The notes below the pieces were generated by a model. That model had not been told where the DNA came from, ran no database searches, and saw only the letters and a program-made list of their open reading frames with translations. A stretch of 46,086 nt of DNA, taken from NCBI GenBank assembly GCA_030706385.1, contig JAUZOQ010000018.1, forward strand, positions 1 through 46,086. Direction: 5' to 3'. Source of the stretch: Bacteroidota bacterium (GTDB lineage: Bacteria; Bacteroidota; Ignavibacteria; Palsa-1295). The translations under genes were made by a program, and so were the position numbers. Positions 1 to 46,086 of this stretch are shown here, one piece after another (positions within the stretch are counted from its first letter, which is position 1; each line of letters begins with the position of its first letter).

Positions 1-304
1 CGAGCAGAGCGATGGCATCGTTCCATTCTTCCTTCGTCATCATCCATGTGAACAGCATGCCGTCCTCCAGAGTGCGGGTAACGGCATCATCATCAAATTG
101 TATATCGGATTTCTCAGCGATCCATACCTGAGCCCCACCGAGCGGTTCGATAAACGGCAGCTCATGCAGAGCAACGATCTTTTCCTTTTCGCTTACGATA
201 TCCTCGAACGCCTGGCGCAGCAACTGGGCTTGAGAGGTGTCGAAGTCGTATAGCCGGATTAACGGACAATCGGGAGATCCTTCGTGAATGTATTCCAGTT
301 TCAT
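1..304 (-). CDS. Hypothetical protein, 3' part cut by window edge
   Basis: An ATG at 302-304 opens a frame on the minus strand that stays open to base 1, about 101 codons, so the C-terminus lies outside the window. The protein begins MKLEYIHEGSPDCPLIRLYD and continues with a mostly polar, acidic sequence containing a short aromatic stretch (FTWMMTKEEW). No signal peptide or membrane segment is visible. I do not recognise a function. It begins 21 bases after livF on the same strand, so it may be the last gene of the gcvT-livG-livF unit. The uninterrupted frame and the plausible start support it as a real gene. Confidence 0.6.
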   Translation of the reverse strand, partial: MKLEYIHEGSPDCPLIRLYDFDTSQAQLLRQAFEDIVSEKEKIVALHELPFIEPLGGAQVWIAEKSDIQFDDDAVTRTLEDGMLFTWMMTKEEWNDAIALL

Positions 305-325
305 TATTGTTGTGAGAAATCTAGC

Positions 326-1036
326 TTATCCCGATCCCAAATATGCCTTCTTGACCTCTTCGTTCTCAGCCAGATCGCGGGCCTCGCCTTCGAGGACGAT
401 CTTTCCGGTTTCGATCACATAGCCTCGATGTGCGATGGCAAGAGCCATTCGGGCATTCTGCTCGACAAGGAGAACAGTCACTCCGAGATTCTTATTGATC
501 TCAACGATCTTTTCGAAGATCGTGCGGACAAGGATCGGTGCAATGCCGAGCGAAGGCTCATCCAGAAGAAGGAGACGAGGCTTCGACATGAGCGAGCGCC
601 CGATCGCTAGCATTTGCTGCTCGCCACCGCTCAGCGTTCCGCCGGCTTGTGAGATGCGCTCCTTCAGGCGTGGAAAAATATTGAAAACATAATCCAGATC
701 TTTCGAAATATTGGCATGGTCCTTCCGCAGATATGCTCCCATTTTTAGATTCTCCTGCACCGTAAGATTGGAGAAGATCATTCGGCCTTCGGGAGATTGG
801 GCTATGCCGCGCTTAACGATCTCATGTGCCGGGCAGGAAGTGATCTCTTCTCCGGCGATCTTAATACTTCCCGATTTGGATTTGATGAGTCCGGAAATGG
901 TGCGAAGAAGTGTTGTCTTTCCGGCACCGTTGGCGCCGATGAGAGTAACAATCGATTTATCCGGGACCGATAACGAGATACCTTTGATCGCTTTGATCTG
1001 TCCGTACGAAACTTGCAGGTCTTGTATTTCTAACAC
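326..1036 (-). CDS. livF: Branched-chain amino-acid ABC transporter ATPase LivF
   Basis: This is the cytoplasmic ATPase that, with LivG, powers LivHM-type import of branched-chain amino acids or related substrates. At 236 aa it has the family length. Walker A is GANGAGKTT (residues 34-42), the signature is LSGGEQQ (135-141) and Walker B is LLLLDEPSLG from about 155. The Q-loop region AQSPEGRMIF and the segment VRTIFEKIVEIN are typical of LivF rather than LivG. The start is GTG, with no clear Shine-Dalgarno sequence. It lies 48 bases after livG on the same strand. No livH, livM or binding-protein gene is present in the window, so the partners must be elsewhere or the pair serves another permease. 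Confidence 0.92.
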   Translation of the reverse strand: MLEIQDLQVSYGQIKAIKGISLSVPDKSIVTLIGANGAGKTTLLRTISGLIKSKSGSIKIAGEEITSCPAHEIVKRGIAQSPEGRMIFSNLTVQENLKMGAYLRKDHANISKDLDYVFNIFPRLKERISQAGGTLSGGEQQMLAIGRSLMSKPRLLLLDEPSLGIAPILVRTIFEKIVEINKNLGVTVLLVEQNARMALAIAHRGYVIETGKIVLEGEARDLAENEEVKKAYLGSG

Positions 1037-1084
1037 CCGTTATTTAGATAGTTGAATTGACAGTGGTGAATATTGCGCAGTGAT

Positions 1085-1849
1085 CTATTCTTCGACGCCT
1101 AAGTACGCTTCAATGACCTTCGGATCCGTACGGATCTCCAGTGGCGTTCCCTCGGCGATCTTGATACCATAATCGAGCACGAGAATGCGCTCGCAAACTC
1201 CCATGACGAGGCTCATATCGTGCTCAATGAGCAAAATGGCAATATTGAATTCGTCGCGGATCTGCTTGATCAGATTCATCAGATTATGCTTCTCCGTCGG
1301 ATTCATTCCGGCAGCGGGTTCATCCAGAAGCAGGAGCTTTGGCTGCGTGGCAAGCGCACGGACGATCTCCAGGCGCCGCTGATCGCCGTATGGCAAGCTC
1401 GTCGCAAGTTCGTCGCGCATTTCGCCAAGCTTAAAAAAATCCAGAAGTTCATCGATCTTTGCAGCGATAGCTTTTTCTTCTTTGTAAAAGCCGCCCAGGC
1501 GCATCAACGATCCGATCAATCTATTCTTCGAGCGCGGAGCAAATGAGACTCTGATGTTATCGAAAACGGTCATTCCCCGGAAGAGCCGAATGTTCTGGAA
1601 GGTACGTGAGATTCCGCATCGCGTGATCTCGTTCGGCTTCATGCCTCGAATGCTCTTACCTTGAAAGCGAACATCGCCTACCGTCGGAGAATACACTCCG
1701 GTGATCACGTTGAATACCGTCGTTTTGCCGGCGCCGTTCGGTCCGATCAGACCAATAAGATCATGCGGTTCGATATGGGCCTGCAGATTTCCCACAGCCG
1801 TCAGGCCGCCGAACCTCATTGTTACATCATTGATCTCCAGTCCCATCAT
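1085..1849 (-). CDS. livG: Branched-chain amino-acid ABC transporter ATPase LivG
   Basis: The second ATPase subunit of a LivFGHM-type importer, 254 aa. Walker A is GPNGAGKT (36-43), the signature is the LivG-type variant LPYGDQRR (152-159), and Walker B is LLLLDEPAAGMNP from about 172. The insert between Walker A and the signature (KNRLIGSLMRLGGF) and the C-terminal segment IEAYLGVEE are characteristic of LivG. Two adjacent Met codons begin the frame, and either could be the start. It lies 88 bases after gcvT and before livF, all on the minus strand. The permeases are absent from the window. Confidence 0.92.
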   Translation of the reverse strand: MMGLEINDVTMRFGGLTAVGNLQAHIEPHDLIGLIGPNGAGKTTVFNVITGVYSPTVGDVRFQGKSIRGMKPNEITRCGISRTFQNIRLFRGMTVFDNIRVSFAPRSKNRLIGSLMRLGGFYKEEKAIAAKIDELLDFFKLGEMRDELATSLPYGDQRRLEIVRALATQPKLLLLDEPAAGMNPTEKHNLMNLIKQIRDEFNIAILLIEHDMSLVMGVCERILVLDYGIKIAEGTPLEIRTDPKVIEAYLGVEE

Positions 1850-1937
1850 TAAAGAATTTTCGGAATATTCGATTCAGAAAAGAGATTTCTTCGGAAACGA
1901 GAAAAAGCTTCTACTCAGGATATTGATCGACACTCTC

Positions 1938-3053
1938 CTATTTTGTATGCGGTGCGACAAAAGGCGGCTTCACGATCTTTCCGATTACGCGTTTTCCCGG
2001 GCGGGTCTCGATCGTGATCTCCGTGCCTTCGGTACTTAGCGCAACAGGCACATATCCCAAGCCGATGGCTTTTCCTGTCATCGGAGAAATATTTCCGCTC
2101 GTCACTTCACCGATCTTCGCTCCGCTGGAATCGATAATGAGATGGCCATGCCGCGCAATAGCGCCTTTTTCCTCGATAATAAAACCGCAAAGCTTCCTCT
2201 TAATTCCAATTTCCTTTTGATTCTTCAGCGCATCGGCAGCAATGCACGGTGTTGCCTTGTTCAGCTTCGTTATCCAGCCGAGCCCTGCTTCCAGAGGGTT
2301 CGTTGTTTCATCGATATCATTTCCGTACAGGCAGTATCCCATTTCCAGGCGTAATGTATCCCTGGCGCCAAGACCGATCGGAGCAATTCCAAATTCCTTT
2401 CCTGCTTCAAAGATCGCATCCCAGACTTTTGAGGCTATTGCAGGCTCGCTCGTAAAATAAATTTCTATTCCTGTTTCGCCGGTATAGCCGGTTCGGGAAA
2501 TGATGGCATCAACTCCGGCGATCTTGCCTTGAGCAAAACTATAATACGGGATTTCCGCCAGTTTCACATCGGTGAGCTTCTGCATCGTCTGAAGTGATTT
2601 CGCTCCCTGAATTGCAAGCAGGGCTGTCGCATCGGAATCGTTACGAAGCGTAACATTGTAATTCGCTGCCTGCGTCGTAAAATGCGCCCAGTCCTTCGGC
2701 TGTGTGCCGGCGTTAACGACGGCCATGTAGTGATCAGGCGCTAGCATATAGATCAGCAGATCATCGATGATCCCGCCGCTGGAAAGCGGCATGGCGCTAT
2801 ACTGCGCCTTGCCCGGAGTCAGCGCAGCAACGTCGTTCACAGAGATATATTGAAGAAATTTTTGCGCATCGGGACCGGTAATATCGAACTCGCCCATGTG
2901 CGATACATCGAAGACTCCGACACCTCCTTCGCGGACGATCTTGTGCTCGGCTATGATACCCGAAGGATATTGCACCGGCATTTCATAACCGCCGAACTCT
3001 ACGATCTTTGCCCCAAGGGCAACGTGTTTATCAAAAAAAGGTGTACGCTTCAC
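1938..3053 (-). CDS. gcvT: Aminomethyltransferase, glycine cleavage T protein
   Basis: T protein of the glycine cleavage system. It transfers the methylene carbon from aminomethyl-lipoyl H protein to tetrahydrofolate and releases ammonia in the cytoplasm. At 371 aa it has the usual length. N-terminal motifs [14 protein letters not shown] and [10 protein letters not shown] (about 47-56) and the catalytic-region motif GGIIDDL (93-99) are present. [12 protein letters not shown] and [20 protein letters not shown] follow, then a C-terminal barrel domain with [19 protein letters not shown]. The start is GTG without a clear ribosome-binding site. The gene heads the gcvT-livG-livF group. gcvH and gcvP are not in the window. 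Confidence 0.95.
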
Positions 3054-3191
3054 GGAGTGATTATTACTTGCAATCGTTAAACTGCAAAAATACGAAGAAT
3101 AGAGGCTTAGAAAGGAGATTACGCGAATTCCGAAGTGTGCGCGTTCAATGATTACGAAATGAAACTCAGCTTTCTTTGTTGTAGTATGCTC

Positions 3192-3971
3192 ATGGCAAAG
3201 AACCGGAATCCTATTCGTTATTTCGGCAGGAAAATTGCCAATTTTCTGCGCGAATTCGGAGAGATCTCCCGCTTACTCGGAAGAACGTTCTCCTTCATTC
3301 CCCGCCTTGGCCGCGACCGCATCCTTCTGTTCAATCAGATGGAGCATATCGGCACGAACTCACTTCCACTGGTGATCGTCATCGGATTTTTTACGGGCAT
3401 GGTCAGCGCCTGGCAGGCAGCCTATCAGTTCAAGGGTTTGATCACGTTCAGCCTTATCGGATCAGCAGTGAGCCGCGCGATCTTCATCGAGTTAGGCCCC
3501 GTGCTGACGGCGATTGTCATCGCCGGAAGAGTCGGCGCTTCGATCGCTGCCGAACTTGGCACGATGCAGGTGACCGAGCAGATCGACGCACTGGAAAGCC
3601 TGGGGATCAGCCCCGTTCGCTATCTCTCGACTCCGCGCGTGCTGGCAGCAACGATGATGATGCCGATCCTGACGATCTTCGCCAATATTATTGCGCTTTT
3701 CGGAGCTTTCATTGTTGCCAATTTTTTCCTTGATATCAGCCACAAAGTTTTCTTCGATAGCGTGAAGCGTTTCTTTCACCTGAAGGATATTTTCAGCGGC
3801 CTGTTCAAATCTGTCTTCTTCGGCGGCGTCACGGCTCTGATCGGCGTCCACGTAGGATTGAAGACCGGCGGCGGAGCCGAAGGTGTCGGAAAATCGAGTA
3901 TCCGTGCATTCGTGCTTTCGGCCGCAATGGTGCTGATCCTTGATTATATTTTATGGACGATCATCTTTTAA
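3192..3971 (+). CDS. mlaE: MlaE-type lipid ABC transporter permease
   Basis: Inner-membrane permease of an Mla-type phospholipid transporter that maintains outer-membrane lipid asymmetry. The diagnostic MlaE segment EQIDALESLGISPVRYLSTP is present, followed by repeated hydrophobic helices and a C-terminal helix ending LDYILWTIIF. The frame opens at a GTG at 3135. I place the start at the ATG at 3192 (MAKNRNPIRY), because the intervening residues are unlike the family and an AGGAG at about 3113-3117 is too far from the GTG. An ATPase of the same system follows after 6 bases. No MCE-domain (MlaD) or MlaB/C gene is present in the window, which is unusual for a canonical mla operon. Confidence 0.88.
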   Translation: MAKNRNPIRYFGRKIANFLREFGEISRLLGRTFSFIPRLGRDRILLFNQMEHIGTNSLPLVIVIGFFTGMVSAWQAAYQFKGLITFSLIGSAVSRAIFIELGPVLTAIVIAGRVGASIAAELGTMQVTEQIDALESLGISPVRYLSTPRVLAATMMMPILTIFANIIALFGAFIVANFFLDISHKVFFDSVKRFFHLKDIFSGLFKSVFFGGVTALIGVHVGLKTGGGAEGVGKSSIRAFVLSAAMVLILDYILWTIIF

Positions 3972-3977
3972 CACCTC

Positions 3978-4706
3978 GTGATTGAAATAACCGATCTCCG
4001 AAAATCTTTCGATAGCAATGATGTCCTTCGTGGGATCGATATCACGATCCACGATGGTGAGACTGTTGCCATCATCGGAGAATCGGGCTGCGGCAAAAGT
4101 GTTTTACTCAAGCATATCATCGGCTTGATGCATCCCGATTCGGGGACGGTAACAGTCGATGGCATCTCCATTCCGGATGCGAAAGAAGAAGTGCTTTATG
4201 CGCTTCGCAGGCGGATCGGATTTCTGTTTCAGAGTGCGGCATTGTTCGATTCAATGACCGTGTATGAGAATGTCGTCCTCGGATTATGGGAAGCAGGCGA
4301 GCGCGATGAGGATAAACTGCGCGAGATAGCAACGGAAAAGCTGGGCCTTGTGGGGCTCAGGGGAATCCTGGATTCCAAGCCTTCCTCGCTCTCCGGAGGA
4401 ATGAAGAAACGAGTCGGGCTTGCACGAGCACTTGCCATGCAGCCGCAATATATGTTCTACGACGAACCTACGACGGGCCTTGATCCGGTGACAAGCGATC
4501 AGATCGACTTCCTTATTCTCAGCCTCACCGAACGGCTTTCCACGACGAATCTCATTGTCACGCATGACCTTTTCACGGTCAATCGTATCGCCAAACGCGT
4601 AATCTACCTGAACAAAGGGCTTATTTTTTTCGACGGAACGCCGCAAGAACTCATGCAATCGAGCGACCGGCAAGTAATGCAGTTCGTCGAGCGATTCGTC
4701 CGGTAG
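3978..4706 (+). CDS. mlaF: MlaF-type lipid ABC transporter ATPase
   Basis: ATPase partner of the preceding MlaE permease, 242 aa and cytoplasmic. Walker A is GESGCGKS (34-41), the signature is LSGGMKKR (138-145, the Mla/Ttg2-type variant) and Walker B is MFYDEPTTGLDP (159-170). The downstream LIVTHDLFTVNRIAKRVIYL is typical of MlaF. The start is GTG, 6 bases after the mlaE stop, which suggests translational coupling. The gene ends just before a strong bidirectional terminator facing the minus-strand cluster. Confidence 0.92.
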   Translation: MIEITDLRKSFDSNDVLRGIDITIHDGETVAIIGESGCGKSVLLKHIIGLMHPDSGTVTVDGISIPDAKEEVLYALRRRIGFLFQSAALFDSMTVYENVVLGLWEAGERDEDKLREIATEKLGLVGLRGILDSKPSSLSGGMKKRVGLARALAMQPQYMFYDEPTTGLDPVTSDQIDFLILSLTERLSTTNLIVTHDLFTVNRIAKRVIYLNKGLIFFDGTPQELMQSSDRQVMQFVERFVR

Positions 4707-4726
4707 AGACTCAGAACGTCAGACAT

Positions 4727-4759
4727 AAAAAAACGCGCTCTTTGGAAGCGCGTTTTTTT
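4727..4759. terminator. Bidirectional rho-independent terminator
   Basis: Seven A, then the stem ACGCGCT, loop CTTTGGA, the stem AGCGCGT, then seven T. The A and T tracts extend the stem, so the structure works on both strands. It lies between convergent mlaF (stop at 4706) and the 478-aa barrel gene (last base 4779) and probably ends both transcripts. Confidence 0.88.
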
Positions 4760-4778
4760 ACAATTAATATTCTGTGAA

Positions 4779-6215
4779 TTAGAAATTCAATTTCAGCACC
4801 GGTGTGATAATGAAGAAGTCTGTCTGTTCCCACTTCTTCGGATCACGGAAGACGACGGCAGCATACTTAACTTCAAGATTTAGCCAAGTGAAAATTCTCA
4901 CGAAGCCATCGGCAAGGAGTTCGTTGCAATACTGCAAGCTCATACCGTAATCATATCCGCCTTCGGAAGGATGATTAAATCCGATCTTGATCAACGGATC
5001 GAATTGCGAGAAGCTTCCGGCATCGACGAGATCGACATTTGTCGAAGGTATTCCCGACTTCGTACCGACTGTCACGGCATTGACCCGGTGTGTTCCGCCG
5101 CCAAGCTGAATATAGGCGCCGCGTAAGCCTTCGGCAAATGCGTACTGGACCCACAAGTGGCCCGACAATCCGAGATAAAAGAGGCTATCTTTCGCTACAC
5201 CGTTGATCGTACCATGATAGCTGGTGCGATACCGATTGAATTGGCTGGTATCCGCTGCGCGCTGCGAGAACGTGCTCGTCGAAGGAGTGAATGCATCGAA
5301 GAACTCGCCACCCAATGAAAGCCTTCCGGATTTCTTGCTGCTAAAGACATCGAGCATCTGATCGATCTGTGCCTGGAAACCTTGTGTTCCTTCGAGTTTC
5401 CGTTCCTTGATCTTCAATCCGCCTGCAACGACGAACGGTGTGAGTCCTGCTTCGCCGAGCGGGAAATCCAATCCGATGCGAACGTCCGTCATTTCCTTGT
5501 GGATGATTCCAACGACACCGACATTACCCTGCATCCAGAACGGCCATCCGAGATAGTCATACCCGACATTCATTCCGAAGCCAAAGCCCGATTTGAAAAC
5601 GATATCGCCTCCAAAAATTGATGCCGAAATATTTGCATACTGAATGCGCTGCTGCTCCTGCTCCGAAGAGAGCATCGTATACTCATAATCAGCGCGGTTA
5701 TTGATCTTATTATAGAGGTCTTCGCCAAGGATGCGCTTGATCTGCGGAGTGCCATAGACTCCGATGGATTCGATCACGATCTTCAAGAGATCCATTTGGT
5801 TATTAAGCTCGCCTTCGATCTTTGTCGGAGGTTTCTGCGTAACAACAAGATCGGCATTCGAACTCGGTGAAATATTCTTACCGGCCTTACGCAATGCAGA
5901 GATCACGCGTGAGCGCACGCTGCGATCGGTAACGATCCATTGAATAAGCTCGCTCTGGCGTGCTGTATCGATCGATTCGATCGCCGAGAGGATGCTCTTC
6001 AGTGCACGGCTTTCTTCCTGCGCATTCTTCAACTCTTCACTCCAGTTGACTTGCGGTGTATTCCCCTGTGTCTGCGGGTTCGCTGTCGTGCCGGTTCCGG
6101 TCGTCGGTTGTGCGTTCAGCCTTGCTCCGGCGAACGATACGCTCAGGACAAGGACAAACGCTGCCAATACCTTCCATGCTCTTGCCACTGGAAATTTTTT
6201 CGGTGTAGTGTACAT
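4779..6215 (-). CDS. Exported outer-membrane beta-barrel protein, paralogue of its upstream neighbour
   Basis: 478 aa, function not recognised. It has a signal peptide (positive start, hydrophobic core about 16-30, cleavage near LNA-Q). Next comes a Gln/Thr-rich linker and a helical region with the motif IQWIVTDR...ISALRK (about 91-110). The second half consists of alternating amphipathic strands with GWPFW (223-227) and VRIGLDFPL (245-253). It ends in aromatic-rich strands FFIITPVLKLNF, with the C-terminal Phe expected of an outer-membrane barrel. The TDR motif, the PFW and FPL blocks and the C-terminus all match the 580-aa protein encoded 22 bases upstream, so the two are tandem paralogues. 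It is the last gene before a terminator, in a unit led by the GldM-like gene. It could be an outer-membrane partner of that protein; this is inference. Confidence 0.8.
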   Translation of the reverse strand: MYTTPKKFPVARAWKVLAAFVLVLSVSFAGARLNAQPTTGTGTTANPQTQGNTPQVNWSEELKNAQEESRALKSILSAIESIDTARQSELIQWIVTDRSVRSRVISALRKAGKNISPSSNADLVVTQKPPTKIEGELNNQMDLLKIVIESIGVYGTPQIKRILGEDLYNKINNRADYEYTMLSSEQEQQRIQYANISASIFGGDIVFKSGFGFGMNVGYDYLGWPFWMQGNVGVVGIIHKEMTDVRIGLDFPLGEAGLTPFVVAGGLKIKERKLEGTQGFQAQIDQMLDVFSSKKSGRLSLGGEFFDAFTPSTSTFSQRAADTSQFNRYRTSYHGTINGVAKDSLFYLGLSGHLWVQYAFAEGLRGAYIQLGGGTHRVNAVTVGTKSGIPSTNVDLVDAGSFSQFDPLIKIGFNHPSEGGYDYGMSLQYCNELLADGFVRIFTWLNLEVKYAAVVFRDPKKWEQTDFFIITPVLKLNF

Positions 6216-6237
6216 AAACTTTCTTTGGTATTGAGTT

Positions 6238-7980
6238 TTAGAAATAAAAACGAGGAGTGATCAGGAAGAATGAGCTGGGCTCCCAAGGTTTTGCATCGCG
6301 AATGATCGGAGCAGAATAGCTCATCTCGATTCGCAGGCGGTCTTCGATCAGCTCGATCCATCCTCCGAAAGTAAAGAGATGGTCGTATGCTGCGCTAAGT
6401 CCGAATTTCGACGACTGGTGGTTAACGTAGTCGATCTCCATGTGAGGCGATACAGTGTTCGATACCTTCGCAAGATCCTGGATCTTATCGGCCTGATCGG
6501 CAGCAAAAAGTGCATGGCCGCCGTTTTTGCGCGGATCGGTATAGTCGTATCCGTTGCCTTTGGGAATCATGGATTGATAGACGTTATCAATACCGAAGCC
6601 TACCGATACTTGCAGGAAATTATTCAAGTTGAGCTGAACGATCGTCGGAATATAGAGCTGCATGATAAGCGCTTCTCTATAGAATGTTTGTCCCGGTTTG
6701 ATCGCAATACTCGCTCCATCGAGCGCAACTGCCGATGTGGCAGCACCATTATAGATGATGCTCGAATTGCTTCCTTGTCCCGGAGGCATGAGCGAGAACT
6801 TGAAGGCAAGAGGAAGATTGAATCCGCTGAAGAAATCGATACCTGCAAAGTATGCATCGACCGATCCTCCGAATGTTCCGGAGAGCTGGCGTGCCTTGAA
6901 GGTCAGGAAGTCGCTATTACCAAGATCGAGCGGGAAGACGAGGCCGAGCTTGACGTTGCTTTCAGCACCGATCTGATTTTTCAGATTCAGCCAGAACCGG
7001 CCGACTCCGCTTGACCAGAACGGCAAGCCAACTTCTTTGTTGCCAAGCTCAAGTTCAACTCCCAATTTTTTTGAAGCGTTTACGCGAAGATCGGAAATCG
7101 ATATATCAAAGATCCTTTCGTAGCGTGAAGCGCGAATATCCGAGCGCATCCCTTTGATCGAATTCGGATCGTCGGGAAGTGCCGTTGTCGATTCCGGATC
7201 GATCGGAGTCTTTATAGAATCAGCATTGACATCGACGGGAAGTTCAAAAGCTTCATCGGATGTCGGCAGGCCGTAGAATGCACGCTGCTCATCGAGTACG
7301 GCACGCTTGGAATAGAACTGATCAAAAAGCTTGCTGAAGATATAGCGCATCTTCGTATCTTTGACCAACTGGCTGCCATGCGGCACGATTTCGCCGGGAA
7401 TTTCGACGTTATCGCCTTGTATGGTATTGATATTCTCAAGCAATGCAGTGTTGCTGCGATGGAGAAGACGAACGACCGTCTTACCCTGGAAGGCTCTCTT
7501 TGCCTTGGTGCCACCGGCCTCTTCATCTCCGAAGAGTCCTAATCCGCTCTTGCTTTTTGTTTTCTTCTTTTCAAGGATCTCTCCATCGAGCAGAATGTGA
7601 AAGGGTTCGACTCTATCGTTGCCGATCGGAGCACAGAAAAGATAGATATCATCGATCCGGTATTCATCGGGCTTGACGCCGAACGGATCCTTTTGAAGGG
7701 CTTCCTTGATCTGATCGAAGAGCTCACGATCGGTGATATGCCATTTAATGACATTGGTGAAGGTATATGAATCGCCATAGGGATCCAGCAAACTCAGCTC
7801 CCGATAGGCCTTGTCGTTTTGTTTTTGGATCGCCTTAACCGTATCGACGATCGGTTGGGAAAAAACGGGCTGCGAAGCGAGGAGGAACGCAAGAGTCAGA
7901 ATGAAGGCTGCGGTAAAATGCCCGCTTCCCTTCCATGCTCTTTGTCCGGCTCCATCTCTTTGCTTTAAAGTATTTTTCAT
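6238..7980 (-). CDS. Exported outer-membrane beta-barrel protein with N-terminal periplasmic module
   Basis: 580 aa, function not recognised. A long N-region precedes the signal-peptide core (about 22-40, cleavage near FSQ-P). A periplasmic module follows with VIKWHITDRELFDQIKEALQ (about 77-96) and a basic KKKTKSKS stretch (about 138-145). A linker of roughly 100 residues absent from the paralogue comes next. From about residue 290 the sequence is strand-rich: GLPFW (318-322), VKLGLVFPL (343-351), and the last strand FFLITPRFYF with terminal Phe. It lies between the GldM-like gene (76-base gap) and its shorter paralogue (22-base gap), all on the minus strand. I considered GldN/PorN because of the position after a GldM-like gene, but the characteristic GldN motifs are not visible and a barrel is not expected there. 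Confidence 0.8.
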   Translation of the reverse strand: MKNTLKQRDGAGQRAWKGSGHFTAAFILTLAFLLASQPVFSQPIVDTVKAIQKQNDKAYRELSLLDPYGDSYTFTNVIKWHITDRELFDQIKEALQKDPFGVKPDEYRIDDIYLFCAPIGNDRVEPFHILLDGEILEKKKTKSKSGLGLFGDEEAGGTKAKRAFQGKTVVRLLHRSNTALLENINTIQGDNVEIPGEIVPHGSQLVKDTKMRYIFSKLFDQFYSKRAVLDEQRAFYGLPTSDEAFELPVDVNADSIKTPIDPESTTALPDDPNSIKGMRSDIRASRYERIFDISISDLRVNASKKLGVELELGNKEVGLPFWSSGVGRFWLNLKNQIGAESNVKLGLVFPLDLGNSDFLTFKARQLSGTFGGSVDAYFAGIDFFSGFNLPLAFKFSLMPPGQGSNSSIIYNGAATSAVALDGASIAIKPGQTFYREALIMQLYIPTIVQLNLNNFLQVSVGFGIDNVYQSMIPKGNGYDYTDPRKNGGHALFAADQADKIQDLAKVSNTVSPHMEIDYVNHQSSKFGLSAAYDHLFTFGGWIELIEDRLRIEMSYSAPIIRDAKPWEPSSFFLITPRFYF

Positions 7981-8056
7981 ATGTGAGATCAGCTCTTAAG
8001 ATATTTGAAAGAAATTCCCAAATTCATGTTCCGGCCCATCGCGTTTCAACGCTGCA

Positions 8057-9652
8057 TTAGCGCTTCTTCATGATCTTTATCGTTTTCGTGAACTTCTGTG
8101 CTGAAGTCGGATCGATAAAGGTCACTTTTACCGGCAAGCCTTCCTTCTTCAGGTTCGGCGGAGCCTTGACCAGACGCAACGTGAAGTCATAATCTCCGGT
8201 CTTCTGAGCTTTCGTATCGAAGAAGCCTCCGTCGGATTGGACGTTAAGATCGCCGCTAGTCGGAGAGTAGTCGCCTTCGATACCGAAACCGGCTTTCAAT
8301 TTCACGACCTTCTCGTCGACATAGACTGTTCCGCCGCCGCCAACATTGAGTGGTGGTGGAGCAATCGTAAACTCATCCTTTTTAAGCTGAGTATATGTCC
8401 GCATGAATTGCGTCTTGAAAAGGATCGTTATGCCCAGTTTCTTTCCTTCCATTTCGAGGAAGGTCGGAGTGAAAGAATACGTTGGCTCATTCACCGTCTT
8501 GAAATCCGCTCCATCGAGAGTCAGCTTAATTTGGTAATCACCGTTAAGATCGGCATATTTACCATTGATACTGAAGTGCACTTTCGTGAACGGCGTAGCC
8601 TGCTTTGCATCATCATCATACGGAGAATAGACTCCGCTATCTCCTGCAACTGGACGCAAAGCCTTCACAGTAACACTGAATTGCTGCGTAGTAATATCTT
8701 TCGGGCCGCCACCGCGTTTGGCATCGCCTTTGAATTTGACGGTATAGTTCTGGCCAACGTCGCTGGCAGAGGGAGTGAATACCCAGACCCAGTTCGTATC
8801 AACCTTCTTGAATTCACCAGGACCTTCGAGTTTCGTGATCTCAGTCTTACTCGAGAGCGCGCCTTCGATCTTGATCGGATTCGGCAGCTCCATTCCCGGG
8901 AAAGCAGAGAAATCATTCTCCACCGGATACAGTGCGATCTGGTCAAATTTGTTCTCGGCACGCTTAACATTGACGATGAAGTCGTTCTCTCCTAAGTTAG
9001 AGGAGAAATTCTGATACTGATCCCCTAAAAGCGAATCGATAAATCCCTTCAAGGCAACATTCTCGGTAATTCCGTCCTTGACTTCCTTCAACTCTCCCAC
9101 CGTCAGGCGCACAGCTCCGATCTTGACCGTATCGTCGTTCTTTGCATTTTGCGCAACGCCGACGACTTGGTTCGTCTTTGCTTTGAAGGCAAGCTTATAA
9201 TCGCCTTCACCAAATGAGGGTTTGAATTTATATTTAAAGATATAATCCTGGCCTTGCCGGACGCGCGGATAGGTGACGGAATCCGCCGCAATATCGATCG
9301 TCTGCATGACATTATTATTTCTCAGGATCGTAAGGGCAAGCGAATCGACGACGTCTTTGGCAGGATCGGATACGCGGACCTTAACGGAGAACTCACGCTC
9401 AGGCTCTTTCGGATCGCCAAGGGTCATGGATTGATCTGAAGTGCTCGACAAGCTGGTCTGAGATCCGCGCAATGCACTGATGATCGCTTCAGCGATCAAC
9501 TGAATACGCTTGGATTTTTGCTCCAGAGCAAGCTTCTCACGTTTGAGTTCTTCTTCGGCATCGTCTCTTTCGACGATGATGATAAGCAGTTCCAACAAAA
9601 CTGCAAGGTAGAGAATGAAATAGACTTTACCAGCGCCGCCGCCTTTAGACAT
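8057..9652 (-). CDS. Single-pass inner-membrane protein with Ig-like periplasmic rod (GldM/PorM-like topology)
   Basis: 531 aa. A short Gly/Lys-rich cytoplasmic start (MSKGGGAGK) is followed by one membrane helix (about 10-27) that contains a Glu at residue 21. A charged coiled coil follows (about 28-62, rich in Glu, Lys and Arg), then three to five Ig-like beta domains to the C-terminus. One of them carries the line WVWVFTPSASDVGQNYTVKF around 285-310. There is no cleavable signal. Length and topology match GldM/PorM, the periplasm-spanning subunit of the T9SS motor. However, the helical domain after the membrane helix is much shorter than in GldM, and no GldL-like gene precedes it (ribE does). 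Homology to GldM is therefore a hypothesis. A MotB/ExbD-like stator role is an alternative suggested by the buried acidic residue. It begins 155 bases after ribE and leads the two barrel genes. Confidence 0.6.
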   Translation of the reverse strand: MSKGGGAGKVYFILYLAVLLELLIIIVERDDAEEELKREKLALEQKSKRIQLIAEAIISALRGSQTSLSSTSDQSMTLGDPKEPEREFSVKVRVSDPAKDVVDSLALTILRNNNVMQTIDIAADSVTYPRVRQGQDYIFKYKFKPSFGEGDYKLAFKAKTNQVVGVAQNAKNDDTVKIGAVRLTVGELKEVKDGITENVALKGFIDSLLGDQYQNFSSNLGENDFIVNVKRAENKFDQIALYPVENDFSAFPGMELPNPIKIEGALSSKTEITKLEGPGEFKKVDTNWVWVFTPSASDVGQNYTVKFKGDAKRGGGPKDITTQQFSVTVKALRPVAGDSGVYSPYDDDAKQATPFTKVHFSINGKYADLNGDYQIKLTLDGADFKTVNEPTYSFTPTFLEMEGKKLGITILFKTQFMRTYTQLKKDEFTIAPPPLNVGGGGTVYVDEKVVKLKAGFGIEGDYSPTSGDLNVQSDGGFFDTKAQKTGDYDFTLRLVKAPPNLKKEGLPVKVTFIDPTSAQKFTKTIKIMKKR

Positions 9653-9807
9653 ATTGTTCGCCTGTTAAAAGATGTACTTCGAAAAACGATCGGGCAAGAC
9701 ACATTTGCCGTTCCGTTCTTTATTTATCCTCCCTCCGGGCATGAGCCGTTCGGGGTTTGACACACAAATCGTTTCAACTCTCTCATCAAGTAGACAGAAT
9801 ACCTCTG

Positions 9808-10401
9808 CTACGATACTTTTGCCATCAGGCTCTCGATCATCTTTGCGATGCAATCGAGTTCGATATTCACAAAATCGCCGATTTGAAGAAACCGGAAATT
9901 CGTGTTTTCATAGGTATGGGGAATGATCGCAACTCCTATTCTGGATCCGTCAATTCGAGCGACGGTCAGGCTGACTCCATTAATAGCGATCGATCCCTGG
10001 GGAATCACATAGCGCATGAACTGCAGAGGAAGCTCGAACTCGAACATCCAGTTGCCGACCAAATCCTCAATGCCAAGTGTAAGAGCAACTCCATCGATAT
10101 GCCCTTGCACTAAGTGGCCTCCGAGACGGGTGGAAAGCGTGGCCGCCCGTTCAAGATTCACTTGTTCCCCAATCTTCAATGAACTGAAATTCGTTTTTTT
10201 CAATGTCTCCGGCACTGAAATGACCTCAAAAAACGACGTTCCGCAGCCAACTACCGTCTGACAGACGCCGTTAACTGAGATAGAATCATCAATTTTTAAG
10301 TCCGAGAGTACTTTCTCTGCTCTAAATTGTAGACGCAGGCCGCTCCCTTCCTTAGATGATGCAATGAGCGTGCCGAGTTCCTCGATTATGCCTGTGAACA
10401 T
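9808..10401 (-). CDS. ribE: Riboflavin synthase, alpha subunit
   Basis: Converts two molecules of 6,7-dimethyl-8-ribityllumazine to riboflavin and a pyrimidinedione, in the cytoplasm as a trimer. The 197-aa length is normal. The N-terminal MFTGIIEELG is diagnostic. The two lumazine-binding repeats are visible through SVNGVCQTV in the first and GGHLVQGHIDG plus IAINGVSLTV in the second. It lies 53 bases after the oxidoreductase gene. No other rib gene is nearby and no FMN riboswitch is seen upstream. Confidence 0.96.
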   Translation of the reverse strand: MFTGIIEELGTLIASSKEGSGLRLQFRAEKVLSDLKIDDSISVNGVCQTVVGCGTSFFEVISVPETLKKTNFSSLKIGEQVNLERAATLSTRLGGHLVQGHIDGVALTLGIEDLVGNWMFEFELPLQFMRYVIPQGSIAINGVSLTVARIDGSRIGVAIIPHTYENTNFRFLQIGDFVNIELDCIAKMIESLMAKVS

Positions 10402-10454
10402 CCGGGAATGTTAGGTTTTTTATGCTTTTACCAGAAACTGAAAGCTCGCCGATC

Positions 10455-11450
10455 CTACTGCCCGATCGACGAATTCTTTCTGATCGATTCCATGATCAAC
10501 TCTGCAACTCGTAACGCAGCCTGCCCATCCTCTCCGCTGACGATCGGAACCGTATCCTTCGTGATCGCATCCCGAAAGAGTTCGAGTTCGTACTTCAGCG
10601 GATTCAGATCCGGAACGTCAGGCCGTTCGTAAATGATATTCAATTTTTTTTCTGCTCTCTCGATCTCTCCGAGATTGAACACGAGCGATCGATTCTCTTT
10701 CGCTTCGTCCGATCCGACAAGATGAAAAACTTCGGCGCTTTTAGCCGCGAAGTCAACAGATAGGTATGCATCGCGCTCAAAAATACGAAGCTTTCGCATC
10801 GGATTCTGAGATATGCGACTTGCGGTGACATTGGCGACTGCTCCGCTCGAAAATTTTATCCTGGCATTTGCGATATCGATCTCATCGGAAACGACTGATA
10901 CACCACTTGCATCGACGCCGGTGACCTCCGATCGTGCCAACGAAAGGATCACATCGATATCATGGATCATCAGATCAAGAACAACGGCTACATCCGTTCC
11001 TCGCGGCTTGAACTGCGCAAGACGGTGCGATTCGAAAAACATCGGATTGTGGATGAATTTTTCGATCGCCAGTAGTGCCGGATTGAACCTCTCGATATGG
11101 CCGACCTGGATCTTAGCTTGGTGCTTATTTGCAAGAGCGATCAATTCGTCGGCTTCGGCGATCGAAGAAGTGATCGGCTTTTCGATAAGCACATGCTTGC
11201 CCGCTGTGATCGCCTGCTTTGAGATCTCGAAATGGGCGAAGGTCGGTGTAACAATAGATATCCCCTCCGCTGCTTCTATCAACTCATGAGTGTTTTCAAA
11301 TGAGCGAACTCCGTGCTCAGCAGCGACGCGTGCAGCCTCTTCCCTATTCGAATCGAAAATCCCGACGAGTTCAACCCCCTCAACTTCTTTCCAAAGTTTC
11401 GTGTGGATCTTTCCGAGATGCCCGGTGCCGATAACGGCGATCTTTAGCAT
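10455..11450 (-). CDS. Gfo/Idh/MocA-family NAD(P)-dependent oxidoreductase
   Basis: 331 aa. The Rossmann nucleotide-binding motif is VIGTGHLG (6-13). The family EKP motif lies at 90-92 with the catalytic-pocket lysine. The substrate domain contains GHIERFNP (117-124) and IHDID (161-165). Members reduce or oxidise sugars, nucleotide sugars or cyclitols, and the GHIERFNP type occurs in lipid A and surface-sugar contexts (for example GnnA-like enzymes). No partner aminotransferase or lpx gene is adjacent, so the substrate is left open. The start lies only 6 bases after the M1-peptidase/barrel stop, which suggests co-transcription. Confidence 0.88.
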   Translation of the reverse strand: MLKIAVIGTGHLGKIHTKLWKEVEGVELVGIFDSNREEAARVAAEHGVRSFENTHELIEAAEGISIVTPTFAHFEISKQAITAGKHVLIEKPITSSIAEADELIALANKHQAKIQVGHIERFNPALLAIEKFIHNPMFFESHRLAQFKPRGTDVAVVLDLMIHDIDVILSLARSEVTGVDASGVSVVSDEIDIANARIKFSSGAVANVTASRISQNPMRKLRIFERDAYLSVDFAAKSAEVFHLVGSDEAKENRSLVFNLGEIERAEKKLNIIYERPDVPDLNPLKYELELFRDAITKDTVPIVSGEDGQAALRVAELIMESIRKNSSIGQ

Positions 11451-11456
11451 GAATAA

Positions 11457-14400
11457 TTAGAACGTTGTTCCGAGTCCGATAACATAGCGGAATGCAAAAT
11501 TTTCTTTCCCGTCGAATGGGTGATTCAAGTAGATCGGGAAATAGAAACTTATCGTCGGGATCTGCCCATACTCCAAAGCAACTCCCTGCAACTGCCATGG
11601 CAGCCAGGACAGTATGCTTGTCTTGACGGTCACACCGGCATCGGTGAGAATATGCTTCAGGATCTGCGACCCCGTCTCTCCGACAGGCGGATTGCCGTAT
11701 TGAAACGAGCCCGTCCATCCGGCATCGGTGAATAATCCGAACTCGAACGAAGCTGCAAAGCTTCCGAGACTTTCGAACGGATTGGGCAGCTTCAGATCGG
11801 CATTCAGTCCGATCATATCGTTACCGGTTACAGTAATATTTCCGAGAGGATCGAAGTATTGCCCCGTATATCCCCTGACACCGGCTCCGCCTTCAACGAA
11901 GTAATGCGCTTCACTACTGAAATGGCGGCTGAGACTGGCAGCAGTCCGAAAGAAATCATTGCGCAGCATTTCGGAATTCGTAGCGCCCGAAATATTATAC
12001 TCATATTCATCGTTCAGGACGCCGGAAGATTTCCCAAAACTTCCATGCAGCTTCAGGTCCATCTGACGCGAGAATGGTATAATCTGCGTTATACCGATAC
12101 CGTACTGCGTAAAGGCATTCAACGTATTCGTCTTGATGAGGGTATCGCCCTGATACGATCGATCGACGGTCAGCAGATTGCCGATTCTGGCGAAAAAATA
12201 TGCCTGCGTATGTTTTGAGGCAGAGCTATAATGATAGCGGAATCCGAGCGACCGCTCCAATCCGGAATCCCAATGGAAGGGGTAGATCGGATAAAGGATG
12301 TTATCTTCTCCGAACGGACCGCGCTCTTCAAGATCAAAATCAAATTTGAATTTGTGAGATGCACCTAAGTAGAGATAGGTCGGACGTATCTCATGCTCCA
12401 GCGCAATATTGATCGTACCGATATCATTAAACTTCCGGATATCAAATGAAAATTTCGTCAGCCTACCCAGAAGACGGACATTGCGTTCATCTTTGATCTC
12501 GCCGTCGAGATAATCGTACCATCTGGTCTTAACATCTTTCGGCCCGCCAAGATGTCCGGAGCTATCTTCGACGCGCTCAGGAGAGAACTTAAAAATGAGT
12601 TTCAGATCCGAAGTATTATGCCTGCCTTGTCCGGAGAGAAGTCCGACTCCTAGATTCATTTTAGATACTGCATCATATCCAATAATGGGCCGCAGAATCG
12701 CATATCGGGCATCGAGAGGCGGGGCCATGTTCAGCTGAGTCCAAAGAGCCCATTCCGTTTTCGGGAAAAGCAATCCTTCGTAATTGTTGCGGCGGTTCAG
12801 ATCCATCAGCCTGCACGATGTATCAATCTCATACCATGAGACTTCTTTCGGAGTCGTGATCGATCCCTTATATGTCGGCCGCACCCAGTCCCATCCGGGA
12901 AAAAACAATCTTCCGGCCTCCGGTTTTCTGTATGCAGCATCCTGATTGACAGCCAGAGGAATTGTTGCTATACCCGTCGAGCCATCTTCGTAATGCAGCG
13001 TCAGATCGATAGGGGCAACTCCGAGATCTTTGTTGCGGAGTTTTACTGTGGTCTTGTATGTGCCATCAGATTGTTTCTCGGATTCTAGTCCGGTTGCAGC
13101 ATAGTCGATCGTTCGGGTCGAGGCAAACCATTCGTCGAAATAATAATCGAGATCGGCTCCCGAAACATCCTGCATCGTGCGTTTGAAATCATTAAGAGTT
13201 GGATGCTTGAAATGCCACCTTCTGAAATATTCTTTCATCCCTGCCCAGAACATCGAATCGCCGAGCACATATTCAAGCTGCGCAAGCCCGGCCAATGTTT
13301 TAAAATATACTTGCCCTGCATTAACACCTTCTCTGAACCAATCATGAGGAATCGTTAAGGGCTCTTCGTAACCTGAAGTTGCCAGGTCTAGATACGGAGC
13401 ATAATAATTCCTTCGCGTATCGGTTTCCGGGATGAACATTCTCGAAAGCCAGGGCCTTTCATCGACTCCGTGTTCGCGCTGATTTCGGCCGTAATGCGCT
13501 TCCTGGCACGTCATCTCGATAAACTCCGTGAAGCCTTCATCGAGGAAGGCATAACGCGTTTCGTTATTTCCGAGCATTCCATAGAACCACTGATGGCCGC
13601 CTTCATGAGCTATAAGTCCGGAGCTTGCGCTGCCATCCATAATGAGCTGCGGATACTCCATTCCTCCATCGCCGGCATGCGTATTCGTGAAGTTGCGGTA
13701 CTGATACCAACCAACTTTATGCGAATGATGGTTGAGCATGAAGAAGGTATTCGGCATGGCATCCTTCCAGGCTGCATCTTCGCTCGGTTTATACAGGCAA
13801 TGGACGGTGATCGTATCGCTCCAGGTATCCCATTCGTGAATGTATTCATGGGCCACCCAGGCAAAATCATGAACATTCGATGCTTTGAAATGCCATGTTA
13901 GAAACGGCGAGTGCTGAGCACTTGCGACTGAGTCGGGATAGACCTTGCCTTTCTTCACACCTCTTGCGATCTGATCATATCCCCATCCGACTTCTTCCGG
14001 ATTCTGACATTGGCCAGTCGAGCCGACGCAATATTTTGACGGCACCGTCATCGTCACGTCAAAATCCCCCCAGACTCCATAAAATTCGCGGGCAACATAT
14101 TCCTGATGATGCCAACCTTCACGGTCATATTCGCAGATCTTCGGATACCATTGCGACATCGAATATTTTATTCCATCGGCATTCATCCATCCGCCACGAC
14201 GAGTTAGAAGCGGGATCTGGACAAAGAAGGGCATGAAGAGCGTCACACTTGAATTCGGAGCAAGCGGTTTCTCGAGAATCACCTTCATAGACGTACCGGT
14301 GATCTTGAAATCCAAGTCCTTCATCGGCTGATCCCATCGAACTTCTGTTGAAGCAGGAATCAACGCTACCGGAACACTCACTTTTGAAATCGTTTGCCCG

Positions 14401-14702
14401 CCCCAATCACTTCGCTTATAGTGCTCGATCTTTTCAGCCACGCCGCGGTCATTTAGTGCCTTTGCCCGTTCATCCATCATCGAACCCGGTTGGAAAGCAT
14501 TATAGTAGAGGTGAAACCAGACTTCATGCAGAGTATCGGGTGAATTATTTGTATAGACCACAGCAAGCTTTCCATCGAAAGAATGAATGGAATCGATCAG
14601 TGTTCCGCTGATGGTGTAGGAAACATGTTGTTGCCAATAGTCAGCTGGCTGTGCTGCCGATTGTGAGACGACAAAGAATAGAAGGGCGATGATTTTTTTC
14701 AT
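11457..14702 (-). CDS. M1-family metallopeptidase fused to an Omp85-like C-terminal beta-barrel
   Basis: The frame opens at 14723, but a signal peptide starts cleanly at the eighth codon (MKKIIALLFFVVSQSAAQ), so I place the start at 14702, giving 1081 aa. Numbering below is from 14723. The peptidase part (about 30-560) has the aminopeptidase motif GGMEYP (353-358) and the zinc site HEGGH (373-377) with Glu396, a perfect HExxH-x18-E. From about 680 the protein changes to long beta-strands. At 949-952 it has VRGY followed by a strand containing KLPNP and then FTDAG, the order seen in the loop-6 region of Omp85/BamA barrels. It ends in the strand FAFRYVIGLGTTF. Inference: a surface or periplasmic exopeptidase held by its own outer-membrane barrel. 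It is 6 bases upstream of the oxidoreductase gene. Confidence 0.85.
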   Translation of the reverse strand: MKKIIALLFFVVSQSAAQPADYWQQHVSYTISGTLIDSIHSFDGKLAVVYTNNSPDTLHEVWFHLYYNAFQPGSMMDERAKALNDRGVAEKIEHYKRSDWGGQTISKVSVPVALIPASTEVRWDQPMKDLDFKITGTSMKVILEKPLAPNSSVTLFMPFFVQIPLLTRRGGWMNADGIKYSMSQWYPKICEYDREGWHHQEYVAREFYGVWGDFDVTMTVPSKYCVGSTGQCQNPEEVGWGYDQIARGVKKGKVYPDSVASAQHSPFLTWHFKASNVHDFAWVAHEYIHEWDTWSDTITVHCLYKPSEDAAWKDAMPNTFFMLNHHSHKVGWYQYRNFTNTHAGDGGMEYPQLIMDGSASSGLIAHEGGHQWFYGMLGNNETRYAFLDEGFTEFIEMTCQEAHYGRNQREHGVDERPWLSRMFIPETDTRRNYYAPYLDLATSGYEEPLTIPHDWFREGVNAGQVYFKTLAGLAQLEYVLGDSMFWAGMKEYFRRWHFKHPTLNDFKRTMQDVSGADLDYYFDEWFASTRTIDYAATGLESEKQSDGTYKTTVKLRNKDLGVAPIDLTLHYEDGSTGIATIPLAVNQDAAYRKPEAGRLFFPGWDWVRPTYKGSITTPKEVSWYEIDTSCRLMDLNRRNNYEGLLFPKTEWALWTQLNMAPPLDARYAILRPIIGYDAVSKMNLGVGLLSGQGRHNTSDLKLIFKFSPERVEDSSGHLGGPKDVKTRWYDYLDGEIKDERNVRLLGRLTKFSFDIRKFNDIGTINIALEHEIRPTYLYLGASHKFKFDFDLEERGPFGEDNILYPIYPFHWDSGLERSLGFRYHYSSASKHTQAYFFARIGNLLTVDRSYQGDTLIKTNTLNAFTQYGIGITQIIPFSRQMDLKLHGSFGKSSGVLNDEYEYNISGATNSEMLRNDFFRTAASLSRHFSSEAHYFVEGGAGVRGYTGQYFDPLGNITVTGNDMIGLNADLKLPNPFESLGSFAASFEFGLFTDAGWTGSFQYGNPPVGETGSQILKHILTDAGVTVKTSILSWLPWQLQGVALEYGQIPTISFYFPIYLNHPFDGKENFAFRYVIGLGTTF

Positions 14703-14835
14703 GAAGAGATGGTCGCAGAACAAAAACTTGGTGAAATCAACACAGGAGGGTTACATCAAATTCATCTTCGGATGCAATCGCGAGAATGACTCAACTGCCT
14801 CACCTCGCACCTGCTACATGATGGCTGATCCCCGA

Positions 14836-15993
14836 TCACAAGATCTTTCGGATCCGCTCCATTGCCTTTTCAATATTCTCCATGGAATTCGCATAGCTGA
14901 AACGGAGATACCCTTCTCCGTATTTACCGAACGATGTTCCCGAAAGGCAGGCAACGTTTGCTTCGTAGAGAATCTTATCGGCCAACGTTCGTGAATCCAT
15001 TCCCGTACCGGTAATATTAGGGAAAACGTAGAAGGCTCCGAGCGGTTTATGGCATTTGAAACCCGGCATACTGTTTAATGCATCGACGATCAGATCGCGA
15101 CGGCGCTTGAACTCGGCAACGACTTTATCGACCCAGTCCTGCGGACCACTCAGGGCTTCTATTCCTGCAACCTGCACGAAACTTGTAGCGCAGCTCGGAA
15201 CATTGGTCTGAAGTTTCGAACAGACTGCGGCGAATTCGGCCGGCATGATGCCGAATCCGAGACGCCAACCCGTCATAGCATAGGTCTTTGAAAATCCATC
15301 GAGGATGATCGTCCGCTCGCGCATTCCCGGAAGTGCAGCAATCGTATGATTGACAAATCCGTCGTAGACAACTCTTCCATATATCTCATCGGAGAGAACG
15401 ATGATGTTATTCTTGACAGCAATATCGGCGATGGCTTTCAGATCCTCCATGGTCAGGATTCCGCCGGTCGGATTCTGCGGAGAATTGATGATGATCATCC
15501 GCGTTTTCGGCGTGACGAGCTTCTTGAGATCTTCGATATCGAACCGGAATTCCTTCTCCTCTTTCAGCACCAGTGGAACAGGCACGCCGCCCGCTAGTTC
15601 GATACAGCTTTCATAGATCGGAAATCCGGGATTCGGATAGATCACTTCATCTCCGGGATCGACTGAGGCCATGATAGCATAGAACATCACCGGTTTCGCG
15701 CCGGGACAGACGACAACTTCACTCGCATCGAATTTCATGTTGCGGCGGTTGCCCTCGATCTCAGCGATCACTTTGCGAAATTCCGGTAGCCCGGGAGCAG
15801 GGCCATAATGCGTATAGCCATCATCAAGCGCTTTTTTTGCTGCAGCAATAATATTCGGCGCCGTATCGAAATCCGGTTCGCCTATCTCCAAGTGGATAAT
15901 ATCTCTTCCCTGCGCCTCGAGTTCGCGGGCCTTTGCAAGAACAACAAATGATGTTTCAGTCCCGAGACGGCTAATACGATTGGCTATGTGCAC
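14836..15993 (-). CDS. Class I/II PLP-dependent aminotransferase (aspartate aminotransferase-like)
   Basis: 385 aa, cytoplasmic fold-type I aminotransferase. GEPDFDT (38-44) and the Tyr-containing YGPAPGLPEFR form the substrate entrance. SPQNPTGG (171-178), SDEIY (201-205), the Schiff-base lysine in GFSKTYAMTGWR (Lys236) and the carboxylate-binding Arg near the C-terminus (YLRFSYA) are all present. The family covers aspartate, alanine, kynurenine and related aminotransferases, and the exact amino donor cannot be read from the sequence. It lies between tldE (49 bases upstream) and the M1-barrel gene (133 bases downstream). Confidence 0.92.
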   Translation of the reverse strand: MHIANRISRLGTETSFVVLAKARELEAQGRDIIHLEIGEPDFDTAPNIIAAAKKALDDGYTHYGPAPGLPEFRKVIAEIEGNRRNMKFDASEVVVCPGAKPVMFYAIMASVDPGDEVIYPNPGFPIYESCIELAGGVPVPLVLKEEKEFRFDIEDLKKLVTPKTRMIIINSPQNPTGGILTMEDLKAIADIAVKNNIIVLSDEIYGRVVYDGFVNHTIAALPGMRERTIILDGFSKTYAMTGWRLGFGIMPAEFAAVCSKLQTNVPSCATSFVQVAGIEALSGPQDWVDKVVAEFKRRRDLIVDALNSMPGFKCHKPLGAFYVFPNITGTGMDSRTLADKILYEANVACLSGTSFGKYGEGYLRFSYANSMENIEKAMERIRKIL

Positions 15994-16007
15994 TGGTGGA
16001 TAGTTTA

Positions 16008-16028
16008 AGAGTTGTGAATTAAGAATTA
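16008..16028. repeat. Heptamer tandem repeat, 3 units
   Basis: AGAGTTG, TGAATTA, AGAATTA read consecutively in the gap between the aminotransferase start (15993) and the tldE stop (16043). The unit resembles that at 17411-17445 on the other side of tldE. Confidence 0.6.
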
Positions 16029-16042
16029 GAAATAATTATCGA

Positions 16043-17407
16043 CTATACAGCATCACTAATGGATGAATAATTGAATCCGCTCACGACAAGCATGGGAATG
16101 AGCATCGGAATGCCGTCCCATCCGTCGCGCGGAGCAGTAACGATCGCTTTGGACATATCGGTTACGTTTTTCAAAACAGTGATAGGCGATTCATTCCAGC
16201 GGAAGTTAACGACTCCATGTTTGATCTCGCCATTCTCAACCCAGAACAATCCGTCTCTGGTGAGGCCCGTCTTGAGCAGAGTTTGATTATCTACATCGCG
16301 GATATACCAGAAACTTGTGATAAGCAAACCTTCCGGTTTTGCTGTTGCCAAGAAATCTTCGGGCAACTGAGATCCGCTATCCATGATGATATTCGATGGT
16401 CCCGGCACGGGTTTCTTCCCCGTTTTCTGTGCCCAGAACCTGCTCCGCTCGAAATTAGTGATCTTTCCATTCTTGACCCAATCTACTTGCTCGGTTGCAA
16501 GTCCGCTGCGATCGAAAATCCCTGAAGGTACGAGAGGATGATTGGGGTTCGAGGAAATCGAGATCTTATCGCTGAACAATTGCTCACCCAGTGCCGTACC
16601 GCCTCCAGGCCTGCTGAATGCGCTGCGGCCCTCTTCGGCTTCGCGTGCATTAAGCGACCAGATGAATTGCTGCACAAGATCTGCAGCTGCGCTTGGCTCG
16701 AGGATGGTCTTATAGACTCCGGGATCCATCTCTTTCGGACTGGACCAGGCTTCGCATTTCTCAGCGGCACGATTGATCGTGCGATCGGGATTCAGACGTG
16801 CGATCGCCTGCGAAGCAGATTTATTCCATCCGCTCGACGATCCATCCTCGTTACGCATCGTTGTCGAGAATGTGGTACGAGTTTTCTGATCGTCTACATA
16901 TACGCCTTTGGAATTTCGCATCGCAAAACGCGACACGATAGTCTCCAAGAAGCCTGCCGTTACAAATTGCCTTGCCTTTGCTTCCTTGATCGCCTTCTCA
17001 GCAACTTTCGCACGTTCGCCGGCAGCATAAGCCGTATCGGCGCTTGATTCGTCGAACTGGGCACTGCGTAAATATTTCGGCTTCTCGGCCAGCGGCGGCA
17101 TCAACTCTTCGTTATCGGGCGCAAGCGAAGCGATCTCCTCAGCGCGCTTGACGGCCATGCTCAATCCCTCGTTGGAAAGATCGTTGGTCGTGACCGTTCC
17201 GGATTTTTTGCCGTTTGCGCAGGTGATGTTTACGGTCGTATTAACGGCCGATCCGCTCGTCGTCACCATATTGGCCGCATAGCGCAAATTCGCAGAGTGA
17301 GCGGAATCGATGTTGACTTCGCACCACTCCGATTTTGAAAATCCGATTACCTTCTTGCTCAGAGCCTCGAGCTCAGATGAGGTAAGGATGTCTTTATTGA
17401 TTGCCAT
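16043..17407 (-). CDS. TldE/PmbA-family metalloprotease subunit
   Basis: Non-catalytic partner of a TldD/TldE-type protease, which degrades unfolded peptides or matures modified peptides. The open frame begins at 17476, but its first 23 codons translate a 7-bp repeat, so the Met at 17407 (MAINKD) is the likely start, giving 454 aa. The conserved C-terminal regions are present: PGGGTALGEQLFS, GPSNIIMDSGS, then the segment LLITSFWYIRDVDNQTLLKTG. It lacks HExxxH, as expected for TldE. No signal peptide is visible, in contrast with its Tat-tagged partner immediately upstream. It follows tldD by about 80 bases. Confidence 0.88.
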   Translation of the reverse strand: MAINKDILTSSELEALSKKVIGFSKSEWCEVNIDSAHSANLRYAANMVTTSGSAVNTTVNITCANGKKSGTVTTNDLSNEGLSMAVKRAEEIASLAPDNEELMPPLAEKPKYLRSAQFDESSADTAYAAGERAKVAEKAIKEAKARQFVTAGFLETIVSRFAMRNSKGVYVDDQKTRTTFSTTMRNEDGSSSGWNKSASQAIARLNPDRTINRAAEKCEAWSSPKEMDPGVYKTILEPSAAADLVQQFIWSLNAREAEEGRSAFSRPGGGTALGEQLFSDKISISSNPNHPLVPSGIFDRSGLATEQVDWVKNGKITNFERSRFWAQKTGKKPVPGPSNIIMDSGSQLPEDFLATAKPEGLLITSFWYIRDVDNQTLLKTGLTRDGLFWVENGEIKHGVVNFRWNESPITVLKNVTDMSKAIVTAPRDGWDGIPMLIPMLVVSGFNYSSISDAV

Positions 17408-17410
17408 AAA

Positions 17411-17445
17411 TGAATTAAGAATTGAGAATTGTGAATTGAGAATCA
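17411..17445. repeat. Heptamer tandem repeat, 5 units
   Basis: TGAATTA, AGAATTG, AGAATTG, TGAATTG, AGAATCA are consecutive 7-mers just upstream of the tldE start on the minus strand. They create the spurious N-terminal extension of that frame. Core consensus GAATT. Confidence 0.8.
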
Positions 17446-17488
17446 TGCAGTGAACGAGGCGCCGAAGGCCATCCACTCAGCGTGATGC

Positions 17489-19126
17489 TCACTCCTCCAT
17501 CTCCATCATCCCGCCTTTGGCATTTGCCGATTGGGACTTTGTATTGATGACTTGAATGCTTGAAAATCGTGCGGGCGGGCAGCCATGGCTGAGCGGATTC
17601 GATTGCATCGGCTCGCCCTTACCATCATTCATCGCACCGCCAAGCATGTACTCGCTCTTATCACAGACTGCATCGAGATTCTTCCAGAATCTATTCGTCG
17701 TTGCCTGATAGGCGACATCGCGAAGCATGTGGCCGATCTTACCATCTTTGATCTCGTAAGCGACTTGCCCGGTAAACTGGAAATTATAGCGCTGCTGATC
17801 AATAGAGTAACTGGAATTGCCTTTGATGAAAATTCCTTTGCCGGTATCCTTGATGAGATCGTCAAGCGACATTTTTTTCTCATTCGGTTTCAGGCTGACA
17901 TTCGGCATTCTCTGGAACGGCACATTCCACCAACCTTGCGCATAGGATTGGCCATGCGACTTCTTGTCACCGATCAGTGCAGCTTGCTCGCGTGTTGTCT
18001 GCGTATCCATCAGTTCGCCTTTTTCGATAAGCTTGTATTCTTCGCATGGAACGCCGTCATCGTCATAGCCACATGTTGCAAGTCCGCCTTCCTGAGTTCT
18101 ATCGGCGACGATATTTAGCTGATCGCTGCCATAGGTCATGCCGTTAATATCTTTCTTGCGCACAAAGCTTGTTCCGGCGAAATTAGCTTCGTATCCGAGA
18201 ATGCGATCGAGCTCCGTTGGATGACCGATGCTTTCATGGATCGTTAGCCACAGATGAGTCGGATGCAGGACGAGATCGTACTTACCCGGCTTTACACTTT
18301 CGGCAGTCAGCTTTTCCGTCGCCTCGGCGACTGCCACCGTGATCTCTTCTTTATAAGGATATTCTTCGACATATTCCATTCCACGACCTTGCGGAAGAAC
18401 GAATAGTGCACGGCTGGCGAACTCTCCTTTGCCCGGATCGCTGACGGTTATACGAGTCGAGGGATCGATGCGTGTGATCTCCTGCCAGATCTTTGAGCCG
18501 TCACTGGAAGCAAAATACTTCTCCTCGCGAGCTGCATGCAATCCTGAATGAATGAACATCTTCTTTCCCGCAGGTTTTGCAGACAAAGCGAGTGCGTGCA
18601 TTCCCAAGAGGAAATCGGCACGTTCTTTGAAGGAGACTTCGAAAGGATTTTTCTTGATCGGAGTCTTCCACTCGGCCGTCACAGCGCTGACAGGCACCAG
18701 AGCAAGCGGCTCCGTCCTCAGTTTGGCATTTGCCGCTGCCATCTGCACCGCTTCATCGACAGCGCGCTTGCCGCTATCTGAATTCACATTCCGCGTTGCC
18801 GTAAATCCCCATGTCCCGTCTTTGATGACACGGATGCCGATCCCATAGGAATCGTTTGCCGAAATTCCGGTAATGATATTATCTCGGGCATTCACCGATT
18901 GGGAGAGATACCGGACGATGCGCACGTCACAGTACGAAGCGCCAAGCGACTGTGCGTAATTGATCAATTGATCGGCAAGCCGCTGCTCATCCTGCGTCGG
19001 CTTCGTGAGCGAGCCATCCGGAGCCGGGGTATTGATGCGCGAAGCACGGGCCATCTGAAGATCAAGCCCGGTAAGAGCCAGCGCACCGGTTGCAAGTGCA
19101 CCCTTGAGAAATACTCTGCGATCCAT
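17489..19126 (-). CDS. TldD-family zinc metalloprotease with Tat signal
   Basis: 545 aa. The first residues MDRRVFLKGALATGALALTG form a twin-arginine signal (RRVFLK plus a weakly hydrophobic core), so the folded enzyme should be exported. The TldD metal site HESIGH (297-302, HExxxH) is intact, followed by the conserved segment YEANFAGTSF and the region with CGYDDDGVPCEEY. Typical cytosolic TldD is about 480 aa; the extra length is the signal and linker. The start is fixed by the Tat motif. The downstream TldE-like gene has no export signal, a mismatch if the two form the usual heteromer. It is the first gene of the nine-gene minus-strand run. Confidence 0.9.
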   Translation of the reverse strand: MDRRVFLKGALATGALALTGLDLQMARASRINTPAPDGSLTKPTQDEQRLADQLINYAQSLGASYCDVRIVRYLSQSVNARDNIITGISANDSYGIGIRVIKDGTWGFTATRNVNSDSGKRAVDEAVQMAAANAKLRTEPLALVPVSAVTAEWKTPIKKNPFEVSFKERADFLLGMHALALSAKPAGKKMFIHSGLHAAREEKYFASSDGSKIWQEITRIDPSTRITVSDPGKGEFASRALFVLPQGRGMEYVEEYPYKEEITVAVAEATEKLTAESVKPGKYDLVLHPTHLWLTIHESIGHPTELDRILGYEANFAGTSFVRKKDINGMTYGSDQLNIVADRTQEGGLATCGYDDDGVPCEEYKLIEKGELMDTQTTREQAALIGDKKSHGQSYAQGWWNVPFQRMPNVSLKPNEKKMSLDDLIKDTGKGIFIKGNSSYSIDQQRYNFQFTGQVAYEIKDGKIGHMLRDVAYQATTNRFWKNLDAVCDKSEYMLGGAMNDGKGEPMQSNPLSHGCPPARFSSIQVINTKSQSANAKGGMMEMEE

Positions 19127-19175
19127 AGATTATAGAATAAAAAGTAGGATTGAAAACGCGAAGGGTTCGGGAAAA

Positions 19176-19224
19176 AGTCCGAGGAATCCAAGTACTAATT
19201 CAGAGTCCCGAATTCTAGATTCAA
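19176..19224. repeat. Degenerate heptamer repeat, about 7 units
   Basis: In the divergent gap between tldD and the beta-propeller gene, the sequence parses in one 7-bp phase as AGTCCGA, GGAATCC, AAGTACT, AATTCAG, AGTCCCG, AATTCTA, GATTCAA. Units are imperfect, so this is the least certain of the long runs. Confidence 0.4.
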
Positions 19225-19272
19225 GGGAAATGTCATCGGACTCTTTTCGGCGATTCCGTGTTGTTTTTTCAC

Positions 19273-21240
19273 ATGCGATTTCCCCGACCCTTAGCATTCA
19301 TCATCATCTCTTTGCTTTTCTTTTCCGCAAAGCATGATGTCTGCGCGCAATGGAAAAATGTTGCTCCATCGCTCCTTGGACCCAGTGGAGCGTTACATTA
19401 CAAGGAAGGAATTCTCTGGGCAGGTTTCAAGACGTTGTGGAGTTCGTCTGACTTGGGAAAGACCTGGAAGAAGAATAATCTTTCCCTTTTCGGCACAGTT
19501 ACCTCCATTTATTTCTTCGATAGGAATAACGGAGCGGTTGGGGCGAGCTCCGGCGATGTGTATTTGACTTCCGACGGGGGATTCACCTGGCGCACAGCGA
19601 TGCGATTTGTTGCAACATGTAGAGGAGTATGTTATGGTGCAAGTAAGAATGATATCGCCGTTTGCGGCATCAGCCCCGCCATGGCTATTTCCCGTGATGC
19701 CGGTAATACGTGGGATACGCTTAGCGATATTCAAGGGAGTGATTGGGCTCACGATATTTTTTTCAGGCAAGATCTCGGACTGGTTGTTCTTGCCAGCGAA
19801 GAGAAGCCGCCTGTTTTTGCTCATACGTATATCTCATCTGATTTTGGGGGATCCTGGCAAATGCAATCCGGAGGAACCGACTACGATACCTATAGCATGA
19901 CTTATGACAGCTGCAACAATGGGAATACCTACGTACTTGGCGAAGACTATGCCTACACTCAGGATCACATTTCGAAAATATTTGTCTCGGCCGATAATGG
20001 GAATAGTTGGATTACTACTACACCCATACAAGGGTATTTTTTTGCAGGTGCAATTCAAACCGGTCCGTCAACAGTATACGCTCTCACGCTGAAGAACGGA
20101 GTCTATCGGAGCACTGATAACGGAAATACCTGGAAGACGATCGGAGGCCCAAACTTTGAGTACGACACAAGATTCCTGACTGTCGTAGACGACAACACCC
20201 TCTTTGTATGTGCGGGCGACGGTTCTATCTGGGCAACCTTCAATAGCGGAGGAGACTCCGTTCGAAGCAAACCCAAAAATGCTAAACTTTCCTTTTCAGA
20301 GAAAACTTTATTCGCAAATGACACCATCCCTTGTAACGGACTCGTCCGATTTTCACAAATCTTCCGTCAGGGTTGTGGCGATTTGAGTATCACGAATTCA
20401 AGATTCAGCGGGCGAGATTCACTCAGCTACTCGTTACTCTCTGGAACAGATTCGATCGGAGTGGACTGCTCTCCACGAGATACAGGACAGCTAAATGCGA
20501 ATCTTATCTTGACCCTCAGCGATGGATCATCGGATACGATACTGTTAGGAGGACTAAGTTACGGACGGAATTTGCTATCGCTCGTTCCAACAGATCAAAC
20601 CACTGATACCATCGGCGGATCCGTTAATGTTCCGATTTCCATCACGGGACTCAATAAGGCCGAAGATATAGAACTCGTATTAAAGTATGATAAAGAACTA
20701 AATTATCACGGTTCGTTCACACCAGCTAACACGCAACTCGATATTCCAGGGGAGTCCTGGCGTGGAAGATCAAAGCTTCACATATCCCAAGCGAAGCCAA
20801 ATACCATTCTGGGCTATGCGCGATTCGATGTCTTTAGCGATTCGCAATCTCAGGCGCACGTTGCTTTTGATTCCGTTGTCGTACTCACTGCCTCACCTTG
20901 CGATTACATCATTCCGGTTCCGGTTACGAGTCTCATCACAACTCCTTCGGGTTGTGGCATTCAAGCCATATCACGATTTATTCATGACGGTAGCATTCCC
21001 CAACTCACGCTTGTTCCGAACCCGACTGTCGGAGAAACTTCGATTGCGACGACAGGCGATATCGGAGAGGTAACTATTTCAGTATTCGATATCCTGGGTA
21101 CTTTGCACAGCCAGAGCTCGACAATACTTGGAGTCAATCATCCCGCAAAGCTCGCTCTTCCATCTGCCAATGGTGTCTACAATGTTCGCGTGCGAGGAGA
21201 TTCTCGGGCCTATGATTTGAGAGTGGTCGTTCGCAATTAG
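19273..21240 (+). CDS. Secreted Asp-box beta-propeller protein with T9SS C-terminal sorting domain
   Basis: The frame opens at a GTG at 19258. The signal peptide begins better at the ATG at 19273 (MRFPRPLAFIII, cleavage near VCAQ), giving 655 aa. Numbered from the GTG, six Asp-box motifs (S-x-D-x-G-x-T/S-W) occur at about 63-70, 105-111, 145-152, 193-200, 244-251 and 285-292. They are spaced 40-51 residues apart and predict a six-bladed BNR/YCF48-like propeller. A region of strands follows, then a cohesin-like or Ig-like stretch. The last 80 residues begin LVPNPT and end with NGVYNVRV and a basic tail, the pattern of type IX sorting domains. No catalytic sialidase residues were identified, so binding rather than hydrolysis is as likely. 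Confidence 0.85.
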   Translation: MRFPRPLAFIIISLLFFSAKHDVCAQWKNVAPSLLGPSGALHYKEGILWAGFKTLWSSSDLGKTWKKNNLSLFGTVTSIYFFDRNNGAVGASSGDVYLTSDGGFTWRTAMRFVATCRGVCYGASKNDIAVCGISPAMAISRDAGNTWDTLSDIQGSDWAHDIFFRQDLGLVVLASEEKPPVFAHTYISSDFGGSWQMQSGGTDYDTYSMTYDSCNNGNTYVLGEDYAYTQDHISKIFVSADNGNSWITTTPIQGYFFAGAIQTGPSTVYALTLKNGVYRSTDNGNTWKTIGGPNFEYDTRFLTVVDDNTLFVCAGDGSIWATFNSGGDSVRSKPKNAKLSFSEKTLFANDTIPCNGLVRFSQIFRQGCGDLSITNSRFSGRDSLSYSLLSGTDSIGVDCSPRDTGQLNANLILTLSDGSSDTILLGGLSYGRNLLSLVPTDQTTDTIGGSVNVPISITGLNKAEDIELVLKYDKELNYHGSFTPANTQLDIPGESWRGRSKLHISQAKPNTILGYARFDVFSDSQSQAHVAFDSVVVLTASPCDYIIPVPVTSLITTPSGCGIQAISRFIHDGSIPQLTLVPNPTVGETSIATTGDIGEVTISVFDILGTLHSQSSTILGVNHPAKLALPSANGVYNVRVRGDSRAYDLRVVVRN

Positions 21241-21299
21241 CATTATCAATGCATCAGCGTTCTGGTCCAATAATTGCTCTACGTTAGCAAACAGATAGC

Positions 21300-24200
21300 T
21301 TATCTGACCACTTCCATCTTTTGCATCATCACTCCATCTTCCGATGATAACGATAGATAATATATTCCTGCCGGAAGGCCAACGATTGGAATCTCGATCT
21401 GAGAAATGCCGGAGATCATTTCCCTCGCATAAACTTCCCTTCCCAAAACATCGGAAATTCTGAGCGTGCTCTTTCGGGCCAGTGGCGCAGGGAGTGTCGC
21501 AATGACTGAATATCCTGAAGCAGGGTTCGGATAAATCTTCAATACATCGGCAAGCGGTTGTTCGTTGTATGCTACTGATGATATAAGTGCTCCGGTTCCG
21601 GAAAGGTAGGAGAAGTTCTTGATCGACGTCGCAAAGGATCCGCCTAAGTCGGTACCGAAGGTAAGTGATTCGCTATATGGCCCCTCAGTCTTTGGATGAA
21701 AACATACTTTTACCGTTGTCACTCCGCCTTTCGGTATTGTTATCGGCAGTTGTGCCAGTGTCAGAACCGAGATATAGAAGTTGACGGTATCAGAAAGCTT
21801 CAGGGAAAGAATTTTCAAAGGAGCGGTGCCGACGTTGCGAACCTGAATCTCTTTACAATTCTCTTTCCCTACCGCAACATAACCAAAGTCGGCATCTTCG
21901 GCGAGAATGAGACCTGTTGCCCCATGCGCATCGAGCGAGATGGAAAAACCAAAGCAGCCGGTTTGAACCAAAAGTGAATCGCGATGACGGAGCGTATCGG
22001 TCGGAGTATAACAAACCGAAATACTATCCGAAGCCTGCGGTGCAACGGTGTGAGGCAATGGCGGTGTTACCGATCCCACACTAAATGCATTCGAATTATT
22101 CTTCAGGCTTACTGAAGTGATCCTGATAGGATTTCCGCCAACCGGAGCGGTATTGGTAAATACGAAGGTCGTACAGATTTGCTGGCCGATCGATTTGATC
22201 GGGAATACAATACTATCGGCACGGCCCTGCGAGGGTGGATCGGTCGATAGGCCAAGTGTAGGAGCTTTGTACGTTAACTGCTTGTAAATCGCATTCCCGC
22301 GATTATCAACGATTGCTAGCGGAGCATTCGCTGCGAAAAGCGGATCTGCGACATTTACATCAAAACAAAAATCCTGGCCGGTGCCCACTTGCGGATGATA
22401 TTCACCCCTATCGTAGCCTGGTACAGTCGTATCCAATCCCGCATTCAGCAGTTTAGCCCCGGGCGAGAAATAGATGCCGTCCGAATCATCGACAAGCATG
22501 ATCGCTTTGATCCCTGGATCCGTCCGTGACGTATCTCGGACGCAAATATGCCAGCTCGAACACTTCGAACTGGAGTCGATCGTCATCGTAAGCGTAGGCT
22601 CTGCCCCTGTGTTCATTAACATTCCAGCAGGTGCCGCATATTCGTGAGGAACGTTCGGAGCATTGTTCGTTCCAAGTCCGGTTGCGGCCGCATCCCGCAT
22701 CTCGTAGAAATAGACCATGAACGGATACTCCGAAGTTAGATAGTACGGAGTCGGCGGCGAGAGCGGAGGGACATTCAGCTTATACTGCGTGGCGCTCAGC
22801 GAACCATCATCAGCAGATAAATTCGTATACGAAAGAACCTTCGTAAGCGTTGAAAGTGAAGTTTGAGCAGCTCCGTTGATCGAGATCTTAATATCATCAA
22901 GATGATCGCTCAGAATATTAAGATAGGGTAGATCAATGACCTGCCAGATGTTGCCATTATCGATAAGATTGAACGAGTAGAACTTCTTCCAATGCGATCT
23001 CGGCACTACTGTCATCATAGCAGGCGCAGGCCAAGGCTTTGATTTGCTTTCGCTGCGTTCGTCATATTGCATGACACTGATCTTTTTGTCGTTCGTGGAA
23101 TACGTCTCCGTCGGGCCAGTCACATCAGTTTTTTCAGCGAATGCAAATCGATTGACATAATAATCATCCCCACCAGCGCCAACACCGAAGTGAACGTGAG
23201 CGAGAGTTGTATCGTCGAAAGTATAAATTCTGTAAGCGTCACCATGTCCTATATCTGCGGGCCCGGTCGCTTCGGCGAGAGGGACAGATATATATCCCTT
23301 CGTATCCCATAATTCATACGGGACCATCTGCTCGACCATGTAATCGCGCCCTTCGATCACAAACGGTGGATCGATGCCTCCGAGAGATGAATTTTCGTGA
23401 CCGGAGATCACGCCTATCGGATTCGTTGCCTCGATGATAGAACCGGACATGTCATTCTCATTGTCATCTCCGCTCGATTTGACGAGATAGGTCTGTCCCT
23501 TGTTCAAAGATATGGTGTAGGGCACAGGACTGTGGGCGCTTCCGGTGCCGTGAATGGCGCCGGTGTGGCCCGTTGTTGTTGTCGTCGCCGGTGTTATCTG
23601 AACCGTCGTTCCATCAACTGCGCCGATGACAATGAACGCCCCTCCGGAATAATTGGGATTGCTGATTGCTCCATCGCCGGGATTATCGTTATAGGATGCA
23701 GCGACATATTTTTTCCCGAGGGAAATGAGCGGAAGGGCGAGATAGCTACCTCCTGAACAAGGCCCTACGCTGAGATACTCTACAGTAATCGGTTTCTTTG
23801 AAGTAATATGACACGATTTATTTTGGGGCATATCCAGCGTCTCATCGATCTTCATTGCATCACGATTGAGAGGGATCTTCAGTGCTCCTTTTGCCCTAAC
23901 ACGGTAGATCTTCGGCGGTAATTCCCTACCCAGTTCGTCAAAGTATGAGATGCTGATCTCATTATCATAATACGTATTGATCATCGCGTAGGTGAAGAAG
24001 AATGGGCTTAGCCCTGTATTATAATTTGGAAAGATCATTGCCAGGTAGAATTCCCGTCCTTCATTCGAGAGGCCATTATGAATTGCAGCTGCATGGATAC
24101 TTCCTGTCATCCCCAGTGAAAAGTAGACTTGATTCTTATAGGTATAGTCACCAGGGACTTGCACAACGTAGGAAAAGGAACTGCCGGTCTTGATCGGACC

Positions 24201-24440
24201 GAATGGCAGAGCTCCTGCTGGGACATCGATCGAAACGAGATCATATGTGGTAAAATCCCCAATCCACACAACTGTATCTCCGACAATAACATCCAGGCTC
24301 TGTGGCGAGTAGTTGTGGCCTAAGCTCCCACCGAATTGGATAACGTGCTTGACCGGTACTGCAAACGTTACTGAAGCCTCAATTATGAAGAAAAGCAATA
24401 TGGCGGGGAGAGATAACGAGATACGTTTGAATATTCTCAT
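21300..24440 (-). CDS. Secreted multidomain protein: degenerate cupredoxin, IgGFc-binding, HYDIN-like, T9SS sorting domain
   Basis: 1046 aa. A signal peptide (about 1-28) is followed by a cupredoxin-like domain (about 30-118: VGDTVVW ... GMTGSIHA). In this domain the Cys and both His expected as copper ligands are replaced and only the Met remains. From about 124 to 500 an IgGFc-binding-protein N-terminal domain is recognisable by NEGREFYLAMIFPNY, the KPITVEYLSVG block and GHENSSLG. Further strands lead to a HYDIN/ASPM-like domain near the C-terminus (DFGYVAVGKENCKEIQVRNVG). The final part has IYPNPA, DVLGREVY and GLPAGIYYL, a textbook type A T9SS sorting domain. The product should be a cell-surface or secreted adhesin-like protein. 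It converges on the Asp-box protein with a 60-base gap. Confidence 0.87.
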   Translation of the reverse strand: MRIFKRISLSLPAILLFFIIEASVTFAVPVKHVIQFGGSLGHNYSPQSLDVIVGDTVVWIGDFTTYDLVSIDVPAGALPFGPIKTGSSFSYVVQVPGDYTYKNQVYFSLGMTGSIHAAAIHNGLSNEGREFYLAMIFPNYNTGLSPFFFTYAMINTYYDNEISISYFDELGRELPPKIYRVRAKGALKIPLNRDAMKIDETLDMPQNKSCHITSKKPITVEYLSVGPCSGGSYLALPLISLGKKYVAASYNDNPGDGAISNPNYSGGAFIVIGAVDGTTVQITPATTTTTGHTGAIHGTGSAHSPVPYTISLNKGQTYLVKSSGDDNENDMSGSIIEATNPIGVISGHENSSLGGIDPPFVIEGRDYMVEQMVPYELWDTKGYISVPLAEATGPADIGHGDAYRIYTFDDTTLAHVHFGVGAGGDDYYVNRFAFAEKTDVTGPTETYSTNDKKISVMQYDERSESKSKPWPAPAMMTVVPRSHWKKFYSFNLIDNGNIWQVIDLPYLNILSDHLDDIKISINGAAQTSLSTLTKVLSYTNLSADDGSLSATQYKLNVPPLSPPTPYYLTSEYPFMVYFYEMRDAAATGLGTNNAPNVPHEYAAPAGMLMNTGAEPTLTMTIDSSSKCSSWHICVRDTSRTDPGIKAIMLVDDSDGIYFSPGAKLLNAGLDTTVPGYDRGEYHPQVGTGQDFCFDVNVADPLFAANAPLAIVDNRGNAIYKQLTYKAPTLGLSTDPPSQGRADSIVFPIKSIGQQICTTFVFTNTAPVGGNPIRITSVSLKNNSNAFSVGSVTPPLPHTVAPQASDSISVCYTPTDTLRHRDSLLVQTGCFGFSISLDAHGATGLILAEDADFGYVAVGKENCKEIQVRNVGTAPLKILSLKLSDTVNFYISVLTLAQLPITIPKGGVTTVKVCFHPKTEGPYSESLTFGTDLGGSFATSIKNFSYLSGTGALISSVAYNEQPLADVLKIYPNPASGYSVIATLPAPLARKSTLRISDVLGREVYAREMISGISQIEIPIVGLPAGIYYLSLSSEDGVMMQKMEVVR

Positions 24441-24458
24441 AAAAATATGTCTGGGGGC

Positions 24459-24474
24459 GGTGCTTTAAAACACC
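24459..24474. promoter_or_regulatory. Palindrome upstream of the IgGFc-domain gene
   Basis: GGTGCTTTAAAACACC is a near-perfect inverted repeat with one mismatched pair, starting 19 bases upstream of the ATG of the 1046-aa gene. It has no T tract, so it is not a terminator. It could be an operator; there is no direct support. Confidence 0.25.
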
Positions 24475-24566
24475 TAAATATTGGAAAAGTTACTTTCCTG
24501 ATCGTAGGCAAGGAGAGAATCCGGCGCTGACTAGATCACGCACGGCAAAAGAATCGTAATTGATGA

Positions 24567-24692
24567 TTATTTCATTTTTTCCAGTCTATTGACTTTGGCA
24601 TCCAATCGCATAAGGAAAACGAATATACCAAGCCATATCACAGCAGCAATAATACCAACTACATAGAGCGGATGATTTTGGAGAAAGTCCAT
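24567..24692 (-). CDS. ccmD: CcmD-like small heme-exporter membrane protein
   Basis: A 41-aa frame beginning ATG at 24690-24692 (MDFLQNHPLYVVGIIAAV) with a single membrane helix (about 9-28) and a charged C-terminal tail (RLDAKVNRLEKMK). This is the CcmD layout: one helix followed by a cytoplasmic charged segment. CcmD connects CcmABC to CcmE in system I cytochrome c maturation and aids release of holo-CcmE. Its position directly after ccmC, on the same strand, supports the assignment despite the small size. Confidence 0.8.
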   Translation of the reverse strand: MDFLQNHPLYVVGIIAAVIWLGIFVFLMRLDAKVNRLEKMK

Positions 24693-24705
24693 CAAGCGTA
24701 TTTTA

Positions 24706-24733
24706 TTAGTTTAGAGTTTTGGTTATGAGTTAC
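24706..24733. repeat. Degenerate heptamer repeat, 4 units
   Basis: TTAGTTT, AGAGTTT, TGGTTAT, GAGTTAC are consecutive in the 37-base gap between ccmC and ccmD, overlapping the ccmC stop codon. The units are imperfect, with a shared GTT core. Confidence 0.4.
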
Positions 24734-25686
24734 AATTCTTCATTTTCTTTCCGTAAGACAATCGTATAGAGATCTTTCATCCAGATAAATAGCAATGTAA
24801 AGAGCACGACGTTCGTCCAGAGAACATAACTTAAGATCGGATCGGTATGTGTTTTACCTGAAAGATTGATAACAGGAGCTTCCGTCCCACTCGAACCCGG
24901 ATGAAGGCTTTGCGTTATACGCGGCAGCACGAACATCAGGAACGGCACCGTAACAAATGCGATAATATTGTACACTGCAGCAATGCGTGCCTTCTTCTCC
25001 TCGCCTTCTTCCAAAAGAGAACGAAGCAAGAAGTATGCAACATAGATCAGCAGCAGAATAAAGATTGAGGTTTCGCGAGGATCCCAATTCCAGAATGTTC
25101 CCCAGGAAAATCGCGCCCAAATACTCCCGGTGACGGTTGCGAGAATGGTAAAGAGCAATCCGATGGCGCTGGCAGCGCGCGCTCGAAAATCATACTCCAT
25201 ATTCTTCTTGCGGATGAAGATTATCGAATAGATCGTAGCGAAAAGAAAGGCGATAAACGCAACGAATGACATCGGAACATGAAAGAGCATATTCCTGCCA
25301 AGTTCTCCGAGTCCCTGAATAAGTGGGAAAGTCAGAGCAGGGTTAACACGTTCGACACGCATGGCCTCGTAAAAATCATCCGAAGGCCAGTACGTACATT
25401 CTGCAACAATAACATCTCCTATCTTTAATCCCAAAGACCGATCAATGAGAATCCTTTTTTCACTTCCATAAAGATCTCTAGCTTGATAGAATTTCTTGGC
25501 GGCAGAATCGTAACTGCTTGCCGTGATCGTTGCTTTCACCGGAGTGATATTCGAGACGTTGTTCATCTTCAGGGTGACTACATCATTAAAGCTTCCGCCA
25601 ATTGGCGTGGCAAAGCAAATGAATACACTGACGGTGAATATCGCGCCTAGAAGTAGGTGGTATGCTTTAGAGCGAAAGAATTTCAT
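24730..25686 (-). CDS. ccmC: CcmC/CcsA-family heme handling protein with enlarged first periplasmic loop
   Basis: 318 aa, polytopic, from the family that presents heme to CcmE. The tryptophan-rich WWD-type motif is WGTFWNWDPRE (195-205). The heme-ligand histidines are His136 (in FHVP) and His262 (in SLHPG). CcmC is usually 220-250 aa. Here an extra stretch of about 90 residues (roughly 31-120) lies between the first helix and the HVP region, mostly beta-like and polar. No CcmE HxxxY motif is seen in it. The gene sits between ccmB and ccmD, consistent with CcmC over CcsA. ccmA, ccmE and ccmF are not in the window. The ATG start lacks a Shine-Dalgarno sequence. Confidence 0.85.
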   Translation of the reverse strand: MKFFRSKAYHLLLGAIFTVSVFICFATPIGGSFNDVVTLKMNNVSNITPVKATITASSYDSAAKKFYQARDLYGSEKRILIDRSLGLKIGDVIVAECTYWPSDDFYEAMRVERVNPALTFPLIQGLGELGRNMLFHVPMSFVAFIAFLFATIYSIIFIRKKNMEYDFRARAASAIGLLFTILATVTGSIWARFSWGTFWNWDPRETSIFILLLIYVAYFLLRSLLEEGEEKKARIAAVYNIIAFVTVPFLMFVLPRITQSLHPGSSGTEAPVINLSGKTHTDPILSYVLWTNVVLFTLLFIWMKDLYTIVLRKENEEL

Positions 25687-25736
25687 TGTTTCTGATATAG
25701 TGGTTCCAAGTGGCAGGTTATTCTCAAAGGAAGAAG

Positions 25737-26396
25737 TTACTCCTGCCAGATCACATGAAAAAGAACATAACTCACAAGCGTTACTGCAACATCAAACGAA
25801 AAAAGAATGAGAATATCTCCGCGAACGCCATCCCAGGAATTTGCAACTTCCATCGTGATCCGAGTCGAATCGGTCGCTGCGATCACCAGAGGGATCATCA
25901 CCGGTAGCGCCAACACGGGAAGCAGTGCTCCCTTCTGCGCAGCACGGGCGACAAGAGCTGAAAGAATGGTTACGATTGACGAGGTTCCGACAGCACCCAG
26001 AAGCAACTGCAGAGTAAACATGCCCCAATCCCTGACTACAAAATCACGGAAGAAGAATGCGAAGAAAATAACTGCACAAGTGGCCAGCGAGAAGACAAGG
26101 AGAAGGTTGAACAGATATTTTCCCCAAAAGACATCTTCTGGCTCGGCATAGAGGCGGAGCATGAAGGCCGTACCTCGTTCCTCCTCGCTTATGAACGAGC
26201 GTGCCAAACCGGTAAGGGCACCGAAAAACAATGAGATCCAGAACAAGGCGCTCATGATTGATGAACTCATCTGCTCGCCCGGAGCCGAGAAGAGGATCGT
26301 AGTTACCGTCACCAACAAGAACATGACGATGGCGCTGACACCGAAACGGGAGCGAAGCTCAATGCGAAGATCTTTCCGAAGAATTGGGGATAGCAT
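25737..26396 (-). CDS. ccmB: Heme exporter subunit CcmB
   Basis: 219 aa integral membrane protein, the permease half of CcmAB, which drives release of heme-loaded CcmE. The cytoplasmic start MLSPILRKDLRIELRSR and the following conserved stretch GLARSFISEEERGT are typical of CcmB. Six hydrophobic segments follow, including LLPVLALPVMIPLVIAATD. It starts 2 bases after the nnr stop and is followed after 50 bases by ccmC, so nnr-ccmBCD is probably one transcript. The ATPase CcmA is not adjacent. Confidence 0.9.
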   Translation of the reverse strand: MLSPILRKDLRIELRSRFGVSAIVMFLLVTVTTILFSAPGEQMSSSIMSALFWISLFFGALTGLARSFISEEERGTAFMLRLYAEPEDVFWGKYLFNLLLVFSLATCAVIFFAFFFRDFVVRDWGMFTLQLLLGAVGTSSIVTILSALVARAAQKGALLPVLALPVMIPLVIAATDSTRITMEVANSWDGVRGDILILFSFDVAVTLVSYVLFHVIWQE

Positions 26397-26398
26397 TC

Positions 26399-27973
26399 CT
26401 ACATTCGGATTTCTGAAATGGCTTGAGGTAGGTAATGGGTGATATCAGTTGCCGTCATGCTTTCTTCTGACAACTCTTTCGCCGCGATGTCCCCGGCCAT
26501 ACCATGAAGAAAGACAGCACACAGAACTGACTGCAGAATATCCTTCCCCTGCGCAACAATCCCGGAGATCATTCCGGCAAGTACATCTCCCGCACCGGCC
26601 GTTGCCATGCCCGGATTGCCCGTGGAATTCACATAGATATTTCCTTCGGGTACTGCGACGATGGTCGGCGCGCCCTTGAGCACGAGGATCGCATTGTTCT
26701 TCGAAGCAAATTTTCTTGCAAGCCCAAGAGTATCTTTTTCAACGTCCTGCCATTTCATATCTAACATTTTGGCAAATTCGCCGAGATGAGGAGTGACGAT
26801 CGTAACAGCTTTTCTATCTCGCAGTGCGCGTTTATTTTTCGATAATCCTTCCAGTGCTCCGCCGTCTAAAACGATCGGTTTCTTAACTTTCTCAAGCAAC
26901 TGCAAAACAAGTTCACCACCTTCTTCTGTGGGTAGCCATCCGGAGCCGCAGTGAACGACATTTGCTTTTCCGAGGAGATGGGATAATTTCTTGAAGCTCT
27001 TTCCAAGCGGATTCCCATTCTCGTCTTCCGGCAATCCGAACGTCATTATCTCCGGCATCGCCGAAGCGACGATCGCTCTCTGAGACTCAGGCAATGCGAC
27101 AGAAACCATTCCGCAGCCTGTTCGAAGTGCCGCTCCGGAAGCCATGATTGCAGCACCCGTCATTCCATAGGATCCCGAAATTGAGAGTACATGGCCGTAA
27201 TCAAATTTCGAACTTGTCATTCTTCGCGCGGTGAGGATCCCCTTCAAGTCCGAGATCTCAATGAGAGAAACGCTTTTCTTTCCTGTTACTTTATTCTTGG
27301 CCCCGAGAGCTGCGGCGGTAACCTCACCGACTAGATCGGGTGCACCCTGTAAATAGAATCCCTGCTTCAGCGAGCCCATCGCAACTGTCCGATCTGCATT
27401 GACGACAACTGGAATCCCATTCTCGAGAGTCTCAACGGCACCAGTATCGGAGTTCAACCCGGTGGGGACGTCAAGTGCTAGTATTTTCGCTTCGAAATGA
27501 TCTTGCAGCGAGAGAAGATCCATGACGGCTTCTTTCGATCTTCCTTTGAGAGGCCCTGCAGCACCGGTCCCGAGCACAGCATCGATGATGATCCCGACTT
27601 GAATATGAGCAAGAAAGTGTGTATCGCCCAGAGGATAGTGGATGATGTTTTCTCCCGGGAGAATGGCCTTCAGTATTTTCAATTGAGCAGAGGCTTCCGG
27701 AGAAAGTTCTCGCGCAGTACCTGCGATGAATACAAAGACTTCAATTCCCTTCTCGTCCAAGAGCCGCGCAACTGCAAGGCCATCACCTCCATTATTTCCT
27801 TTGCCGCAAAATATGAGGACGGCCTTGCCGCCTAATTCATCCAGCCAATCTTCGATAGCATCGACAGCACCTCTGGCAGCGTTCTCCATAAGGACGCGCG
27901 CGGGAATGCCGACCTTCGAAATGAGGTATTCGTCATAAGCGCGAGATTCCTCAGAGGTCAGGATCGGAAGCAA
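26399..27973 (-). CDS. nnr: Bifunctional NAD(P)H-hydrate epimerase / ADP-dependent dehydratase
   Basis: Repairs damaged NAD(P)H hydrates: the N-terminal half epimerises the R form to S, and the C-terminal half dehydrates S at the expense of ADP. The 524-aa length is that of the fused enzyme. The epimerase domain has GKGNNGGDG (57-65) and LDVPTGLNSDTG. The dehydratase domain has VTPHLGEF and NPGMATAGAGDVLAG (453-467). It lies 20 bases after nuoN and 2 bases before ccmB, linking NADH repair with complex I and cytochrome maturation. Confidence 0.95.
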   Translation of the reverse strand: MLPILTSEESRAYDEYLISKVGIPARVLMENAARGAVDAIEDWLDELGGKAVLIFCGKGNNGGDGLAVARLLDEKGIEVFVFIAGTARELSPEASAQLKILKAILPGENIIHYPLGDTHFLAHIQVGIIIDAVLGTGAAGPLKGRSKEAVMDLLSLQDHFEAKILALDVPTGLNSDTGAVETLENGIPVVVNADRTVAMGSLKQGFYLQGAPDLVGEVTAAALGAKNKVTGKKSVSLIEISDLKGILTARRMTSSKFDYGHVLSISGSYGMTGAAIMASGAALRTGCGMVSVALPESQRAIVASAMPEIMTFGLPEDENGNPLGKSFKKLSHLLGKANVVHCGSGWLPTEEGGELVLQLLEKVKKPIVLDGGALEGLSKNKRALRDRKAVTIVTPHLGEFAKMLDMKWQDVEKDTLGLARKFASKNNAILVLKGAPTIVAVPEGNIYVNSTGNPGMATAGAGDVLAGMISGIVAQGKDILQSVLCAVFLHGMAGDIAAKELSEESMTATDITHYLPQAISEIRM

Positions 27974-27993
27974 TGTAGGTTCAGAATAATTGG

Positions 27994-29439
27994 TTACTTG
28001 AAAAAATATCCTGTCGCATCGGTCAATAATCCCGGCATCAACCCGAGGACTACCAGAGCAGCTGAAGCAAGCCCGATTGCGATATAGGAAATGTTGTTTT
28101 CCTTAACAGCGATTCCGTCGTCTGCATGAAGCGGCTCGCGAAAATACATAAGCACGATGATGCGCAAGTAAAAATAACTTGCGATTATGCTCGAGACCAC
28201 TCCGACGATAGCAAGCCACGTCAATCCTGCATTGATCGCTGCTAAGAAGAGATAATATTTTCCGAAAAATCCCGCGAATGGTGGAATACCTGCAAGGGAG
28301 AGCATAATGATCGCTAAAAGGAACGCCGCCCAAGGTCTGCGTTTAGCAAGCCCTGCATAGTCGTCAAGATTTAATCCCGTTCCGGTTTCCTTTTCCAGCA
28401 AAGCAACAATTCCAAATGCTGCTATCTGCATTAGCAGGTAGACTGCTGCATAGATCTCAATCGCTGCAACTCCGGTTGCATTCAGCGCTGCAACACCGAG
28501 CAGGAGATATCCTGCATGTGCAGTGCTGGAGTAGGCAAGCATTCGCTTAATTTTTGTCTGGGAAAGTGCAACAATGTTTCCATAGAGCATTGAGCAGGCA
28601 GCCAAAGCTGCAATCACGATCTGGATCTTTGCCGCACCACCTGCAAGAGCACCTGCGGGCATAGAGCTAAATACCAAGACGATTGCACTGAATGCAGCTG
28701 CCTTACCCGCCGTTGACATGTAGCCTGAGACGACGGTCGGTGCACCTTCATACACGTCGGGAGCCCATTGATGAAACGGAAATGCTGCGACTTTAAAGGC
28801 GAATCCGACGATGAGCAGGATCAATCCGAGCAAGAGCATCGGCCCGGAAGTGGTGACCGAATGTATGTTACTCATCGCAACCAGATTCATTGTACCCAGA
28901 CTTCCATAGATCAGGGCAATTCCATATAGGAAGAAACCTGTTGCGAATGCACCAAGCAAAAAATACTTCAGTGCTGCTTCATTCGATTCTGTCTTTGTCC
29001 TGAAAAGACCGGCCAATACATAGAAAGCGATCGACATCGTTTCCAATCCAAGGAATATGACTAACATATCAGCACCGGAGGCCATCATAACCATTCCCGA
29101 AGCAGCAAAGAGGATCAAGGCGCAAAACTCGCCTACAAGTACTTCCTCTTCGAGCAAATACCTTTCTGCCAGGAGAGCGGTAAGAATTGTAGCTGCGGAA
29201 AAAATAATCGTAAAAAAATTGGAGAAGGCATTATCATAAAGCAGACCGCCGAATGCAACGCTTGCTGGACCAGTCATATTTATTCCGGCAACAATTGCGG
29301 CAGCAATAGCGCCTGCCATTGTCAGGATTAACGGTGCCCGGCTGGGCGTTTTTTCGAATGCGTCCCAAAGCAGAATCAGAAGTCCTGTTCCTGCTAAGAT
29401 GATAAGCGGCAAAGCCGCAATGAAATCAGTATTGTTCAC
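27994..29439 (-). CDS. nuoN: NADH-quinone oxidoreductase subunit N
   Basis: 481 aa, about 14 membrane helices. It is one of the three antiporter-like proton-pumping subunits of complex I. Recognisable segments are LGLETMSIAFYVLAG (with the conserved membrane Glu), KYFLLGAFATGFFLYG, AFPFHQWAPDVYEGAPT and LAYSSTAHAGYLLLG. It is the last gene of nuoJKLMN, with 3 bases separating it from nuoM. Confidence 0.96.
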   Translation of the reverse strand: MNNTDFIAALPLIILAGTGLLILLWDAFEKTPSRAPLILTMAGAIAAAIVAGINMTGPASVAFGGLLYDNAFSNFFTIIFSAATILTALLAERYLLEEEVLVGEFCALILFAASGMVMMASGADMLVIFLGLETMSIAFYVLAGLFRTKTESNEAALKYFLLGAFATGFFLYGIALIYGSLGTMNLVAMSNIHSVTTSGPMLLLGLILLIVGFAFKVAAFPFHQWAPDVYEGAPTVVSGYMSTAGKAAAFSAIVLVFSSMPAGALAGGAAKIQIVIAALAACSMLYGNIVALSQTKIKRMLAYSSTAHAGYLLLGVAALNATGVAAIEIYAAVYLLMQIAAFGIVALLEKETGTGLNLDDYAGLAKRRPWAAFLLAIIMLSLAGIPPFAGFFGKYYLFLAAINAGLTWLAIVGVVSSIIASYFYLRIIVLMYFREPLHADDGIAVKENNISYIAIGLASAALVVLGLMPGLLTDATGYFFK

Positions 29440-29442
29440 AAG

Positions 29443-30987
29443 TTACTTTACAATTACTTTCGGTGCGACGATCTCGTACCCGCTTTGCTGCCTAGCCCCA
29501 AGCAGGGTATCAGACTGCGCATTCATTCCCTTTTCGCTCAGCTTCATGAAGCTCATTGGCTGAATTCCGATCCAGACCATGAAGATGACCAGCGGAACAA
29601 GAGAGAATATTTCGCGTTTCGACAGATCGCGTAAACTCCGATTATGTTCGTTTGTCACCGGTCCCATCATAAACCGCTGATACATCCACAAGAGATAGAC
29701 GGCGGCAATGATTACTCCTGTACAACTAAATATCGCGTAAGCCCATGAGTGCAAAACGCTGGATTGGAATGCTCCCATAAGTGTCAGGTACTCACCGACA
29801 AATCCATTCAATCCCGGCAAACCCACACTGGAAAGCATTGCGATCGCGAAGAAAACTGCATAGTGCGGAGTGATCTTGGCGAGGCCGCCATAATCTTTGA
29901 TTGCCCTTGTATGCGTACGCTCGTACATCATTCCGAACATCATGAAGAGCATTCCCGTCGATAGCCCATGATTGATCATCTGGATCACTGCTCCCTGCAA
30001 GCCCTCTCGTGTCATCGAAAAGATACCGAGCACGATGAAGCCCATATGCGTCACAGAAGAATAAGCGATCAACTTCTTGATATCGGTCTGTACCATGGCG
30101 ACAAGTGCACCATAGATAATGCTTATCACTGCCAAAATGCAGAAGACGCTAGCATAATCAATACTTGCCTGCGGGAAGAGACCAAGATTGAAACGAATCA
30201 GTCCGTATGTTCCCATCTTCAGAAGAACTCCGGCAAGAATAACCGAGCCGATCGTCGGCGCTTCAACGTGAGCATCGGGCAGCCATGTATGAAGCGGGAA
30301 AAGCGGGACTTTGATGGCGAAGGATATGGCAAAGGCCCAGAAGAGATAACTCTGGACATGGAGCGAAAGCTTAGAACTTGCGACCTGTAGCGCCGTAAAG
30401 TCCGTTGTAAATACTCCGGTAACCTTTGATGCTTCCAAGCCGAGCCAGATGATTGCAACGAGCATGAAAAGGGATCCGGCCAGGGTGTAGATGAAGAATT
30501 TTACAGCTGCATATATTCTCCGCTCTCCTCCCCATATACCGATGATAAAATACATCGGAATAAGTATCAACTCCCAAAAGATGTAGAAGAGAAACAGATC
30601 CAGCGAGCAGAAAACACCGATCATCCCTGCCTCAAGCAAGAGAATAAGAGCCATCAGACCTGGGATCTTCTTATCTGTCGAATTCCAAGTACCGATCAAG
30701 GCAATGACAACAAGGAACGTCGTCAGAAGCACCAGTAAGAGAGACATTCCGTCCACTCCAAGATAATAGGAGATGGCAATGGTCTTCGAAGTGATCCATG
30801 GAAGCTTTTCCTGAAACTGGAATCCGGCCTTACTTGAGTCGAACTGAATATAGACAATCATCGACACTACGAATGCGACCAAGGCAATCGCAAGCGTAAA
30901 GATCTTTGCCGACTTTGCATCCTTAATAAAGTGCAAGATCGCTGCTCCGGCCAAAGGTATGAGTATGAGTAGCGTCAGTAAACCCAT
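29443..30987 (-). CDS. nuoM: NADH-quinone oxidoreductase subunit M
   Basis: 514 aa antiporter-like subunit of complex I. FYIFWELILIPMYF contains the key membrane Glu. FPLHTWLPDAHVEAPT and LIAYSSVTHMGFIVLG, with their channel lysines, match the subunit M consensus. It is placed 57 bases after nuoL and 3 bases before nuoN on the same strand. Confidence 0.96.
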   Translation of the reverse strand: MGLLTLLILIPLAGAAILHFIKDAKSAKIFTLAIALVAFVVSMIVYIQFDSSKAGFQFQEKLPWITSKTIAISYYLGVDGMSLLLVLLTTFLVVIALIGTWNSTDKKIPGLMALILLLEAGMIGVFCSLDLFLFYIFWELILIPMYFIIGIWGGERRIYAAVKFFIYTLAGSLFMLVAIIWLGLEASKVTGVFTTDFTALQVASSKLSLHVQSYLFWAFAISFAIKVPLFPLHTWLPDAHVEAPTIGSVILAGVLLKMGTYGLIRFNLGLFPQASIDYASVFCILAVISIIYGALVAMVQTDIKKLIAYSSVTHMGFIVLGIFSMTREGLQGAVIQMINHGLSTGMLFMMFGMMYERTHTRAIKDYGGLAKITPHYAVFFAIAMLSSVGLPGLNGFVGEYLTLMGAFQSSVLHSWAYAIFSCTGVIIAAVYLLWMYQRFMMGPVTNEHNRSLRDLSKREIFSLVPLVIFMVWIGIQPMSFMKLSEKGMNAQSDTLLGARQQSGYEIVAPKVIVK

Positions 30988-31044
30988 TACATTATTTTAT
31001 CACAATCAGAACGGACGATGTGTCCATCCTGTAAAAAAATTCGA

Positions 31045-32964
31045 TCAGAATATCAGCACATACGAAACCAGTACTAATATTCCGACAACGATCATGACGG
31101 CATAATTCTGCACGATGCCAGTCTGGATCTTGCGGATCATACCGCTAATCTGACCGATGCCAGCAGCCGAGCCATTAATAATACCATCGATGATCTTTAC
31201 ATCGACAATCTTATACAATATGCTATTCGAAAGGAAATATGTCGGCTGAACGATCGTTTTGTCATAGATCTCGTCGACATAAAATTTATTCGCTGAAAGA
31301 GAATAGAGTGTTCCGAGTTTCTGCTCCTGGCTCGCGAGTGTCGTCCTCTTCTTGTAATAGCGGGTTGCCATGAGGATTCCAACGAGCGCAACGACTACCG
31401 AGATAATGACTAATGGGATTTCCATCCCTTCGCCCTGCATGATCTGCGATTGTGCCGCGATCTCTTCGCCTTTTCCGACGATTGGTTCAAGCCATTGGCT
31501 GATCGTCTCCCCACCACCAAGAATTTTTGGTACTCCAAGGAAGCCGCCCAATACTGAGAGGGCTGCCAGCGCCACGAGCGGTATCCACATTGCCGGAACG
31601 ACTTCATGCGGCGGATGATGGGCTGCATCGAATCGCTCTTTGCCATAGAAGGTAAGATAGACGGCGCGGAACATGTAGAATGCTGTCATCAATGCGCCGA
31701 ACGCACCTAGCACCCAAAGCAAGGTACTGCCTTGTGAAAATGCTTTCCAAAGAATCTCATCCTTCGAGAAAAATCCGGCGAATGGTGGAATTCCGGCAAT
31801 AGCCAGAGTTGCTATCAGGAAGGTTGCAAAGGTGATCGGAAGATATTTCTTCAGTCCGCCCATCTTCTGCATATCCTGCTCATGATGCATTGCATGGATC
31901 ACTGCGCCTGAGCCAAGGAACAAACAAGCCTTAAAGAAGGCATGAGTCATCACATGGAAGACTCCGGCACCGAATGCTCCGACGCCGAGACCCAAAAACA
32001 TATACCCAAGCTGAGACACAGTAGAATATGCAAGAACCTTCTTGATATCATTTTGAAAGAGTGCAATTATTGCCGCAAGAAGTGCTGTGCAAATGGCCAC
32101 GATAGAAATCACTGTAAGAGTGGCCGGTGAAAGAGCAAACAGGATATTGCTTCTGGCCACAAGGTAAATTCCGCTCGTCACCATTGTTGCAGCGTGGATG
32201 AGAGCAGAAACAGGCGTCGGACCTGCCATTGCATCGGGCAGCCATACATACAAAGGAATCTGAGCGCTCTTCCCAGTACAGCCGAGGAACAGCATCATGG
32301 TAATGATCACGATAGAAGTATTGCCACTTCCCATTCCGCTTGCGGCACCGAACACATCGCTGAAATTCAATGATCCAAAAGTTACAAGCATGACTCCCAT
32401 CGCAACGAGGAAGCCGAAATCGCCGATACGATTGACAATGAAGGCCTTCTTTGCCGCATCATTGTTCTTATTCTCTTCAAACCAAAAACCGATCAGTAAA
32501 TAGCTGCAAAGGCCTACACCTTCCCAGCCGAGAAAAGTCAGCAAATAATTGTCCGCCATGACGAGTTGCAGCATCATGACGATGAACAGGTTCAGATAGG
32601 TAAAAAACCTCGTGTATCCCGGGTCCCCTTTCATGTACCCGGTAGAATAGAGATGGATGAGCGCACCTACTCCGGTAATGACGAGGATGAAGATGATCGA
32701 AAGCTGGTCAATTAAATAGGAGATTCCAACGTTCACCTTGCCGACACTCAGCCAATCGAAAAGTTTGTAGTGGATCGCACGGCTTTCTGCAGGCATCGAA
32801 AGCATCTCTGAAAACACGGCGATCGCCATTACAAAACTCGCCGTAACAGCCATACTGGCTACCCATCCGGCTATTGCCTTATTCTTATATTTGCCGCCGA
32901 AGAACCCATTGATAAGAAATCCTACCAACGGAGCCGCAACGATGTATGGGATTAATTGACTCAA
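31045..32964 (-). CDS. nuoL: NADH-quinone oxidoreductase subunit L
   Basis: 639 aa, the distal antiporter-like subunit of the complex I membrane arm. FLGWEGVGLCSYLLIGFW carries the essential Glu. GKSAQIPLYVWLPDAMAGPTP and VLAYSTVSQLGYMFLG are strict subunit L signatures. The C-terminal part contains the long lateral-helix region ending in a final anchor (NYAVMIVVGILVLVSYV). The start codon is TTG (MSQLIPYIV) without a Shine-Dalgarno sequence. Confidence 0.97.
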   Translation of the reverse strand: MSQLIPYIVAAPLVGFLINGFFGGKYKNKAIAGWVASMAVTASFVMAIAVFSEMLSMPAESRAIHYKLFDWLSVGKVNVGISYLIDQLSIIFILVITGVGALIHLYSTGYMKGDPGYTRFFTYLNLFIVMMLQLVMADNYLLTFLGWEGVGLCSYLLIGFWFEENKNNDAAKKAFIVNRIGDFGFLVAMGVMLVTFGSLNFSDVFGAASGMGSGNTSIVIITMMLFLGCTGKSAQIPLYVWLPDAMAGPTPVSALIHAATMVTSGIYLVARSNILFALSPATLTVISIVAICTALLAAIIALFQNDIKKVLAYSTVSQLGYMFLGLGVGAFGAGVFHVMTHAFFKACLFLGSGAVIHAMHHEQDMQKMGGLKKYLPITFATFLIATLAIAGIPPFAGFFSKDEILWKAFSQGSTLLWVLGAFGALMTAFYMFRAVYLTFYGKERFDAAHHPPHEVVPAMWIPLVALAALSVLGGFLGVPKILGGGETISQWLEPIVGKGEEIAAQSQIMQGEGMEIPLVIISVVVALVGILMATRYYKKRTTLASQEQKLGTLYSLSANKFYVDEIYDKTIVQPTYFLSNSILYKIVDVKIIDGIINGSAAGIGQISGMIRKIQTGIVQNYAVMIVVGILVLVSYVLIF

Positions 32965-32983
32965 GAATTTTTGTGCTTATTAC

Positions 32984-33286
32984 TTAGCCCTTAAGTAAGT
33001 TTAGTTTGTCGATCTCAACCGTTTCCTTATTCCGGTAAACCGAAATGACGATAGCAAGTCCAACTGCCGCTTCGGCAGCAGCAACCGTCATAACAAAGAA
33101 GACGAGAATCTGTCCGGACTGGTCACCCATGAACTGACTGAAAGCGATGAGCGTCAGGTTTACGGCATTAAGCATAAGCTCAACACACATGAATATGACG
33201 ATCACATTCTTTCGGAACATGACTCCCGATGCGCCGATCATGAAGAGGATGGCGGAGACGATCAAGTAGTTTGAAAGTGACGACAT
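32984..33286 (-). CDS. nuoK: NADH-quinone oxidoreductase subunit K
   Basis: 100 aa with three membrane helices, the normal size. [20 protein letters not shown] carries the conserved membrane Glu of NuoK, and [19 protein letters not shown] carries the second. It starts 1 base after the nuoJ stop, indicating translational coupling. Confidence 0.96.
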
Positions 33287-33287
33287 C

Positions 33288-33791
33288 TTATGTTAATTTC
33301 TTTTTTGCCAATACGATCGCTCCGACGGCCGCTGCGATCAAGATTATCGAAGCCATTTCGAATGGGAATGCATAACTTGTATACAGTTTCGTCCCCACCG
33401 ACTCAACGGTCCCCAATTGAACGGCCGACTCGGATAAGTGCTTCGGCAAGGTGTCCGTTGCTGCAATAAAGACGGAAATGATCTGCGCAAGAATGCCCAG
33501 AACTCCGAGAATTCCGACTACAGTTTTCCAATTCCCTGTAATGGTATACTGCTCATTACGAATATTCAACAGCATGATCACGAATACGACCAATACCATG
33601 ATCGCACCAGCATAGACAGCCACCTGCACCACGGCAAGGAACTGTGCATTGAGCGTTAAGTAGAGTGCAGCAAGAAAACAGAAAGTCACAATGAGCATCA
33701 GGGCACTGGGCACGGCACTTTTGCGCGTTACCATCAGCAGTGCCGAAATGATCGCACCCCCTGAGAGAATCCAAAATATTAGCTCGTTCAA
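33288..33791 (-). CDS. nuoJ: NADH-quinone oxidoreductase subunit J
   Basis: 167 aa, five predicted membrane helices. The conserved segment [20 protein letters not shown] is diagnostic of subunit J, which lies at the junction of the complex I membrane arm. It is the first nuo gene in the window; nuoA-I are not seen. It starts 12 bases after the stop of the frameshifted outer-membrane protein, so transcription may come from upstream of asnS. Confidence 0.95.
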
Positions 33792-33803
33792 ATTCTTGTT
33801 CTC

Positions 33804-34320
33804 TTACTTGAAAAAGTAATGCATTCCGATCTGTGGAAGCGGAAGGATATCGCCTTCAGGCAAAAATGCCGAGAGTAATAATCCAACCGAAACGCCGATC
33901 TGTTTCGTGAATGCAAATTCATATCCTAATCCGATGCCGATCCGGAGCGGAGCTGAAAAGACTATTCTTTACCTCTCCACTGAAGTAGTAGCCGGTACCC
34001 CCAACTACATAAAGTCTATCGCGGTCGCTTCCGGAGAGATCAAACTGCAGCTCTCCGCCGAGATCATAATATAGTGAGCGGTCTACTTTAATAATACCAC
34101 CGCTAATCTGATAAGCGACTACAGTACCAGCAAGACGTTGCCGGAACGATAATCCCAAACCGCTGACGAGTGAAGCATGTAAACCGACACCAAAAATATT
34201 TTCAGCGAAATGCTTCGGCTGCTGAATGTTTACATCACTTGTACTTACCTGCGCATTCCCCTTCGATCCAAGAAGTAATACATAGAAAATGAAAACGGTC
34301 AATATTCCCTTGAGTGTCAT
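33804..34320 (-). pseudogene. Small outer-membrane beta-barrel protein interrupted by a frameshift
   Basis: The frame from the ATG at 34320 encodes a signal peptide (MTLKGILTVFIFYVLLLG, cleavage near NAQ) and beta-strands up to GTGYYFSGEVKNSLFS. It then degenerates into APDRHRIRI and stops at 33919. A second frame, offset by one base, continues with barrel-like sequence (LRIGIGLGYEFAFTKQIGV) and ends properly in QIGMHYFFK at 33804. The join lies near 33950-33965, where TTTT occurs on the coding strand. Removing one base restores about 171 aa. This is either a true frameshift, a sequencing error at the short homopolymer, or a programmed shift. It lies between asnS and nuoJ. Confidence 0.75.
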
Positions 34321-34367
34321 GTGTGATTTTCATCTATCATTGGGGAATATCGCTGCAACATCGTTAT

Positions 34368-35714
34368 CTACGGCCATATTCTTGATATCGTTCTGGGGAA
34401 AGGAATCGTCTCGCGAACATGCTCAATCCCACAGATCCAAGCAACAGTGCGCTCGACACCAAGCCCGAAGCCGGCATGCGGTACACTTCCGTATTTCCGA
34501 AGGTCGAGATACCATTCGAAAGCATCGACAGGCAGGTTGTGCTCCTTGATGCGTCCGAGCAGCGTCTCGTAGTCATCTTCCCTCTGCGAGCCACCAATGA
34601 TTTCCCCATATCCTTCCGGAGCCAGCATATCCATTGCGAGTGCCTTATCCGGTTCTTTCGGATCTCTTTTCATATATAATGCTTTGACGGCAGCCGGATA
34701 ATGATGAACCATTACCGGTTTCTCAAATTTTCCAGAGATCACGGCTTCATCAGGTGCGCCGAAATCGTCACCATAAATAAATTCTTTATGACCCGAAGCG
34801 AAGCGCTCCTTCTTTTCGTCTTCATTCATTGAAGACCAGTACTCTTTCAGTATCTGAGCAGCCTCATCATAATGGAGTTTCGGAAAGGGCGCCTTTATCC
34901 TTTCAAGTTTGGAGACATCGCGCTCTAAAACTTTCAATTCATTTTGGCGATTTTTCAAGACTCGCTGAACAATGTATTCAATGAATTCTTCTGCGAGTTG
35001 CATATCACCTTCCAGATCCATGAAGGCTACTTCGGGTTCGACCATCCAAAACTCAGTTAGATGTCTACGGGTTTTCGATTTCTCTGCACGAAATGTGGGG
35101 CCGAATACGTAGACCTTGCCCAATGCCATTGCTCCGGCTTCGCCATAAAGTTGTCCGGATTGAGTTAGATAGGCCTTGCCCTCGTCAAAATAATCAAGCT
35201 CAAAAAGAGTACTCGTTCCTTCGGCCGCATTGGGAGTCAGGATGGGAGCATCTAAGAGGTTAAATCCTCTTTCGTCGAAAAAATCTCTGATCGCATGAAC
35301 AACTTCATGCCTCACTTTCTGGATCGCATGCTGGCGGGATGAGCGAAGCCAGAGATGCCTGTTTCCCATCAGGAATTCTACTCCGTGTTCTTTCGGAGAG
35401 ATAGGATATTCCTGAGCGATTGAGATGATTTCAATACTTTTTGTAAATAGCTCATATCCACCGGGAGCTTTGGCTGCCTCCTGAACGACTCCCGTCGCGG
35501 CGAAGGCAGATTCCTGCGTCAGCTTATCATAGGCTGCGAACGTCGCCTCATCAACCTGATTTTTCATGACGACACATTGGCAAATGCCAGTACCGTCACG
35601 TAGTTCAAGGAATTGGATCTTGCCGCTCGAGCGCTTCGTATACAGCCAGCCCCGAAGCGTCACTGCTTTACCGACAAACGATTTCAGGTCTTCTATATAG
35701 ATATCTTGACGCAA
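34368..35714 (-). CDS. asnS: Asparaginyl-tRNA synthetase
   Basis: Charges tRNA-Asn. It has an N-terminal OB-fold anticodon domain ([24 protein letters not shown]), then the class II catalytic core. Motif 2 lies around [21 protein letters not shown]. Motif 3 is [15 protein letters not shown], with the AsnRS ending [14 protein letters not shown]. The frame extends to a TTG at 35759, but a second TTG at 35714 is preceded at 8 bases by AAAGGA and gives 448 aa (RQDIYIEDL), so I prefer it. The gene heads a long minus-strand run that leads into nuoJ-N. Confidence 0.95.
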
Positions 35715-35956
35715 TAATTTTCCTTTTTTTAACCTAATTTTACGAACTATAGAATACAAATATACGGAGCGGGTGTAAGGTAGGAGTCATTAGAGCACAG
35801 AAATCGACAAATTGAATTCAGGTAAACACGACCGTGACCAATATCAAAATATTATCGAAATTTAACGGATTTCCATGAAACATCCCTTTTTTTGCGACGT
35901 AGCCCCAAGTATATTTTCATGAAAAAAGATTCATTCGTCAACGTATCAGAAGCCAG

Positions 35957-37003
35957 TTGAGAATAACTTTGCCCACATTCATCAACGAGGAAAAAGGCCG
36001 TAGCAAGAAGCTTATCATCCTCTCCTCGATCGGACTCCTCGCCGCAAGTGGCGTTGTCTTTGCTATTTACAAAACTATTGATTATCCGGTACGGAGATAC
36101 GGCAAGGAAACCAGACTCAATGTCATGATGAGTGTTCCGTATGGATCACTAACGATGCTTGCAGGTACGAAATCTTCCGATGTTGCATTACTTCAAATGC
36201 AATCGGCTGACGATGAAATGTTGCCGTTTCACGTCCGCTATTCATATAATCCCATTGGAACCACAGGCTCTTTGCGGATGACAATCGGCTCCGACGAAGG
36301 GATGCTCGAGACGAATAAACCACTGGCAAATGCATGGAAAGCCGGATCCAGCTATTCAATGGCAAGTACCAATGCAATCCATTCTGATTACGGAGATCTC
36401 TCCCCAACTTCGGGCACCTTTGATCTGATGAAACCTCCCCCATCTGCTGCAAGCGAGGAAAATGATCATGCAACGCTATTCCTGACACGCGAGATACCCG
36501 TTTCGATTAGCGCCCAACTGGGATTCGGCGAATCTCTTCTCGATTGGACCGGATTATCCCTTACTTCAGCCTACATTGAAACCGGATCGGCAAGAACAGA
36601 GATCAGGCTTCGCGGACACAATCCTATTCCCATGAGCTTTTGCAAGATCAATGCGGGCTTTGGCGAATTTGCGATGAGCGGGATTTCCGATCTGAATGCC
36701 GATCAATTCATTTTTTCCGGCGGTGTTGGCTACTATAGCCTGAACTTCAATGGAAAACTTACAAAGAATCTCGATGCAACCGTCGAAGTAGGCTTGGGGA
36801 AGGTATCGGTAAATATTCCGCCAGAAGCGGCAAGAGTACGAGTCCTCTACGATGACAGCTACTTCAGCTCTTTTTCCTTCACCGGATTGACTAAACGTCG
36901 GGACGGATACTTCACCAGCGTCGGCTTTGACGAATCCAACGCCCCTATCCTTACCTTGCACCTTTCGAGCGGACTCGGAAAGATGGTCGTCAACTACCAC
37001 TAA
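35957..37003 (+). CDS. Membrane-anchored toast_rack/LiaF-like protein
   Basis: 348 aa starting at TTG. There is one N-terminal membrane helix (about 19-38) and no cleavage site, so the product is probably inner-membrane anchored. The region from about 190 is a repetitive beta structure with the pattern L-x-F-G-E-S-x-L-D-W-x-G-L, SARTEIRLRGHNPIPM, INAGFGEFAMSG, LDATVEVGLGKVSV and the ending LSSGLGKMVVNYH. This resembles the toast_rack/LiaF-type beta-roll associated with envelope stress sensing. The family link is by pattern only. The TTG overlaps the TGA of a 13-codon ATG frame (35919-35960), so the start may depend on coupling, or the true N-terminus may lie there after a frameshift. It is divergent from asnS. 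Confidence 0.6.
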   Translation: MRITLPTFINEEKGRSKKLIILSSIGLLAASGVVFAIYKTIDYPVRRYGKETRLNVMMSVPYGSLTMLAGTKSSDVALLQMQSADDEMLPFHVRYSYNPIGTTGSLRMTIGSDEGMLETNKPLANAWKAGSSYSMASTNAIHSDYGDLSPTSGTFDLMKPPPSAASEENDHATLFLTREIPVSISAQLGFGESLLDWTGLSLTSAYIETGSARTEIRLRGHNPIPMSFCKINAGFGEFAMSGISDLNADQFIFSGGVGYYSLNFNGKLTKNLDATVEVGLGKVSVNIPPEAARVRVLYDDSYFSSFSFTGLTKRRDGYFTSVGFDESNAPILTLHLSSGLGKMVVNYH

Positions 37004-37033
37004 TTACCTGCAAGTTCCAATACTCCGCTCAAT

Positions 37034-37052
37034 GTCCTAATTTGGACTTTTT
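37034..37052 (+). terminator. Weak terminator-like hairpin
   Basis: GTCC, loop TAATTT, GGAC, then five T, 31 bases after the stop of the 348-aa gene. The stem is only 4 bp, so its strength is doubtful. Confidence 0.3.
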
Positions 37053-37099
37053 GAGCTTAGAAGCGCATTTTGCCCTTTGAATAATAGAATCGTATTCTG

Positions 37100-37127
37100 C
37101 CCGATTCCCGAAACCCGAAACGTGAAA
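37100..37127. repeat. Heptamer tandem repeat, 4 units
   Basis: CCCGATT, CCCGAAA, CCCGAAA, CGTGAAA are consecutive, in the gap before the tRNA-Lys gene. The GC-rich unit is unlike the units in the other intergenic gaps but has the same 7-bp period. Confidence 0.7.
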
Positions 37128-37179
37128 TCCTCGTTATACGCCGGCATTCTTGTGGCTTGACCGCCGCGTAAAATGCGGG

Positions 37180-37251
37180 GAGCCCGTAGCTCAGTGGTAG
37201 AGCATCTGACTTTTAATCAGAGGGTCGTCGGTTCGATACCGCCCGGGCTCA
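37180..37251 (+). tRNA. tRNA-Lys (UUU)
   Basis: The acceptor stem GAGCCCG (37180-37186) pairs with CGGGCTC (37244-37250), followed by discriminator A. The D-loop AGCTCAGTGGTAGAGC is canonical. The anticodon stem TCTGA/TCAGA encloses the loop CTTTTAA, giving anticodon TTT at 37212-37214. The T-loop is GGTTCGATACC. The 3' CCA is not encoded (the sequence continues CGA). A possible -10 (TAAAAT at about 37169-37174) lies just upstream. Confidence 0.96.
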
Positions 37252-37304
37252 CGAAAAATGTCGTATTTTTGTGTTTCTATTTTAATTTACTCTCTCTTAT
37301 ATTT

Positions 37305-37925
37305 ATGAAAAAACAATACTCGATTCTTTCAGTCATGTTTGTTCTGGCTCTGAGCTTCGTTTTGACGAGCTGCGGCGCTAAGAAGGATGAAGCTTTGGTA
37401 ACCGATTTCAACGCGAAAAAGACCGAAGCAGACAAGATGATATCCTCGATGAACGATAACGGCAAGATGATGATGTCCGATCATGCTGCCTGGACTGCGA
37501 AGCTTGATTCTGCAGCAAAACTCCCCAAGGCTGATACGGCGAAGATCGCCGGCTTCAAAGCCCAGATGAAGAAGATGGAAGATATGACAGCTGCAAACGC
37601 ATTGATGGATAGCCTCAAACTCTACAGCAATGCAAAGGTCGATAACAACGATCAGTTGAAGTCCGCTATCGCTGGTCTGAGCGCAAATCTCGCTGCCGGA
37701 ACATCGATGACTACTTCGATGATGGATGCACATAAGAAGCTTGGTGCCGATATTACGGCATTCTTGGGTGGTGCTGCTCCTGCTGCAGGAGCTAAGGAAG
37801 AAGCTGCCGAAGCGAAAAAGGGCGGCTCTGCAAAGGCTAAGACACCTGCTGCTCCGCCATCAGCTCCAAAGATGGATATGACGAAGCATCCGGTGAAGCC
37901 GGGCTCGAGCGGTACACCTCGCTAA
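37305..37925 (+). CDS. Met-rich lipoprotein of unknown function
   Basis: 206 aa. The signal peptide MKKQYSILSV ... is followed by the lipobox LTSC, giving acylated Cys23. The mature protein is helical and charged, with clusters rich in Met and His (KMMMSDH, MKKMEDM, TTSMMDAHKK) and a low-complexity Ala/Lys/Pro tail ending MDMTKHPVKPGSSGTPR. An upstream frame extension to 37173 is only a translation of the tRNA gene and is rejected. It lies 53 bases after tRNA-Lys and before a strong terminator. Met/His clusters suggest possible copper binding, which is speculation. Outer-membrane anchoring is likely but not shown. Confidence 0.8.
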   Translation: MKKQYSILSVMFVLALSFVLTSCGAKKDEALVTDFNAKKTEADKMISSMNDNGKMMMSDHAAWTAKLDSAAKLPKADTAKIAGFKAQMKKMEDMTAANALMDSLKLYSNAKVDNNDQLKSAIAGLSANLAAGTSMTTSMMDAHKKLGADITAFLGGAAPAAGAKEEAAEAKKGGSAKAKTPAAPPSAPKMDMTKHPVKPGSSGTPR

Positions 37926-37950
37926 TACGACGAATTTCATAAGCGTTCTA

Positions 37951-37979
37951 AGGGTCGGGCATTGCCTGACCTTTTTTTT
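37951..37979 (+). terminator. Rho-independent terminator after lipoprotein gene
   Basis: GGTCGGGC, loop ATT, GCCTGACC forms an 8-bp stem with one G-T pair, followed by a run of eight T. It starts about 25 bases after the lipoprotein stop. Confidence 0.85.
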
Positions 37980-38079
37980 GTGAATTAGTGAAATCCTGCA
38001 CAGTTCTCTAAGAGAAAAATGGCGAAAGCACCAACCAAATAGTGAAACCTTCCTGTGAAATTCGTGTCTATATTATAGT

Positions 38080-41000
38080 ATGAAGAAATGGCTATCTATT
38101 ATTTTCGTCGCTCTTGCGTTCGGAGCAGGGACTTCTTTCGCGCAAAGCACGAATTTCGGCAAGAACAAGGTCCAATACAGGGAATTCCATTGGAAGTATA
38201 TTCAATCCCCTCATTTCGATATCTACTACTATGAAGGAGGGTATGAACTTGCCCAGTTCTGTGCCGAGATAGCTGAAAATTCTTTGACGAGTATTGAGAA
38301 GACAGTCCGATACGACATCACGCAACGCATTTCGATCCTAGTCTATAACTCCCATAATGATTTTCAGCAGACTAACGCCGTAAGCGAATACCTACCAGAG
38401 GGTGTCGGAGGTGTCACAGAGCTTTTCAAGAACCGCGTTGTGGTACCGTTCGAGGGCAATTACGAACTCTTCCGGCATGTCATTCATCACGAACTTGTCC
38501 ATGCCGTTCTGAATGACATGTATGCCGGTGGCTCCTACCAAGCTCTCCTAACCGGCGGAGGGATCATGATCCCTACATGGATGAACGAAGGACTTGCCGA
38601 GTATGAATCGCTCGGCGGGCTTGATATCGAAACGGATATGTTCATGCGCGATGCAACGCTTGCCGATGCCGTCCCCTCACTCGAACGCCTGGGAGGATAC
38701 GTCCAATACCGCGTCGGACAAACCATGTATTGGTACATATCGGAAAAATACGGACCGGAAAAAGTTGCTGAGCTCCTCCAGCGAATTCGCACTACACGCT
38801 CGCCCGAACTTGCCTATCGAAGCACTTTCGGAATTAGCGTAAGCGAATTCAGTGACAAATTCATCGAGTTTCTCAAGAAGCTTTACTACCCTGATATTTC
38901 CCGCTTCGACGACCCCGCTAACTTTGCTGAAGTCCTTGCCGATCACAAGAAGATTGGTAATTTCTACAACTCTTCTCCCGAGTTATCTCCGAAGGGCGAT
39001 TATGTTGCCTTCATCAGCGATCGCGACGACTACTATGACATCTATATTCAAAGCGTTGCCAAGCCTTCGGACATTCGTAAAGTTGTTTCCGGCGGTGGTG
39101 CCAGCGGAAATTTTGAAGAGCTGCATCTGCTCACTCCGGGACTTACCTGGTCACCGGATGAAAAAAAACTGGCTCTCTCATCGAAGGCCGGAAAATACGA
39201 CGTGATTAATATTATTGACGTCACCACCGATGATTATGAGTCCCTTCCCTTAACTGCATCCGATCTTGATGCCATCCAACAAGTCAAATGGTCCCCTGAT
39301 GGAAAATCTCTGGCAATTATTGCGTACAAGGCGGGGGCGAGCGATATCTATCTTTATGATTTTGAGACGAAGTCAATTAAGGACCTGACTAACGATGCGT
39401 TTGCAGACCAGGATGTGGAGTGGTCGCCGGATTCACATTCGATCTATTTTTCAAGCGATAGAGGCGATCATCTCAAACCCGGCGAGTTTCCACCTTCCGG
39501 AGTAGAGCAGTCCAAGATCACTATTCGAAATAAAGATCTTTATAGATTCGATCTCGATACGAAAACGATCGTCCGCCTGACAAATTCTGCCGATGCCGAC
39601 GAAACAAAGCCTACGATTTCCAAGGATAAGAAGACGATCTTCTTCATCTCAAATAAGAGTGGCATCAACAATATCTTTGCTGCGAACCTTGATGGAACGC
39701 AGGCGCGGCCGCTGACAAATTCTGTAGCAAAGATCGATCAGATCTCAGTCTGCGAGGATGGCTCGAAGCTTGCCTTCAGCGCCATTCGCAAAGGCGGATA
39801 TAACATGTACCTGATGCGCAATCCGCTTGATCGAAAGCTTGATTCGCTTCCGAATACAAAATTCCGCAGTGATATTGTTGCCGAAACTTCCATGAAGGAT
39901 TCAGCGATCAAACGCCTCAACAATCCGAATCGCGCCGAGACAGAAGGGGCAGATTCAACAGTGGGTTATGGCGATGTCGGCATCGATCTTCATAACTATG
40001 TGTATGGCAATACGCCTTATAGCGACCGCTCACGCTACGATTTCAAACAGAGACAGCCGGTTGCAGAAATTACCAATTATAAAGATAGCAACGGAAAGTA
40101 TATTCCACGTAACTATAAAGTAGTCTTTACACCGGATATTATCTTAGGTACGGCAGGATACACGGGTTATTATGGCCTGCAGGGATCGGCTCAAATGCTA
40201 TTCTCGGACGAGCTTGGAAATCATCAATTGTATTTTGCTACGAATCTTTTGCTCGACCTGAAGAACTCGGATTATGTTCTATACTATCAGAACTACCAGA
40301 ACAGACTTAGTTACGGAGTAGAAGGTTTCCATAGCGCACGCTTCCTCTATACTTCACCTGATCCCGGCTACGAACAGTACGGCACGTTTATTTCGAGATT
40401 TACCGAGTACGGGCTTGCAGGTCTATCCTCTTACCCGATCGATAGATTCAACCGCGTCGATATGAGCCTTTCCATGCTCATTCTTGAAAAGGATCAGATC
40501 GATAATGCCGCTGCCGCCCAACTCGATATTCCTACAAAGAGAAGATTTGCGTTGACTCCCAGTATTGGTTATGTTCATGACGATGTGATCTGGAGCTATT
40601 TTTATCCCAAGGCAGGCACAAGATACAATGTGACACTTGCCGCATCACCAAAATTTTCTACCAATACTCTGGGCTTCGTTACACCTCAGCTTGATTTCCG
40701 CCACTACATCAAGATCATTGGCGATATGTCGTTTGCCATGCGCTTTTCCGGGGCAGCGAGCTTCGGACCGAATCCGCAGCGATTCTTCCTTGGCGGCGTT
40801 GACGGATGGATCAACCGGTACTTCAGCGCAACGACGTATCCTTTGACCGATCCCGAAGATTTCGCATTCTATGCTGTCGGCACGCCTTTGCGAGGATTCC
40901 CATATAACGAGGAGATCGGTACGAAATACGGCTTGCTCAACCTTGCTCTGCGATTTCCTTTCCCGATCTATGTCAGCGGCGCACCGATCGCATTGATGTC

Positions 41001-41223
41001 TGAAGCCTTCCTCGATGCCGGATCGGCATGGAATAGCAATCTCTATCTTCTGCAGAAAAAGCCTGATGGCGGCTGGACGACGAAAGACCTACTGATGTCT
41101 ACCGGTATTGGGTTCAGGACGTACCTATTCGGAATCTACCTCAAGATGGATATTGCCTGGACAACAACGATAGACTCCTGGGCTCGGCCCCAATATATTT
41201 TCTCGCTGGGCGAGGATTTTTAA
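38080..41223 (+). CDS. Zincin peptidase + PD40 beta-propeller + Omp85-like barrel fusion
   Basis: 1047 aa with a signal peptide (cleavage near SFAQ, about 21). Residues about 30-275 form a peptidase-MA-like zincin with HHELVH (HExxH at 137-141) and the downstream MNEGLAEYES (Glu170), the expected third ligand. Residues about 290-600 hold six TolB/PD40-like repeats, each with a W/L-S-P-D/K-G-like turn (for example VKWSPDGKSLAII). From about 680 come long beta-strands with LRGF (937-940), then ALRFPFP and FLDAGSAW, the Omp85/BamA order, and a final Phe. Proteins of this composite type exist in Bacteroidota/Chlorobiota, but the role is unknown. It converges on eda with only 2 bases between stop codons. 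Confidence 0.85.
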   Translation: MKKWLSIIFVALAFGAGTSFAQSTNFGKNKVQYREFHWKYIQSPHFDIYYYEGGYELAQFCAEIAENSLTSIEKTVRYDITQRISILVYNSHNDFQQTNAVSEYLPEGVGGVTELFKNRVVVPFEGNYELFRHVIHHELVHAVLNDMYAGGSYQALLTGGGIMIPTWMNEGLAEYESLGGLDIETDMFMRDATLADAVPSLERLGGYVQYRVGQTMYWYISEKYGPEKVAELLQRIRTTRSPELAYRSTFGISVSEFSDKFIEFLKKLYYPDISRFDDPANFAEVLADHKKIGNFYNSSPELSPKGDYVAFISDRDDYYDIYIQSVAKPSDIRKVVSGGGASGNFEELHLLTPGLTWSPDEKKLALSSKAGKYDVINIIDVTTDDYESLPLTASDLDAIQQVKWSPDGKSLAIIAYKAGASDIYLYDFETKSIKDLTNDAFADQDVEWSPDSHSIYFSSDRGDHLKPGEFPPSGVEQSKITIRNKDLYRFDLDTKTIVRLTNSADADETKPTISKDKKTIFFISNKSGINNIFAANLDGTQARPLTNSVAKIDQISVCEDGSKLAFSAIRKGGYNMYLMRNPLDRKLDSLPNTKFRSDIVAETSMKDSAIKRLNNPNRAETEGADSTVGYGDVGIDLHNYVYGNTPYSDRSRYDFKQRQPVAEITNYKDSNGKYIPRNYKVVFTPDIILGTAGYTGYYGLQGSAQMLFSDELGNHQLYFATNLLLDLKNSDYVLYYQNYQNRLSYGVEGFHSARFLYTSPDPGYEQYGTFISRFTEYGLAGLSSYPIDRFNRVDMSLSMLILEKDQIDNAAAAQLDIPTKRRFALTPSIGYVHDDVIWSYFYPKAGTRYNVTLAASPKFSTNTLGFVTPQLDFRHYIKIIGDMSFAMRFSGAASFGPNPQRFFLGGVDGWINRYFSATTYPLTDPEDFAFYAVGTPLRGFPYNEEIGTKYGLLNLALRFPFPIYVSGAPIALMSEAFLDAGSAWNSNLYLLQKKPDGGWTTKDLLMSTGIGFRTYLFGIYLKMDIAWTTTIDSWARPQYIFSLGEDF

Positions 41224-41225
41224 GC

Positions 41226-41900
41226 TTACATAAATTTTGGCAGTTTGTTCTGAACCATTTCCGACGATTTGCCGGAGGCAGGAAGAACCGTTATCGCCCG
41301 CTTCGCACGTCTACCGACTTCATCGAATTTTCCATTGTCAACATCAAGATCGGAGATCAGGATCGATCCCAAACCGATTGCACTGATCCCGGCCTCGAAA
41401 AATTCTCCGATGTTTTCTAACGTAACTCCATTCGTAGCAACAAAGCGGATATCCTTAAAGGGACCGCGTAATGCTTTGATATAACTCGGACCAAGACCTG
41501 TAAGAGGAAAGATCTTAACAAAATCTGCGCCATTCGTATGTGCTTCCCACGCTTCGGTCGGCGTAAGGGCTCCGGCGATGGAGACGACGGCATGTTCGCG
41601 GGCGACGGTTATCATCTTCGGATCGTTGATCGGACTGACGAGGAACTCTGCTCCGGCCGTAATCGCTGATTCCGATGCTTTGCGCCCGATCACCGTTCCT
41701 GCTCCGATAAGGCATTGAGGGAATTTCTGTCGTAGGAGTTCGATGCATTCCAGCGCATTCCCTGAATCCAATGTTACTTCAAAGATCGAAATACCGGAAG
41801 CAACGATCCTTTCAGCGAATTGAAGTAAGTGAGTCGTATCCTTCAATCGAAGAACGGCAATCAACTTTGCTTTCAGAATACGATCGATATTTGGATTCAT
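41226..41900 (-). CDS. eda: KDPG/KHG aldolase
   Basis: 224 aa class I aldolase that cleaves 2-keto-3-deoxy-6-phosphogluconate to pyruvate and glyceraldehyde 3-phosphate (Entner-Doudoroff) or acts on 4-hydroxy-2-oxoglutarate. FEVTLDSGNAL carries the catalytic Glu (about 41), GAGTVIG follows, and the Schiff-base lysine is in ADFVKIFPL (Lys129). GPFKDIRFVATNGVTLENI and IGLGSILI close the barrel. No edd or other pathway gene is nearby. It lies 47 bases after the truncated clpB stop, a gap filled mainly by a 7-bp repeat. Confidence 0.92.
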   Translation of the reverse strand: MNPNIDRILKAKLIAVLRLKDTTHLLQFAERIVASGISIFEVTLDSGNALECIELLRQKFPQCLIGAGTVIGRKASESAITAGAEFLVSPINDPKMITVAREHAVVSIAGALTPTEAWEAHTNGADFVKIFPLTGLGPSYIKALRGPFKDIRFVATNGVTLENIGEFFEAGISAIGLGSILISDLDVDNGKFDEVGRRAKRAITVLPASGKSSEMVQNKLPKFM

Positions 41901-41905
41901 AAGGA

Positions 41906-41933
41906 TAGTCGTTAGTCTTTAGTCGTTAGTCGC
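41906..41933. repeat. Heptamer tandem repeat, 4 units
   Basis: TAGTCGT, TAGTCTT, TAGTCGT, TAGTCGC are consecutive, followed by another TAG, in the short gap between the truncated clpB and eda. The period of 7 puts TAG in all three plus-strand frames. Confidence 0.85.
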
Positions 41934-41947
41934 TAGCAGAACGCCTT

Positions 41948-43264
41948 CTAGGCCGCTAATTCTCGCTTGAGTGCTTCACGCTCGATCTCGAGCTGTCGGA
42001 TCTTTCGCTCAAGCTGATCGAGCTCGACGGGCATGGAGTCGATATCGATGCGCAGTTTACTTGCCGCTTCATCGACAAGATCGATCGCCTTATCGGGAAG
42101 AAATCGATCGCTGATGTATCGGGATGATAGCTGGGCCGCTGCCACGAGAGCCGAGTCTTTAATGCGCACTCCATGATGCACTTCATATTTCTCTTTCAGA
42201 CCGCGTAAGATCGAGATCGTATCTTCCACCGATGGCTCGCCGACATAGACAGGCTGGAATCGCCGTTCGAGTGCCGCATCTTTTTCGATGTGCTTCCGGT
42301 ATTCATCGAGTGTCGTTGCACCGATAGTCCGAAGCTCTCCGCGTGCAAGGGCGGGTTTAAGAATGTTGGCAGCATCCATTGCTCCCTGAGTGGCTCCGGC
42401 TCCGATCAAGGTATGAAGTTCATCGATAAAGAGTATGATCTCGCCTTCGGATTCAGCCACTTCCTTTACGATTGCCTTCAAACGTTCTTCAAACTGCCCT
42501 CGAAAACTTGTGCCGGCAACGAGAGTGCCCATATCGAGGGCAATGATTCGTTTGCTCTTCAGATTTTCCGGAACATCACCGGTGACAATCCGTCCGGCAA
42601 TTCCTTCGACAATAGCAGTCTTACCAACTCCGGGCTCGCCAATAAGCACTGGATTATTCTTTGTCCTGCGGGCAAGAACTTGCATCACGCGGCGCACCTC
42701 TTCGTCGCGCCCAATGACAGGATCGAGTTTGCCTTTCGATGCAAGCGCTGTAAGATCGCGGCCGTATTTTTCCAGAGACTGATACCGCTCCTCGGCATTT
42801 GGATCGGTAACCCGCTGCGTGCCCCGAACAGATTGCAGTGCTTTCAATACAGCATTCTTGGTCACGCCCTGGTCTTTCAGTAGCCGGGCCGCCTCCGATT
42901 TTTCCTCGATAATTGCCAGCAGAAGATGCTCCGTTGAGATATATTCATCCTTAAGCGCCTCGGCTTCTTTTCTGGCCGTATCGAAGAGTTTGTTTAAGGC
43001 CGGAGAGGCAAAAGAATTGGCCGCAGCTACGCCGCTAACTTTTGGAAGCTTCTCGAGCAGGGCGTTCGTTTTGATACGAACCTGATCGATATTTACGCCG
43101 ATCTTCCGCAGAACGGACACGAATACGCCTTCGCCATCCTGAGCGAGGGCTGCCAGGAGATGCTCAGGTTCAACCTGCGAATTCCCATAATTTCCTGCGA
43201 TTTCAACGGCTGCCTGTAACGCTTCCTGCGTCTTTACCGTAAGCTTGTTCGGATTGATTGCCAT
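41948..43264 (-). CDS. clpB: Truncated ClpB: N-domain and first ATPase domain only
   Basis: 438 aa where full ClpB is about 860. The N-terminal Clp repeat domain (1-145) is complete, with the repeat pair EPEHLLAAL and [12 protein letters not shown]1 has Walker A GEPGVGKT (209-216), Walker [11 protein letters not shown] (about 280) and the sensor region [19 protein letters not shown]. The protein enters the middle-domain coiled coil ([19 protein letters not shown]) and stops at TAG. The following 47 bases, read in any frame, do not continue ClpB, and eda starts immediately. The disaggregase needs NBD2, so this is a 3'-deleted gene or a stand-alone NBD1 protein. It is divergent from the OstA-like gene with a 45-base gap. 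Confidence 0.88.
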
Positions 43265-43309
43265 AGTTCTATCGTTTCCTTTACTATCCGTTTAGCGGCA
43301 TTATATTTT

Positions 43310-44860
43310 TTGATATCACTTCGACGAAAGCAGAACAAATTAAACGAGCGCAGGGCACGATCTGTGCCGCATTTATCCGTTCGTGAGATTCTCCTTGCTA
43401 CACTGTTCATGCTCCTCGTAAGCCTGCCTCTTCGCAGCGGTTTTGCCCAAGGAATGATCAACATTACTGCCGATCAGCAGATCGGTTCAAGCGACAAGGT
43501 TCGTTTTCTGGGACATTTCAGATTCCAGCATGGCTCGCTTTATGGCCAGGCAGATAGCGCCATCCGATACCCTCTGCAGAATACGCTCGATCTCTATGGC
43601 GATGTGCTCATTCGTCAAGATACGCTTTCTGTCGAAGCACCGTTCGTCCATTATGACGGCACGACGAGGATTGCACGAGGAGATGACGGTGTCAAATTTT
43701 CAGACCGTGATGCGAACATTACATCGCGCTGGGCCACATACGACTTGAATCTTCAACGTGCCGATTTTCATGAATTTGTTCGTGCCTCGCAAGATAAAAC
43801 GGTCCTGACTTCGAATGATCTTACGTACTTTCGATCGACGCAAACTTCTATCGCCAGAGGGAAGGTCTTCGTCCGAGCCGATTCCGGAACAGTAAAAGCA
43901 GATGAAGTAACGAATGCAAAGACTCTCGGCGAAACGATTGCCAGGGGTAATGTAGAAGCACGTAACGATTCTCTCATCATCTTAAGTCAATATCTTTATG
44001 AATCAAAACCTCTGGGGCTTCTAACGGCATCGGGTAACGTTCAGGCATATTCCATTCAGAATAATACGATTCAATACGGTGATACGCTTGCCAGGTTCCG
44101 AAAGACAGGATACTCGATTGTGCCGAAGAATCCACTACTACTGATCATTGATTCATCGCAAAGAAGGGATTCTTTGACTGGCAAGATGAAACTTACATTC
44201 GATACGCTGAGGATCAAATCTCGAGTCATGGAAGCATTCGAAGGAGATACGGCGCATTTCATCGCAACTGACAGCGTCAAGCTCGCCCGCTCGAATTTTG
44301 CAGCTATCGGAGGAGTCTTATACTACTCTCGGCAGGATAGCATCATGCGCCTCTATGGCAACAAGAAGCAGAACATGTGGTATGACAGCACGGAGATCGA
44401 TGGCGATAGCATCGTGATGTACCAGAAAGAAAAAAAGCTTGATCATGTGATCGCATTCGGTCATGCTTTTGCAACCGATCCCTATAAGGATACAACGGTT
44501 TCAGGCAGGATAAATCAACTCTCCTCACAAAAAATGACTCTCTATGTCTCAAGAGATACTGTGCGATCGCTTGTGGCCGTGGATAACGCGCTCTCGATCT
44601 ATTTCGTAAGTTCAGACGATAAGCCTAGCGGATTCAATCGCTCCAGCGGAGATAGCCTTCGTATCGACTTTGAGAACAATGCACCTAAGAGGGTAGCAGT
44701 GCTATCAGGTACCGAAGGAGAGTATTGGCCGGAGCGATTTGTTAAAGATCGCGGCGCTGCATTTCGGCTGGGTAATTACGAACGCCATATGGATCTTCGC
44801 CCGAGAAAAGAGGATTTGATCCTGGCCTGGACGCCTAAAGAATTTGATGCAAAACCTTAG
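43310..44860 (+). CDS. OstA/LptA-like LPS transport protein
   Basis: 516 aa starting at TTG. The basic N-region and the hydrophobic stretch (about 25-42, cleavage near GFAQ) form a signal peptide. The exact start is uncertain because GTG codons occur before the hydrophobic core. The mature part consists of OstA-type repeats: short beta-turns such as GNVEARNDSLIILSQ and ASGNVQAYSIQNNTIQYGDT, repeated through LYGDVLIRQDTLSVEAP and IYFVSSDDKPSGF, matching the LptA/LptD N-terminal jellyroll family as seen in Bacteroidota. The adjacent lptB, 28 bases downstream, supports a role as the periplasmic bridge for lipopolysaccharide. It is longer than E. coli LptA (about 185 aa). Confidence 0.82.
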   Translation: MISLRRKQNKLNERRARSVPHLSVREILLATLFMLLVSLPLRSGFAQGMINITADQQIGSSDKVRFLGHFRFQHGSLYGQADSAIRYPLQNTLDLYGDVLIRQDTLSVEAPFVHYDGTTRIARGDDGVKFSDRDANITSRWATYDLNLQRADFHEFVRASQDKTVLTSNDLTYFRSTQTSIARGKVFVRADSGTVKADEVTNAKTLGETIARGNVEARNDSLIILSQYLYESKPLGLLTASGNVQAYSIQNNTIQYGDTLARFRKTGYSIVPKNPLLLIIDSSQRRDSLTGKMKLTFDTLRIKSRVMEAFEGDTAHFIATDSVKLARSNFAAIGGVLYYSRQDSIMRLYGNKKQNMWYDSTEIDGDSIVMYQKEKKLDHVIAFGHAFATDPYKDTTVSGRINQLSSQKMTLYVSRDTVRSLVAVDNALSIYFVSSDDKPSGFNRSSGDSLRIDFENNAPKRVAVLSGTEGEYWPERFVKDRGAAFRLGNYERHMDLRPRKEDLILAWTPKEFDAKP

Positions 44861-44888
44861 AAATGCTCGATTTTATTTTTCTTGAATA

Positions 44889-45641
44889 GTGGAAAAACTT
44901 CATTCCGAACATCTGAAAAAAATCTACGGCAAACGCGTCGTCGTCAAGGATTCGAGTGTTTCCGTTACGCCCGGCGAAATTGTTGGGCTGCTCGGGCCTA
45001 ATGGTGCAGGCAAGACGACGACGTTTTACATGATCACCGGACTGATAAAACCGAACGGTGGCCGGGTATTCTTGAACGACGAGGATATCACCCCTTTGCC
45101 GATGTATGCTCGGGCACGGAAAGGCATAGGCTATCTTTCGCAGGAAGCTTCGATCTTCCGCAAGATGACGGTTGAAGAAAACCTGCTTGCCGTTTTGGAG
45201 CTTATGCCCATGGATAAGAAAGCGCGCAAAGAGCGCGCAGAGCAGTTAATGGAAGAATTTGCTATCACCAATATCCGCAATTCGAAAGGCTATATGCTTT
45301 CCGGAGGCGAAAGAAGGCGCTGCGAAATTGCCCGCGCCCTTGCGACGAATCCTCGATATATTCTTCTTGATGAGCCCTTTGCCGGAATTGACCCTATTAC
45401 GGTCGAAGAGATCATGCATATTGTTTTGCGTTTGAAGGATCGGGGTATCGGGATTCTCATTACCGATCATAACGTGCACGAAACGCTTTCTATCACGGAT
45501 CGAGCTTACATCATTATCGATGGCACAATCTACAAGGCTGGCACGGCCGAAGAGTTAGCCAATGATCAACACATCAGAAAACTGTATTTGGGAGAGACCT
45601 TCAAGTTAGAGCGGTATTCCGCAATAAGCCCGACGCCGTAG
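44889..45641 (+). CDS. lptB: LPS export ABC transporter ATPase LptB
   Basis: 250 aa, cytoplasmic ATPase of LptB2FG that extracts lipopolysaccharide from the inner membrane. Walker A is GPNGAGKTT (36-44) and the Q-loop is [12 protein letters not shown]. The signature is LSGGERRR (137-144) and Walker B with the LptB-typical continuation is [15 protein letters not shown]. The switch region is [13 protein letters not shown]. The start is GTG without a Shine-Dalgarno sequence. lptF/G are not in the window. Its TAG stop directly abuts the zapA stop on the other strand. Confidence 0.95.
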
Positions 45642-45914
45642 CTATTTCCCTTCCAGGGAATCACACAGGTCATCGATCTCCGCAGTCAGTCGCTCGATCT
45701 CTCGCAGCTCATTCATTTGTGCATGGGCATATTGCTCCGAAGTATTGAGCGCTGTAAGCACTGCCAGAGTGGTCGGAGGTTTGCCAGGAAGTTTTTGTTG
45801 CAGGTCTTTTAGCTCAGTATCAAGCTCAGCAGCAAGTTCGCTCACTAACTCCTCGTCGTTGGTGCGAAGAGAATATTCTGTTCCAAGGATAGTAACTTTG
45901 AAAGATTCTGACAT
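45642..45914 (-). CDS. zapA: Cell division protein ZapA
   Basis: 90 aa. The N-terminal beta region MSESFKVTILGTEYSLR is the ZapA fold, followed by a long charged coiled coil (LVSELAAELDTELKDLQQ ... IERLTAEIDDLCDSLE). ZapA binds FtsZ and promotes bundling at the Z ring. The ATG is preceded at 7 bases by a clear AGGAG, one of the few good Shine-Dalgarno sites in the window. The upstream gene is a small coiled-coil protein ending 10 bases before the start. Confidence 0.9.
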   Translation of the reverse strand: MSESFKVTILGTEYSLRTNDEELVSELAAELDTELKDLQQKLPGKPPTTLAVLTALNTSEQYAHAQMNELREIERLTAEIDDLCDSLEGK

Positions 45915-45924
45915 GATAATTCTC

Positions 45925-46086
45925 CTATCGTGTTGATTCTACATGGGTGAGAGAGTCTACTCGTTCGATGAGCGTATCGACCACCTTTAACAGATTCAAT
46001 CGTTCGTCCTGCGTGAACATGAGGGCGTATGAACTATCACGCTGCTCTACCGTTTCCAGTTGCTTTTGCAGGCTTTCACGCTCCTC
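45925..46086 (-). CDS. C-terminal part of a small coiled-coil protein, cut by window edge
   Basis: The minus-strand frame is open from base 46086 to TAG at 45925-45927, 53 codons. It begins in EERESLQKQLETVEQRDSS and ends VESTR. The heptad-like Leu/Glu/Gln pattern indicates a coiled coil. Its position immediately upstream of zapA with a 10-base spacing suggests a cell-division partner (ZapB-like proteins often occur there). This is inference, since the start is outside the window. Confidence 0.6.
   Translation of the reverse strand, partial: EERESLQKQLETVEQRDSSYALMFTQDERLNLLKVVDTLIERVDSLTHVESTR

Follow-up and report, generated by a model that had tools for sequence, protein, structure and literature searches.

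Type IX secretion is powered by the GldLM/PorLM motor, which was described as exclusive to Bacteroidetes in a 2022 review (PMC9389320). In GldL, residue Glu49 of helix 2 is strictly conserved and essential for both secretion and gliding (PMC8986121). PorM carries a helical D1 domain between the transmembrane (TM) segment and the Ig-like domains D2-D4 (PMC12421860). A locus of related topology was analysed in a stretch of 46,086 nucleotides (hereafter the window; contig JAUZOQ010000018.1 of assembly GCA_030706385.1) from a Bacteroidota bacterium assigned to the class Ignavibacteria in GTDB. Three genes on its minus strand, P1, P2 and P3, together with a partner gene, L, look like the parts of a machine, hitherto without a name, that crosses the entire envelope in Kapabacteria and Ignavibacteria. 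The system is not described in the literature covered on GldLM-type proteins in Ignavibacteria and Kapabacteria, which lay largely outside subscription journals.

The P1 gene (8057..9652, minus strand; 531 aa) was delineated by its open reading frame (ORF), an alignment of relatives and AlphaFold2 modelling; it is followed after 76 bp by P2 (6238..7980, minus strand; 580 aa), the ORF of an exported paralogue of P3 by hhalign, and after a further 22 bp by P3 (4779..6215, minus strand; 478 aa, C-terminus ...LKLNF), which rests on ORF, AlphaFold2 and Foldseek evidence. An intrinsic terminator lies 3' of P3 (4726..4760, minus strand; UAAAAAAACGCGCUU-CCAAA-GAGCGCGUUUUUUUA) and forms a strong hairpin with a U-tract; it was absent from the list of a simple pattern scan and is supported by its folding energy (dG -21.5 kcal/mol) and z value (-5.1). 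No Pfam or NCBIfam family was found above cut-off for P1, P2 or P3, and searching PDB sequences with P1, L, P2 and P3 profiles gave zero matches. The P1 protein was found in 29 of the 61 class genomes, comprising all 13 from the window's family and 16 from elsewhere in the class, and the GTDB species set holds at least 135 stretches with it. The best 80 of these at least 135 stretches were taken further; by record title they belong to Kapabacteria, Ignavibacteria or Chlorobiota, or are MAGs labelled as bacterial or as unresolved Bacteroidota. Two odd labels among them, Armatimonadetes and Bradyrhizobiaceae, are taken for misnamed bins. Both P2- and P3-type genes lie behind P1 in 75 of the 77 distinct loci with enough downstream DNA, the two exceptions (L046 and L047) being second L-P1 copies in genomes of family f2. 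Because this order is kept so widely, the P1-P2-P3 set is not a chance arrangement.

The P1 protein has a sole hydrophobic helix by hydropathy, at residues 10-28 (9569..9625, minus strand; VYFILYLAVLLELLIIIVE), a segment also marked out by conservation. In the AlphaFold2 model (pLDDT 84), a helix spans residues 6-62, the TM segment continuing into a coiled stalk, and the part beyond residue 75 consists nearly entirely of beta-sandwich domains, with a short helical stretch at 185-215. This Ig-like rod (residues 75-528; 8069..9430, minus strand) matched generic Ig and cadherin strings in Foldseek, which is uninformative with regard to GldM. Two further matches of P1, to Pfam Wzt_C (E 0.001) and to an NCBIfam model, fell far under cut-off and were set aside as generic beta-sandwich or chance resemblance. 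In an alignment of 28 proteins, most of the invariant residues are held by the TM motif VYFxLYLAVxxELLIIIVERDDAE (V10, Y11, F12, Y15, L16, A17, V18, E21, L22, L23, I24, I25, E28, R29, D30, A32 and E33) and hardly any by the rod. The glutamate inside the helix, Glu21, is present in 30 of 33 distinct P1 TM sequences. Since plain anchors are not normally the best-kept segment of a protein, the TM helix of P1 looks, from its conservation, like a working part rather than an anchor.

Both downstream proteins appear to be exported, with signal peptides read from sequence and hydropathy at about residues 1-42 of P2 (7855..7980, minus strand) and 1-36 of P3 (6108..6215, minus strand). The AlphaFold2 model of P3 (pLDDT 78) contains an alpha/beta domain, expected to be periplasmic, at about residues 84-183 (5667..5966, minus strand), followed by a barrel at about residues 194-477 (4785..5636, minus strand) that closes at the C-terminal Phe. 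The top Foldseek matches of this model are all outer-membrane porins or channels, OmpG being the best (E 4e-4), and P3 is accordingly modelled as an outer-membrane beta-barrel protein with a signal peptide and a C-terminal barrel of porin-like fold. P2 is homologous to P3 along its whole length (hhalign 99.7%, E 6e-26), and its C-terminal region (residues ~306-580; 6241..7065, minus strand) corresponds to the P3 barrel in blastp and hhalign; by this homology, P2 is predicted to comprise a periplasmic N-terminal part and an outer-membrane barrel. A preliminary description of the window, made from its letters, had proposed three minus-strand ORFs with these same gaps and a terminator, forming a trans-envelope set in which an inner-membrane protein of GldM/PorM-like topology is joined by two exported outer-membrane barrels. 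The ORF positions and the hairpin agree with that account, and hydropathy and modelling bear out the single N-terminal TM segment and Ig-like rod of P1; both barrel proteins carry signal peptides, the barrel itself being modelled for P3 and assigned by homology for P2, and the topology of the three proteins supports a set crossing the envelope. The adjacency on which that account had staked its case is conserved in relatives, and the Pfam and NCBIfam searches gave none of the three proteins a full-length match above cut-off to an unrelated family.

In family f2, the gene immediately upstream of P1 encodes L, a protein with a TM hairpin. The window genome's own L, found with an L profile (C155:11357-11629; L070 8148-9125; 325 aa), sits on another contig than P1-P2-P3, and L is unlinked to P1 throughout the window's family. 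Conservation of L was counted over 57 distinct aligned sequences with gaps set aside, 12 further members, mostly of a second set termed L2, being omitted: the last TM helix (hairpin helix 2) carries a Glu in 56 of 56 sequences, the first hairpin helix has an Arg at its end in 55 of 55, and the hairpin a Gly in 57 of 57. One L2 protein (L039) has a Gln in place of the Glu. Additional N-terminal TM helices are often present in L. One match of the L profile, in genome G017 (E 7e-4), was dropped as its sequence reads as NuoJ. Among the 61 class genomes, L is present in every genome with P1, with the sole exception of one that is 67% complete. Three genomes seemed to hold L only (G021, G024 and G033, in families f10 and f12); a P1-type TM gene follows L immediately in each, the P1 protein query having missed them. 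Across families f2, f10, f12 and f19, L lies directly upstream of a P1-type gene in 16 loci, with gaps of -14 to 84 bp.

From this linkage and from the conserved charges buried in both membrane proteins, it is proposed that L and P1 form the ring and the axle of a motor. The fuller reading, in which L is the ring, P1 the axle and P2/P3 the outer-membrane coupling of an energised, GldLM-like, ion-driven motor, is regarded as probable, with some reserve. In this model, a ring of several L copies would encircle the TM helices of two P1 molecules joined as a dimer, and passage of an ion, probably a proton, via the L Glu, perhaps together with Glu21 of P1, would rotate or displace the stalk of P1. 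The Ig-like rod could then transmit this motion, possibly as torque, by contact with the periplasmic domains of P2 and P3, whose barrels would anchor them in the outer membrane. The leading guess for the load is SprA-dependent type IX export. The parallel with GldLM/PorLM lies in a hairpin protein whose TM region holds an invariant Glu and whose first helix ends in a basic residue, a second gene for a single-TM protein with a long Ig-like periplasmic rod, and one or more downstream genes whose products act at the outer membrane. There are also differences: the P1 TM segment (VYFxLYLAVxxELLIIIVERD) is unlike the RQKMINxMYLV of GldM in the 5:2 GldLM/PorLM complex and has an extra TM Glu, L often carries extra N-terminal TM helices and has no curated-model match, and the partners here are integral barrels rather than GldK/GldN. 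The PorKN ring and the PorG, PorP and SprF barrels likewise receive force on the outer-membrane side and are encoded after the motor genes, whereas P2 and P3, stripped of their signal peptides, show no sequence relationship with GldN and have no Pfam match to PorP/SprF.

How far this resemblance reflects descent was addressed by profile comparison. The L Glu is aligned with GldL Glu49 by hhalign. The Arg of L is likened in position to Lys27 of GldL. This Arg lies 11 residues past the hairpin Gly, the same spacing as from Gly16 to Lys27 in GldL, counted on GldL sequences and on the peptides printed in PMC8986121. Profile-profile comparison of L with GldL scored 28.9-30.5, against 13.8-14.8 for reversed profiles and at most 18.3 for shuffles of the L2 set, and P1 scored 41.5 with GldM, against 25.6 reversed, its rod also exceeding the reversed and shuffled controls. 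With three GldL proteins also touched by the L2 profile at E 2e-5 to 2e-4, L and P1 could be genuinely homologous to GldL and GldM, though greatly diverged from them, a reading given a little less than even chances and compatible with the motor explanation. Against it, those L2 matches mix TM and coiled-coil segments, and with a hairpin-only L profile in hmmsearch the helices of NuoJ score as well as GldL or better. The P1 TM segment scored 10.4 against that of GldM and 13.4 reversed, no better than the control; it does not fit the GldM motif RQKMINxMYLV with its invariant Arg9, and the rod signal comes down to one 94-column Ig-like stretch. The P1 model is also without a helical D1 domain as in PorM, its long helix (6-62) being followed by beta domains. 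In the window genome (G000), neither the GldM model TIGR03517 nor a diverse GldM profile gave a match; in the TIGR03517 run, that model matched 51 other Bacteroidota genomes, 48 of them over cut-off; the GldL model TIGR03513, run without a positive control, was equally silent there and gave one L2 protein a sub-threshold coiled-coil match (E 0.09). Canonical GldL was not recovered by the L profile in 198 genomes of the phylum. Descent of L and P1 from GldL and GldM is thus suggestive but insufficiently supported by the sequences. The best reading is that the L-P1 system works like GldLM and yet is not classed as GldLM, since the curated models miss it, the P1 TM segment is unlike that of GldM and the barrels are unlike GldN. 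The preliminary description had wondered about a divergent branch of the T9SS motor, and as a statement of family membership this was not supported, given the silence of the curated models and a P1 TM score at the level of the reversed control. Its remark that the two barrels match no T9SS component was borne out: neither has a Pfam match to PorP/SprF, and the apparent GldN-like N-domain fell from an hhalign score of 35.6 to 17.4, within the range of shuffles, once signal peptides were removed, so that the resemblance to GldN/PorN is confined to the signal peptide. Its statement that no gldL is adjacent is true at the window locus, but a GldL-like L exists elsewhere in the genome and is adjacent to P1 in relatives.

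A separate question is whether the proposed motor drives type IX secretion. The window genome encodes the SprA/Sov translocon (G000:C109; 775 bits including neighbours in frame), and SprA is matched in 60 of the 61 class genomes, in 59 over cut-off. The curated GldM model had zero class genomes among the matches listed, and a profile built from 24 GldM proteins yielded no more than two weak matches in the class, one in G019 (E 2.6e-4, 114 of 514 positions covered) and one in G028 (E 0.003, inside a frame of 2498 aa), neither of which is convincing as a GldM in the class genomes sampled. A GldN profile, run without a positive control, matched no class genome. Since SprA is near-universal in the class, no convincing GldM was seen and GldLM is reported to be exclusive to Bacteroidetes, a T9SS motor role is attractive, and L-P1-P2-P3 may energise the T9SS. 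The stronger form of this idea, in which L-P1-P2-P3 is the T9SS motor of Kapabacteria and Ignavibacteria, replacing GldKLMN and coupled to SprA, would also account for a topology that mirrors PorLM plus an outer-membrane acceptor, and is held tentatively as a possibility. SprA is equally present in families in which L/P1 was not found (f3, f5, f6, f8, f9, f11, f13, f16, f17 and several f10 genomes), so that L/P1 and the T9SS do not always go together, and no T9SS gene was recognised beside P1-P2-P3 in the locus maps examined; for these two reasons the T9SS link is unproven. On a more specific version, considered rather doubtful, Kapabacteria and Ignavibacteria have a separate motor lineage marked by the hairpin of L and by an axle with the VYFxLYLAVxxELLIIIVERD motif; it would pass force straight to integral barrels and would have replaced the entire GldKLMN chain in energising secretion through SprA. 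A force-transducing or ion-driven system might instead serve another outer-membrane task, with a TonB- or Tol-like purpose. In MotB, ExbD and TolR, the acidic residue sits in the axle protein. The Glu21 of P1 is placed likewise, and the 5:2 MotAB, ExbBD and TolQR complexes also combine a single-TM axle holding an intrahelical acid with a multi-helix ring partner; the patchy distribution of L/P1, independent of SprA, would suit such a purpose, as would the fact that single genomes of f2, f14 and f15 hold several paralogues of L. In contrast to those complexes, P1 is a long Ig rod without a plug, OmpA or ExbD domain, and the invariant acid here is in the ring protein, L. The MotA/ExbB and ExbD/TolR models of Pfam and NCBIfam did not match L or P1, nor did P1 or L have Pfam matches to ExbB, ExbD, TolQ, TolR or TonB, and neither a peptidoglycan-binding nor a TonB domain is present at the C-terminus of P1; this alternative is judged unlikely. 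Nutrient uptake, envelope tethering and surface movement are examples of tasks it could cover. Less likely still is a passive scaffold linking the inner membrane to porin-like outer-membrane proteins with no energy coupling, in which L would be an assembly factor. Every physical feature of P1-P2-P3 fits a tether, and a VWA-OmpA (peptidoglycan-binding) protein is encoded after P3 in many genomes. Such a scaffold leaves unexplained the near-invariant P1 TM segment with its buried Glu, the invariant buried Glu and Arg of L, and the strict co-occurrence of L and P1.

About half of the sampled class genomes carry the L-axle-barrel system, in a class that as a whole has SprA and no convincing GldM. 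If the system is a motor, it would be a ring-axle machine of a new type, in which an outer-membrane barrel is the immediate acceptor; it would also lend itself to comparisons on the coupling of motion to the outer membrane. Its distribution raises the question of what powers SprA in lineages with neither motor.

The arrangement varies outside the window's family. Of the P1-type genes behind L in G021, G024 and G033, a P1 profile recognises those at L089, L158, L160 and L161 (E 1e-6 to 2e-11), and the P1-type gene at L159 was identified by eye from its TM segment. At further loci of f10 and f19, L is followed by a short gene, M, then by M', and mostly by two or three barrel-type proteins; M' is not matched by the P1 profile, and we infer that the M/M' pair is P1 split in two. 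A second pair, L2-M2, is present in f2, f7, f14 and f15. In the other families with L and a P1-type gene, barrel genes usually come after the two, with barrel matches, some of them weak, at L158-L161 and L089.

Elsewhere in the genome to which the window belongs, contig C76 encodes an exported 361-aa paralogue of P1, the proposed axle, that is devoid of a transmembrane segment (L048:10599-11684). It shares 35% identity with residues 239-528 of P1, the C-terminal half, and is reminiscent of the separate M' protein of families f10 and f12, one of the pair read as a P1 split in two. The end of an adjoining ORF (L002 28-1395) reads as a T9SS C-terminal sorting domain.

In many non-f1 loci, the exported barrel-type protein P3 is followed by a VWA and OmpA protein (L037:1923-3266; L040:13605-14999; L049:13322-14689; L041:644-2131), which may tether the barrels to the peptidoglycan. 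The window has no such protein behind P3. A further window gene (11457-14723, minus strand) encodes a 1088-aa M1-type metallopeptidase-like protein, the C-terminal ~400 residues of which look barrel-like by eye.

Genes for L, the proposed ring partner, also occur in other settings. A giant protein of ~1800-1900 aa comes after L in f14/f15/f7 genomes (L077:8846-14227; L078:8591-14194; L081:2395-8091), and additional L paralogues have no adjoining axle gene (L082:4045-5034; L083:7348-8379; L086:7293-8474), those in L083 and L086 lying directly upstream of a putative P-loop ATPase, as judged by eye. Neither a convincing GldM nor L/P1 was detected in the SprA-positive genomes of f3, f5, f8, f9, f11, f13, f16 and f17 (e.g. 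G014, G016, G019); G019:C12:42367-42702 matches the GldM profile weakly (E 2.6e-4).
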